Shown: piece by piece, positions 1 through 46,361 of the stretch
Layout: every line of letters starts with the position of its first letter
Position numbering within the stretch: position 1 is the stretch's first letter
Assembly: GCA_029210965.1 (NCBI GenBank)
Contig: JARGFZ010000021.1
Span: 1 to 46,361, forward strand
DNA from: a bacterium
GTDB taxonomy: Bacteria > BMS3Abin14
DNA length: 46,361 nucleotides
Direction of reading: 5' to 3'
Program-made: the position numbers and the translations under genes
The notes under the pieces: generated by a model
Databases searched by the model: none
What the model was told of the DNA's origin: nothing
What the model saw: only the letters and a program-made list of their open reading frames with translations

Positions 1-53
1 GATACCCGCCAACGGAAAAAATGACCCCTCCCGCACCCCGACCCGGGACTGAA

Positions 54-78
54 CAAAACCAATCTCGGATTTCGGGTT
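54..78. repeat. Dispersed repeat, copy 1 of a 25-bp identity
   Basis: These 25 bp, just upstream of the glmU promoter, recur identically at 43675-43699 in the same orientation, in otherwise gene-free DNA. Function unknown; one of several repeat families that fill the intergenic gaps of this window. Confidence 0.7.
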
Positions 79-88
79 TCCCTTTCCC

Positions 89-117
89 TTGACACTCTAT
101 GGCGTTGCTGAGATATT
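89..117 (+). promoter_or_regulatory. Sigma70-type promoter for the glmU operon
   Basis: A perfect TTGACA at 89-94 is followed after 17 bp by GATATT at 112-117, which matches 4 of 6 consensus -10 bases. It lies about 90 bp before the likely glmU start, and the genes glmU-glmS-clc-pcrA follow without room for another promoter. Confidence 0.6.
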
Positions 118-207
118 CGATTATTAAATGATTTCAGGGCTTTGATCGCTATTTTCAGGACATTTACCAGGCAAACTAACCGCCACTTGGAGAATTTTCC
201 CGACAAA

Positions 208-1634
208 ATGCCTCACCAGACAAAAAACTCCCTCGTAACCATCATCCTTGCGGCCGGGAAAGGGACCCGGATGAAAACCTCCCTTCCCAAGGTGCTGCAC
301 ACCCTGAGAGGCCGTCCCCTCCTTGAAGCTGTACTTGACACTGCGGCGAACCTGGGGCCGGGGAAGGTGATCGTTATCTCAGGGCATGGAGCTGACACCG
401 TCAGGTCGACGGTGGGGGAAAGGGCCGGCAATCACGAGGTGGTCATCCAGGAACCCCAGTTAGGCACAGGTCACGCGGTTTTCCAATGCCTTGATATGCT
501 TACCGGTTTTGAGGGTACAGTCCTGGTCCTGTCCGGAGACGTACCGAACCTGAAGCCGGAAACGGTAAAAGACCTGGCTCGATCAAGGATCGAGGCCGGA
601 TCGGACATCAGTATTCTTACCGGGCACCTTGACAACCCTTCAGGTTACGGCAGGATCATCCGCACTCCTGATGGAAAAATTATTGAGATTCGTGAACAGA
701 GGGATCTTTCCGAAGACCAGGAGAGCATAAAGGAAGTGAACCTGGGAGTGTATGCCTTTGACGCGGCCTTTCTCACCAGGGAACTTCCAAACTTGAGCAG
801 CGACAACGCCCAGGGGGAATACTACCTGACCGATCTTGCCAAAACGGCCGCCCAGGCAGGCAACGGGGCCGCTTCGCACACTACGGGGAACCATTCCGAA
901 GCCCTGGGTATCAATACCCTTCGAGAACTGTCTGGAATGGAGATGGAAATGAACCGGAAATACTTGAATGAGCTCATGGATTCAGGGGTCCGCATCATTG
1001 ACCCTGATCGGACCTGGATCGACGACACAGTGCGCATCGAGCCCGATGCTGTGATACACCCCACGGTGTTTCTCTATGGCCACACAAAAATAGGGGCCGG
1101 AACAGTTATCAACCCCGGGGCTGTCATCACAGATTCCACTGTCGGCCGGGGGGTCCTTATCAAGCCCTACTGCGTGATCACAGGTTCCACCATTGACGAC
1201 AGTGCCGAGGTGGGACCTTTTGCACATATGCGGCCCGGGTCTGAGATCAGAACATCCGGCAAGATAGGCAACTTCGTTGAAACGAAGCAGGCGGTCATCG
1301 GGGTGGGAAGCAAGGTCTCCCACCTGTCCTACGTCGGGGACGCCGAACTTGGCCCTGGAGTCAACATCGGTGCCGGATGCGTTACCTGTAACTATGACGG
1401 GTTTAACAAGTACAAAACGGTCATCGAGGAAGGGGTATTCGTCGGGAGCGGCACTATGATGGTGGCCCCCATAACCCTGGGCAAAGGATCCCTTATCGCC
1501 GCGGGATCGACATTGACCCAGGATGTACCTCCAGACTCCCTCGCCATCGCCCGCAGCCAGCAATCGGTCAGGGAAGGGTGGGCAGCTGCAAGGCGTGAAA
1601 AGCTCACCAGCAAGAGCAAGAAGGAGAAGAACTG

Positions 1635-1635
<1 letters not shown>
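208..1635 (+). CDS. glmU: GlmU, bifunctional UDP-GlcNAc pyrophosphorylase / glucosamine-1-phosphate acetyltransferase
   Basis: Makes UDP-N-acetylglucosamine for peptidoglycan and LPS: acetylates glucosamine-1-phosphate, then couples it to UTP. The N-terminal nucleotidyltransferase domain opens with the loop LAAGKGTRM followed by LPKVLH. The C-terminal half is a left-handed beta-helix of hexapeptide repeats with the acetyltransferase signature SHLSYVGDAE and GAGCVTCNYDG. About 475 aa from the ATG at 208, close to the usual 450-460. The reading frame is open upstream to a TTG at 142, but that extension has no family similarity. GGAG at 189-192 is rather far from the ATG, so the exact start is not certain. 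The stop overlaps the glmS start (TGATG). Confidence 0.95.
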
Positions 1636-3464
<1,829 letters not shown>

Positions 3465-3466
3465 TA

Positions 3467-5248
3467 ATGGACCCAGCTGAACCAGAAATCGTCAAGATCA
3501 GGAAAACCATCCGGAAGCGTATTCACGACGTCGTCTTCGCCGAGGACACGGTCCTTATCACCCTCTCCATCATCATCGGATTTCTGGCTGGCCTGGGAGC
3601 CTGGGCTTTCCTGGAACTCATCAATATATTCAGGCTTTCCTGGAGTCACTGGGGAGGCTACACAGGTTACATCCCGGGAGATATAAGCAGCATCCTTATC
3701 CCCTTTATTCCTGCCCTTGGCGGCTTGCTGCTGGGACCTTTGGGAGCCATCTTCCCCACTGAAGCCAAAGGTCACGGAGTTCCGGAGGTCATGGAATCGG
3801 TCATCAGGCAGGGCGGGGTACTCAAACCACGAACAATCTTTATCCGTGGCATAGCCTCGGCCATCACCATCGGAACGGGCGGTTCCGCGGGACGTGAAGG
3901 ACCTATCGCCCAGATCGGCGCCGCAATTGGATCCTGGGTCGCCCAGGTGTTCAAAATGCCATCCAACAACGTCCGCACTTTGCTCGGCTGCGGCGCTGCC
4001 GGAGGCATCGCAGCGGCTTTCAACGCTCCTATCGCCGGAGCCCTGTTTGCCTTTGAGATCGTCCTGGGGGACTGGCACATAACAACCTTCACACCAGTGA
4101 TCATGTCGTCGGTTATTGCCACCACCACATCAAGGTGGCTCCACGGCGGCAAGGCAATCTTCGATGTTCCCTATTATCAGCTGGTCAATCCGGTAGAGAT
4201 CATCTTCTACGTTATCCTGGGCCTTCTATCGGGGCTGGTCGCTCTACTGTTCATACACTCCATGGATAAGGTCGAGCACTTCTTCGAGAAACAGATCCCT
4301 GTCCACCCGTGGCTGAAACCGGCCCTGGGTGGTCTCCTGGTAGGTTTCATCGGCCTGGGTTTCCCCCAGATCTTCAGCAACGGGTACGAGCCCATGGGCA
4401 AGGCCCTGAGCGGGGAGATGATCCTCTGGCTGATGTTCAGTCTCGTCTTCCTGAAGATCATTGCCACCTCCCTGACCCTCGGTTCCGGGGGGTCAGGAGG
4501 CATTTTTGCGCCTGCCCTTTACATAGGGGCCATGCTGGGGGGGGCTTTCGGAACCGTCATCAACATGCTGTTCCCCTTCATGACCGCGAAACCGGGGGCT
4601 TACGCCCTTGTGGGGATGGGAGCCGTCCTGGCGGCCGCGGCCCACGCGCCCCTGACAAACATCCTGCTTCTGTTCGAATTGACGGGTGACTATCACATCA
4701 TCCTGCCCATCATGGTAGCGTGCATCATGAGCACCCTTACCATACGTGCGCTCTCGCCCCACAGCATCTTTTCCATCGGACTTCACAAAAAAGGGATCAC
4801 CATCGAGGCGGGCAAAGAGGTCAATGTCCTTCAAAGCCTTAAGGTCAAAGACGCCATGGCCACGGACGATCTGGAGGTCCTCCCCGAAGATATGTCTTTC
4901 AGAGATATCCTTCGCCACATCACGTTGAGCAACCATTCGAACTTCCCTATGATAAACAAGGAAGGACATCTGACCGGGGTCATTTCCTTTCAGGAAATAC
5001 GTAAGCATGTTTTTGATCCCGATCTGGAGCAGCTGGTAATCGCCAGGGATCTGGCCATACTCTCAATTCCCACAGTCACCCCCTCCGACAACCTCAAAGA
5101 CGCTCTTTCCCGGATAGCTCTCGGCAACATCAAACAGCTTCCGGTGGTAGATACGAAAGATTCCAGAAAACTTGTCGGTATCCTTACCCGCAGCGATATT
5201 ATTGGTGCATACAACCGGGCTATCTCCAGATATGAAGACAACGGGTAA
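3467..5248 (+). CDS. ClC-family chloride channel / H+ antiporter with CBS pair
   Basis: Membrane anion transporter of about 593 aa with the ClC selectivity motifs: GTGGSAGREGP (GREGP motif) near residue 140 and GSGGSGGIFAP (GxFxP) near residue 345. Multiple hydrophobic helices fill residues 25-430. Two CBS domains follow (about 460-590, starting KVKDAMATDD), which in this family usually sense nucleotides. It begins two bases after the glmS stop with GGAG at 3457-3460, and its 3' end overlaps pcrA, so it belongs to the glm operon. A direct functional tie to cell wall synthesis is not evident. Channel versus exchanger mode was not resolved from sequence. Confidence 0.93.
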   Translation: MDPAEPEIVKIRKTIRKRIHDVVFAEDTVLITLSIIIGFLAGLGAWAFLELINIFRLSWSHWGGYTGYIPGDISSILIPFIPALGGLLLGPLGAIFPTEAKGHGVPEVMESVIRQGGVLKPRTIFIRGIASAITIGTGGSAGREGPIAQIGAAIGSWVAQVFKMPSNNVRTLLGCGAAGGIAAAFNAPIAGALFAFEIVLGDWHITTFTPVIMSSVIATTTSRWLHGGKAIFDVPYYQLVNPVEIIFYVILGLLSGLVALLFIHSMDKVEHFFEKQIPVHPWLKPALGGLLVGFIGLGFPQIFSNGYEPMGKALSGEMILWLMFSLVFLKIIATSLTLGSGGSGGIFAPALYIGAMLGGAFGTVINMLFPFMTAKPGAYALVGMGAVLAAAAHAPLTNILLLFELTGDYHIILPIMVACIMSTLTIRALSPHSIFSIGLHKKGITIEAGKEVNVLQSLKVKDAMATDDLEVLPEDMSFRDILRHITLSNHSNFPMINKEGHLTGVISFQEIRKHVFDPDLEQLVIARDLAILSIPTVTPSDNLKDALSRIALGNIKQLPVVDTKDSRKLVGILTRSDIIGAYNRAISRYEDNG

Positions 5249-7487
5249 GCTCCCCTTCTCCCTCGAAGGCCTCAACCGGAACCAGCAGGAAGCCGTCACC
5301 AGATCGGAAGGCCCCCTGCTGGTCCTGGCAGGTGCCGGAAGCGGCAAGACCCGGGTCATCACCTACCGGATCGCTTACCTTCTCCAGGAACGGAAGGTAC
5401 CGCCCTACGCCATCCTGGCCGTCACTTTTACCAACAAGGCGGCAGGGGAGATGAGAGAGCGCGTCATCGGCCTCACCGGCAAGGAAGGGCGCTCTGTGTG
5501 GATATCAACCTTCCATTCAGCGTGTGTGAGGATCTTGCGCCAGCACATCGAAAAACTGGGGATCAGCCGCCACTTTTCCATCTTCGACGACAACGATTCC
5601 ACAAGAGTCATCAAGGACGTTCTGGCCGAGATGAATATCGACGCCAGGGTCCTGCCTCCACGCCGGGTTTCCTACCTCATCGGCCGGGCCAAGAACGCCC
5701 TCGTCGAACCGGACCATATGGCTGAACAGGGGGAGGTGAACCGGGATCACCTTATGGATAAGATCGTGCAGGCCTACAGGATGTACGAGGAACGCCTGCG
5801 CAACTCCCAGGCTCTGGACTTTGATGATCTGCTCTATTTTACGTGGAGGCTCTTCGAGGAGAAACCGGAGGTCCTTCAATCCTACGAGAACCTTCTCCAC
5901 TACCTCCTTGTAGACGAATACCAGGACACCAACCGCGCCCAGTATCAGATCATCCGTCAACTATCCGCCAAGCACAGAAACCTGTGCGTCGTGGGTGACG
6001 ACGACCAGAGCATCTATCGCTGGCGTGGTGCGGACATCACCAATATCCTGGACTTTGAAAAGGACTTCCCGGAGGCCCATGTGGTCACCCTCGGTGAAAA
6101 CTACAGGTCCACAGGTAACATCCTGAGTGCCGCATCCAGCCTCATCTCCAAAAACACCGGGCGCAAGGAAAAAGAGCTTCTCGCCATCCGGCCCGATGGG
6201 CAGAAGGTAAGCGCGTACGCCGGTATGGATGAACGTGAGGAGGGTGATTTCATCGCCGCCTCCATTCTCGAACTCATTCGGCATGAGAACTTCACTTTCA
6301 AGGATTTTTCCGTCTTTTACAGGATCAACGCCCAATCCAGGGCTATAGAAGACAGTTTTCTCAGGATGAACGTACCCTACACCATCGTGGGAGGGGTTCG
6401 CTTTTACGACCGCAAGGAGATCAGGGACCTTATATCTTACCTTCGCTTGATCCTGAACCCGGCAGACTGGGGCAGTTTCGAACGCATTGTCAACGCCCCC
6501 ACCAGAGGGATCGGAAAGACTTCCCTGGAAAAGATCAGAAAGGCCGGGTCCGGCAACCTTTCCCCCGAGGAGGCGATACAGGCCGCCCTTAAGAGTGGAG
6601 CTGTGAAGGGTAAAGCGGCCCGAGGTGCGGGAGATCTTCTGGAAGCCCTCGTGATGCTGAGAAATAAGCTTTCCATCAAAATACCACTGGACGAGTTCGT
6701 CGTGGCTGTTCTGGACGAAACCGGATACCTGCGGGCACTTCAAGCTCAAGCCACTGACGAAGCCCGCAACCGGGTAGAGAATCTCCATGAGTTTCTCGTG
6801 GTAGTAGACGACTTTATTTCCAGTGACCTTTCAGACCAGAAGAATCCCCTTGAGCTACTGGCTTCCTTCCTGGATCAGATATCTCTTGTGGCCGATATCG
6901 ACAGCCTTAAAGATGAGGGCTCCTCGGTGACCCTGATGACTCTGCATACAGCCAAAGGGCTGGAATTTCCCATCGTGTTCATGGCTGGAATGGAGGAGGA
7001 CCTCCTGCCTCACTACCGCGCCCAGGGGGAACCGGCTGAAATGGAAGAGGAAAGACGCCTTTGCTATGTAGGTATGACCCGGGCCAAGGAGCGTCTATTC
7101 CTTACCATGGCACGCAGGAGGAGACTCTTCGGGCAGTATGACAACACATCTCCTTCCCGTTTCTTTGCCGAGCTTCCCCCTGAAAATGTCGAGCTTCACA
7201 GAGACACAACCCATTCTATCCATGGTATTGCTGACACTTTCAGTTCCATCCCCGCTCCTCCCGGCCAGAAAGTGGCCATAGGAGACTTCACCTACGTCCC
7301 GGAACCGGTGGAGGGTGAAGACGGCCTGAGGCCGGGAATGCAGGTACGCCATCCCATGTTCGGTACCGGCCAGGTCATGATAGTGGAAGGGTCTGGTGGC
7401 GACGCGAGGATAACGGTCTATTTCCCCAGAGGTGGAAAGAAGAAGCTCATCGCAAAGTATGCGAATCTGGAAATTGTGATGGATTGA
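5232..7487 (+). CDS. pcrA: UvrD/PcrA-type superfamily 1 DNA helicase
   Basis: ATP-dependent 3'-5' DNA helicase for repair and replication restart. Visible: Q-motif LNRNQQEAV, Walker A GAGSGKT near residues 34-40, motif II DEYQDTN, QSIYRWRGAD (motif III), the motif V region TLHTAKGLEFPIVF and motif VI YVGMTRAKERL. The C-terminal GMQVRHPMFGTGQV segment is the PcrA-type tail that binds RNA polymerase. About 751 aa, normal length. The ATG at 5232 lies 17 bases inside the clc gene and gives the canonical N-terminus; an upstream ATG at 5172 would add 20 residues unlike the family. UvrD and PcrA cannot be separated firmly by sequence alone. Confidence 0.93.
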   Translation: MKTTGKLPFSLEGLNRNQQEAVTRSEGPLLVLAGAGSGKTRVITYRIAYLLQERKVPPYAILAVTFTNKAAGEMRERVIGLTGKEGRSVWISTFHSACVRILRQHIEKLGISRHFSIFDDNDSTRVIKDVLAEMNIDARVLPPRRVSYLIGRAKNALVEPDHMAEQGEVNRDHLMDKIVQAYRMYEERLRNSQALDFDDLLYFTWRLFEEKPEVLQSYENLLHYLLVDEYQDTNRAQYQIIRQLSAKHRNLCVVGDDDQSIYRWRGADITNILDFEKDFPEAHVVTLGENYRSTGNILSAASSLISKNTGRKEKELLAIRPDGQKVSAYAGMDEREEGDFIAASILELIRHENFTFKDFSVFYRINAQSRAIEDSFLRMNVPYTIVGGVRFYDRKEIRDLISYLRLILNPADWGSFERIVNAPTRGIGKTSLEKIRKAGSGNLSPEEAIQAALKSGAVKGKAARGAGDLLEALVMLRNKLSIKIPLDEFVVAVLDETGYLRALQAQATDEARNRVENLHEFLVVVDDFISSDLSDQKNPLELLASFLDQISLVADIDSLKDEGSSVTLMTLHTAKGLEFPIVFMAGMEEDLLPHYRAQGEPAEMEEERRLCYVGMTRAKERLFLTMARRRRLFGQYDNTSPSRFFAELPPENVELHRDTTHSIHGIADTFSSIPAPPGQKVAIGDFTYVPEPVEGEDGLRPGMQVRHPMFGTGQVMIVEGSGGDARITVYFPRGGKKKLIAKYANLEIVMD

Positions 7488-7579
7488 GGATTCAGGATTG
7501 AAGATTCAGTATTAACTTCGCTTGTTCCGGTTAAAGACAATTTCGTCCAGCGCTTTCCAATGCTCAATTCGGAATTCGG
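7482..7579. repeat. Heptamer arrays after pcrA
   Basis: Four contiguous 7-bp units alternating GATTGAG and GATTCAG run from 7482 to 7509, and the pcrA stop codon lies inside the first unit. A second short array, AATTCGG twice, sits at 7566-7579. The rest of the gap to the next promoter shows nothing recognisable. Confidence 0.75.
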
Positions 7580-7600
7580 AATCATCATTTGCTCCCCACC

Positions 7601-7630
7601 TTGACATATATACGGTAGGTCTTTTATATA
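7601..7630 (+). promoter_or_regulatory. Sigma70-type promoter for the TlpA-like gene
   Basis: TTGACA at 7601-7606, then TTATAT (17-bp spacer) or TATATA (18-bp spacer) ending at 7629/7630. It lies about 65 bp before the TTG start at 7695. Confidence 0.6.
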
Positions 7631-7694
7631 AGGAGTACCTTGTTCCATATGACCTGATCACCATCACCCTTGTCGGGTTGCCAGGAGTGTCTAG

Positions 7695-8330
7695 TTGAAA
7701 AAAATCCGATCCATCAACCTGCTTGTTTTCATCGCCTTTATGCTGTCCATATCTGTCGGTGTCTACGCTCAGGAGGAGGATCGCCCTGACTTCTCCCTGA
7801 TCGAGTACAAGAGCGGGCAACAGCAATCCTTCAAGGACATCCTCACAACCAGGGTCAATATCATGGTTGTCACATCTACAACTTGCGGTTCCTGCATCAG
7901 TGAACTCAAAGCCATGGACTGGATCCGGGCTAAATACAAGGGAGATCTCTCCGTGACAGCAGTCTTCATCGATCGCGGCGGGGAGTTAAGGGTCTACCGG
8001 TACCTCGAATACTACAAGTTCGACCTGGAAAGATTCCTGGTAGATCCGGGAGGAGCGGTTCCCTCCAGATTCAATGCCCCGACCGTTCCCACCATGATAA
8101 TGTTTGACAAGAAGGGAAATGAACGCTTCCGGAAAGTTGGATTTTCCGCGGGGGACGAAAGCCTCATCATCGCCCAGGCCGAGGAGATCATGTTCGGGAA
8201 GAAACCGGACACAGGACGCCCCTCGACTGGGCTCGGGACAGGCAGGACGCAGGACGCAGTAAAAACAGATGATACGGCGCAGGGAGTTCCGGATGTGAGG
8301 AAGACGACGGGGTGCGCGAGTACAGGATAG
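7695..8330 (+). CDS. Exported TlpA/ResA-like thioredoxin-fold protein
   Basis: Signal peptide MKKIRSINLLVFIAFML... to about residue 25, then one thioredoxin fold (about 30-165) with the redox motif CGSC at residues 64-67 after VVTSTT and the cis-proline in PTVPTMIMF. Expected to act outside the inner membrane as a disulfide reductase or in cytochrome c maturation; the substrate is unknown. Start is TTG with AGGAG at 7683-7687. The last 40 or so residues are low complexity: two CAGGACG heptamers at 8243-8256 encode part of this tail and the stop codon lies in the first unit of another array, so the C-terminus has probably been extended by repeat insertion. Confidence 0.85.
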   Translation: MKKIRSINLLVFIAFMLSISVGVYAQEEDRPDFSLIEYKSGQQQSFKDILTTRVNIMVVTSTTCGSCISELKAMDWIRAKYKGDLSVTAVFIDRGGELRVYRYLEYYKFDLERFLVDPGGAVPSRFNAPTVPTMIMFDKKGNERFRKVGFSAGDESLIIAQAEEIMFGKKPDTGRPSTGLGTGRTQDAVKTDDTAQGVPDVRKTTGCASTG

Positions 8331-8459
8331 AATGTAGAACCCAGAATGCAGAACACAGAAGGAAACAACGAAACCGGCTCAGGCCGGTTTTTTCTTAGGA
8401 CCTATTCTACGTTCTACATTCCACATTCTACATTCCACATTCTACATTCCGCATTCCGG
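8328..8459. repeat. Inverted pair of heptamer arrays around a terminator
   Basis: Left arm: five 7-bp units, 8328-8362 (TAGAATG, TAGAACC, CAGAATG...), beginning exactly at the TlpA-like stop. Right arm: eight units, 8404-8459, mostly alternating ATTCTAC and ATTCCAC. The right arm is the inverse complement of the left in sense (TAGAATG against ATTCTAC). The terminator hairpin lies between them, and the kelch gene ends converge on the right arm. Confidence 0.85.
8371..8393 (+). terminator. Rho-independent terminator
   Basis: 8-bp stem AAACCGGC/GCCGGTTT with TCAG loop (8371-8390), running into six T. It ends the TlpA-like transcript. Confidence 0.85.
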
Positions 8460-9842
8460 CTATAACCCGGAATATGGGTTAAACACCTCCATCCTCCTGT
8501 CGGTGGCGTTTCCTCCCGCAACCAGCACCCTTCCATCAGGAAGAAGGGTCGCTGTGTGTCCCACCCTGGAGACCTTCATAGTCCAGGGTAACAGGGTAGA
8601 CTCGCCGGTGGTCAGATCGAGGAGCTCGGCTGAGCGGGAAGCCTCAGCAGTAGGTCCACCTCCAACAATAAGCACTTCATTAGTATTTATTAAAGTCGCT
8701 GTATGATTTGCTCTAGGAAAATGTAGGGCATCCTCAAATACAGTCAGTTTTAGATTAATTAAATCGATCACATTGATATCAGAAAGGTATCCAGTCTGTC
8801 CTAGACCACCAACCACTACCATCGATTGATTGTCTATATTTGCTAGTGCACTTTTTATTCTACCCACAGGCAGATAAGTTCCACCCATTGCCGACTTTGT
8901 TAACAAATCAAAGACTTTTAACTCATCCACATAGGACGAATTCGCATATCCACCGAGGCATATCATTCGTACATTATTAACACTGCACATTACATCCTGT
9001 CGTTCACTGTCCAAACTAATAAAAGGAAGAATAGATTCAGTAAATGGAATCTGTGCCATATCAAGCTCATAGCTATTTACCTGCCAACTGTCTTTAACAA
9101 CCGTATCAAATCCCCCAACCAAAATTATTTCTTTATCATTTAATATGGGGAAATAGTCTGTTCTAAAGCTTGCCAAACTCTTCGGAACCACTATTTCATT
9201 TCCCAGATCCACCACCTCATAAAGGTTGTCCTCCACAGCGGAGGCGCCCTTGAACACGAACAGCTGGTTCCCCACCTCATCGTGCAACACAGTGGCCTCA
9301 CCCCTGGTGTAGGCCAAGCTGGCGGCATAGGCGCTGGAGATAAAACCTTCCACCGAGGAAGCCACAGCTTCGATTGTTCCGGTACCCGTATTTCCCCCAA
9401 GGACATAGATAATCCCATTGGCAAAGACCGCCGAATGGTTCTGCCGCGTATATAGAAGTGTGCCCGCATCCGAAAAACCGTTGGCTTTCTGCAGGGATAC
9501 CGTCGAACCCACGCCCGACACACTTCCCTCCATGATCACCTGGCCGGCCGTAAGGGCCTGAACCGTTATGTTGTCTGTTCCGTCCGCATTAAAAGATGCG
9601 CTGTGTCCGGCGTAAGGGAAATCCTCGTACTGAACCTGTGCCCCGCCGTAAAGGAACCTGATGGTCCCTATATAAGGTGTCGATGAGGTTGCCCCGAGAG
9701 CGCCCATATCGATGGCGGACTCCCAATCCACCGGCAACTGGAGGTTGATGCTGACAACCTTGTCCTGACCTGTGCCACAGGCAGCACACAGAAAAATGAT
9801 CACTGCCAGGAAAAACATGGCTGCATTTCGCTCTTTTACCAT
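8460..9842 (-). CDS. Kelch-repeat lipoprotein
   Basis: Signal peptide with lipobox FLCAAC near residue 21 (Cys 22), so probably lipid-anchored. From about residue 135 on there are repeated kelch/galactose-oxidase-like blades with GG doublets (IYVLGGNTG, EIILVGGFD, MICLGGYAN, SMVVVGGLG, EVLIVGGGP, RVLVAGGNA), predicting a beta-propeller. Ligand unknown. It overlaps the upstream PEGA-like gene by 7 bases (ATGGTAA) and is last of the seven-gene operon. Base composition changes sharply inside the gene: about 8690-9190 is clearly AT-richer than both ends, while the frame stays open, suggesting a recombined segment. Confidence 0.8.
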   Translation of the reverse strand: MVKERNAAMFFLAVIIFLCAACGTGQDKVVSINLQLPVDWESAIDMGALGATSSTPYIGTIRFLYGGAQVQYEDFPYAGHSASFNADGTDNITVQALTAGQVIMEGSVSGVGSTVSLQKANGFSDAGTLLYTRQNHSAVFANGIIYVLGGNTGTGTIEAVASSVEGFISSAYAASLAYTRGEATVLHDEVGNQLFVFKGASAVEDNLYEVVDLGNEIVVPKSLASFRTDYFPILNDKEIILVGGFDTVVKDSWQVNSYELDMAQIPFTESILPFISLDSERQDVMCSVNNVRMICLGGYANSSYVDELKVFDLLTKSAMGGTYLPVGRIKSALANIDNQSMVVVGGLGQTGYLSDINVIDLINLKLTVFEDALHFPRANHTATLINTNEVLIVGGGPTAEASRSAELLDLTTGESTLLPWTMKVSRVGHTATLLPDGRVLVAGGNATDRRMEVFNPYSGL

Positions 9843-11125
9843 GTAGCCTCGATCCTTGTACTCCCGCCGGACTCGGAGGCGGCTGCGGCGCCCACAAGAA
9901 GAAGGATACCTATGGCTAAAGCATACCTGGTCCAGATCCTGGGCCCTTCACCGGCATTTGATCCTTCCGGCAGATCCTCGCTATAAGCCGGCAGGCTGAA
10001 AGGAGCGCCGGCCATGGTGCGGCTGTGGTCCCACTTTTGGCGCACAGGTTCGAGGACCCTGGCAACCTTGAGCGCTCCCGACTCCCTTGTGTCGCCAGCT
10101 TCCCACAAAACGATGTGGTCTACAGAACGACCTTCACGGTCAATGAGCCAGATTCTCAGGACATTTCCATCCGGGTCCGGAATGAGGAGGTAATCCACAT
10201 TCAGCTTCTCTGCCAGAAGGATCATGTACGATCTGTCCCCTGCTCTCAATCTCTGGAGGAAGAAACTGTCCGGGTCATCTTCGGGTCCGGTGGGGAGCAG
10301 CTGAAAGCGGACATTGGCAGGTTCGAACCGTTCCGCATCGAGGGTCAGGCTCCACGGTTCATACCCCGGTGCCATCGCCTCGATAAAATGCCTTCCCGGC
10401 AGGAGTAAATACCCTGTATCAGGAACCATCCTTCCTGGTTCCCTTCCCCCCACCTTGACAGACGCGTCGGCAGGGCTTCCGTCCACAAACAGAGACACCT
10501 GTGCACCGTTAAGAAGCTTTCTCCTGATCCCGTTAAAGATATTTATTGTCTCCGGGGAGTATCTTTCCGAGGGTAATTCTCGTGTTGGCTCAAGGGCCGC
10601 TGCCTTTTTAAAACTGTTAATGTAGCTTTTATCACCGGCAGCACGAGCCGCAATACCACTTAGCACCTGGACCTCAAACATGAGATGGGTTCTGAAACCG
10701 CTGTCACCCGGGGTGGACAGGAGTTCTTCCGCCTGGTTCAGGACCTGGGTGGCACTGTCGTAGTTAAACTGATAGTAAAACGCCCACGCTTCCTCGATGA
10801 GAACCTGTGTCCTGTCCAGAGTGATCCTGTCTGCCGTCCTGTAGGCCGAACGAACGGCCTGCCCCGCCTGACGCCACTCCAGGAGGACTTTGAGGACCTC
10901 CTCCCTCCCTTTTACAAGCAGAAGCGGGTCCAGATAAACCTCACTCCGGATCCCATCCCATGCCGCCCGCATTTCCGCCATGGGCATGGGAGGTTCCAGA
11001 ACCGCCAGTTTACCTGGAACCAGGGAAACAGCTCCGGCTATGGAGGTCTGAAACATTGTCACCGCAAGGATGACAGCCAGTCTTCTAGTGAAGGGTGCGC
11101 GGGTCATCATGGGATCTTTTTTCAT
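9836..11125 (-). CDS. Exported protein with PEGA-like domain and C-terminal membrane segment
   Basis: 429 aa. N-terminal hydrophobic segment (about 14-33) is signal peptide or anchor. The middle (about 70-170) is helical and TPR-like. Around residue 185-255 lies a PEGA-like beta segment: VSLFVDGSPADASVKVGG, then LLLPGRHFIEAMAPGYEP. A last hydrophobic stretch (YALAIGILLLVGAAAA) comes close to the C-terminus. PEGA domains occur in cell-envelope proteins of deltaproteobacteria, usually of unknown function. The start could also be the ATG at 11110 or 11107; the longer form overlaps the upstream peptidase gene by 41 bases. Confidence 0.7.
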   Translation of the reverse strand: MKKDPMMTRAPFTRRLAVILAVTMFQTSIAGAVSLVPGKLAVLEPPMPMAEMRAAWDGIRSEVYLDPLLLVKGREEVLKVLLEWRQAGQAVRSAYRTADRITLDRTQVLIEEAWAFYYQFNYDSATQVLNQAEELLSTPGDSGFRTHLMFEVQVLSGIAARAAGDKSYINSFKKAAALEPTRELPSERYSPETINIFNGIRRKLLNGAQVSLFVDGSPADASVKVGGREPGRMVPDTGYLLLPGRHFIEAMAPGYEPWSLTLDAERFEPANVRFQLLPTGPEDDPDSFFLQRLRAGDRSYMILLAEKLNVDYLLIPDPDGNVLRIWLIDREGRSVDHIVLWEAGDTRESGALKVARVLEPVRQKWDHSRTMAGAPFSLPAYSEDLPEGSNAGEGPRIWTRYALAIGILLLVGAAAASESGGSTRIEATW

Positions 11126-12092
11126 GGAATGTTTTACTACGCAAGGAAGCTGCCAATCTTTCTTCCTCTTCCTCTCTTTCCCACTGCATCACGGTCCGCA
11201 TTCCCTGGACCTTCTTTCGAAACCAGGTGATCAGGAACAGAAGCGTGATCAGCCCCCAGATCGTTGCGGTACTGGTAAAAACCGGGATCCAGGTGGCCTT
11301 GACCCTGGCGTACTGGTCAAAGCCTGCCAGCAGCTCGGCCATGGACATGTCGAATGCAGCCGCCGTTCCTCCGTTGATCCCACCTCTTTGTAAGGACTCT
11401 GACACAAGGCGGGCGACAGCATCCTCCCCGAACCGCTTCGAAATGTATTTAATAAACAGATAGCTGCGAGCATAGGCGGCACCTGCTCGCGATGCCTGGT
11501 TGGGGAAGGTGAATTCCAGATCTCTGAAATCAGGGGTCGCGCCTGTTGCCTGAGCCCATCCCAGCTGCACGAGCCTGGACAGGTTCATTTCACCGGAAAC
11601 GTAAGTGGCTACCCCCTCCTGGAACCACCGGGACAAACGGATATCGTGTCTTGACTCAGCGTCGCCGAGCAGCAGATGAGCCATTTCGTGCTGCAAGATA
11701 GACCAGTACCTGCTCCCACCGGATCCCATGGCGCCCGGAGTCATGATGAGAACCATACCCAGTCCCGGATAGGTGAGCGCCCCCGCCCATTCGGGTGCAG
11801 GTTTCGTTGTGGGCTGAAGTTTGACGAACTCATCCCTGCTTCCGGCTAAAACGATGGAATAACTTCCCAACCATGGAAGTCCCAGAAACTCCGAGGTGTC
11901 CGTGAGGAAGGTCCCGGCACGTTCCAGAACCTGATTCGCCAGGACATCCGAAGGTCCGCGAAAACGCACCGTCAATCGGGGATCCGAAACAGATTTCCAT
12001 CCTGAATCCTCACCGGCCGCAACAGCTGCACCTGACTGAAATAAGGACAGGCACAACAGGACCGAGGTCAGGATGTGTTGGAAGGTTTTCAT
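11085..12092 (-). CDS. Membrane-anchored gluzincin metallopeptidase (peptidase MA-like)
   Basis: 335 aa. Signal peptide to about residue 25. Zinc site HEMAH at residues 135-139 with a likely third ligand Glu 159 in RWFQEGVATY, the pattern of the peptidase MA family (HExxH...E). A transmembrane helix near residue 270 (FTSTATIWGLITLLFLITWF) and a charged cytoplasmic tail follow, so the catalytic domain faces the periplasm. Start overlaps the DUF167 stop (ATGA), hence translationally coupled. Substrate unknown; envelope maintenance is inferred from its neighbours. Confidence 0.82.
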   Translation of the reverse strand: MKTFQHILTSVLLCLSLFQSGAAVAAGEDSGWKSVSDPRLTVRFRGPSDVLANQVLERAGTFLTDTSEFLGLPWLGSYSIVLAGSRDEFVKLQPTTKPAPEWAGALTYPGLGMVLIMTPGAMGSGGSRYWSILQHEMAHLLLGDAESRHDIRLSRWFQEGVATYVSGEMNLSRLVQLGWAQATGATPDFRDLEFTFPNQASRAGAAYARSYLFIKYISKRFGEDAVARLVSESLQRGGINGGTAAAFDMSMAELLAGFDQYARVKATWIPVFTSTATIWGLITLLFLITWFRKKVQGMRTVMQWEREEEEERLAASLRSKTFHEKRSHDDPRTLH

Positions 12093-12361
12093 GTCAGGCG
12101 TTCCCTGAGGTCCTGGAGTTCTACCCCCTCGAACTCCAGCACCTTGGATCGCCCTTTTTCACCGGATACAATGCGGATGCGGCTCCTGGGTACGCCGGTT
12201 TTTTTAGCCAATAGCCTGATCAGTGAACTGTTGGCAGCTCCTTCTACTGGTGGTGAAGTCAAACGTACCACCAGGACATCCTCCTTCCAGCCTTCCACTA
12301 ACTCCCTGGATGCCCTGGGCTTGACTTTGACGCTGATCCTGGCCGATGAAATATCATTCAC
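12089..12361 (-). CDS. yggU: YggU/DUF167 family protein
   Basis: 90 aa cytoplasmic protein with the family core: VKVKPRASRE near the N-terminus and VRLTSPPVEGAANSSLIRLLAKKTGV, followed by the I-x-x-G-x-K-x-R-x-K motif IVSGEKGRSKVLEFEG. Function unresolved in the literature known to me. It is commonly encoded with YggT, as here. Ends in a 4-base overlap with the metallopeptidase gene. Confidence 0.92.
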   Translation of the reverse strand: MNDISSARISVKVKPRASRELVEGWKEDVLVVRLTSPPVEGAANSSLIRLLAKKTGVPRSRIRIVSGEKGRSKVLEFEGVELQDLRERLT

Positions 12362-12372
12362 CGCCCGGACTC

Positions 12373-12801
12373 TCAGGGCGCCTCGAAAACGACCATGAGA
12401 GCCGGGAAAGGTTGGAGGGAATGTTCGGAGGGTGTCAGAAGAAACTTGTGTTCACCGGGACTCAGGGGGAAGGAGGTCACGCTTTCGAAGATCTGGCCCT
12501 CTTCCTCAAAGGTAAAGGGGACAGGCACCTCATCCACAGTCGCAAGGATATCAAGAGGGTTCAAGCCTTGGTCGGCCTGATCAGGTACGAACCGGGCAAT
12601 GATCTGCCATTGCCATTGAGGTGGGCCTGCGTTTTTCCGAATCATGAGAAATTCGGTGTTTAAAACCTTCCACTGACTAAAGATATTGTCCTGGATGGGG
12701 GGCATGATACCGGGGGCCGCCACATTCAGGCACGACCACAGCGCTCCGCTAACCAGCAAGGCACCCAGGGCAAATAAAAGGCGGCGATGACGTGCAGCCA
12801 T
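12373..12801 (-). CDS. Small putative lipoprotein
   Basis: About 142 aa from the ATG at 12801: MAARHRRLLFALGALLVSGALWSC, a signal peptide with lipobox ALWSC (Cys 24). The frame is open upstream to a TTG at 12876, but that would bury the signal sequence. The mature part has no family I recognise; it contains QIIARFVPDQADQGLNPLDI and VPVPFTFEEEGQIFESV and looks beta-rich. Lies 11 bp before DUF167 in the same operon. Confidence 0.65.
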   Translation of the reverse strand: MAARHRRLLFALGALLVSGALWSCLNVAAPGIMPPIQDNIFSQWKVLNTEFLMIRKNAGPPQWQWQIIARFVPDQADQGLNPLDILATVDEVPVPFTFEEEGQIFESVTSFPLSPGEHKFLLTPSEHSLQPFPALMVVFEAP

Positions 12802-12826
12802 GAGAGTGGAACCGGATCTTACCCGG

Positions 12827-13336
12827 TCACTCCTTATCTTTGCTGACAAGGTACTTAACCTTCTCTTCCTTGCCAATCTCGGCTTCCAGAGCCTCCGTGG
12901 TGACTTCCAGCATCTTCAGGTGACTCTGTGCCGCCGCTTTTACTGCAACCTCAAACTGGGCACGTATCCTTTTAACCTCTACGATCTGATCGCTGATCTT
13001 AGCCAATTTCCGATGAGAATCCTCGACCGTTTTCTCGGCTTTGAGTTCAGCCTCCTTGAGGATGATCTCCGCCTCTTTCCTGGCAGAGACCTTCATGTCC
13101 TCGGTGATCTTCTGGGCTGTCATCATTGTTTCCATGAGGGTCTGCTCGCGCTGCTTGAGTTCCTCATACTGGTTGGAAAGGCGCGCCAGCTTTTCTTTTA
13201 GCTTCCCGTTCTCCCTGATGAGTTCTTCGAACTCTGATGCTGCCATCTCAAGGAAGTTCTCCACCTCCCGGGGATCGAGACCCTTGAGCTTGGTTCTGAA
13301 CTGCTGGCTCTGTATATCGAGAGGTGATAGACGCAT
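12827..13336 (-). CDS. divIVA: DivIVA-family coiled-coil protein
   Basis: 169 aa. N-terminal lipid-binding segment MRLSPLDIQSQQFRTKLKGL with the family signature GLDPREVENFLEMA, then a long heptad coiled coil (about 35-165). DivIVA proteins bind curved membrane at poles or septa and recruit partners. Start supported by AAGGAGA upstream. Located between YggT and the lipoprotein gene, an order often seen in deltaproteobacteria. Confidence 0.92.
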   Translation of the reverse strand: MRLSPLDIQSQQFRTKLKGLDPREVENFLEMAASEFEELIRENGKLKEKLARLSNQYEELKQREQTLMETMMTAQKITEDMKVSARKEAEIILKEAELKAEKTVEDSHRKLAKISDQIVEVKRIRAQFEVAVKAAAQSHLKMLEVTTEALEAEIGKEEKVKYLVSKDKE

Positions 13337-13360
13337 GACCGTTCTCCTTTAAGGCTCTCC

Positions 13361-13660
13361 TCACCTGAGTTTCAGGGCCAGCCCGAACAGGGTCTGAACC
13401 AGGAAACTCTGCAGAAAAACAATGGCAAGGATGGCAACGATGGGGGAAAGGTCCATCATACTGCCCCGCATGGGCAAAACCCTTCTTATATATCCCAGTA
13501 CAGGCTCGGTTATCCGGATCAGGAACTGATAGATCGGGTTGTATGGGTCCATGGTGAACCACGATGCGATAGCCCGTATGACAATAAGCCACATGTAGAT
13601 GTTCAGGATGATGCTCAGGACTTGCGCGACTGCAGTGATGAAGTTACTTAGGATAAACAA
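13361..13660 (-). CDS. yggT: YggT family membrane protein
   Basis: 99 aa with two hydrophobic hairpins; the family motif WFTMDPYNPIYQFLIRITEPVLGYIRRVLP lies between them. YggT proteins are linked to envelope integrity and division-site positioning in several bacteria. The start is TTG (MFILSN...), preceded by GGGGAGGG. First gene of the operon, 25 bp before divIVA. Confidence 0.92.
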   Translation of the reverse strand: MFILSNFITAVAQVLSIILNIYMWLIVIRAIASWFTMDPYNPIYQFLIRITEPVLGYIRRVLPMRGSMMDLSPIVAILAIVFLQSFLVQTLFGLALKLR

Positions 13661-13699
13661 CCTGATACCCTCCCCTTTTTACATTAGTAAACTGCCATA

Positions 13700-13728
13700 A
13701 CTATATAAATTACTGGGGAAAATGTCTA
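13700..13728 (-). promoter_or_regulatory. Promoter of the yggT-divIVA operon
   Basis: Minus strand: TAGACA (13728-13723), 17-bp spacer, TATAGT (13705-13700). Both are 5 of 6 to consensus, 40 bp before the yggT start. Confidence 0.65.
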
Positions 13729-13779
13729 GATGCGAATGACTGGATACCAGAACGCACCCTTCGACAAGCTCAGGGCAGG

Positions 13780-13988
13780 GAACGCAGCACGCAGAACGCA
13801 GGAAAAAACGGTGAAACGTGAAGGGTGAACGGAAGAGCAAATGAATGATAATTGGTGATTGGTGGTTGGTGATTGGAATACCAGTGCACCGGTGCACATG
13901 TGCACTCCATTTCTTCCTTTGGGCTTTGGACTTTGGGCTCCATTTAATCCCTCTGCACCCTGCACCCTGCACTCTACACTTTACTCTG
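13780..13988. repeat. Five adjacent heptamer arrays with different units
   Basis: Side by side: GAACGCA-type x3 (13780-13800), GTGAAAC-type x3 (13811-13831), ATTGGTG-type x4 (13851-13878), TTTGGGC/TTTGGAC x3 (13918-13938), TGCACCC-type x4-5 (13954-13988). Period is 7 in each; the word changes. A GTGCAC palindromic stretch of period 8 separates the third and fourth. No gene is seen between 13661 and 14719. Confidence 0.85.
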
Positions 13989-14067
13989 ATACTGCTCCTG
14001 TAATCCATCATCCCCTTGATTACCTTTACATGGAAAATTCGAGGAGATAAATGTTACAAATAGATAG

Positions 14068-14225
14068 TTGATGGACTCGCAAAAAGTCCATCAATGCGCC
14101 CCGCGCGGGGCGCCCAAATCAATGACTCGCACTGTAAGTCATTGATTTGTAAGGAAAGGGAAAACGACGCTTTTCCCTTTCCGTGGAGCGAAAAGTCCCG
14201 GATTGGACTTTTTGCGACTTTATCA
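14068..14225. repeat. MITE-like palindromic repeat, family A, copy 1
   Basis: About 150 bp with 13-bp terminal inverted repeats, TCGCAAAAAGTCC at 14077-14089 and its complement at 14205-14217. Inside are three more hairpins: GCGCCCCGCGCGGGGCGC, an AATCAATGACT/AGTCATTGATT stem, and GGAAAGGGAAAA/TTTTCCCTTTCC. Related copies: 23299-23463 (same orientation) and 16922-17080 (inverted). No coding capacity. Confidence 0.8.
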
Positions 14226-14235
14226 AGGTTCAACA

Positions 14236-14533
14236 AAGTCATTGCGAGCCCGGTGTCTCTCAGTGGGCGCGGCAATCCCGACTAATGAGACTGCTTCCAC
14301 CGTCGCTCTTTGAGCTATGGCGGACAAGTCACATGGGTGACGGTTTCCTCCTTCGCCAAAGGCTACGGCGGACAAGCGCGATGACCCGTCTTCGTCCTAT
14401 GGACTTCGCCGTGGCAAGCAAATGCGATTGGATTCCGGGTCTGAGCCCGGAATGACGATCTAAAAACCTGAATCAGGCCTCCCTCTGCGTCCTTCGCGAC
14501 CTCTGCGTTAAAACCATCGCCTTCATAGTAATC
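14236..14533. repeat. Mosaic dispersed repeat, family B, copy 1
   Basis: Composite of blocks that recur at 19209-19440 and 34171-34460 in different arrangements: a CATTGCGAGCCC... block, a TTCCACCGTCGCTCTTTGAG block, a palindromic TTCCGGGTCTGAGCCCGGAA block and a CTCTGCGTCCTTCGCGACC block. The remaining gap, 14534-14719, shows no recognisable feature. Confidence 0.75.
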
Positions 14534-14719
14534 GGGATCGCTTCATCACGACACAGGCGTGATTCGCGATGACAACCTGCGCGACAATTAGCGATGATCC
14601 ATTTTCGTTCAACTGACTGCGACGTGGCAAACCGATATGCCAATCAATATTTAAAAGGACCTTCCCCTGTTTTTGCATTAACAGCCATTTAAAAACTTTC
14701 AGGTAGTTCTGGCAGGTTT

Positions 14720-15808
14720 TTAAATGGGAAGCAGAAAACAGTGGTCAGGATCGAAGGATACGAACACATCATCCCCCTCCTTGAGGTCCACCGTAGGCGC
14801 GATGGTGGTGGTGAGCAGGGTTTCCCCCATCCGGATCTCACCCTCGTAAGCCTCTCCCACGAAGATGAGCGTCTCCACCTTCCCCTTGAAGATATTCCTG
14901 CCCCCCGCAGCATCGGTGTCAGCCAGGTTCATGAACTCGGGGCGGACGCACAGCACCGCATCTGTCCCAGGCTGGAGCTTCTGGCTGTTGAGGCCGATAA
15001 TGGGTCCGATATCGGTGTCGATAACGGCGTGATCCCCCTCAAGGGAGGCCACCTTTCCCCCGACGAGGTTGGCCCGGCCGATGAAATCGGCCACGAACTG
15101 GTGATCGGAGTTGAAATAGATCTTCTTGGGGTCTCCGATCTCAACGATACTTCCGGCGCGCATGACCGCGATCCGGTCAGAAAGAGCCAGAGCCTCTATC
15201 CGGTCGTGGGTCACGTAGACCGCGGTGATCTGCAGCTCTGTGAGAAACCGTCGCAGTTCCTTGCGGGTCTCCTCCCTGAGCTTGGCGTCCAGGTTGCTCA
15301 GGGGTTCGTCGAAGAGAATGACCTTGGGCTCGGCCACCAGGGCTCTGGCCAGAGCCACGCGCTGCTGCTGACCGCCGCTGAGCTTGGTCGCCGGGCGTTT
15401 CTCAAAGCCTTCGAGCTGCACGAACTCCAGCACCCTGGCCACTCGTTCCCTGATCTGGGCTTTGGGGGTCTTGCGGTTCTGGAGGGGGTAGGCCACGTTG
15501 TCGAAGACGTTCATGTGGGGCCAGATGGCGTAGGTCTGGAACACCATGCCAAGCCCACGCTCCTCCGGCGGGACGAAGATATCCTTTTCCCTGGACCACA
15601 CAATCTCGTTGCCGATGGAGATCTCTCCGGCATCCGGCGTCTCCAGACCCACGATACATCTGAGAAGGGTGGTTTTACCACACCCGCTGGGGCCGAGGAG
15701 AGTAAAGATCTGGTTGGCCGGGATGGTCAGGTCCACGTTGTCCAGCGCCCGGATCCTCTTGCCTTCGGAGTAATAGTCGCGGGTCAGTCCCGTGAGGCGT
15801 ATTTCCAT
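14720..15808 (-). CDS. ABC transporter ATPase, Fe3+/polyamine (FbpC/PotA) type
   Basis: 362 aa. Walker A GPSGCGKTT, signature LSGGQQQRVALARAL, Walker B VILFDEPLSNLD, H-loop in YVTHDRIEAL. A C-terminal TOBE-like regulatory region (about 245-360) is typical of FbpC/PotA/MalK ATPases. It follows the binding-protein gene by 84 bp and is presumably cotranscribed. The gene pair lacks a permease, which would normally lie between or next to them. Confidence 0.9.
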   Translation of the reverse strand: MEIRLTGLTRDYYSEGKRIRALDNVDLTIPANQIFTLLGPSGCGKTTLLRCIVGLETPDAGEISIGNEIVWSREKDIFVPPEERGLGMVFQTYAIWPHMNVFDNVAYPLQNRKTPKAQIRERVARVLEFVQLEGFEKRPATKLSGGQQQRVALARALVAEPKVILFDEPLSNLDAKLREETRKELRRFLTELQITAVYVTHDRIEALALSDRIAVMRAGSIVEIGDPKKIYFNSDHQFVADFIGRANLVGGKVASLEGDHAVIDTDIGPIIGLNSQKLQPGTDAVLCVRPEFMNLADTDAAGGRNIFKGKVETLIFVGEAYEGEIRMGETLLTTTIAPTVDLKEGDDVFVSFDPDHCFLLPI

Positions 15809-15891
15809 GATCCCTCTATCTGAAAATCCCGGAGCCGGTGACCCGGCCCCGGGAGCGTTAAGGATTTATCTGTGTCAGGTGAACCTGCTGC

Positions 15892-16878
15892 CTACATCTC
15901 AAAGATCTTCTTGAACTTCTCGCCCCAGCTTTTGATCTCATCGTCGGACAGCTCGCGGATGGGGAGGACCTTCACCGCGTTTATTCCATCGATGGGCGGA
16001 AACACGCCCGGGGTCAGAACATACTCGCCCACCTTGTCGGCCAGGAGCTTCATGGCGTCTTTAGAGAGCCAGTAGTCCATGAAGACCTTTGCGGCCTCCG
16101 GGTGGGGGGCCTTGGCCGCCAGGGCGATGCCGCGAGGCGAACCGAGGATGGTGTCCACCCTGGCCCAGTCCAGTGGCGCAGGCGCGTGGGTGATGATGTA
16201 CTTGGGCATGGAGATGGCAATGAGCTTCTCACCGCTCTCCACAGGGGCGGGGGAGGGACCGAAGGAAGCAACGAACATGGGCCTGTTGGCCGCCAGCCCC
16301 TTGACAAACTTCATCCATTCATCATCGGAGGCGAAGATCGTCGACTCCTTCATCCCTACGAGCCAGGAGATGGTGGTGGCGTGGGTGGAGGGGTTGGGCA
16401 TGACGATCTTGTCCTTCCACTTGGGGTCTGTCAGCTCCATGTAGGTTTTAGGGGCATCGGCCGCCTTGACCAGTTCCTTGTTGTAGATAGGAGCGACGTA
16501 CTCGATGCCGAACTGCATAATGGTATCATCTTTCTGCGCCCAGTCGGGGTAACCCGTCGCGGAGGGGGACCGGTAGGGTGCCAGCACTCCATTATCCTTT
16601 AGGATCTGGAGGATGGGCAGGGGGCCCTGGAGAACGTCAGCAGCCAGTTTCCCCGCCTGATGCTCGGTGAGCACGGTGGCCAGGTACTTGGAGGTAGAAA
16701 TGCGCGTATAGACACCATCCACCCCCGTAGCGGCGTTAAAATCATCCATTATGGGCTCTACCGCAGTGATATTGGCGTAAAAACTGGCTTTTCCTTCCGC
16801 TTTGGCCTTGGCGAGGTCAGCAGCGAAGGCGGGTGTGGCCATAAGAACAACCATTAACAGAACAACAAGCTTTTTCAT
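15892..16878 (-). CDS. Periplasmic iron(III)-type ABC substrate-binding protein
   Basis: 328 aa from the ATG at 16878, which has GGGAGGGG just upstream and yields a clean signal peptide (MKKLVVLLMVVLMATPAFA). The frame is open for 55 more codons upstream, but these fall in the family A repeat. The fold is a family 1/6 periplasmic binding protein similar to FbpA/AfuA (SFYANITAVEPIMDDF, SKYLATVLTEHQAGK, VAPIYNKELV). Ligand could be Fe3+ or another small anion; it is not provable here. Partner of the ATPase downstream. Confidence 0.85.
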   Translation of the reverse strand: MKKLVVLLMVVLMATPAFAADLAKAKAEGKASFYANITAVEPIMDDFNAATGVDGVYTRISTSKYLATVLTEHQAGKLAADVLQGPLPILQILKDNGVLAPYRSPSATGYPDWAQKDDTIMQFGIEYVAPIYNKELVKAADAPKTYMELTDPKWKDKIVMPNPSTHATTISWLVGMKESTIFASDDEWMKFVKGLAANRPMFVASFGPSPAPVESGEKLIAISMPKYIITHAPAPLDWARVDTILGSPRGIALAAKAPHPEAAKVFMDYWLSKDAMKLLADKVGEYVLTPGVFPPIDGINAVKVLPIRELSDDEIKSWGEKFKKIFEM

Positions 16879-16921
16879 GATCCCCTCCCTTTTACTTGAG
16901 ACGCGTAATTTCCCTGAGACA

Positions 16922-17080
16922 ACTTTGACAGGGTCGCAAAAGTCCATTATTGGCTTTTTGCTCCTCGGAAAGTGAAAAGTGTCATTTTCACTTTCCTTAC
17001 AAATCAATGACTTACAACCGCAGTCATTGATTTGGGCGCCCATACGGGGCGCTTTGATGGACTTTTTGCGAGTCCATCAA
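16922..17080. repeat. MITE-like palindromic repeat, family A, copy 3 (inverted)
   Basis: Reads as family A on the minus strand; it is more diverged than the other two copies, and its central GC palindrome is reduced. It sits directly upstream of the binding-protein gene. 17081-17271 shows nothing recognisable. Confidence 0.7.
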
Positions 17081-17271
17081 CTTTCAGATTCTCTCACCAT
17101 TTCAGTATAGCAGGTGATCTCGCACTGTCTAAGGCCCGGCAGCTGCCCCATTTAACTCATCACTGGCAACCGCCAGCATAAAAGCTTTATATCTCCAGAC
17201 ACAAACCGTGTAAACTGTGAAAATCAAAAGGAAAAAAGCTACCCCGATTTTTCATCTCTCCGAGAAAGAAC

Positions 17272-17298
17272 AAAAAAAAGCCGGCGATTGCCGGCTTT
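17272..17298 (-). terminator. Rho-independent terminator of tRNA-His
   Basis: Minus strand: stem AAAGCCGGC/GCCGGCTTT with a 4-base loop, followed by a run of eight T. It lies 11 bp after the tRNA. Confidence 0.85.
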
Positions 17299-17308
17299 GA
17301 TCGATCAA

Positions 17309-17386
17309 TGGGGTGGACAGAGGGGGTCGAACCCTCGACCTCTGGAACCACAATCCAGCGCTCTAACCAACTGAGCTATGCCCACC
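17309..17386 (-). tRNA. tRNA-His (GTG)
   Basis: Complete cloverleaf on the minus strand. The acceptor stem GTGGGCA/TGTCCAC has the extra G-1 opposite C73 that is diagnostic for tRNA-His. D-arm contains AGCTCAGTTGGTTAGAGC; the anticodon stem CTGGA/TCCAG encloses loop TTGTGGT, anticodon GTG; T-arm GAGGGTTCGACCCCCTC. CCA is encoded (17311-17309). Confidence 0.97.
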
Positions 17387-17547
17387 ATACGTTTTCTCCA
17401 GTTCCACTGCTCTGGAGAGCAAACTAACTATCACGGCTATTGAAAGGTGTCAATGTACAGGACATGGAGAAAACGTATCTGGAATTTCATACACAATTAT
17501 TGCCGGGTAGCAGGTCAGTCCCTTTTGGAGCCCGGCAATAATTGTGT
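17387..17547. repeat. Two long perfect inverted repeats next to tRNA-His
   Basis: First pair: a 14-bp arm at 17387-17400, abutting the tRNA 5' end, and its exact complement at 17465-17478, bracketing the tRNA promoter. Second pair: a 17-bp arm at 17491-17507 and its exact complement at 17531-17547, with a 23-nt loop, overlapping the end of the small secreted-protein gene. The second could end that gene's transcript, although no T-run follows. Confidence 0.75.
17425..17453 (-). promoter_or_regulatory. Probable tRNA-His promoter
   Basis: Minus strand TTGACA (17453-17448), 17-bp spacer, TAGTTA (17430-17425), about 40 bp before the tRNA. The -10 is poor. Confidence 0.45.
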
Positions 17548-17820
17548 CCCCGGATGCATGGGATCGTTCAGGATCACCGAGTTGCCGCTGGCCTTGCCTT
17601 CCGCCTGGCCGGGCAGGGAGAAACGCTTTCCCGCCCCCTGACTGGAGTTAAAATTCTTGGTATGGGTTTCGGTGTTTTTATGCTGGTAGTAATCGACACC
17701 GAAGCTTGATTCGGCCGTCCACCCTTTGCCGTTACCGCCGAAATTTTCGGAAGCAGAGTATGCTATGCCGGCGGAAAGGAATACGACCAATAACGCTATC
17801 ATTACAACATGGATTCTCAT
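17515..17820 (-). CDS. Small secreted protein of unknown function
   Basis: 101 aa from the ATG at 17820, preceded by GGGAGGCGAA. Signal peptide MRIHVVMIALLVVFLSAGIAYSA; the mature part (about 78 aa) is polar, rich in Gly, Ser, Asn and Lys, with no Cys. No family recognised. The last residues lie within a strong inverted repeat. The frame is open upstream to 17889, but the extension lacks a ribosome site. Confidence 0.55.
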   Translation of the reverse strand: MRIHVVMIALLVVFLSAGIAYSASENFGGNGKGWTAESSFGVDYYQHKNTETHTKNFNSSQGAGKRFSLPGQAEGKASGNSVILNDPMHPGTQLLPGSKRD

Positions 17821-18024
17821 TTCGCCTCCCAGGTCAGTTGTTAAATATTCACTCAGGTGCTGCTGATAGTACAGAATTCCCGCCGGCATTCAAGACACGG
17901 GGACACGGCGAGGGGGTGACTCGGGGAAAGATCTATTCTCCGCTTCGCCCGGCAGGCAAACTTGGATTCTGATTCTCGCACGCACGCAATCACGCTCTAC
18001 GCACGTACGGAATTTTTTTCTGGA

Positions 18025-18087
18025 TTCTGCGTTCTGCGTTCTGCGTTCTGCGTTCTGCGTTCTGCGTTCTGCGTTCTGCGTTCTGCA
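18025..18087. repeat. Nine-copy heptamer array (TTCTGCG)
   Basis: Eight perfect TTCTGCG units and a ninth ending in A, directly after the 3' end of the DHH gene. The longest near-perfect run apart from that at 20128. The rest of 17821-18103 holds no recognisable gene. Confidence 0.9.
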
Positions 18088-18103
18088 AAGGATGATCCTG
18101 CAC

Positions 18104-19093
18104 CTACATTCCCTGCCAAAGTTTAATTATTCTTTCCACTGTCTGTTCCTTCACCTTCACCATCTCATCCTTGCTGCGGCAGTCGATCCTTCCCCCGGCG
18201 GCGCCGGGGTGACCATCTCCGACGTTCAGTTCCCGCATGATCTCCCCGATATCCTTTTCATGATCCCGGGCGTTCATCAGGAAAGAGAGAGACATGGAGA
18301 GAGTGAGATCGGTGGTCTTTTTCCCCATCTGGAAGGTATTGCCCACCATGAGAACCGCCAAAGCCTCCGGATATCTGATGAACGCCGCATTGCGGATGAT
18401 CTCCGGTTTCCGATTGTGGCGGGTCAGATCGATGACCACCACTTCCCGCCCTGTGTCCATCTCATGAAAAGAGGTATCCTGGTCGATGAGAACCAGGCTC
18501 TTCTCCTCCATTCTGGCATAGGTCTCGACCTTTTCCAGGACTTCCGGAATCTCCAGAACCCCGCCCATGGATCTTTCTCGCAGGAGCCGGACCATCCTTC
18601 CAAGGAAGTCATGGAGGCCTTTCTTGTCCGAGTACGCAGCAAAAATAGCATTGGAGAGTTTCCTCTCCACCGTGGGCTCCCGCCACTCTTCCATAGTGCT
18701 GTAATCGAAAGAGTCCACACGGTCGGTGCCTGCCACGGTGTCGGCCATGAATTGGGGGAATTCAGTCTCAGTCCTGAAGTATTCGTAGACGACCCTTGCG
18801 CAGGAGGGCGCAGCCTCGAACCGGCCCGGAACCGTTTCCGGGTCGATCTCCCTGAGCCTGAGGTCTGCCAGGTTTCCGGGGTGGTGATCGAACCACATAC
18901 CCACCCTCATGGGGCAGGGCAGGTCACAGGCGATGTCCGATTCGGAGGTAGGGATCCGACTGTTCTGAATGGCAACCGGCCCGGCAAAAAAGAACCGGTC
19001 TATTCCCGTGGCAAAAGAAACAATGGCTGCGCTGACAACGCCATCAAGGTCGTCGTGGGTGACTATACGGGAAAGAGCTATCTCAGATCTCAA
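18104..19093 (-). CDS. DHH-family phosphoesterase
   Basis: 329 aa. N-terminal metal motif THDDLDG (residues 12-18), then WFDHHPG (the DHH motif) near residue 68, ADTVAGTDRVDS, and a DHHA1-like end GDGHPGAAGG near residue 293. The family includes NrnA-type nanoRNA/pAp phosphatases and exopolyphosphatases; which substrate applies is not clear. Start is TTG within a heptamer array, since no ATG or GTG lies in frame nearby; the N-terminus is therefore uncertain by a few residues. Confidence 0.85.
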   Translation of the reverse strand: MRSEIALSRIVTHDDLDGVVSAAIVSFATGIDRFFFAGPVAIQNSRIPTSESDIACDLPCPMRVGMWFDHHPGNLADLRLREIDPETVPGRFEAAPSCARVVYEYFRTETEFPQFMADTVAGTDRVDSFDYSTMEEWREPTVERKLSNAIFAAYSDKKGLHDFLGRMVRLLRERSMGGVLEIPEVLEKVETYARMEEKSLVLIDQDTSFHEMDTGREVVVIDLTRHNRKPEIIRNAAFIRYPEALAVLMVGNTFQMGKKTTDLTLSMSLSFLMNARDHEKDIGEIMRELNVGDGHPGAAGGRIDCRSKDEMVKVKEQTVERIIKLWQGM

Positions 19094-19107
19094 ATCTCAA
19101 ATCTCAT
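19080..19107. repeat. Heptamer array over the DHH gene start
   Basis: Four units of ATCTCAG/ATCTCAA/ATCTCAT. The TTG start of the DHH gene (19093-19091) is inside it, so the array supplies both start codon and leader. Confidence 0.8.
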
Positions 19108-19208
19108 AGAAAAGCTGCCTCTCGCTCATGAATGAGTTTTTCACCCAGCTTTCAGGATTTACCCTGCGGTAAAAAACATCGCTTTTATGATAGCTGTGCT
19201 TTACCCAG

Positions 19209-19440
19209 ACTACAGCTTTCCTCTGCGTCCTTCGCGACCTCTGCGTTAAAACCATCGCCTGTATAGTAACCGGGATCCCTTCCGTGGTCGCTTTAAACTG
19301 CGTCGTGGCAGGCAAAGTGTTCGTCATTGCGAGCCCTGTGTCTTTTCAGTGGGCGCGGCAATCCCGACTAATGAGACTGCTTCCACCGTCGCTCTTTGAG
19401 CTATGGCGGACAAGTCACATGGGTGACGGTTCGCAATGAC
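19209..19440. repeat. Mosaic dispersed repeat, family B, copy 2
   Basis: Same blocks as 14236-14533, in a different order: the CTCTGCGTCC block first, then a TTCCGTGGTCGCTTTAAACT block shared with 34175, then the CATTGCGAGCCC and TTCCACCGTC blocks. Ends at the 3' end of the LeuA-domain gene. Confidence 0.75.
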
Positions 19441-19447
19441 AAAAGCA

Positions 19448-20110
19448 TTATTTTTTACTTTTGGCTTTGATCTTCCCTGTCGTTTTAGCTTTTGGTTTTG
19501 CAGCAGCTTTTGACTTTGACTTAGCTGCTGTTTTCGATTTAGCTTTGGGTTTGGCGGTAGCTGTGGCTTTTGCTTCGGGTTTGGCTTTCGCTTTGCCCGT
19601 TCCCCGTTTCCGGTTCGCTGTGGCTGTTTTCTTCTGCGTGCTGCGTGCTGCGTCCTGCGTCCTGCCTTTACTCCAAAGATAGATCGCGTACTCGTAACCG
19701 TCCAGCAGCACCCGAAAGGATGCGAGGTTGACGTTGTCGTCAACGGAGGAAACCCTCCAGAAGGATTTGCCGTCCGAGAAAACCACACCCACCTCGATCT
19801 GGGAGGAGGTACCGATGTCACCTTCAATGAGGCGCACCTTGAAATCCAGAACGCGAACGGTTGTGATCTCGGGAAAGAGCTGTCCGAGGGATTTTTTCAG
19901 GACGTTGGCGAGGGCGTCTACGGGTCCAACACCCAGGTCGGCCTCATGCATCTCCTGATCCCCGGCCCGAAGGGTGACGGTTGCTTCGGGCCTGAACCCA
20001 TCGTCTATGAGCCGGTAGGTGCCGATGACATCGAAAGGTGGAGAGTACTCATCCAGGAACCTGAGCATCTTCAGTTCAGCGGTGGCATCGATAACGTTGA
20101 GGTCGGGCAT
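19448..20110 (-). CDS. Free-standing LeuA/CimA-type allosteric domain with Lys/Ala-rich tail
   Basis: 220 aa. Residues about 1-148 look like the C-terminal regulatory (LeuA_dimer) domain of isopropylmalate or citramalate synthase: PEATVTLRAGDQEMHEADLG, GPVDALANVLKKSL, VRVLDFKVRLIEGDIGTSSQ, ending VLLDGYEYAIYLWSKG. No catalytic TIM barrel precedes it. Residues 149-159 (GRTQDAARSTQ) are encoded by five heptamer units (19634-19668). Residues 160-220 are almost pure Lys/Ala with some Thr/Ser/Pro, like bacterial histone H1-type tails. Start ATG with GGAGG upstream. Could regulate a separate synthase or bind nucleic acid; both are inferences. Confidence 0.75.
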   Translation of the reverse strand: MPDLNVIDATAELKMLRFLDEYSPPFDVIGTYRLIDDGFRPEATVTLRAGDQEMHEADLGVGPVDALANVLKKSLGQLFPEITTVRVLDFKVRLIEGDIGTSSQIEVGVVFSDGKSFWRVSSVDDNVNLASFRVLLDGYEYAIYLWSKGRTQDAARSTQKKTATANRKRGTGKAKAKPEAKATATAKPKAKSKTAAKSKSKAAAKPKAKTTGKIKAKSKK

Positions 20111-20127
20111 AGAGAACCTCCGGTTCT

Positions 20128-20204
20128 AGGTACAAGGTACAAGGTACAAGGTACAAGGTACAAGGTACAAGGTACAAGGTACAAGGTACAAGGTACAAGG
20201 TACA
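20128..20204. repeat. Eleven perfect heptamers (AGGTACA) before the LeuA-domain gene
   Basis: Eleven uninterrupted AGGTACA units (77 bp) lie 17 bp upstream of the ATG at 20110, just beyond its Shine-Dalgarno. Any promoter must be across or beyond this array. Such perfect runs are prone to slippage. Confidence 0.95.
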
Positions 20205-20247
20205 AGGATGATTATACATTAGTCCTTAAGACTTTCCACTTTTTGTA

Positions 20248-20277
20248 AATAAAGCGGCCCGTATAAGCCGCTTTATT
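20248..20277 (-). terminator. Terminator hairpin of the homocysteine operon
   Basis: 11-bp perfect stem AATAAAGCGGC/GCCGCTTTATT with 8-nt loop, 100 bp after the ferredoxin gene. Minus-strand T content after the stem is modest (TTTAC), so it may be bidirectional. A short heptamer-like run (TCTTGTA, TCTTGTC) lies at 20342-20369. Confidence 0.65.
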
Positions 20278-20376
20278 ACCACTGCAATCACCGGATTTTT
20301 CTTCTCTGTTGGTACCTGTCTAAATAATTACTATGGGATTCCCTTGTCCCCTATTTCTTGTATCTTGTCCCTATCT

Positions 20377-20820
20377 TTACGATGCCTTGCGTTCCCCCTG
20401 AGTGCCGTTGAGCTTCATAACAGACAGCTCGATACAATGCACCGTGCACACCTTGACGCAGTTGCCGCAGGCGACGCACTTGTCATGATCGAGGATCACC
20501 TTCTTGTCCGCGCCGTCCACGAACAGGGCATCAGTGGGACACACCGCAGTACACGCGCCGCAGTGAACGCATCTGTCTTCGTCCTTCCGGATATTCTCCG
20601 TTACCTCTTCGATGATGACATTGGCAGATCTGAGAAAATCCAGCCCCTTGCTGAAATCTTCCTCCGAACCCTCCAGGCTCATGATGACGAAGGCATCCTG
20701 ACGAGGCAGAACTTTCGCTTCGAGAATATTGAACACCAGGTCGGAAACTTTCGACAGGCCGTGAATGATCGGCTTGTTCCAGGTTTTTTTCGTGAACTTC
20801 AGTATCAGTGTCTTTTCCAT
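20377..20820 (-). CDS. NIL-domain 2[4Fe-4S] ferredoxin
   Basis: 147 aa. N-terminal NIL ligand-binding-like domain (about 1-75), then two [4Fe-4S] motifs: CVHCGACTAVCP and CVACGNCVKVC. In methanogens and many anaerobes this protein pairs with HcyBio (DUF39) to make homocysteine from aspartate semialdehyde and a reduced sulfur source; the ferredoxin is thought to supply electrons. Third gene of the SAM-riboswitch operon here. Downstream of it comes a 100-bp spacer and a terminator hairpin. Confidence 0.9.
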   Translation of the reverse strand: MEKTLILKFTKKTWNKPIIHGLSKVSDLVFNILEAKVLPRQDAFVIMSLEGSEEDFSKGLDFLRSANVIIEEVTENIRKDEDRCVHCGACTAVCPTDALFVDGADKKVILDHDKCVACGNCVKVCTVHCIELSVMKLNGTQGERKAS

Positions 20821-21014
20821 GATTATCCCTCCGGGATAGTTTATGCGGCCGTCAATAGCACACCATCTGAGGCGTTATCAGGTCTCGGCAATCCTCGGAA
20901 TACCTGGGTACGTATGCCTCCGGTTACCTCAACCCTCTGGCCTTGCATCTGGCCCACTCTGAACGGCCTCGCTAATTATTTATTTTCGTCAATGCTAATT
21001 ATGCTTTCAAATGT

Positions 21015-21779
21015 TTACTTTGGACTTTGGGCTTTGGTCTTTGGACTCCCAAGTGGAACCAGTTCCACTTGGCCCTTGGCCCCTATCGTTTCACCCATGA
21101 TCACCACAGCTCCCGTAATACCGGTCACTGACAGAGCCCAGTCAAGAGCCTTCTCCATGTCTTCGGAGTGGCGGATCCTGTTTCCAAGCTCCGTGGCGAC
21201 GGCGTCGGCAAGGGCCCCGGAAGGAGAGATCACTGTTGCGGCATCCGCACGGCCCAGGCTCAGGGAAGGACCCACAGTACCGGAGGAGGTACAAACCGCG
21301 ATACCCTGGGATGGATCCACCGACAGGGCGACCCGGCCGCTCAAGGGCGACGGCCCGGCCCACAAGCCAACGGAACTGATGGAACCTCCCATCATGTAAA
21401 GATCACCGCCGTTCTCCACCATGACCCTGGTTGTGTGACCGATGAGATCCCTTGCAACCCCTTCGGCGATACTACCCGCAACGGCGGCCATGGGACCGAT
21501 CCCGACGGCGTTGGCAGCACTCACCATGCGGGCCACAATGGAACGGGTTGGCACCGGTTCCTTCCACATCTTGAGAGTGGTGGCAAATAACGGATGGGCC
21601 GCGATATAACCTTCTATGACGGCTCTGAGTGAGCTGATCGACTCCAAAACCTTGTCCGTCAGATCTCGATCCGCCGCTATCCAGAGATCGGTCTCGTCAA
21701 CCACCACCCTGAAGGAGGTTAAACCTTCAGGGGCGGCTTTTTCCCTGTAAGTACGCTCTGTATAAGCCGTTTGAGTCAT
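21015..21779 (-). CDS. UPF0280 (ApbE-like, COG2122) protein
   Basis: 254 aa. Family features: RTYREKAAPEGLTSFRVVVDETDL at the start, then SAANAVGIGPMAAVAGSIAE, MVENGGDLYM and GRADAATVISPSGALADAVAT. COG2122 proteins have been connected genetically with the anaerobic homocysteine and sulfide-assimilation system; the location between HcyBio and NIL-ferredoxin supports that role. The last ten or so residues (GSPKTKAQSPK) are encoded by a TTTGGAC-type heptamer array (21018-21045) ending at the stop. Just inside lies a near-perfect 24-bp palindrome (21049-21072). Confidence 0.9.
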   Translation of the reverse strand: MTQTAYTERTYREKAAPEGLTSFRVVVDETDLWIAADRDLTDKVLESISSLRAVIEGYIAAHPLFATTLKMWKEPVPTRSIVARMVSAANAVGIGPMAAVAGSIAEGVARDLIGHTTRVMVENGGDLYMMGGSISSVGLWAGPSPLSGRVALSVDPSQGIAVCTSSGTVGPSLSLGRADAATVISPSGALADAVATELGNRIRHSEDMEKALDWALSVTGITGAVVIMGETIGAKGQVELVPLGSPKTKAQSPK

Positions 21780-21782
21780 ATT

Positions 21783-22955
21783 TTACCTGGTGGTCGGACC
21801 CGGCAAGGTGCACTGCGGCACTCCGAGGACGAAACCTTCCTCCAGTATCCACCGTTTCAACTCCTCGGCCACTTCCAGCGCCATGGAGTAGCTGGACAGG
21901 GGGGTTGTGGGGATCTCTTTCCCATTAAAGCGCATGGTTCCGCTGCGAAGCTCCTCGTAGCTGACCTCGCCGAGGATCTTGCCGGTGCCTTCCGGGTAGT
22001 CCACCGCGTAATCCACAATGTTGGTCACGATATCCTTGTCCCTGACCCCCGTAAAGCGGGCCATCTCTTCATCCAGGATGGGGATAGGGATACCCATGCC
22101 AATGAAGAGACTGATGCCATAGCCGAGCATGCTGGCGCCCCGCAAGTACCGCTGCTTCATTCCCTTGAGGTCTCCGAGGACCGAGATCGTGCCTGCGGGA
22201 GTTCTCGTGGTGCCGTTGTCGGCTCTGGGGGCGTTGGGGTTATGCTGGGTCCCATGCCAGATGACGTGCCCCTCTCCCCCTCCCAGAAAGATCCTGGTCC
22301 CCAGACCGATAGTCCGGTAAAGGGGGTCGTTGAGCAGGGGCGAAAGCTGTCCGGCGCTGGAATAGTTCGCGTTGCTGGCATCCGGTCTCAGCACACCCAT
22401 GTAGGTGTAGACGGTTCGATCACCCTGATTCACCGCGCAGTTGTAGTTCTGGTAGGCGTTCCTGGGGTTTAATAAAATAGCGTAAGGCATCTCTGCGAGG
22501 GTCTTTTCCATCTCCGCCTTCTTGGCCGGATAGCAGTCTGTACCGTAGCCTTCCACCCTGAGGTTCACTGTTTTACCTGCTACCAGATCCTCGATGACGT
22601 GGGCGCCTCCATAGGGGAAGCTGCCCGGGTAGACCTTGTTTAAAGGATCGTCCTCCCTGGACTCTGTGGCACCGAGGTAGGTGTCCACGGCAGCCATCCC
22701 GGCGTAGGCCGGCACATCGTTCATCCACACCCTGGAAGATTTTATCTTGGGCGACGTGTGACCGAAATTGAACATTGCGCCGGAGGAGCACATCATCCCG
22801 AAGGTCCCGGTGGTTACTACATCCACCTCTTTTGCAGCCTTGGCCGGTCCCACTTCATCCACCAGGTAGGACATCTCGCCTGCAGTAAGTACAACCGCTT
22901 TACCGGACCTGATGCGTTCGTTGATCTCCTCGAAGCTCTTCGTTGTTTTAGCCAT
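21783..22955 (-). CDS. Homocysteine biosynthesis protein HcyBio (DUF39)
   Basis: 390 aa from the ATG at 22955 with AAGGAG upstream (MAKTTKSFEEINERIRSGKAV). Upstream frame to 23237 lies in the riboswitch and is not coding. The family converts aspartate semialdehyde plus sulfide-level sulfur to homocysteine in anaerobes, with persulfide chemistry on cysteines; Cys 56 (GTFGMMCSSGA) and Cys 141 (GTDCYPAKKAE) are candidates. No C-terminal CBS pair is present, so this is the short form. First gene of the operon behind a SAM-I riboswitch, which fits a methionine-pathway gene. Confidence 0.92.
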   Translation of the reverse strand: MAKTTKSFEEINERIRSGKAVVLTAGEMSYLVDEVGPAKAAKEVDVVTTGTFGMMCSSGAMFNFGHTSPKIKSSRVWMNDVPAYAGMAAVDTYLGATESREDDPLNKVYPGSFPYGGAHVIEDLVAGKTVNLRVEGYGTDCYPAKKAEMEKTLAEMPYAILLNPRNAYQNYNCAVNQGDRTVYTYMGVLRPDASNANYSSAGQLSPLLNDPLYRTIGLGTRIFLGGGEGHVIWHGTQHNPNAPRADNGTTRTPAGTISVLGDLKGMKQRYLRGASMLGYGISLFIGMGIPIPILDEEMARFTGVRDKDIVTNIVDYAVDYPEGTGKILGEVSYEELRSGTMRFNGKEIPTTPLSSYSMALEVAEELKRWILEEGFVLGVPQCTLPGPTTR

Positions 22956-23045
22956 CTTGTTACTCCTTCGTTTTGCGGTTATCTGCGAACAGTATACTGT
23001 GAGCTGTTCACTGTTCTTGCAGACTGGAAAGGCCCGCCAGAACTG

Positions 23046-23074
23046 AAAAACCCCACCTGTGACAACAGGAGGGG
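23046..23074 (-). terminator. Riboswitch expression-platform terminator
   Basis: Minus strand: stem CCCCTCCTG/CAGGTGGGG (one T-T mismatch) followed by five T, 20 bp after the SAM aptamer and about 90 bp before the HcyBio start. Expected to form when SAM is bound and stop transcription. Confidence 0.8.
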
Positions 23075-23093
23075 CAAAAGCTTTTACCCAACT

Positions 23094-23201
23094 CCTTATC
23101 TCCCAAGGTTCCTTGCGGGAATTAGCACCGGGTGCCACGCGTAAAGCGTGACCGGTTGCTGTGGCTTCAAAGGGCCCGTCCCTCCACCACTCTGGATAAG
23201 G
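23094..23201 (-). promoter_or_regulatory. SAM-I (S-box) riboswitch
   Basis: Minus strand shows the canonical S-box core in order: P1 strand CCTTATC (23201-23195), AGAGTGGTGGAGGGA, GGCCCTTTGAAGCCACAGCAACC, GGTGCTAATTCC, and the P1 partner GATAAGG (23100-23094). The conserved kink-turn and core bases agree with the family. Placed before HcyBio, it makes homocysteine synthesis respond to S-adenosylmethionine. Confidence 0.93.
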
Positions 23202-23298
23202 TGTATCTATGTGAGGGGGGAGAATCACACAACTCAACCAGACAAGTCAAGAATTTTTTATCCTTTCCCGAAGATTGTACTTAAATGGGTGAGAATCA

Positions 23299-23463
23299 AT
23301 ATTGATGACTTCGCAAAAAGTCATCAATGCGCCCCGCGCGGGGCGCCCAAATCAATGACTCACTCCGTAAGTCATTGATTTGTAAGGAAATAGAAAACGA
23401 CGCTTTTCCCTTTCCGTGGAGCGAAAAGTCCCGGATTGGACTTTTTGCGACTCTATCAATATT
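23299..23463. repeat. MITE-like palindromic repeat, family A, copy 2
   Basis: Same organisation as 14068-14225, with outer inverted ends AATATTGAT/ATCAATATT. The first hairpin here is TGATGACT/AGTCATCA where copy 1 has TGATGGACT/AGTCCATCA: both arms change together, keeping the stem. Next to it, 23527-23547 has a short GGGAATA heptamer run. Confidence 0.8.
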
Positions 23464-23637
23464 AATATTCTAAAACTGGACATGAACCCATTCTTGATAT
23501 TAGACTGGGAGGAAGAAGGTGGGAGTGGGAATAGGGAATAGGAGGAATGCATCTGTTGCTTTTCTTCTATCTTCTCTATTCTGTCTTTTTGCACCTCCCC
23601 TATCCCTCCTTCCTTATTCCACAAACAAAGGATTCTT

Positions 23638-23928
23638 ATGCCTTCAGATGACAAACCCATAGCCTCCTGTCCCCTCAACGATGTCGAGGCTTTCGATTTT
23701 CCCTTTTTCATTAAAAAGGGCGTGGGGGTTGAATCCGACCAGCTGCTGCTTGAGATCCACCTGTGGCACATGACCTCCGACGAAAAGGCGGTGATCGGGG
23801 AACTCCTCCAGATCAACGAAAGTAAGGACCTGCAGGACGCAGGGTATAAAACAGACGACCGGGGAGTGTACATCATCGGGGAAGCGGAGAGTTGGATGCC
23901 TGGACCGGAGTTTGGTCCCATAGAATAA
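23638..23928 (+). CDS. Small acidic protein of unknown function
   Basis: 96 aa, no signal peptide. I recognise no family. Contains CPLNDVEAFDFPFFIKKGVGVESD and LLEIHLWHMTSDEKAVIGELLQ; WMPGPEFGPIE at the end. Followed 60 bp later by the protoglobin gene and probably cotranscribed with it. AGGA precedes the ATG. Codon use and absence of repeats in it favour a true gene. Confidence 0.55.
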   Translation: MPSDDKPIASCPLNDVEAFDFPFFIKKGVGVESDQLLLEIHLWHMTSDEKAVIGELLQINESKDLQDAGYKTDDRGVYIIGEAESWMPGPEFGPIE

Positions 23929-23988
23929 GGAAGGAGGAATGTGGGGCAAAAACGCTGTCTTCATCCTTCTGACATATTGGAGAACCCC

Positions 23989-24879
23989 ATGCTTACTGCC
24001 AAAAAGATCAAGGCTCACTATGATTTCACCCTGGAGGAGGAGAAGCTCCTCGCTGATCTGAGCACGCGGATGAAGAACTACCGCGACCGGTTCGGTCAGG
24101 AGCTCATGGCCTCCTTCATGGTCCACGAAAGCATGGCTGGTTTCTTTCCTTCTGAAGAAAAGGAAAAACACCACGCCATGACCTTCGCTGGCTGGTTTAT
24201 GCGCCTCTTTTCAGGAACTTACGACGAATCCTATTTCCAGAAGCTGAGAAAAGTGGGGCAGGTGCACGTGGACATCAAGCTGGACGGGCATCTTGTTAAC
24301 GCTGCCATGACTACTACACGGCAGCTGTTGGCCGGATATATCGAGCGGGAGGTCCCGGCTGAGGATATGGAAAAGACCAGGATAGCCATCACCAAGATCC
24401 TGGACATCAATCTGGACGTCATGACCAGTTCCTACAGGCAGGCCGAACTGAAGAAGTATTTTATTTACAAAAAGGCGGAATCCTATCTCATAAGCCTCAT
24501 GGAGCGGTTCACCCACGGCCTGAACCTCGTCCTGGCCCTCGCCCTCGCTATAGTTTCCCTGGAGGTAATCTGGCTGTTCGCCCGCGACGTAACGAACGTC
24601 TTTCGCGGCGACAATCTGGAGACCAGCGTGGTCACCGCCCTGGGCTCCCTGCTCATCATCTGGATGATGAGCGAGTTGATGTCCACTGAGGTTGACCACC
24701 TTAAGGGCAAGAAGATCGCCATCAAGGTCTTTATCGGCACTGTCATCATCGCCCTCATTCGAAAAGTGCTCATCGGGTCGCTGCAGCATGCATCTCTCAC
24801 CGAATACGGGACCAAGGTCGGTACTCTTTTCATCCTGGCATTGGTTTACTGGCTGGTGGCCAGGGCCGACCGGCCGTGA
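23989..24879 (+). CDS. Protoglobin domain fused to a PsiE-like membrane domain
   Basis: 296 aa from the ATG at 23989 (GGAG 23979-23982). Residues about 1-165 resemble protoglobin/globin-coupled sensor heme domains, with the likely proximal His 93 in VGQVHVDIKLDG. Residues about 165-292 contain four hydrophobic helices like PsiE (phosphate-starvation inducible) proteins, with EVIWLFARDV and IIWMMSELMSTEV. So a heme gas sensor or O2/NO binder tethered to the membrane is likely, without kinase or cyclase output. Overlaps mobA by four bases (GTGA). An alternative GTG start at 23941 adds 16 residues with too-close SD. Confidence 0.75.
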   Translation: MLTAKKIKAHYDFTLEEEKLLADLSTRMKNYRDRFGQELMASFMVHESMAGFFPSEEKEKHHAMTFAGWFMRLFSGTYDESYFQKLRKVGQVHVDIKLDGHLVNAAMTTTRQLLAGYIEREVPAEDMEKTRIAITKILDINLDVMTSSYRQAELKKYFIYKKAESYLISLMERFTHGLNLVLALALAIVSLEVIWLFARDVTNVFRGDNLETSVVTALGSLLIIWMMSELMSTEVDHLKGKKIAIKVFIGTVIIALIRKVLIGSLQHASLTEYGTKVGTLFILALVYWLVARADRP

Positions 24880-25469
24880 ACCAGCCTGGGGCCACCTTCA
24901 AGGAGGTTACCGGGGCCATACTCATAGGGGGGCAAAGCCGACGGTTGGGGCGCGACAAGGTGCTGCTGCACTACCAGGGAAAACCGCTGGCCCTTCACCT
25001 CCACGGAATTCTCACCAGCCTTTTCCCGCGGGTCCTCCTCATCGGACACCCCAGACCGGAACTGGAAGACCTGGGTTTTACCTGCCTTCCTGACCTCGTC
25101 TCGGACAAGGGTGTCCTCGGGGGCATTTACACCGCCCTCAGCGCTGCCGCTACCCCTCACGTATTCATCGCCGGGGCCGACATGCCTTTTCTCACTCCCG
25201 CCCTGATATCCACCATCCTCAGTCACCGACACCTTGCCGACGCCGTGATACCCCGTGGTCCCAGGGGATTGGAACCGCTGTGCGCGGTCTACTCAAAATC
25301 CTGCGCTGACGTTATGGAGAAGAACCTGGGGGATGGCACCCTCAAGATCATGGCGGCACTTGAAAATATGACGGTGCTGTCTCCCGAAGTTTCACCCGAT
25401 AACGGGGAGCCGGATCCTTTCATTAACATCAACTATCCGGAGGATATGGAAATACTGAATAACAACTAA
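24876..25469 (+). CDS. mobA: MobA, molybdenum cofactor guanylyltransferase
   Basis: 197 aa. Couples GTP to molybdopterin-Mo to make the MGD cofactor. N-terminal nucleotide loop GAILIGGQSRRLGRDKVLL, metal-binding AGADMPFL, C-terminal FININYPEDMEIL. Start is GTG overlapping the previous stop (GTGA), consistent with translational coupling. Links to the MOT1-type permease at 42056 only by function. Confidence 0.92.
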   Translation: MNQPGATFKEVTGAILIGGQSRRLGRDKVLLHYQGKPLALHLHGILTSLFPRVLLIGHPRPELEDLGFTCLPDLVSDKGVLGGIYTALSAAATPHVFIAGADMPFLTPALISTILSHRHLADAVIPRGPRGLEPLCAVYSKSCADVMEKNLGDGTLKIMAALENMTVLSPEVSPDNGEPDPFININYPEDMEILNNN

Positions 25470-25558
25470 TCTCATATCTCAAATCTCAAAAATCAGGAAA
25501 CCACCCTAAGGTAGTCACATCGTATAAGACTTTGAGATCTGAAATCTGAGATCTGAGG
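25469..25558. repeat. Inverted pair of heptamer arrays after mobA
   Basis: Left: three ATCTCAT/ATCTCAA units (25469-25489), starting at the mobA stop. Right: four TTTGAGA/TCTGAGA-type units (25531-25558). The arms are roughly complementary and flank a 41-bp centre, so a long hairpin could form. Confidence 0.8.
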
Positions 25559-25608
25559 TTCGCCCTCCCCTTTCCCCTCTATTCTGGGTGTAATAACAAA
25601 AACTATTT

Positions 25609-25638
25609 TTGACTATATATATAAGCTTATGTTACTAT
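25609..25638 (+). promoter_or_regulatory. Possible cysK promoter
   Basis: TTGACT at 25609-25614, 18-bp spacer, TACTAT at 25633-25638, in an AT-rich stretch 65 bp before cysK. Confidence 0.45.
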
Positions 25639-25703
25639 TTCAGGTGTAGTTACTTTAGCATTCGAGTGCCTTTAATTGCCTTCCCCTTATGGAGGATTAA
25701 TAT

Positions 25704-26630
25704 ATGGGTCGTATTTACGACAGCATAACGGAACTTATCGGGAATACTCCTCTTCTCAGGTTAACCAAAGTAGCTGATGGAGCAAAAGGCATCGTCCTTG
25801 GAAAAATGGAATCCCTCAACCCCCTTTCCAGCGTCAAGGACCGTATCGGTTTAGCCATGATCGAGGCAGCTGAAAAAGAGGGATTAATAAAGAGTAACAC
25901 TGTCATCGTGGAACCCACATCAGGCAATACAGGTGTAGCTCTTGCCTTTGTAGCCGCATGCAAGGGGTACCGGCTCATCCTCACCATGCCCGAGACCATG
26001 AGTGTTGAAAGGAGAAACCTTCTCGCCGCCCTCGGCGCGGAGCTGGTCCTCACCCCCGGCAGCGAGGGGATGAAAGGCGCCATCGAGCGGGCCCAGGAGA
26101 TCGTTGACACCACACCGGGCGCCATCATACCTCAGCAGTTCGAAAACCCGGCCAATCCGGATATTCATCGCCGGACCACCGCCGAGGAGATCTGGGAGGA
26201 CACCGGAGGAGAGGTGGACATTCTTGTCGCTGGCGTAGGAACGGGGGGAAGCATCACCGGTATTGGTGAGGTGCTCAAGGAACGGCGGCCGGGGTTTACG
26301 GTCATTGCTGTTGAGCCCGAGGACAGTCCCGTCCTGTCCGGTGGAACGCCTGGACCACACAAGATTCAGGGCATCGGGGCCGGTTTCGTCCCAAAGGTGC
26401 TCAACACCAAGATCATCGATGAGATCGTCACTGTCAAAGCTGAGGATGCCTTTGAGACATCACGCAGACTGGCAAAAGAGGAAGGTATTCTCTGCGGGAT
26501 CTCCGCCGGCGCCAACGTATGGGCCGCCGTCCAGGTAGCCAAACGCCCGGAGAACAGCGGGAAAACCATTGTCACCATCATTTGCGACACAGGGGAAAGG
26601 TATCTTTCCACACCACTTTTCCAGGGGTGA
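25704..26630 (+). CDS. cysK: Cysteine synthase A (O-acetylserine sulfhydrylase)
   Basis: 308 aa, PLP enzyme making cysteine from O-acetylserine and sulfide. PLP lysine in [15 protein letters not shown] (about residue 43), phosphate/substrate loop [11 protein letters not shown], cofactor loop [11 protein letters not shown]-terminal CGISAGAN. Start ATG with GGAGG upstream (25691-25695). Adjacent to a redox selenoprotein and 2.7 kb from the homocysteine operon, forming a sulfur cluster. Confidence 0.95.
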
Positions 26631-26638
26631 GCGATTCT

Positions 26639-26752
26639 AGCAAGCAGCAAGCAGCAAGCACGCAGAAAAGAAAACACGGTTCCTGTAATGCGGTAAAGGC
26701 TTATTAACCGCAAATAGCTGGAACCTGAAACTTTAAACCTGGAACCTGAGCG
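26639..26752. repeat. Heptamer arrays between cysK and the selenoprotein gene
   Basis: AGCAAGC x3 at 26639-26659, eight bases after the cysK stop, and CTGGAAC/CTGAAAC-type x5 at 26718-26752. Confidence 0.8.
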
Positions 26753-26762
26753 AAGCGAGCAT

Positions 26763-27533
26763 ATGAGATCTGAGTTAATCATCGCCGCGATCACCGCGCT
26801 TACCTTTCTCTCCTGCCAGCCTTCCAAAGAGGCCGCCAAGCCTCCTGTTCGGCTGGGTCCAGATGTAGAGCGTCTTGCAGGAGAGATCCTCGCTCCCATG
26901 GCAAACCCTGTCACCCTTCAGATCATCCGCGGCGGCAAAGGTGAAACCATGGGTGAAGAGGCTCAGGCTCTCGTGGACCTCGTAGCCCGGATATCACCAA
27001 ATGTGAGCATGAACAGGTTGGATATCGCCATACGTCCCGATGGGGTCGACCTGGGGGTCTCCCACGGACCCGTTATCGAGATGAAAGGAAAAGCGCCAGG
27101 GATTTTAAGATACTACGGCTATCCCGAGCGCAAGGAGACGCGTCCCTTCCTCGAAGGCATCCTTTCGGCATCTGGCCACCAGGTAAATCTGGCGCCTGAA
27201 GCTGTATCCTATATTTCAAAACTGGACAAGGAGATTCTGATCCGCATTTTTACCACCCCGGACTGAACTTTCTGTCCCGAGCCGGTCGGGCTCGGATACG
27301 CTTTCGCAGGTCTCAGCGACAAACTGACAGTCCTGGTCTACGGCAGTCATGAATACCCGGAGCTGAGCCAGAAATTCGAGGTTGTCACCGTCCCCAAGAT
27401 CTGGGTCAACGACAAGATCTATATCGATGGAGCAGCCCCCACCAGGACTATGATGACAACAACATTTGTGAGGATGATAGAACAGGCGTTGGACGAATCA
27501 ATCCCGCGGGGTAAACTTCAGTTGGAAAAGTAA
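26763..27533 (+). CDS. Probable selenoprotein: two-Trx-fold (AhpF-N/PDO-like) protein with in-frame UGA
   Basis: Read through the TGA at 27264-27266, the frame gives 256 residues with selenocysteine at position 168. Residues about 25-150 are an inactive first thioredoxin-like fold (GPDVERLAGEILAPMANPVTLQI...PFLEGIL). The second fold starts LIRIFTTPD, then U-T-F-C-P: a UxxC redox motif in the place of CxxC, followed by the cis-Pro strand VVTVPKIWVNDK and a helical end. The layout matches protein disulfide oxidoreductases and the AhpF N-terminal domain, in which Sec forms are known. The N-terminus is hydrophobic with FLSC at 15-18, so it may be a lipoprotein; the weak ribosome site leaves the start unsure. 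Read as two genes it would lose its active site. Confidence 0.82.
27264..27295 (+). promoter_or_regulatory. UGA codon with putative bacterial SECIS hairpin
   Basis: Seventeen nt after the UGA begins a 5-nt loop GGTCG closed by a perfect 7-bp stem CCGAGCC/GGCTCGG (27277-27283 with 27289-27295). SelB recognises a GGU-type apical loop at this distance in known bacterial SECIS elements. Confidence 0.75.
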
Positions 27534-27557
27534 GTCCTGGTCGTAGTCACAACATTA

Positions 27558-27622
27558 GAAGGAGGAATAGGGAAGGAGGGAGGAGGAATAAAGCGCCCTG
27601 CTTCATCCTACATCCTTCCTGC
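27558..27622. repeat. Purine and pyrimidine heptamer arrays
   Basis: GAAGGAG/GAATAGG-type units x4 at 27558-27585, then TTCATCC/TACATCC-type x3 at 27602-27622, in inverted sense to one another, between convergent genes. Confidence 0.7.
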
Positions 27623-27655
27623 ATATATCCAGGTCAAGGGCCTGAAACGAGGTAT

Positions 27656-28489
27656 TTAGCTTTCCGGAATTGAAATTTCCGGCCTGGCTCCCAATTCCAT
27701 AATAACCGCTGCCGCAAGCGCGTTCCCCCACCTTCCGCACTCCTCCATACTCAACCCCTTCCCAAGACCAGCAAGGAAACCGGCAGCGAAGGCATCACCC
27801 CCACCGGTGCGATCTACCGGATCCAGTTCAGGGGCCGGGACTTTTAGAACATCGATCCCTTCCGAGACCAGGCATCCGCCTGTGGGAAGTGTCACCGCCG
27901 CTATCCGGGAATCGAGAGCCCTGATCCCATCAACAGGGTTCTCCAGACCGGTGATCATGCGGACCTCGTCGGAGTTCAGAATAAAACCATCCGCGAGAGC
28001 AGCCACTTCACTCTCCATGGCACCGTGCCACCCGCAGTACACAGGGATGTTTTTCTCCTTTGCCAGAGCTGCGTAGCCTGCAAGGGTCTGTGTGTCTCCT
28101 CCGGACAGATAGATACGATCGCATTGATCCAGCAGCTCTGGATCAACCCTTCCGCACAGATTGGCTCCAGGGGCCCGGACCATGCGCTTTTCTCGCCCCA
28201 TGGAGAAGATGACCGCAATACCGGTCGTTCCATCGACCCTGTTAACACCCCGGGTTTTCACCCCTGCCTTCCGGAGATGCTCAAGGTGGGCTGTCCCAAG
28301 AAGATCACTACCTGCGGCTCCGGCCAGAGCAACTTCCTCCCGGAGATTTGCCAGCCACCAGGCTGTGTTGGCCGCACTACCGCCGAAACCGGCATGAGCC
28401 TCATCACAGGTTATTTTCTCGTGGGGGCCGGGGAGGCGGTCCAATGGGAAGAGGATGTCGTAATTTATGTTGCCTACAACCAGGATCAT
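27656..28489 (-). CDS. PfkB-family (ribokinase-like) carbohydrate kinase
   Basis: 277 aa. FGGSAANTAWWLANL is the N-terminal PfkB signature and PVDRTGGGDAFAAGFLAGL the C-terminal one with the catalytic Asp. Substrate not deducible (ribokinase, adenosine kinase and fructokinase share this). The first residues MILVVGNINYD are typical. No clear Shine-Dalgarno; the leader is the ATCTCAG heptamer array. Confidence 0.9.
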   Translation of the reverse strand: MILVVGNINYDILFPLDRLPGPHEKITCDEAHAGFGGSAANTAWWLANLREEVALAGAAGSDLLGTAHLEHLRKAGVKTRGVNRVDGTTGIAVIFSMGREKRMVRAPGANLCGRVDPELLDQCDRIYLSGGDTQTLAGYAALAKEKNIPVYCGWHGAMESEVAALADGFILNSDEVRMITGLENPVDGIRALDSRIAAVTLPTGGCLVSEGIDVLKVPAPELDPVDRTGGGDAFAAGFLAGLGKGLSMEECGRWGNALAAAVIMELGARPEISIPES

Positions 28490-28497
28490 AAGGGCAA

Positions 28498-28518
28498 TCT
28501 CAGATCTCAGATCTCAGG
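28498..28518. repeat. Heptamer array left of the IS element
   Basis: Three ATCTCAG units. Inverted relative to the array at 29091-29118; together they bracket the IS200-like element. Confidence 0.85.
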
Positions 28519-28530
28519 ATGCAGCCAAGT

Positions 28531-29060
28531 GAACTACCACAGGCTTACGCCCGTGGCATCCTTAAAGGCCAAGCTTCGCTTGCCCGCTGTCTTCTTCACC
28601 TTGCATGCGAACATAGTTTCGAATCGTAGCTTCGTTTATGTCGACTGTGGATACAAAATAGCCAATCGACCAAATACCTGGGACTCCCCAATATACTTTG
28701 TCCAAATGGGGAAACTTCTCCCGCAACTTTCGCCCGGTGTTGGATTTGATCATGTTCACCACCTGACATACTGGATACTTCGGTGGAATCGAAACAAACA
28801 TATGTATATGATCAATGTCCGTGTTTACTTCCAATATCTCAATCTCTGGATGGACACGGCTAACCTGAAGCACCACCTTGCGAAGATACTCTCCAACACC
28901 GGACTTCAGTATCTTCCTGCGGTATTTGGTCGATATGACTATGTGGTAACCCGTGTAGTAGACTGCATGCGCTTGTTTGCGATACTCCATCCACGTATTC
29001 TAACCGAAGACAGCGGGCACTTCCATCTACGGGCTTACGCCCGCAGAATTACGAATGAGT
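28531..29060 (-). mobile_element. IS200/IS605-type insertion sequence
   Basis: One HUH transposase gene with subterminal hairpins at both sides: CCACaGGC-TTAC-GCCcGTGG at 28537-28556 and CGGGC-TTAC-GCCCG at 29030-29043. IS200-family elements have such hairpins rather than terminal inverted repeats, and no target duplication. Outer limits are approximate. Confidence 0.75.
28562..28990 (-). CDS. tnpA: IS200/IS605 TnpA, Y1 HUH transposase
   Basis: 142 aa. Metal motif HIHM (HUH) in NTDIDHIHMFVSIPP near residue 61 and the nucleophile Tyr in ATIRNYVRMQG near residue 127; start KQAHAVYYTGYHIVISTKYRRKIL is typical. Full length, apparently intact. No TnpB accessory gene beside it. Confidence 0.93.
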   Translation of the reverse strand: MEYRKQAHAVYYTGYHIVISTKYRRKILKSGVGEYLRKVVLQVSRVHPEIEILEVNTDIDHIHMFVSIPPKYPVCQVVNMIKSNTGRKLREKFPHLDKVYWGVPGIWSIGYFVSTVDINEATIRNYVRMQGEEDSGQAKLGL

Positions 29061-29090
29061 ATTAAACAGGAAGCTATAGGAGCAAGCGTT

Positions 29091-29118
29091 GTTTGAGGTT
29101 TGAGATTTGAGATTTGAG
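29091..29118. repeat. Heptamer array right of the IS element
   Basis: Four TTTGAGG/TTTGAGA units between the IS and the rlpA 3' end; inverse of 28498-28518. Confidence 0.85.
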
Positions 29119-29124
29119 ATCCTC

Positions 29125-29895
29125 CTATCGCGCGACGACAAACGCGCGGTTGAATTCCCCGGACCTGAGCAATTGGTCCCGGAACCGTTCTGCCTCTTCA
29201 CGGGTGGTAAATTTACCCACCCGTACTCTGAAAAAGTTCATGTCCCCCCGTTCGAAAAGAGACAGATCGGCCGCACCATGTTCATCCATCATGCGGCGCA
29301 CCAGCCCTTCGGCGTTTTCCTTTACTGTGAAAGCTCCAACCTGGACTGAAAATTCACCCGCATTGTAATCTAATCGGGGTCGCAGGGTAATTTCGTCAGT
29401 TTTTCCCTGGAGAATTTCTTCCCCCAGGGCTGTGACTACAACAGGTGCCACTCCTTCGTTCAACATGTCGAGCTGTCGGGCGGCTGCCCTTGAAAGATCA
29501 ATGACACGGTTGTCGACGAAAGGTCCCCTGTCGTTGACCTTCACTACGATCGACTCACCCTTTCCATCGGTTCTCTTCACCTTCGCGTAGGTGCCCAGGG
29601 GCAGGGTCCGGTGGGCTGAAGTGAACTTTTCCATGTCGTAGATCTCTCCACTGGCCGTCTTCCGACCGTGGAATTTGGTTCCGTACCACGAAGCCATACC
29701 CTTTTCGACATACCCTTTGGAAGACCCCATAACCCGGTAGGTCTGGCCCATGACGCGGTAGGTCTGGCCACCAGAGGCCAGAGCAGCTTCAGAGGGCGGA
29801 GGGCGCAGGGCGCGGGGCGCAGCGCAGGAAGAGAGCGCGACTATCGCGGCGAGAAGGAGGGAAGGAAGAAGGAGGAAGGAGGAAGTAAACCTCAT
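29125..29895 (-). CDS. rlpA: RlpA-family septal lipoprotein with SPOR domain
   Basis: About 256 aa from the ATG at 29895 with lipobox ALSSC. RlpA double-psi barrel (KGMASWYGTKFHGRKTASGEIYDM, TAAHRTLPLGT-like SAHRTLPLGTYAKV, VKVNDRGPFV) and a C-terminal SPOR domain (FSVQVGAFTVKENAEGL...FFRVRVGKF). RlpA degrades denuded glycan at the septum. Before the barrel GQTYRVM is repeated twice exactly. The signal-peptide codons (29853-29887) and those after the lipid Cys (29794-29821) are themselves heptamer arrays. Confidence 0.9.
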   Translation of the reverse strand: MRFTSSFLLLPSLLLAAIVALSSCAAPRALRPPPSEAALASGGQTYRVMGQTYRVMGSSKGYVEKGMASWYGTKFHGRKTASGEIYDMEKFTSAHRTLPLGTYAKVKRTDGKGESIVVKVNDRGPFVDNRVIDLSRAAARQLDMLNEGVAPVVVTALGEEILQGKTDEITLRPRLDYNAGEFSVQVGAFTVKENAEGLVRRMMDEHGAADLSLFERGDMNFFRVRVGKFTTREEAERFRDQLLRSGEFNRAFVVAR

Positions 29896-29997
29896 CTTAC
29901 GCAAATTTCTTTCCAATGCGTTGATAAACGAAACACACAACAGCTTATCTACAATCGTTGCCTTTCCCTCGTCCTTCATCCTTCCTCCTTCTTCATC

Positions 29998-30903
29998 TTA
30001 CTCCACTACCGTCACCTTCTCCAGCACCACGTGCACAGAGGGCACATCCTGGAACCCCCTGAAATTACCGGTCTTGACCTTCCCGATCTTCTCTACCACA
30101 TCCATCCCCTCAACAACCTTGCCGAAAACCGCATAACCGAACCCGGAAGAGGTCTCATTGGTGTGGTCCAGAAAGCCGTTGTCCACAAGGTTAATGAAAA
30201 ACTGGGCTGTAGCGCTGTCCACCACGTTAGTCCTGGCCATGGCGAGTGTGCCCTTCAGATTTTTAAGCCCGTTTCCGGCCTCATTTTTGACAGGCGGCAG
30301 GGTTTCTCCCATCTGCATGTTTTCATCGAACCCTCCACCCTGGACCATGAAACCTTCGATCACCCTGTGGAAGATCGTACCGTCATAGAAACCGTTCTGG
30401 ACATATTTCAGAACATTTTCAACCGTGATGGGGGCCTTCCCTGAATCCAGCTCAGCCACGATAACTCCCATCGATGTCTCCAGTTTTATCTTCGTCATCT
30501 TGTCTCCCTTCACTTGGGGCACAGCCTTGCCATCGTCCTTTACCCCGGTCAGATTAATTTTCGCATTGAGGGCCTTTGCCATAATTCCGTAAGGATGGTC
30601 CTTGAGAAACTCCCAGTAGATGTTTTTCCCCTTTCCGGGAGCCACAGACTTACCAACATCTCCTGACAACGACTCCGGGGAAACTTTTAGGGGACCACGG
30701 CCATCCGAAAGGGTGACATCCACATCCACAACCTGATCGCCGGGAAGATCAAAGCCCACTACCGCCCTGCTGCCTTCGAGACGGACGACTATGTTCTGTG
30801 CCTCTTTCTGTACCTCGGCCGCAAGGGTATAGCCTGGTAGTAGCATCGTCACTGCCAGCATGAGGGTAAAAACAGGACACACAAACGACACTGTTCTCTT
30901 CAT
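29998..30903 (-). CDS. Exported cyclophilin-type peptidyl-prolyl isomerase
   Basis: 301 aa from the ATG at 30903 with GGAGG. Signal peptide [20 protein letters not shown]..., then about 110 residues of unrecognised beta-rich sequence ([18 protein letters not shown]...), then a cyclophilin domain from [21 protein letters not shown] with [21 protein letters not shown] and [15 protein letters not shown]. Periplasmic folding helper. Preceding 29969-29995 holds a TCATCCT-type heptamer run between it and rlpA. Confidence 0.9.
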
Positions 30904-30928
30904 TGGTATGAACCTCCGTGTAATATGA

Positions 30929-31165
30929 ATCTCAGATCTCAGAATAATCCAAATATGGCCATCGCGAACCCTACTATAGTTCAACTTCCTAATTCATCCT
31001 CCCCCTAGCGAGTGGGGAGGGCCGAGGTGGGGGTGAAAGGAACATCCCCGTGTGAAGCGATCCCGATGAGCGGGATTGCCGCGCCCACTGAAAAAACACT
31101 GGGCTCGCAATGACATACTTTTATTTCACTGTTCACGTTTCACGATTAACGTTTCACGGTTCACT
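30929..31165. repeat. Intergenic repeats upstream of the cyclophilin gene
   Basis: ATCTCAG x2 (30929-30942); a block at about 30960-31000 shared with 43579-43610 (CGCGAACCCTACTATAG); a family B fragment, inverted, at about 31062-31112; and six heptamers, GTTTCAC type, at 31124-31165, whose end encodes the panE C-terminus GTSEP and its stop. Confidence 0.75.
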
Positions 31166-32131
31166 GGTCCCAACCTTTGCCTTCACAAGATCGTATACCA
31201 CACGGTTGACCGGAACGGGGAGGTTCAAAAGTTCCGCCCTCCGGATGACCTGTCCCGTGATCGCATCTATCTCCGTTTCCCTTCCCCGTTCAATATCCTG
31301 CAGCATGGAACTTAAATGGGAATCGGTGGATGGAAGCAGCTTGCTGAAAAACAGGTCAAGGTATTCATCTGCCGATCCCCATGCCAGCTGCACCTCCCGG
31401 GAGGCCACTGAAAAAGCTTCCTTGACAAGAGCGATAAGCAGAGCCCGTGCGTTTTCCTGCCTTCCCAACTCCCCGTAGGGCACATTGAGCAGAGCGGATA
31501 AAGGGTTGAGACCGACGTTATAGAGCACCTTGCCCCACAGAGCAGCCTCAATGTTGTCAACTTGTTCCGTCGGGATCCCACACGCTGTCAGCAAAGCGGC
31601 CAGTTCCCGTCCAGTTTTCTTTTCCGCCTCGGTTCCGGGCCCGCCGATAAGAACATCGTCGGCCCACACTGATACGTGTACGTGACCGGGCCTGGTCACC
31701 TCAGCGCCAAAAATCACCCGCCCGCCAAAGCTGCGCTGCGGACCGAAAACCTCGCGAACCTGCTCCAGATTTCCCAGACCGTTCTGGAGGGATATCACAA
31801 GTGTCGTGTCACCAACCAACCCGCTTCCTGCCAGTTTCTGAACCGCTTCGGCAGTATCGCTGGACTTTACACTGATAAAAACAGCTGTCACACCTGGACT
31901 GCTATCGATACCGGTAATATCGGTAAAGGTTTCTAGAGTGTCGACCAGGTGTTCCCCGAGAAGTCCGTCGATGACAAGGCCGCTCTTGCGGACAGCCTCC
32001 ATGTGCGGGTTTCTCCCCACCAGGCTGACCGAGTAACCGTTTCTGGCAAGCATGCCGCCAAACACTGAGCCGATGGCGCCGGCGCCGTAGATTATGAAAC
32101 GATGGTGACCATCCTTTGGTTCATTTATCAA
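31154..32131 (-). CDS. panE: 2-dehydropantoate 2-reductase (ketopantoate reductase)
   Basis: 325 aa, pantothenate/CoA pathway. NADPH-binding GAGAIGSVFGGMLARNGYSV, SVKSSDTAEAV, LQNGLGNLEQV, KVLYNVGLNPLSAL. The start by frame is TTG at 32131 without a Shine-Dalgarno, and it sits in the loop of a perfect 20-bp inverted repeat. No better start exists before GAGAIG, so the N-terminus is doubtful by several residues. The stop lies in a heptamer array. Confidence 0.9.
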   Translation of the reverse strand: MINEPKDGHHRFIIYGAGAIGSVFGGMLARNGYSVSLVGRNPHMEAVRKSGLVIDGLLGEHLVDTLETFTDITGIDSSPGVTAVFISVKSSDTAEAVQKLAGSGLVGDTTLVISLQNGLGNLEQVREVFGPQRSFGGRVIFGAEVTRPGHVHVSVWADDVLIGGPGTEAEKKTGRELAALLTACGIPTEQVDNIEAALWGKVLYNVGLNPLSALLNVPYGELGRQENARALLIALVKEAFSVASREVQLAWGSADEYLDLFFSKLLPSTDSHLSSMLQDIERGRETEIDAITGQVIRRAELLNLPVPVNRVVYDLVKAKVGTSEP

Positions 32132-32154
32132 TTTGTCACCATCGTTTCATAATC
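32090..32154. repeat. Perfect 20-bp inverted repeat around the panE start
   Basis: Arm 32090-32109 and its exact complement 32135-32154, separated by 25 bp that include the TTG start. In mRNA it would form a very stable hairpin at the initiation site. 32207-32236 beside it has a CCGCGTC run of period 8. Confidence 0.85.
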
Positions 32155-32243
32155 GTGAGACACGGAGACTCGGAGAAGGGGGGACACGGGGAAAGATCTT
32201 TCTTTCCGCGTCGCCGCGTCACCGCGTCCCCGCGTCAAGCGAT

Positions 32244-32528
32244 CTACTTCTTCGTTAACTTCCGCCACAACTCCTCCGCCCCGTCACGCCCCTTTTCCTT
32301 GTCCCTTGTACCTTGTATCTTTTCCCTTACTCTATACCAGTCGCAGAAGTTGATCCCTTTCGGATCCCCAACCCTTTCCGCGGAAGGCTCCGAACATCGG
32401 CTGTCTACCCAGTGCAGGCAGTTCACACAGGAATGAAGATAAGCATCGCAGGAGGGGCATGTGTCTCTGAACCCCACTTTATCCGGAAGTTCTGCTACGA
32501 CCCTGCAGGCTGCGCATGTTACTTTCAT
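32244..32528 (-). CDS. Small zinc-ribbon-type protein
   Basis: 94 aa from the ATG at 32528 with AAGGAG. Cys pairs MKVTCAAC, RDTCPSC, HSCVNC and a later FCDWY suggest two zinc sites. No exact family recognised. Residues KIQGTRDKEKG come from a four-unit heptamer array (32296-32323). Start overlaps the trmH stop (ATGA). Confidence 0.7.
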   Translation of the reverse strand: MKVTCAACRVVAELPDKVGFRDTCPSCDAYLHSCVNCLHWVDSRCSEPSAERVGDPKGINFCDWYRVREKIQGTRDKEKGRDGAEELWRKLTKK

Positions 32529-33175
32529 TTCCGGCTCCTTAACTCCTTCAGAACCGCATCCGCTTGTTTGACTGATTTTTTTACCCACTCTCCCAATATC
32601 CGGCCGGCCTCATCGGAGGGGATCCTTTCCAGAGCCTCACCCTTCTCCATTTTATACCGCAGTACATGGTGAATGGCGATACCGGCTGCCACCGAAACGT
32701 TAAGACTCTGGGAGAATCCGCTCATGGGGATAACGAAAAACCCATCCACCTGATCAAGAACCTCGGGGTTGGCCCCTTCCAATTCGTTGGAAAACACCAG
32801 GGCCACCCTTCCAGAAAAGTCTGTCTGGTCGAGAGGAAGAGCATCCTCACCGAACGCCCCGGCGAGGACCCTGAAACCTTTTTTCTTCAGAATTTTCAGG
32901 CAGGTGGACACATCCTCATGCCGGTGAATGGTGAGCCATTTGTGGGAACCCTGGGTCAGAGTTCTGAATATTTTACCCTCTCCCGGCTGCGGAACCACGT
33001 GTATATCCTGAATACCGAAAAACTCGCATGTTCTTAAAATGGCGCTTATGTTGAGGTCTTTATGGAGGTTTTCAAGAACCAGGGTGACTGAAACGACGCG
33101 GTTTGAGAGCACCTCTTTGAGGCGCTCAAGACGTTCAGGGAGGAGATAGGGTTCTAATATTTCGCGATCAGTCAT
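32525..33175 (-). CDS. trmH: TrmH-type tRNA/rRNA 2'-O-methyltransferase (SPOUT)
   Basis: 216 aa from the ATG at 33175 (MTDREILEPY...). SPOUT motifs: NLHKDLNISAILRTCEFFGI (motif 1), VALVFSNELEGANPEVL (2) and VIPMSGFSQSLNVSVAAGIAIH (3). Best match is TrmH (Gm18 in tRNA); SAM-dependent. Upstream ATG at 33214 adds 13 residues in heptamer DNA. Confidence 0.9.
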   Translation of the reverse strand: MTDREILEPYLLPERLERLKEVLSNRVVSVTLVLENLHKDLNISAILRTCEFFGIQDIHVVPQPGEGKIFRTLTQGSHKWLTIHRHEDVSTCLKILKKKGFRVLAGAFGEDALPLDQTDFSGRVALVFSNELEGANPEVLDQVDGFFVIPMSGFSQSLNVSVAAGIAIHHVLRYKMEKGEALERIPSDEAGRILGEWVKKSVKQADAVLKELRSRK

Positions 33176-33186
33176 AATAATTCCGT

Positions 33187-33271
33187 AATTTGTGATTTGT
33201 GATTCGGAGAACATGTACAGCCTTATACTACCCTTTTGCTTATCGATTCACGATTTACGAGTCACCACTCA
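33187..33271. repeat. Heptamer arrays between DUF89 gene and trmH
   Basis: AATTTGT/GATTTGT x3 at 33187-33207 and CGATTCA/CGATTTA/CGAGTCA/CCACTCA at 33244-33271, the latter just after the DUF89 stop. Confidence 0.75.
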
Positions 33272-33278
33272 CGGCCTC

Positions 33279-34139
33279 TTACCATTTCATCACCACCATA
33301 TCCCTCATCGCAGCTCCAAGGTAATCCGCAGCCACGGGGCACTTTACCGTGAACAGCATGAAGATGCGACCGTCCTGTGTCAGCTCGGTAAGGGTCTCGA
33401 AATTACCCTGGCCCTTGGCGATCACAAGGTCAGCTCTTTCAAAATGGTCCCGGAACAGGGCCGAACACTCATCGAGGATCGTCCCCGGCGTTCCGGCTCC
33501 GGTGCTTATAAGCCTTGCATGCAGGTGGATGCCGGCCAGAGCGGCATCCGAAACGGTAGCGTCGTTGATTATGGCACTTCCCTTGGCGGCGTAAACCACC
33601 CGGTCCGGCCCAAGCAGCCCCAGCAGGGGACGGTCAAACACGGTCTCCCCAGCGTTGTCCCCAATGTACAGAATGGTCCTGGCTTTGGAAACTTTTCCTC
33701 TCATTTCATCTACACTGTTTTGGAAAAACGGTTTTTCAAGGAACTGGACCAGGGTCTCCTCCATGTCGAAGTCCCCCCCGTGTTCCCCCGTCCCGAAATC
33801 GATGACGTTGCCTGCAATGGATATTCTGACCGCCGTATCAAAGGGGTCCGAAGATTTTTGAACGAGCTTTTCCAGCTTCGAGAGCAGCTTGAGCGCCTCC
33901 CGGGTATACCTGACCTTCATTGCCAGGAAGGGATCCTCAACCCCGCACATTTGGCTTGCGAATTGGTAAAGGGGGGTGCTCACGGCAGGTGGGCTGAGAT
34001 CGTTGTTCCAGGAACGGTTCAACTCCAACTTAATACCTTCGAGGACCTTTTGCAGGGTTTCCTCATCGGCACCGGCGGCCTTGGCCGTTGTTTCCATCTG
34101 TTTCAGCAGGCATGGCCTGCAATCGGGGTGGATTTTCAT
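33279..34139 (-). CDS. DUF89/ARMT1-like metal-dependent phosphatase
   Basis: 286 aa. Starts MKIHPDCRPCLLKQM with the archaeal/bacterial CxxC; metal site YIGDNAGETVFD and DLVIAKGQGNFETL. DUF89 proteins hydrolyse phosphosugars and damaged phospho-metabolites. The panE gene nearby recalls the phosphopantetheine-phosphatase link of some DUF89 proteins, but this is only an inference. Confidence 0.88.
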   Translation of the reverse strand: MKIHPDCRPCLLKQMETTAKAAGADEETLQKVLEGIKLELNRSWNNDLSPPAVSTPLYQFASQMCGVEDPFLAMKVRYTREALKLLSKLEKLVQKSSDPFDTAVRISIAGNVIDFGTGEHGGDFDMEETLVQFLEKPFFQNSVDEMRGKVSKARTILYIGDNAGETVFDRPLLGLLGPDRVVYAAKGSAIINDATVSDAALAGIHLHARLISTGAGTPGTILDECSALFRDHFERADLVIAKGQGNFETLTELTQDGRIFMLFTVKCPVAADYLGAAMRDMVVMKW

Positions 34140-34170
34140 AGTTTAATTGGTGAAAAGCCTCGCATCAACA

Positions 34171-34460
34171 GGAACCGGGATCCCTTCCGTGGTCGCTTTA
34201 AACTGCGTCGTGGCAGGCAAAGTGTTCGTCATTGCGAGCCCTGTGTCTTTTCAGTGGGCGCGGCAATCCCGACTAATGAGACTGCTTCCACCGTCGCTCT
34301 TTGAGCTATGGCGGACAAGCGCGATGACCCGTCTTCGTCCTATGGACTTCGCCGGTGCAAGCAAATGCGATTGGATTCCGGGTCTGAGCCCGGAATGACG
34401 ACCTAAAAACCAGGATTAAACCTCCCTCTGCGTCCTTCGCGAACTCTGCGTTAAAACAAT
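34171..34460. repeat. Mosaic dispersed repeat, family B, copy 3
   Basis: Shares TTCCGTGGTCGCTTTAAACT with copy 2 and the GCGCGATGACCCGTCTTCGT and TTCCGGGTCTGAGCCCGGAA blocks with copy 1. A palindromic TTCCGG...CCGGAA fragment follows to about 34520. Confidence 0.75.
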
Positions 34461-34576
34461 GTCGCTTTTAACTGCTGGATTCCGGCTCACGACTTCATCG
34501 CGTCCGGAATGACGATCATGGAGGTTATTACTTCGATACTTTGTTACCTGGCCACCTGGTTACGAATTTTTCTCCT

Positions 34577-34632
34577 GGGTACTGGCTTCTGGGTACTGGC
34601 TCCTGGGTACTGGCTTCTGGGTACTGGGTACT
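34577..34632. repeat. Alternating heptamer array GGGTACT/GGCTTCT
   Basis: Eight contiguous units in an almost strict alternation (GGGTACT, GGCTTCT, GGGTACT, GGCTCCT...), ending 7 bp before the sensor-kinase stop. Confidence 0.9.
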
Positions 34633-34638
34633 GAATTA

Positions 34639-37158
34639 TTAATACAACTTCACCCCCGCTTCCCTGTACTCTTCAAATTCGATCACGAAGCTGGTGCCCT
34701 TATCCGAGTTGATCCGCATCTCACCAGACAGCTGCTCCACCAGCATCGTCACCAGCTGCAGGCCGAGGGATTGTGTTTTTCGAATATCAATATCCTCGGG
34801 AATGCCCACACCGTCGTCGTTGACCTCAAGATGGAATTTGCCTTCACCAGCCTGCCTGAAAATGATCGTCACCTCGCCCTCCCGACCGTCCGGGAAAGCG
34901 TGCTTGAAAGCGTTAGTGATAAGTTCGTTGATGATCAAGCCGCACGGTATCCCCGTATCCACCACCATCAGCATATTTTCAGCCTGGATATTGAGCTTTA
35001 CCTTCCCCAGGTCCACTGCATAGGACTTGAAGAGGTTGTTCACAAGGTTGCGAATATAGGTGCCGTAATCCACCTGGGCGAGGTTCCTGGACTGGTAGAG
35101 CTCCTCGTGGATGAGAGCCATGGTAATGACCCTGTTTCGGCTTTCCTTGTAGACCCCTTTAACACTGTCATCTGTGATGTGGTAGCTCTGCAGATCCATC
35201 AAACCGGAGATCACCTGGAGGTTGTTCTTCACCCTGTGATGGATCTCCTGAAGCAGAACCTCCTTTTCCCTCACGGAAGATCTGAGGATATCCTCTGAGT
35301 GCCTGTCCTGGGTGATATCTCTGAAATAGATCACCCTGCCGAGGTACAGGCCATCCTCGTCCAGCATGGGCGCCGCATACTCTTCAAATATCTGCCCGTC
35401 CTTGAGGAGGATCTCGCCCTGATATCGCACATCTTTCTGGTCCATGAGATTCCGTCTTTTTTCCAGGAACCCATCAGGGTCGGCGATCTTGTCCAGGACC
35501 GACTGTACGGCCTGCTCATCGGAACCTGAGTCCAGTACTTTTTGAGGAATGCCCCACATCTCCATATAACGATGATTACAGGAAATAATACTGTCTTTCT
35601 CATCCAGCACCAAGATTCCGCTCATGGAAAGTTCCATCTGGGTCCGGAGGATAGCGTTGGTTCGCCACAACTCGCTCTGGGCCTCTCTGAGGCTGGTCAC
35701 ATCGCGGATCACCGAGATGCGGTGGGGTTCTCCAGCGATATCGACTTTTTTAGCGGAAATGGAACTGATGAAAACGGACCCATCCTTTTTGAAAAACCTT
35801 ACCTCCTGCTTGTCAAGATGCTCCTGATCCCTGAGCTCCTTTAAAAAGGTCTCCCTCGTTTCATCATCGATCCAGATCCCGGCGGTCCTGGTGGTGCGAC
35901 CGATCATCTCTTCCCGGGTAAAACCGGTGATATTCGTAAACCCTTCGTTTATGTCCACAAAGGTCTCGTCCCTCATTCGAATAACCGATATGGCATCCGG
36001 GCTCAGCCTGAATACTGTGCGAAAGTGCTCTTCACTGGACTGGAGGGCTTTATATAAAAGCTCCAGATGATCTGTCATCTCGTTGAAGCTTGCCGCGAGC
36101 ATCCCCACCTCATCCCCGGTGATCACGGGCGCTTTCGCTGAAAGATCCCCCTTTGCAACCAGGGCCGCGGCGTCCCTCACCATGAGAATGGGGCGGACGA
36201 TCTTTCCAGACACGAAATAACTGCCAAGCAGCACAATGGCAGCAATACTCATACCCAGCAAAAACAAACTCCACCCCAGGCGGCGAGCCGGACCAAAGGC
36301 CTCGCTCTGGTGGATCTCCGCCATGAGGAGAAGATCGAGATCCTCCAGCCAGTGATAAACCCCTATGACCCGTATACCCTGGTAGTTCCTGTATAGGCCC
36401 CTGCCGTCAGCTCCCTTGACCCCGGCATCGATCCCCATGGAATGGACACCTCTCGGGTAGTCCTCCCGTCCGAACCTTTTGGACGAAACGGAGTTATTGA
36501 ACTTGTCCACGAGGTAGGCCTCACCGGAACGACCCAGACCTGCCCTTTCCAGGAAGACCTTGTCTATCCTGTCAAGGTCAAGCCGTGCTGCAAAAACACC
36601 GAGCTTCTCGCCATAGAGGGAGACCAGGGGGGTTGAGATGACGATATTCGGGCGGTGGATCACCGGGGATGTAAAAACCTTCTGGACATAGGTGTCCTCG
36701 AGACCCTTTATGAAATACCCGTCGTTGATGCGATAATCCCCCTCATGAGTTTTTTCGGTGGACAGAAATACTCTCCCCCCATCCCGGGTGAGGAGAAATA
36801 CTTCCCGTATATCCTCATTGCCGCCCTTGAACCAGGCGAGGGTTTTAGACATACTGTCGTATGCTTCAGCAACCTCATCTGCACCCCTGATACCCAACAT
36901 GAATGCCCGCAGGGGACGCCTTAAAGATTCCGCTCCCGCAATATTCTCTACATCGCTTTTTAATCCCGAGATCCACCATCTGAGGTTCTCTTCCTTTATG
37001 GAGGCGATGCCCTCCAGTTTATCGTAGATACTTGATTCAAGAGTGGTTCGAGCGAGATAATAGGAACTGTAACCCACCAGAAGGGCCCCCGGGATGGCGA
37101 GCAAAGCGAAGGTGGTTACAAGGCGGGTGGTCAGTTTTTTAAACAGGTATTTCTTCAT
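34639..37158 (-). CDS. Membrane sensor histidine kinase (dCache-HAMP-PAS-PAS-HisKA_2)
   Basis: 839 aa. TM near 13-35, extracytoplasmic dCache-like domain (about 40-295), second TM (about 297-320), HAMP (about 320-375), two PAS domains (about 380-500, 510-625), then the phosphoacceptor LLQEIHHRVKNNLQVISGL of HisKA_2 type near residue 640, and a HATPase with NELITNAFKHAF, NDDGVGIPED and LGLQLVTMLV. No response regulator gene is adjacent. It begins 21 bp after the LivJ-like lipoprotein gene and is probably cotranscribed with it. Confidence 0.93.
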   Translation of the reverse strand: MKKYLFKKLTTRLVTTFALLAIPGALLVGYSSYYLARTTLESSIYDKLEGIASIKEENLRWWISGLKSDVENIAGAESLRRPLRAFMLGIRGADEVAEAYDSMSKTLAWFKGGNEDIREVFLLTRDGGRVFLSTEKTHEGDYRINDGYFIKGLEDTYVQKVFTSPVIHRPNIVISTPLVSLYGEKLGVFAARLDLDRIDKVFLERAGLGRSGEAYLVDKFNNSVSSKRFGREDYPRGVHSMGIDAGVKGADGRGLYRNYQGIRVIGVYHWLEDLDLLLMAEIHQSEAFGPARRLGWSLFLLGMSIAAIVLLGSYFVSGKIVRPILMVRDAAALVAKGDLSAKAPVITGDEVGMLAASFNEMTDHLELLYKALQSSEEHFRTVFRLSPDAISVIRMRDETFVDINEGFTNITGFTREEMIGRTTRTAGIWIDDETRETFLKELRDQEHLDKQEVRFFKKDGSVFISSISAKKVDIAGEPHRISVIRDVTSLREAQSELWRTNAILRTQMELSMSGILVLDEKDSIISCNHRYMEMWGIPQKVLDSGSDEQAVQSVLDKIADPDGFLEKRRNLMDQKDVRYQGEILLKDGQIFEEYAAPMLDEDGLYLGRVIYFRDITQDRHSEDILRSSVREKEVLLQEIHHRVKNNLQVISGLMDLQSYHITDDSVKGVYKESRNRVITMALIHEELYQSRNLAQVDYGTYIRNLVNNLFKSYAVDLGKVKLNIQAENMLMVVDTGIPCGLIINELITNAFKHAFPDGREGEVTIIFRQAGEGKFHLEVNDDGVGIPEDIDIRKTQSLGLQLVTMLVEQLSGEMRINSDKGTSFVIEFEEYREAGVKLY

Positions 37159-37178
37159 GACAGGTACGGTTCCGGCAC

Positions 37179-38345
37179 TTACGGCTGGTACATCTTCACA
37201 AAGGTGATCTTCCCCCGGCTGAGCTGCAGGACCACTGCGCTCTTGGCAGGATCACCGCTCACAGGGTAGTCGATAAGGCCGGAGAGTCCCGGGTAGGGGG
37301 GCAGTTCATAGAGCGCCTTGACCAGATCGGCCGGTTCGGTTGATCCGGCCGCGGCGGCCGCCTGGAAAAGGATCTGAAAGGCGTCGTAGGTCAAAGCGGC
37401 GGTGTTATTTGGAGCTTCCCCGAAAAGGGTTTTGTATTCCTTGACGAATTTCCGGTTGGCCTCACTGTCCACCGTTTCCGACCAGTGGGACACCTTGTAG
37501 GCGTTATCGAATCCCGGTATCGAGGCAAGCTGAAGTTCATCCCAGGCATCGGTGCCCAGCAGAATCACGTTTAAACCTTGATCTCGAATCTGAGGGCCCT
37601 GAATAAGCACGTCGTTATTGTGATTGGGCAGCAGAATGAGTTCCGGGTCGGCTTCCCTGATGGCAGCAAGTTGGCTTGAAAACTCCTCCTGGCCGGAAAG
37701 GTAGGTCTGGGACGCGACAACGGTGCCGCCAAAGAGGGTAAACCTGGAGCTGAACCGTTCAGCGATGCCGCGATTGTAGGGCCTGGATATATCGTAAAGG
37801 ATCGCCGCCCGGCGGACAGCCAGGTTTCTATAAGCAAAGGTGGCAAGAACCTCGCCCTGAAAATCGTCCAGAAATCCTATCCTGAACACATGATCTTTCC
37901 CGGCCGTGGTCCCGGGGTTAGTGGACATGGGAGAGATCATGAGGATCCCCGAACTCTGGGCAATTTCCGCCACCGGTATGGCATCTCCACTGTGCTGCGG
38001 GCCGATGAGGACATGGACACCCTTCTGATTTATGAGATGTTCAGCCGCGTTTACAGCCTCTTCAGGGTTATTGTCGATCCCAACTGTGGATATCCGCAAG
38101 GCAACTCTCTTCCCGCCTACTATTATCCCCCCTGCCTCCTCCACCTCCTTCTCGATCATGTTGACGATGTTAAAAGTCGCTTCACCGCAGCAGGTCTGGG
38201 CCTTGTCCCTGTTATAGACAAAGACGCCTACTTTCAGTTCCGCCGGTGGGGAGGGAGGTTTATTGCAAGAGATCAAAAAGGATAGTGCGAGGGTCAGATA
38301 AAGGATCAGCAGTTTGGCCCGGACCACATTTGAATTTGAACGCAC
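37179..38345 (-). CDS. LivJ-like periplasmic binding lipoprotein
   Basis: 388 aa, GTG start. Signal peptide with FLISC lipobox, then a type I periplasmic binding fold (ELKVGVFVYN, VLIGPQHSGDAIPVAEIAQ, LDDFQGEVLATFAYRNLAVRRAAILYD, NNTAALTYDAFQILF). Such proteins usually serve branched-chain amino acid or urea ABC importers, but no permease or ATPase follows; instead a sensor kinase does. A ligand-sensing role is plausible. Confidence 0.88.
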   Translation of the reverse strand: MRSNSNVVRAKLLILYLTLALSFLISCNKPPSPPAELKVGVFVYNRDKAQTCCGEATFNIVNMIEKEVEEAGGIIVGGKRVALRISTVGIDNNPEEAVNAAEHLINQKGVHVLIGPQHSGDAIPVAEIAQSSGILMISPMSTNPGTTAGKDHVFRIGFLDDFQGEVLATFAYRNLAVRRAAILYDISRPYNRGIAERFSSRFTLFGGTVVASQTYLSGQEEFSSQLAAIREADPELILLPNHNNDVLIQGPQIRDQGLNVILLGTDAWDELQLASIPGFDNAYKVSHWSETVDSEANRKFVKEYKTLFGEAPNNTAALTYDAFQILFQAAAAAGSTEPADLVKALYELPPYPGLSGLIDYPVSGDPAKSAVVLQLSRGKITFVKMYQP

Positions 38346-38544
38346 CTCAGGTATGATGCCGCCCCTCCTGGCTGATCATTGAACATCCCCCTAAACAATA
38401 ACCTGTTACATCACGCGCAACCACTTTAATCCCAAAGGATTTCCTCGTCAACCCGGGAGTCTGTTCCGGGATTTTGTCATGACTCTCTGACAGAATCCCA
38501 GCTGCGGGTTGAGCCTTTCCCATACAGAGCGCAATGCAAAAAAC
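38346..38544. other. Gap without recognisable features
   Basis: About 200 bp between the dtxR 3' end and the LivJ-like gene. A weak CCCGGG...CCCGG-type hairpin at about 38452-38470 is the only structure seen. Confidence 0.4.
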
Positions 38545-39243
38545 TCAAGCCCCCTGGCCTTCTTCAGAAACAACTCTCTTGACGTAAATCGCTGCCGCCA
38601 TCCCTTCATCGACGGCATACCGGCTCTGACCCACAGTGAACACAAATGATGGATAGCGGCGCTGAAGGGTCACCGACTCACCGGGTAAAATGCCCAGGGC
38701 CATGAGTTTTTTCAACCTCTCGGAATCACCTGTATGTACATAAGCGATAGCTCCACTCTCTCCCTGGCGCAGGTTGCTCATGGGAACGACCATCTGATCC
38801 ACCCGGGTCTCGGCGCGATGGCAGCAGTCTCCGATGGGAATAGCCCTATCGTGGGGGCAGCTTCTGGGATGGCCCAGGAGCTCGCAGATCTTTTCCTCCA
38901 GCTCCGGCCTGATGAGCATGTGCTCAAAGCGGCAGGCAACATCCTCGATCTCATCTTTTTTTATCTCAAAGATGTCCAGAAACATCCGCTCGCTGAGACG
39001 GTGCCGCCTTATGGTCCTTCTGGCCTCCTCGAAGCCTGCATCGGTCAACTGGATCCGGTCTCCATCGACCTTGACAAGGCCCTTGTCCTTAAGGATCGTG
39101 ATGGGTTCTTGTAGAACCGGCACCGAGCCCACAACGATCTCATCCAGGGGAACCGACTCCTTGCCGCCTTCCTCGAGCTTGACCCACAGGACTTCCAGTA
39201 TCTCGTCTAAAAATTCTTCGGCAAAATTACTAAGTTCCACCAT
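38545..39243 (-). CDS. DtxR/MntR-family regulator with C-terminal FeoA domain
   Basis: 232 aa. Winged helix with PITILKDKGLVKVDGDRIQLTDAG, dimer/metal region RHRLSERMFLDIF and CRFEHMLIRPELEEKICELLGHP, then a FeoA/SH3 domain (MSNLRQGESGAIAYVHTGDSERLKKLMALGILPGESV...). Metal-responsive repressor. Third gene of the arsR-feoB-dtxR order; no separate feoA is present. AGGAGA precedes the ATG. Confidence 0.9.
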   Translation of the reverse strand: MVELSNFAEEFLDEILEVLWVKLEEGGKESVPLDEIVVGSVPVLQEPITILKDKGLVKVDGDRIQLTDAGFEEARRTIRRHRLSERMFLDIFEIKKDEIEDVACRFEHMLIRPELEEKICELLGHPRSCPHDRAIPIGDCCHRAETRVDQMVVPMSNLRQGESGAIAYVHTGDSERLKKLMALGILPGESVTLQRRYPSFVFTVGQSRYAVDEGMAAAIYVKRVVSEEGQGA

Positions 39244-39264
39244 GGTATGTTCTCCTGTAAAGTG

Positions 39265-39372
39265 ATCTCAGACCTCAGATCTCAGATCTCAGATCTCAGA
39301 TCTCAGAAACAATTCTATCACTGGTGAGACCAGAATTGCAGTAGTTTGAGATTTGAGATGTGAGATTTGAGA
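39265..39372. repeat. Inverted heptamer arrays between feoB and dtxR
   Basis: Six ATCTCAG-type units at 39265-39306 and four TTTGAGA-type at 39345-39372, roughly complementary, around a 38-bp centre that holds AATTCT/AGAATT. A long hairpin in mRNA between the two cistrons is likely. Confidence 0.9.
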
Positions 39373-39400
39373 TCCCCATAATCATCAATTCTCAGTTTCT

Positions 39401-41473
39401 TTATAGTCTTATCCCCAACGCATTCAAAGCCCAGTTCACAGCCCCTCCCACCACGAAAGCGAAAGGAAACACGAACACTGCCACCGTGGTCGCCATCTTC
39501 CAGCCCCGCTCCTTGAGCATGACCAGGAACTGGGCGATGCAGGGCAGGAACAGGGTCAGGGTAATGGTGGCCACAGCCAGCTGATTGCCGGAAAGAGCGC
39601 CTGTCTGGTGAACATCGTAAAGGCCGGCTACCCCGTAATCCCTTCTGAAAAAACCGTAGAGGAAAGCCTGGGCCGCCTCATCCGGGAGCCCGATCCAGTT
39701 AGTGGGAAATTTCAACAGCCACAAGGCCTTCTCAAAGAGACCGGTGATGTTGCCAACCCATATGAGGACGGAGGCCAGGAGGAAGAGAGGCAGGATCTCC
39801 ATGAAATACCATCTCATCCTGCTTGAGGTCTTTATCCAGACGTTGGAAAACCTGGGCATCCTGAGGGGAGGCAACTCCATGAAAAAGTCGGGTGTCTCCC
39901 CGGGCAGAATCTTGGCCGTCAGGTAACCGATGAGGAGAAATACCACACCGACAGTCCCGATCCAGGTAACGATCACCCCCGGTGAATCAGCGGCGAGACC
40001 GAATATCACGCCCAGCTGCGCTGAACAGGGGATCGCCAGTGCCAGAAGGACGGTAGCAATAACTCGCTCCCTGACCGATTCCAGGGTTCTCGTGACCATG
40101 GTTGCCATAGTCCCGCAGCCGAAACCGAGAGTCATGGGTATGACGGCGCGCCCGGAAAGTCCGATCTTTTTAAACAGCCTGTCTATGAGCAGGGAAAGTC
40201 TCGGAAGGTATCCACTGTCCTCCACCATGGAAAAGATGAGGAAAAAGGCACCTACAATGGGCATTACGAGGGCAACGGCGTAGCGTACTCCCAGGGTGAG
40301 GACTCCGTAGTCCATGGCTATCAGATCCTGGAGAGGTTTCCACGGGATCAGCCTTTCGGTCCACCCGTTGACAAAGGGAACAAAAAACTTCTCGAAGAGG
40401 TGCCCCTCCAGAAAATCCACAACGGTTCCGGCTCCAAAACCTCCCACGAAACGGTAAAACCCGAAATAAAGGACCAATAGCAAGATAGGGATTCCGGTCC
40501 ATGGAGAGATCAGCAGCCGGTCCAGCCGGGCACTCGCTTGCCCGCCGGAAACCTCACCTTTTGTTATAACCCCTTCAAGGATCTGATCGGACCTGCGCTG
40601 GCGACTCATGGTCAGGAAGTAGCCGACAGGGTGCTCCAACTGTTTTTTCAGGAGGTTCAGTACCGAAAAGACTTGTTGTGCCCTGTCCGAACCATGGGTG
40701 GACAGGAGCCGCAGTACGTCTTTGTCTTCCTGCAGCGCGAGAAGGGCCGTGGCCCTGTGGGAAAAGGTGGTGTCGGGCATGACACTGGAGATCTCCCTTG
40801 CGGCCATTTCAATGGCAAGACCGTAATCGATATTGATCCCATCTGATCTTGCCGAATAAGCAGCGATAACCTCTTTGAGAGATCTTATTCCCTTACCTGA
40901 GATCCCGACAGTCGCCACTACCGGGATGCCCAGCTTCTCCTGGAGCTTTTCGACATTGATCTCCACACCCACCTGCTGTGCCTCGTCCATAATATTCAGC
41001 ACGAGGATGACAGGCAGACCCGCTTCGATAAGCTGCAAGGTAAAGGGAAGCATCCTGTTAAGGTTCTTGGCGTCAACCACGTGAAGGATCACATCCTGGG
41101 GATCCTCCATGAGCATGCGCCTGGTCACCCTTTCCTCTTCGGTGATGGGAAAAACGGTGTACATGCCCGGCGTGTCGACGACTGCGCATTCCTGCCCTGC
41201 GAATCGCATCCGACCGTTGGAAAGGGCCACGGTAGTACCCGGATAGTTGGACACGATGACATAGCTGCCGGTCAACCTGTTAAACAGGGCGCTCTTTCCG
41301 ACGTTGGGGCTTCCCACCATGAGCACGCGGCGACCGGGCTCTTCGACCTGTCCGGATCTGCGGCCTCCGCCTCTGCGGCGATGGCGCCTGGAAAATAATC
41401 CGCGCTTGGTCTCAGGTTCATCATCATGATGATGGCGGCAACGGCCGCAGTGTATTTTACAGTCGTGCATCAT
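39401..41473 (-). CDS. feoB: FeoB ferrous iron transporter
   Basis: 690 aa. G-protein domain: G1 GSPNVGKSALFNRLTG, G2 around YPGTTVALS, G3 DTPGMY, G4 NIMD. Membrane domain with two gate halves, FGCGTMATMVTRTLES and PCIAQFLVMLKERG. An N-terminal extension has HCGRCRHHHDDE, a His/Cys metal-binding candidate, and a basic stretch. Starts with ATGA overlap on the arsR stop. Confidence 0.95.
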   Translation of the reverse strand: MMHDCKIHCGRCRHHHDDEPETKRGLFSRRHRRRGGGRRSGQVEEPGRRVLMVGSPNVGKSALFNRLTGSYVIVSNYPGTTVALSNGRMRFAGQECAVVDTPGMYTVFPITEEERVTRRMLMEDPQDVILHVVDAKNLNRMLPFTLQLIEAGLPVILVLNIMDEAQQVGVEINVEKLQEKLGIPVVATVGISGKGIRSLKEVIAAYSARSDGINIDYGLAIEMAAREISSVMPDTTFSHRATALLALQEDKDVLRLLSTHGSDRAQQVFSVLNLLKKQLEHPVGYFLTMSRQRRSDQILEGVITKGEVSGGQASARLDRLLISPWTGIPILLLVLYFGFYRFVGGFGAGTVVDFLEGHLFEKFFVPFVNGWTERLIPWKPLQDLIAMDYGVLTLGVRYAVALVMPIVGAFFLIFSMVEDSGYLPRLSLLIDRLFKKIGLSGRAVIPMTLGFGCGTMATMVTRTLESVRERVIATVLLALAIPCSAQLGVIFGLAADSPGVIVTWIGTVGVVFLLIGYLTAKILPGETPDFFMELPPLRMPRFSNVWIKTSSRMRWYFMEILPLFLLASVLIWVGNITGLFEKALWLLKFPTNWIGLPDEAAQAFLYGFFRRDYGVAGLYDVHQTGALSGNQLAVATITLTLFLPCIAQFLVMLKERGWKMATTVAVFVFPFAFVVGGAVNWALNALGIRL

Positions 41474-41817
41474 AAGCCCTCTACGTGCTCGAGACCTTCC
41501 CTGAAGATGGTGGCCACATGCGCGTCGCTAATGGAATATAAAGCATTTTTGCCGTCCTTCCTGAACTTCACAAGACGGCTGTTTCGAAGTATGCGGAGTT
41601 GGTGGGAAACTGCAGAGTCAGTGAGATCAAGACCCTCAGCCAGATCCCTGACACAGGATTCGGAGCCTACCAGAGCCATGAGGATCCGAACCCTTGTCCG
41701 GTCACCCAGAACACGAAAGGTCTCGGCCAGGTCATAAAGAGCCTCTTCGAAGTCTTTTCGTTTCCGCATCGCCTCAAAAGGGTCTTTCCCTATTTCCGGG
41801 CTCATCACTTCCTCCAT
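41470..41817 (-). CDS. ArsR-family winged-helix regulator
   Basis: 115 aa. LAETFRVLGDRTRVRILMALVGSE and the recognition helix LDLTDSAVSHQLRILRNSRLVKFRKDGKNALYSI. No classical CxC metal motif in the helix; His-containing end DAHVATIFREGLEH recalls the alpha-5 Asp/His site of SmtB/CzrA types. Sits first in the feo operon and so likely controls it. Confidence 0.9.
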   Translation of the reverse strand: MEEVMSPEIGKDPFEAMRKRKDFEEALYDLAETFRVLGDRTRVRILMALVGSESCVRDLAEGLDLTDSAVSHQLRILRNSRLVKFRKDGKNALYSISDAHVATIFREGLEHVEGL

Positions 41818-41843
41818 AACAGGCTTTCAATCCTCACCTAAAC

Positions 41844-41870
41844 ATGAACGATTGTTCATATGAACGATTG
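41844..41870. promoter_or_regulatory. Candidate ArsR operator
   Basis: ATGAACGATTG occurs twice (41844-41854 and 41860-41870), with palindromic GTTCATATGAAC between at 41854-41865. It lies about 27 bp upstream of the arsR start and could serve as an autoregulatory site. Confidence 0.55.
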
Positions 41871-42055
41871 AACAAGTAACAAATTAAACCAACTCAGTCA
41901 AACAAAGAATTTCCCTTGAGAGCTGAGATTTAAGGTATAAGATTCTATTTTGATTTACCCCGGGAAAGGCAGCCAGTTCCCTCAAAGTTCCCAGGTATGG
42001 CAAGCATGGTCACAGGCTGACCTGAATATCAATGCCGTGGAGGTTATGACCGCTG

Positions 42056-43255
42056 ATGACGCCTCGTTACCAGTTCAATCGCCTGGAGTTCGCAGGCTCC
42101 CTGGGCGACCTGGGCACGCTCCTCCCCATCGCCATCGCCATGATCGTGGTCAACGGCCTGGACGCCACTGGCCTCTTGTTGTCCATAGGCCTTTTTTACC
42201 TTGTTGCCGGGATCTATTACAGAGTGACCGTCCCGGTGCAACCCATGAAGGTGATCGGAGCTTATGCCATCGCCTCCGGTCTCACCGCCTCTCAGATCAC
42301 GAGCTCCGGTTTGCTCATAGGGGCCTTCCTTCTCATCGTCGGGGTCACAGGGGCTATAACCTTCATCGGCAAATTCACCCCCAAAGCGGTGGTCAGGGGC
42401 GTCCAATTCACCACCGGAGTCCTGCTCATGGCTGAAGGGGTGCGTTTCATGATCGGCACCTCCAGATTTCAGGTGCTGAGCCTCACTGCCGAACCGTACC
42501 TGGGTGTGCAGGCACTGGGGCCAGTACCCATCGGGATACCTATCGGGATCCTGGCTGGCGCAGCCACTTTGCTCCTGATTAAAAACAAACGCTTCCCGGC
42601 AGGTCTTGTTTTGGTATTCTGTGGCCTGATCCTTGGGCTCATCCTTGGCACCCACCAGGGATTCGACAACCTGCGGCTGGGCATCAATCTGCCCCGCCTC
42701 CTGCCCTTCGGCTGGCCAAACAGAGCCGACCTCACATTGGCCATGCTGATCCTGGTGCTGCCCCAGGTTCCCATGACCCTGGGTAACGCGGTCATCGCCA
42801 ACGCAGACCTGTCAAAGGATTACTTCGGTGAGGATTCATCCCGAGTCACCTACAGGTCCCTGTGTATCAGCATGGCTCTTGCCAACTTTCTGAGTTTCCT
42901 GATCGGTGGGATGCCCCTTTGCCACGGAGCTGGCGGCCTGGCGGCTCACTACCGCTTCGGGGCTCGTACCGCCGGCTCCAACCTGATGATCGGATCCGTT
43001 TTCCTGGCATTGGCCATTTTTTTGGGCAGTCATACGGTTACACTGATGTTCCTGATGCCCATGGCCATGCTCGGCGTATTATTGATCTTCGCTGGCGGTG
43101 AGTTGGCCCTGACCATCCTGGACCTGAGGCAACGCAGGGACCTGTTCGTTTGCCTTCTGATGCTGGGTATAACTCTGGCTTCTAACCTGGCGGTGGGATT
43201 TGCGGCAGGTTTCGCAGTGGCATACGGCTTTCAATCAAGGAGGCTCTCCATATAG
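42056..43255 (+). CDS. MOT1-type molybdate permease
   Basis: 399 aa membrane protein with about 10-12 helices. Start MTPRYQFNRLEFAGSLGDLGTLLPIAIAM and repeated motif VPVQPMKVIGAYAIA and PLCHGAGGLAAHYRFGART are signatures of the SulP-related molybdate transporters (MFS_MOT1). Start chosen at ATG 42056 with GGAGG 12 bp upstream. The 240-bp gap before it, 41818-42055, shows only the ArsR site and possible leader secondary structure. Confidence 0.88.
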   Translation: MTPRYQFNRLEFAGSLGDLGTLLPIAIAMIVVNGLDATGLLLSIGLFYLVAGIYYRVTVPVQPMKVIGAYAIASGLTASQITSSGLLIGAFLLIVGVTGAITFIGKFTPKAVVRGVQFTTGVLLMAEGVRFMIGTSRFQVLSLTAEPYLGVQALGPVPIGIPIGILAGAATLLLIKNKRFPAGLVLVFCGLILGLILGTHQGFDNLRLGINLPRLLPFGWPNRADLTLAMLILVLPQVPMTLGNAVIANADLSKDYFGEDSSRVTYRSLCISMALANFLSFLIGGMPLCHGAGGLAAHYRFGARTAGSNLMIGSVFLALAIFLGSHTVTLMFLMPMAMLGVLLIFAGGELALTILDLRQRRDLFVCLLMLGITLASNLAVGFAAGFAVAYGFQSRRLSI

Positions 43256-43272
43256 CTGCACCCCTGCCTCAA

Positions 43273-43307
43273 ACCCCTTGCGGGGTCATGGAGACAACGT
43301 TTTTTTG
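43273..43307 (+). terminator. Weak terminator after the permease gene
   Basis: Small hairpin ACCCC-TTGC-GGGGT (43273-43286), with a T-run of eight from 43300; the distance between stem and T-run makes it uncertain. Confidence 0.35.
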
Positions 43308-43379
43308 CCATCGATGACCCGGAGGCGGCCCGCTGGTAGACCGCATATACCGCAGAGGAAACTGAATTTTGGAAAGCAC

Positions 43380-43934
43380 GGTTACTATAGATGCGATGTT
43401 TCATGCCCTTGCCGTCATTCCGGAAATCGCGGCCAATGCGTGATTGTCCGGAGTGACGGGCAAGTGCGACCCGTCTTCGTTCTTCGAACTACGCCGCGGC
43501 AGGCTTAGAGTAAACGAACATGGTTCGTCAATCCGGACAGATTAAAACGATGGTCTGGGATCCAATTGCATTAGTCATCGCGAACCCTACTATAGGCAAC
43601 TTCCTAATTCTTCCTCCCCTTGCTAATAGTCCCATTTCCTTACTCTCCCTCTCCCCTGGAGGGAGAGGGCCGACCAAAACCAATCTCGGATTTCGGGTTA
43701 AGTCTCCATCCTGCAAAGCCGCCAGTCTTGCACATTCCACATATTTTAAAGTAGTATAGTCACACACTTTTTGAGCATTCTCCTGAGTGTATTTTTGGGG
43801 TCGCCGCCTGTAATTTAACCTTGTTTAAGATACAAGCTGCGGCCCCGGATTCCTGAAAGTGTGAAAGGCGAGACCTGACCAGGGGTTTCCTGGACCATGA
43901 CCAGGATTTTAATCCCTCCTTCCCTATTCCTCCT
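43380..43934. repeat. Gene-free region with dispersed repeat fragments
   Basis: About 690 bp between genes. A block at about 43390-43460 (ATGTTTCATGCCCTTGCCGT) recurs inverted at about 46170-46230; CGCGAACCCTACTATAG at 43579 recurs near 30963; 43675-43699 equals 54-78; CCCTCCT/TCCTCCT heptamers lie at 43914-43934. No gene was seen. Confidence 0.65.
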
Positions 43935-43944
43935 TCAGGTTTAC

Positions 43945-44364
43945 TCATTCCCCTATTATTTTAACAAGTACTCGTTTCCTCCTGCGTCCATCAAACTCCC
44001 CGTAAAAAATCCGTTCCCAGGGCCCGAAATCCAACTGGCCATCCGTGATCGCCACCACCACCTCCCGGCCCATGATCTGGCGTTTGAGGTGTGCGTCCCC
44101 ATTGTCCTCACCAGTGAGGTTGTGCCTGTATCGGCTTATGGGGGCGTGGGGGGCCAACTCCTCGAGCCACCTTTCGTAGTCCGCGTGAAGACCTGACTCG
44201 TTATCGTTAATGAACACCGACGCGGTAATGTGCATGGCGTTCACCAGCACCAGGCCTTCCTTTATGCCGCTCTCCTCGAGACACTTCTGAACGTGGGGAG
44301 TGATGTGGATAAATTCACGCCTGTTGGGCACATCGAACCACAGCTCTTTACGGTAACTTTTCAT
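43945..44364 (-). CDS. yjbQ: YjbQ/UPF0047 family protein
   Basis: 139 aa. Signature: [29 protein letters not shown] and [42 protein letters not shown]. Members show weak thiamine-phosphate synthase activity; physiological role open. Strong AAAGGAGG before the ATG. Confidence 0.93.
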
Positions 44365-44384
44365 GAGGTCCTCCTTTGAGTATA

Positions 44385-44568
44385 TTCAAAATTCAGGAAT
44401 CACGTCTTCACCCAGACTTAAGTCTTCCTCTGCGTTCGAAGCCTGTCATGCCAGAGGCGTGACGTACTCCGCGTTAAAAAATCAACGCCTTTACAGGAAC
44501 CAATCCTTTTCTGAGATTGCCACGTCCCTCTCGTCTATCTCGATGCTTTTCGCAATGACAGACAGCAA
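44385..44568. repeat. Fragments of the family B repeat
   Basis: Diverged CTCTGCGTT...GCGTTAAAA segments between yjbQ and the PAS gene; no gene seen. Confidence 0.5.
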
Positions 44569-44610
44569 ATGATTTGCAATTTTTTTTCACAAGCCTTACA
44601 TTTCAGCCCT

Positions 44611-45978
44611 ATGGATAGAACTGCGAGACATATATCCGGCTGGAAGATCCGCACAGCCAGACTGCTTCATCCTGTTCCGGTTTTTTTCATCGTAACAACC
44701 CTCACGGCGTTGGTCTACACTGTCCCCAACCTGCGTCAGACCTATCAAACCAGCACCATTTCGGTATTGGGTATAACCACCTTTGTTTTCAATATTCTTC
44801 TCCCGGTGGCCACCGGGTTTATCGCGGCCTTCGGTGTCTATTTCGGCCTTTCTGACCTGAGGCGGAAAACCGGTGATAGTGAAAGGTTCCTGAGCACCAA
44901 AGAGTCCTACACCGCGGATGACAGGTCAAGAGCCATCGCCAGACACCTGCCCACAGCAGCTATTACTATGGATGTGACCGGAAAGTGCACCTTTCTCAAC
45001 TTTGCCGCCGCCGATCTTTTCCACATCTATCAACCGGAGGATCATTATATTATTGATCAGTTCATCGACTCCAACGGTTTACGGGGCAGCATAGAGGAAG
45101 TTTTCAGGGGCAATACCATCACGGTTGACAGAACAGGGATCCTGCTCGACGACCCCGAAACAGAGCGGACATGGGAAATAACAGGAATTCCCTTTACCAG
45201 GAACGATGAGGTCATCGAGGCCTTGCTGCTGATAGAGAACAGAGCCCAATACCGCATGCTCGAGGATGAGCTCATTCGTACCGAGGATAGATACAAAAAC
45301 ATATTTAACCATGCCCCCTGCAGTATCTTCTTCGTGGACAGCCAGGGATATTATCTGGACGCCAACCCTGCCGCACTGGAAATGCTGGGCTACTCTCTGG
45401 AGGAGCTCACGACTCTCACAACACGGGAACTGAGCTCTGATTCTGACAGAAGGCAGAGGCGGCTCAGGGAAGCACCCGGCTGGGTTGAAGATGAAACAAG
45501 ATATCTGCGTAAGGATGGAAAAATGGTTGAGGCCGAGCTTCTGGGAAGCAGCTTCCAGTCAGGCACTGAAACATATTTCATCGGCATCGCCAAGGACGTT
45601 ACGGCCAGGAATGAACTCCAGCGGAACCTGTCGGCAGCCAAAGCGCGTCTCAAAGCTGTCCTTTCCCTGGAAACCCGGCCCCTGATCCTTCTCGACGCCC
45701 AGGATCGCATCGCAAACGTCAACAGTGCCGCTATCGATCTGCTGGACTGCCCACCTGAAAAGCTCCTGGGTATGCCCCTGGAAGATCTGATCCAGGGCGA
45801 GCCTCCTCCTCTTCAGGAATCATCTTCCGCATCCTCCTCACCATGTATTTTTGATATTCCCCTGGGATCTGCCAGGAACCTTTCCGTCATACGCTTGCCC
45901 CTGGGCAGTTCAACCAATACGGGATCCCTTCTCCTCCTTTCCGGCGGTCCCCTCCCCGTAAAAAACAGCAAATCATAA
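44611..45978 (+). CDS. Membrane PAS-domain sensor without output domain
   Basis: About 455 aa from the ATG at 44611. Two transmembrane helices (about 25-90), then three PAS modules (about 115-225, 230-350, 355-445); the second has DRYKNIFNHAPCSIFFVDSQG and the PAC end ETYFIGIAKDVTARN. It stops at 45978 with no kinase, cyclase or HD module. Either partner of another kinase or a decayed gene. Frame to 44569 is open, but the ATG at 44611 is more natural. Confidence 0.85.
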   Translation: MDRTARHISGWKIRTARLLHPVPVFFIVTTLTALVYTVPNLRQTYQTSTISVLGITTFVFNILLPVATGFIAAFGVYFGLSDLRRKTGDSERFLSTKESYTADDRSRAIARHLPTAAITMDVTGKCTFLNFAAADLFHIYQPEDHYIIDQFIDSNGLRGSIEEVFRGNTITVDRTGILLDDPETERTWEITGIPFTRNDEVIEALLLIENRAQYRMLEDELIRTEDRYKNIFNHAPCSIFFVDSQGYYLDANPAALEMLGYSLEELTTLTTRELSSDSDRRQRRLREAPGWVEDETRYLRKDGKMVEAELLGSSFQSGTETYFIGIAKDVTARNELQRNLSAAKARLKAVLSLETRPLILLDAQDRIANVNSAAIDLLDCPPEKLLGMPLEDLIQGEPPPLQESSSASSSPCIFDIPLGSARNLSVIRLPLGSSTNTGSLLLLSGGPLPVKNSKS

Positions 45979-46361
45979 AGCGGCCGGTCTTCGAATCCCA
46001 ATCAGCTAAAAACTTTAACGCGGTAAAAAACATCGCTTTTTATAGTAACCGCGCTTTCCCAGGATTACAGCCTTTCTCCGCGGTTCTCTGCGGTGCGGCC
46101 ATGATCGGCCGCTCTGCGTCACCCTGCGTTAAAGCTTTTATCGTACTTTACAGAAATACCACTGGATTCCGGACAATCACGCATTGGCCGCGATTTCCGG
46201 AATGACGGCAAGGGCATGAAACATCACACTATAGTAACTGTGGTCTTTCCCAGGATTAAGCCTCTCTCTGTGTACTCTGTGCCTCTTCTATGAGTAGGCC
46301 GGTCCTGTCAACGGGAAACTGGTCTATTGCCGACATCGGAAGCCCTTGCTTACACCCTGCT
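45979..46361. repeat. Dispersed repeat fragments at the window end
   Basis: Contains the CTCTGCG-type block (about 46060-46140), the block shared with 43390-43460 in inverted orientation (about 46170-46230) and CTCTGTGTACTCTGTG. No gene seen. Confidence 0.6.

Follow-up and report, generated by a model that had tools for sequence, protein, structure and literature searches.

We found that a gene on the forward strand of the window (the whole stretch of 46,361 nucleotides analysed here) almost certainly encodes, as judged from its sequence, one intact selenium-containing redox protein despite an apparent stop codon. The product is very probably a single 256-residue Sec protein, lipid-anchored at Cys18 and composed of PDO/AhpF-N folds, which would serve as an envelope thiol-disulfide reductase via U168-T-F-C171. 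The gene (26763..27533), predicted to code for a Sec-containing lipoprotein whose PDO fold is supported by phmmer and Foldseek matches, starts with an ATG at 26763, runs through 167 codons to an in-frame TGA at 27264-27266 and continues for 88 codons to a TAA at 27531-27533. A previous sequence-only reading had noticed this continuation and rightly expected that a gene caller would truncate the protein to 167 aa, which is where the ordinary ORF list ends it; what that reading described as a gene apparently split into two ORFs is instead a single frame in which one codon is recoded. The UGA, read as selenocysteine, corresponds to residue 168 and is the first position of the motif U-T-F-C-P (residues 168-172). 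The forward-strand segment after it (27267..27533, stop codon included) codes for the remainder of the second thioredoxin fold and contains VVTVPKIWVND, with a cis-Pro typical of thioredoxin folds. A phmmer alignment to Pyrococcus PDO places U168 opposite the Cys that opens the second CPYC of that protein.

Orthologs were collected from the 12 genomes of the phylum, all of which belong to one family; 7 of them, including that of the window, carry the gene, with one match each. The six orthologs besides the window copy show 34-71% identity. All seven sequences have TGA in the identical column, and no Cys form at the Sec site was found in the phylum's clade (12 genomes). The second Cys and the Pro after the TGA are invariant (U-x-[FY]-C-P), so that the proposed placement of the TGA at the first Cys of a CxxC motif, with the second Cys kept, agrees with both the ortholog and the PDO alignments. 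UPYC or UPHC occurs at the equivalent site in other lineages and, as had been anticipated for residue 168, homologs have either Sec or Cys there, with the exception of one divergent match. Thus, the in-frame UGA is aligned with UGA or Cys and is flanked on both sides by conserved sequence, as expected of a bacterial selenoprotein. Between the window copy and its ortholog in G002, the region after the TGA has dN of 0.145 and dS of 1.49 (dN/dS ~0.1, with dS near saturation), and every comparison with the window copy gives a lower dN past the TGA than ahead of it, dS again being near saturation. Purifying selection is acting, on this sequence evidence, downstream of the TGA. We considered whether a nonsense mutation had split a PDO-like gene in two, leaving a pseudogene. 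Ordinary ORF calling does yield a 167-aa ORF up to the TGA, and a clean loss of the gene is seen in one relative; however, the TGA is shared by seven species at 34-71% identity, dN/dS is ~0.1 beyond it, and the second Cys and the Pro are invariant. This conservation already refutes the pseudogene, to which we give practically no chance. In addition, UGA is an ordinary stop elsewhere in the genome, e.g., in the neighboring cysK, and therefore a reassigned code does not explain the in-frame UGA.

The genome has the machinery needed for Sec insertion. SelA scored above the cut-off on contig C14, a SelB wing domain was found ~2.2 kb from it on the same contig and strand, and a tRNA-Sec with anticodon UCA was also detected. 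SelD (L038, G000:C53:5352-6281) has an in-frame TGA in the motif GUAAK and is itself probably a selenoprotein. Hence, the lack of selA, selB, selC and selD that would have spoken against recoding was not observed: all four are present and, together with the TGA column in 7/7 orthologs and the constraint after the TGA, they bear out the selenoprotein assignment. Each of the phylum's seven well-completed genomes has SelA; no SelA match was found in G002 though it carries the Sec gene, and this assembly is 81% complete.

A SECIS-like stem-loop is located at 27277..27295 of the forward strand, where positions 27278-27283 pair with 27289-27294 around the loop GGUCG (27284-27288). The window copy has one additional pair, giving a 7-bp stem formed by nt 14-20 with nt 26-32, counted from the TGA. 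The proposed 7-bp stem with a GGUCG loop is thus present in the window copy, and what the orthologs keep is 6 of the 7 bp; across the seven sequences 100% of cells are paired at these positions, and the loop follows GGUYS with GGU at nt 21-23. A bacterial-SECIS distance had been suggested; in the E. coli fdhF element (letters checked against genomes) GGU is found at nt 22, one nucleotide further than here (nt 21). Third positions of the eight stem-loop codons (+3 to +10) were 82% identical vs 45% elsewhere, measured as pairwise agreement among the seven orthologs in shared codon boxes, and TGT, CCC and CTC in this stretch are used by all seven. By itself, the stem is weak evidence, because the single-sequence fold of the window copy has a z-score of -0.66 and 14 of the window's 1700 TGAs (about 0.8%) satisfy a loose stem-plus-GGT rule. 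Similarly, the single compensatory change in the stem (C-G to U-A) is no proof of structure alone, as shuffles reach it in 285 of 500 cases, and no SECIS family reached its gathering score when the window was scanned with Rfam. The element has the features of a SECIS-like stem-loop of bacterial selenoproteins, with a covariation signal that is weak by itself; the case for it, made at the level of sequence, is that position, silent-site constraint and machinery all agree. On the basis of the conserved sequence and the machinery, SelB-bound Sec-tRNA would decode the UGA at 27264 aided by this downstream stem-loop.

Several lines of evidence place the protein in the PDO/AhpF-N superfamily, in line with the family first proposed for it. 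phmmer matched PDO 1j08 (E=1.2e-18) and 1a8l (E=6e-17), and the family model TIGR02187 (PDO_seleno_TRX) gave E=1.2e-33 with 116.2 bits vs a curated cut-off of 185; by sequence, the protein is related to TIGR02187 but outside the equivalog. An AlphaFold model (five sequences) had a mean pLDDT of 84.9, with residues 1-24 as the only long low-confidence stretch. In Foldseek searches, it matched PDO 2ayt (E=3.8e-16, TM 0.74/0.82), also 1j08, and then AhpF N-terminal domains (E=2.9e-13). Both the sequence and the predicted model point to two tandem thioredoxin folds in the PDO/AhpF-N arrangement. In the first fold, the strand and loop at the place of the PDO CxxC (26910..26982, forward strand) read RGGKGETMGEE; no Cys occurs at this site in any of the seven orthologs, which have RGG, RGS or RRS motifs instead, and the suggestion of an inactive first fold holds in all of them. 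The first-fold CxxC is present in many other bacterial family members. With a CxxC absent from the first fold, the protein differs from archaeal-type PDOs, which have this motif in both folds.

The N-terminus consists of a short start, a hydrophobic stretch, the invariant Cys18 and a polar linker. By sequence inspection, it is a predicted lipoprotein signal peptide (26763..26816, forward strand) with residue 18 as the lipobox Cys following TFLS, and this Cys is invariant in the seven sequences. Lipobox variants among orthologs include LTAC, LAGC, LAAC, LSC and similar; the F-L-S-C of the window copy is a weaker match than the lipoboxes of several orthologs. The retention of the lipobox in all seven suggests an envelope lipoprotein, and the lipid anchor that had been raised as a possibility gains support from the invariant C18. 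The N-terminus would drive export and lipid attachment at Cys18, positioning the protein on the outer side of the membrane. The same reading had regarded this as an unusual place for a Sec protein; it is indeed uncommon, but not unheard of. The NiFeSe hydrogenase of Desulfovibrio vulgaris is described as a lipoprotein. Most family members, including ten with Sec, have no export signal, and the protein could accordingly be a plain cytosolic Sec-PDO with a hydrophobic N-terminus that does not direct export. We consider this very unlikely, since C18 is invariant amid diverged N-termini, preceded by a hydrophobic stretch and followed by a polar linker, and since three orthologs have the canonical LTAC, LAGC and LAAC.

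The relationship between export and Sec was examined in a wider comparison of 91 rows from PDO-like matches in 386 genomes. Sec was found at the equivalent site in 20 rows: the 7 described here, 10 cytosolic proteins and 3 exported proteins from other families. All 10 predicted exported rows had Sec and none of the 71 non-Sec rows had an export signal, with signals scored using a start near the conserved M-x-L-L and with by-eye evaluation of the few automatic hydrophobicity or lipobox flags that lie ahead of it. The association had a Fisher p=0.003 outside the phylum in a test that ignores relatedness. The exported Sec-PDOs of three other bacterial families, L117 (G296; lipobox VAAC), L118 (G116; lipobox LVAC) and L125 (G158; signal peptide), are similar to the proteins of this phylum in having a signal peptide or lipobox and UxxC, but differ in that they retain the Cys pair of the first fold. 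The phylum's sequences formed a monophyletic group (SH-aLRT 100) subtended by a long branch. A free quick tree placed exported Sec-PDOs in separate places; a single clade of them was not rejected, and was slightly preferred, in the AU test (p 0.749). The association may reflect one event, since relatedness plays no part in the Fisher test and a single exported clade is compatible with the AU test. We tentatively suggest that exported, often lipid-anchored Sec-PDOs may form a separate subfamily in bacteria, one that couples export to Sec and functions as an extracytoplasmic reductase without classical DsbD.

With regard to function, the loss of CxxC from the first fold implies that this fold is only structural or substrate-binding, and the chemistry would be performed by the second fold with U168-T-F-C171. 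In the proposed reductase reaction, the selenolate of U168 would attack a disulfide, C171 would resolve the intermediate, and a reductant would reset the U168/C171 pair. Neither DsbD_TM nor VKOR was found in the protein's own genome, and DsbD_2 was present in only 3 of the 7 carriers. The DsbD_2 of the own genome is located in an ars-type cluster (L181, G000:C5:106500-115000), whose other genes, by eye, are ArsR-like, a permease, an exported CPSC thioredoxin-like protein, ACR3-like and ArsC-like. The missing DsbD_TM reductant, together with a two-fold PDO architecture that resembles isomerases, could fit a disulfide isomerase or oxidase of the envelope instead of a reductase. This is unlikely, given that each chain has a single redox site, that no VKOR for reoxidation was found in the genome, and that, as in Sec thioredoxins, a selenolate at the attacking position favors reduction. 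By analogy with the AhpF N-terminal domain, which feeds AhpC, the protein might also be the reductant of an envelope peroxiredoxin; the AhpF-N logic of a dead first fold and an active second fold and the Foldseek match to this domain (E=2.9e-13) are consistent with such a role, which we regard as doubtful because no peroxiredoxin occurs among the annotated conserved neighbors. The thiol-disulfide reductase reading is preferred over both.

The gene order mobA, cysK, Sec gene, (pfkB), rlpA-like gene and cyclophilin is kept across genera. The upstream neighbor, cysteine synthase (CysK/PALP; 25704..26630, forward strand; PF00291, E=6e-75), adjoins the Sec gene in the window, G002, G003, G006 and G010. 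The two genes are separated by 132 bp in the window, overlap by 4 bp in G003 and are 40 bp apart in G010, the latter two arrangements suggesting co-transcription in these genomes. At the level of gene context, the adjacent cysK may point to a role in handling cyst(e)ine or sulfide. In G005, a complete genome of the same genus as G010 with SelA present, the Sec gene is cleanly absent and the rlpA-like gene lies ~25 bp after cysK on the opposite strand; the gene is thus dispensable. Additional features were observed in the window. An ORF resembling an IS200-type transposase by eye (28562-28990, reverse strand) lies between pfkB and the rlpA-like gene. A protoglobin domain fused to a PsiE membrane domain (23941-24879) adjoins a conserved 96-aa protein without a Pfam match (23638-23928), and this pair is kept across the phylum. 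A homocysteine-biosynthesis cluster on the reverse strand (20377-23237), composed of an HcyBio protein, a 254-aa protein without a Pfam match and a NIL/4Fe-4S ferredoxin, has a SAM riboswitch (23093-23202, E=3.3e-18) ahead of it, and a short tandem repeat lies within 19946-20248 (forward strand), with GTRYKVQ repeats in the ORF there.

Selenoproteins of the PDO family with UxxC are a kind already known. The lipobox in 7/7 orthologs, the loss of the first-fold CxxC in 7/7 and the association of export with Sec look new: nothing was found on lipoprotein-type selenoproteins of the PDO family in the literature searched, and the words periplasm, signal peptide and secreted were absent from a 2026 review in a word search. 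Ordinary ORF calling cuts the protein exactly before its catalytic center and the NCBI family model scores it below the cut-off; therefore, such envelope selenoproteins probably appear in annotations as short hypothetical lipoproteins. Should export and Sec be truly linked in this family, this would point to an unrecognized extracytoplasmic redox system based on selenium, in bacteria in which no DsbD_TM was found.

UxxC members of TIGR02187 have been included among high-confidence predicted selenoproteins (PMC13188914; also PMC9312934). Like the protein described here, they belong to the PDO family with two thioredoxin folds and have Sec as the first residue of the second-fold UxxC; unlike them, our protein has a lipoprotein signal, has lost the first-fold CxxC and scores 116, below the cut-off of 185. 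With archaeal and Aquifex PDOs (1a8l, 1j08, 2ayt) it has in common the whole-chain fold, the position of the second CxxC and the cis-Pro, whereas those proteins have Cys instead of Sec and no lipoprotein N-terminus, and the aligned Pyrococcus PDOs have the first-fold Cys pair. A TIGR02187 homolog of the AhpF N-terminal domain (Grx-like) with UxxC, ABB15282.1, is listed in PMC9312934 and PMC13188914, the latter citing Kryukov and Gladyshev 2004. The AhpF N-terminal domain (5h29, 6il7, 1zyn) likewise has an inactive first fold and an active second fold; however, it is part of a larger cytosolic flavoenzyme and uses Cys, whereas the protein in the window is free-standing, contains Sec and is predicted to be exported.
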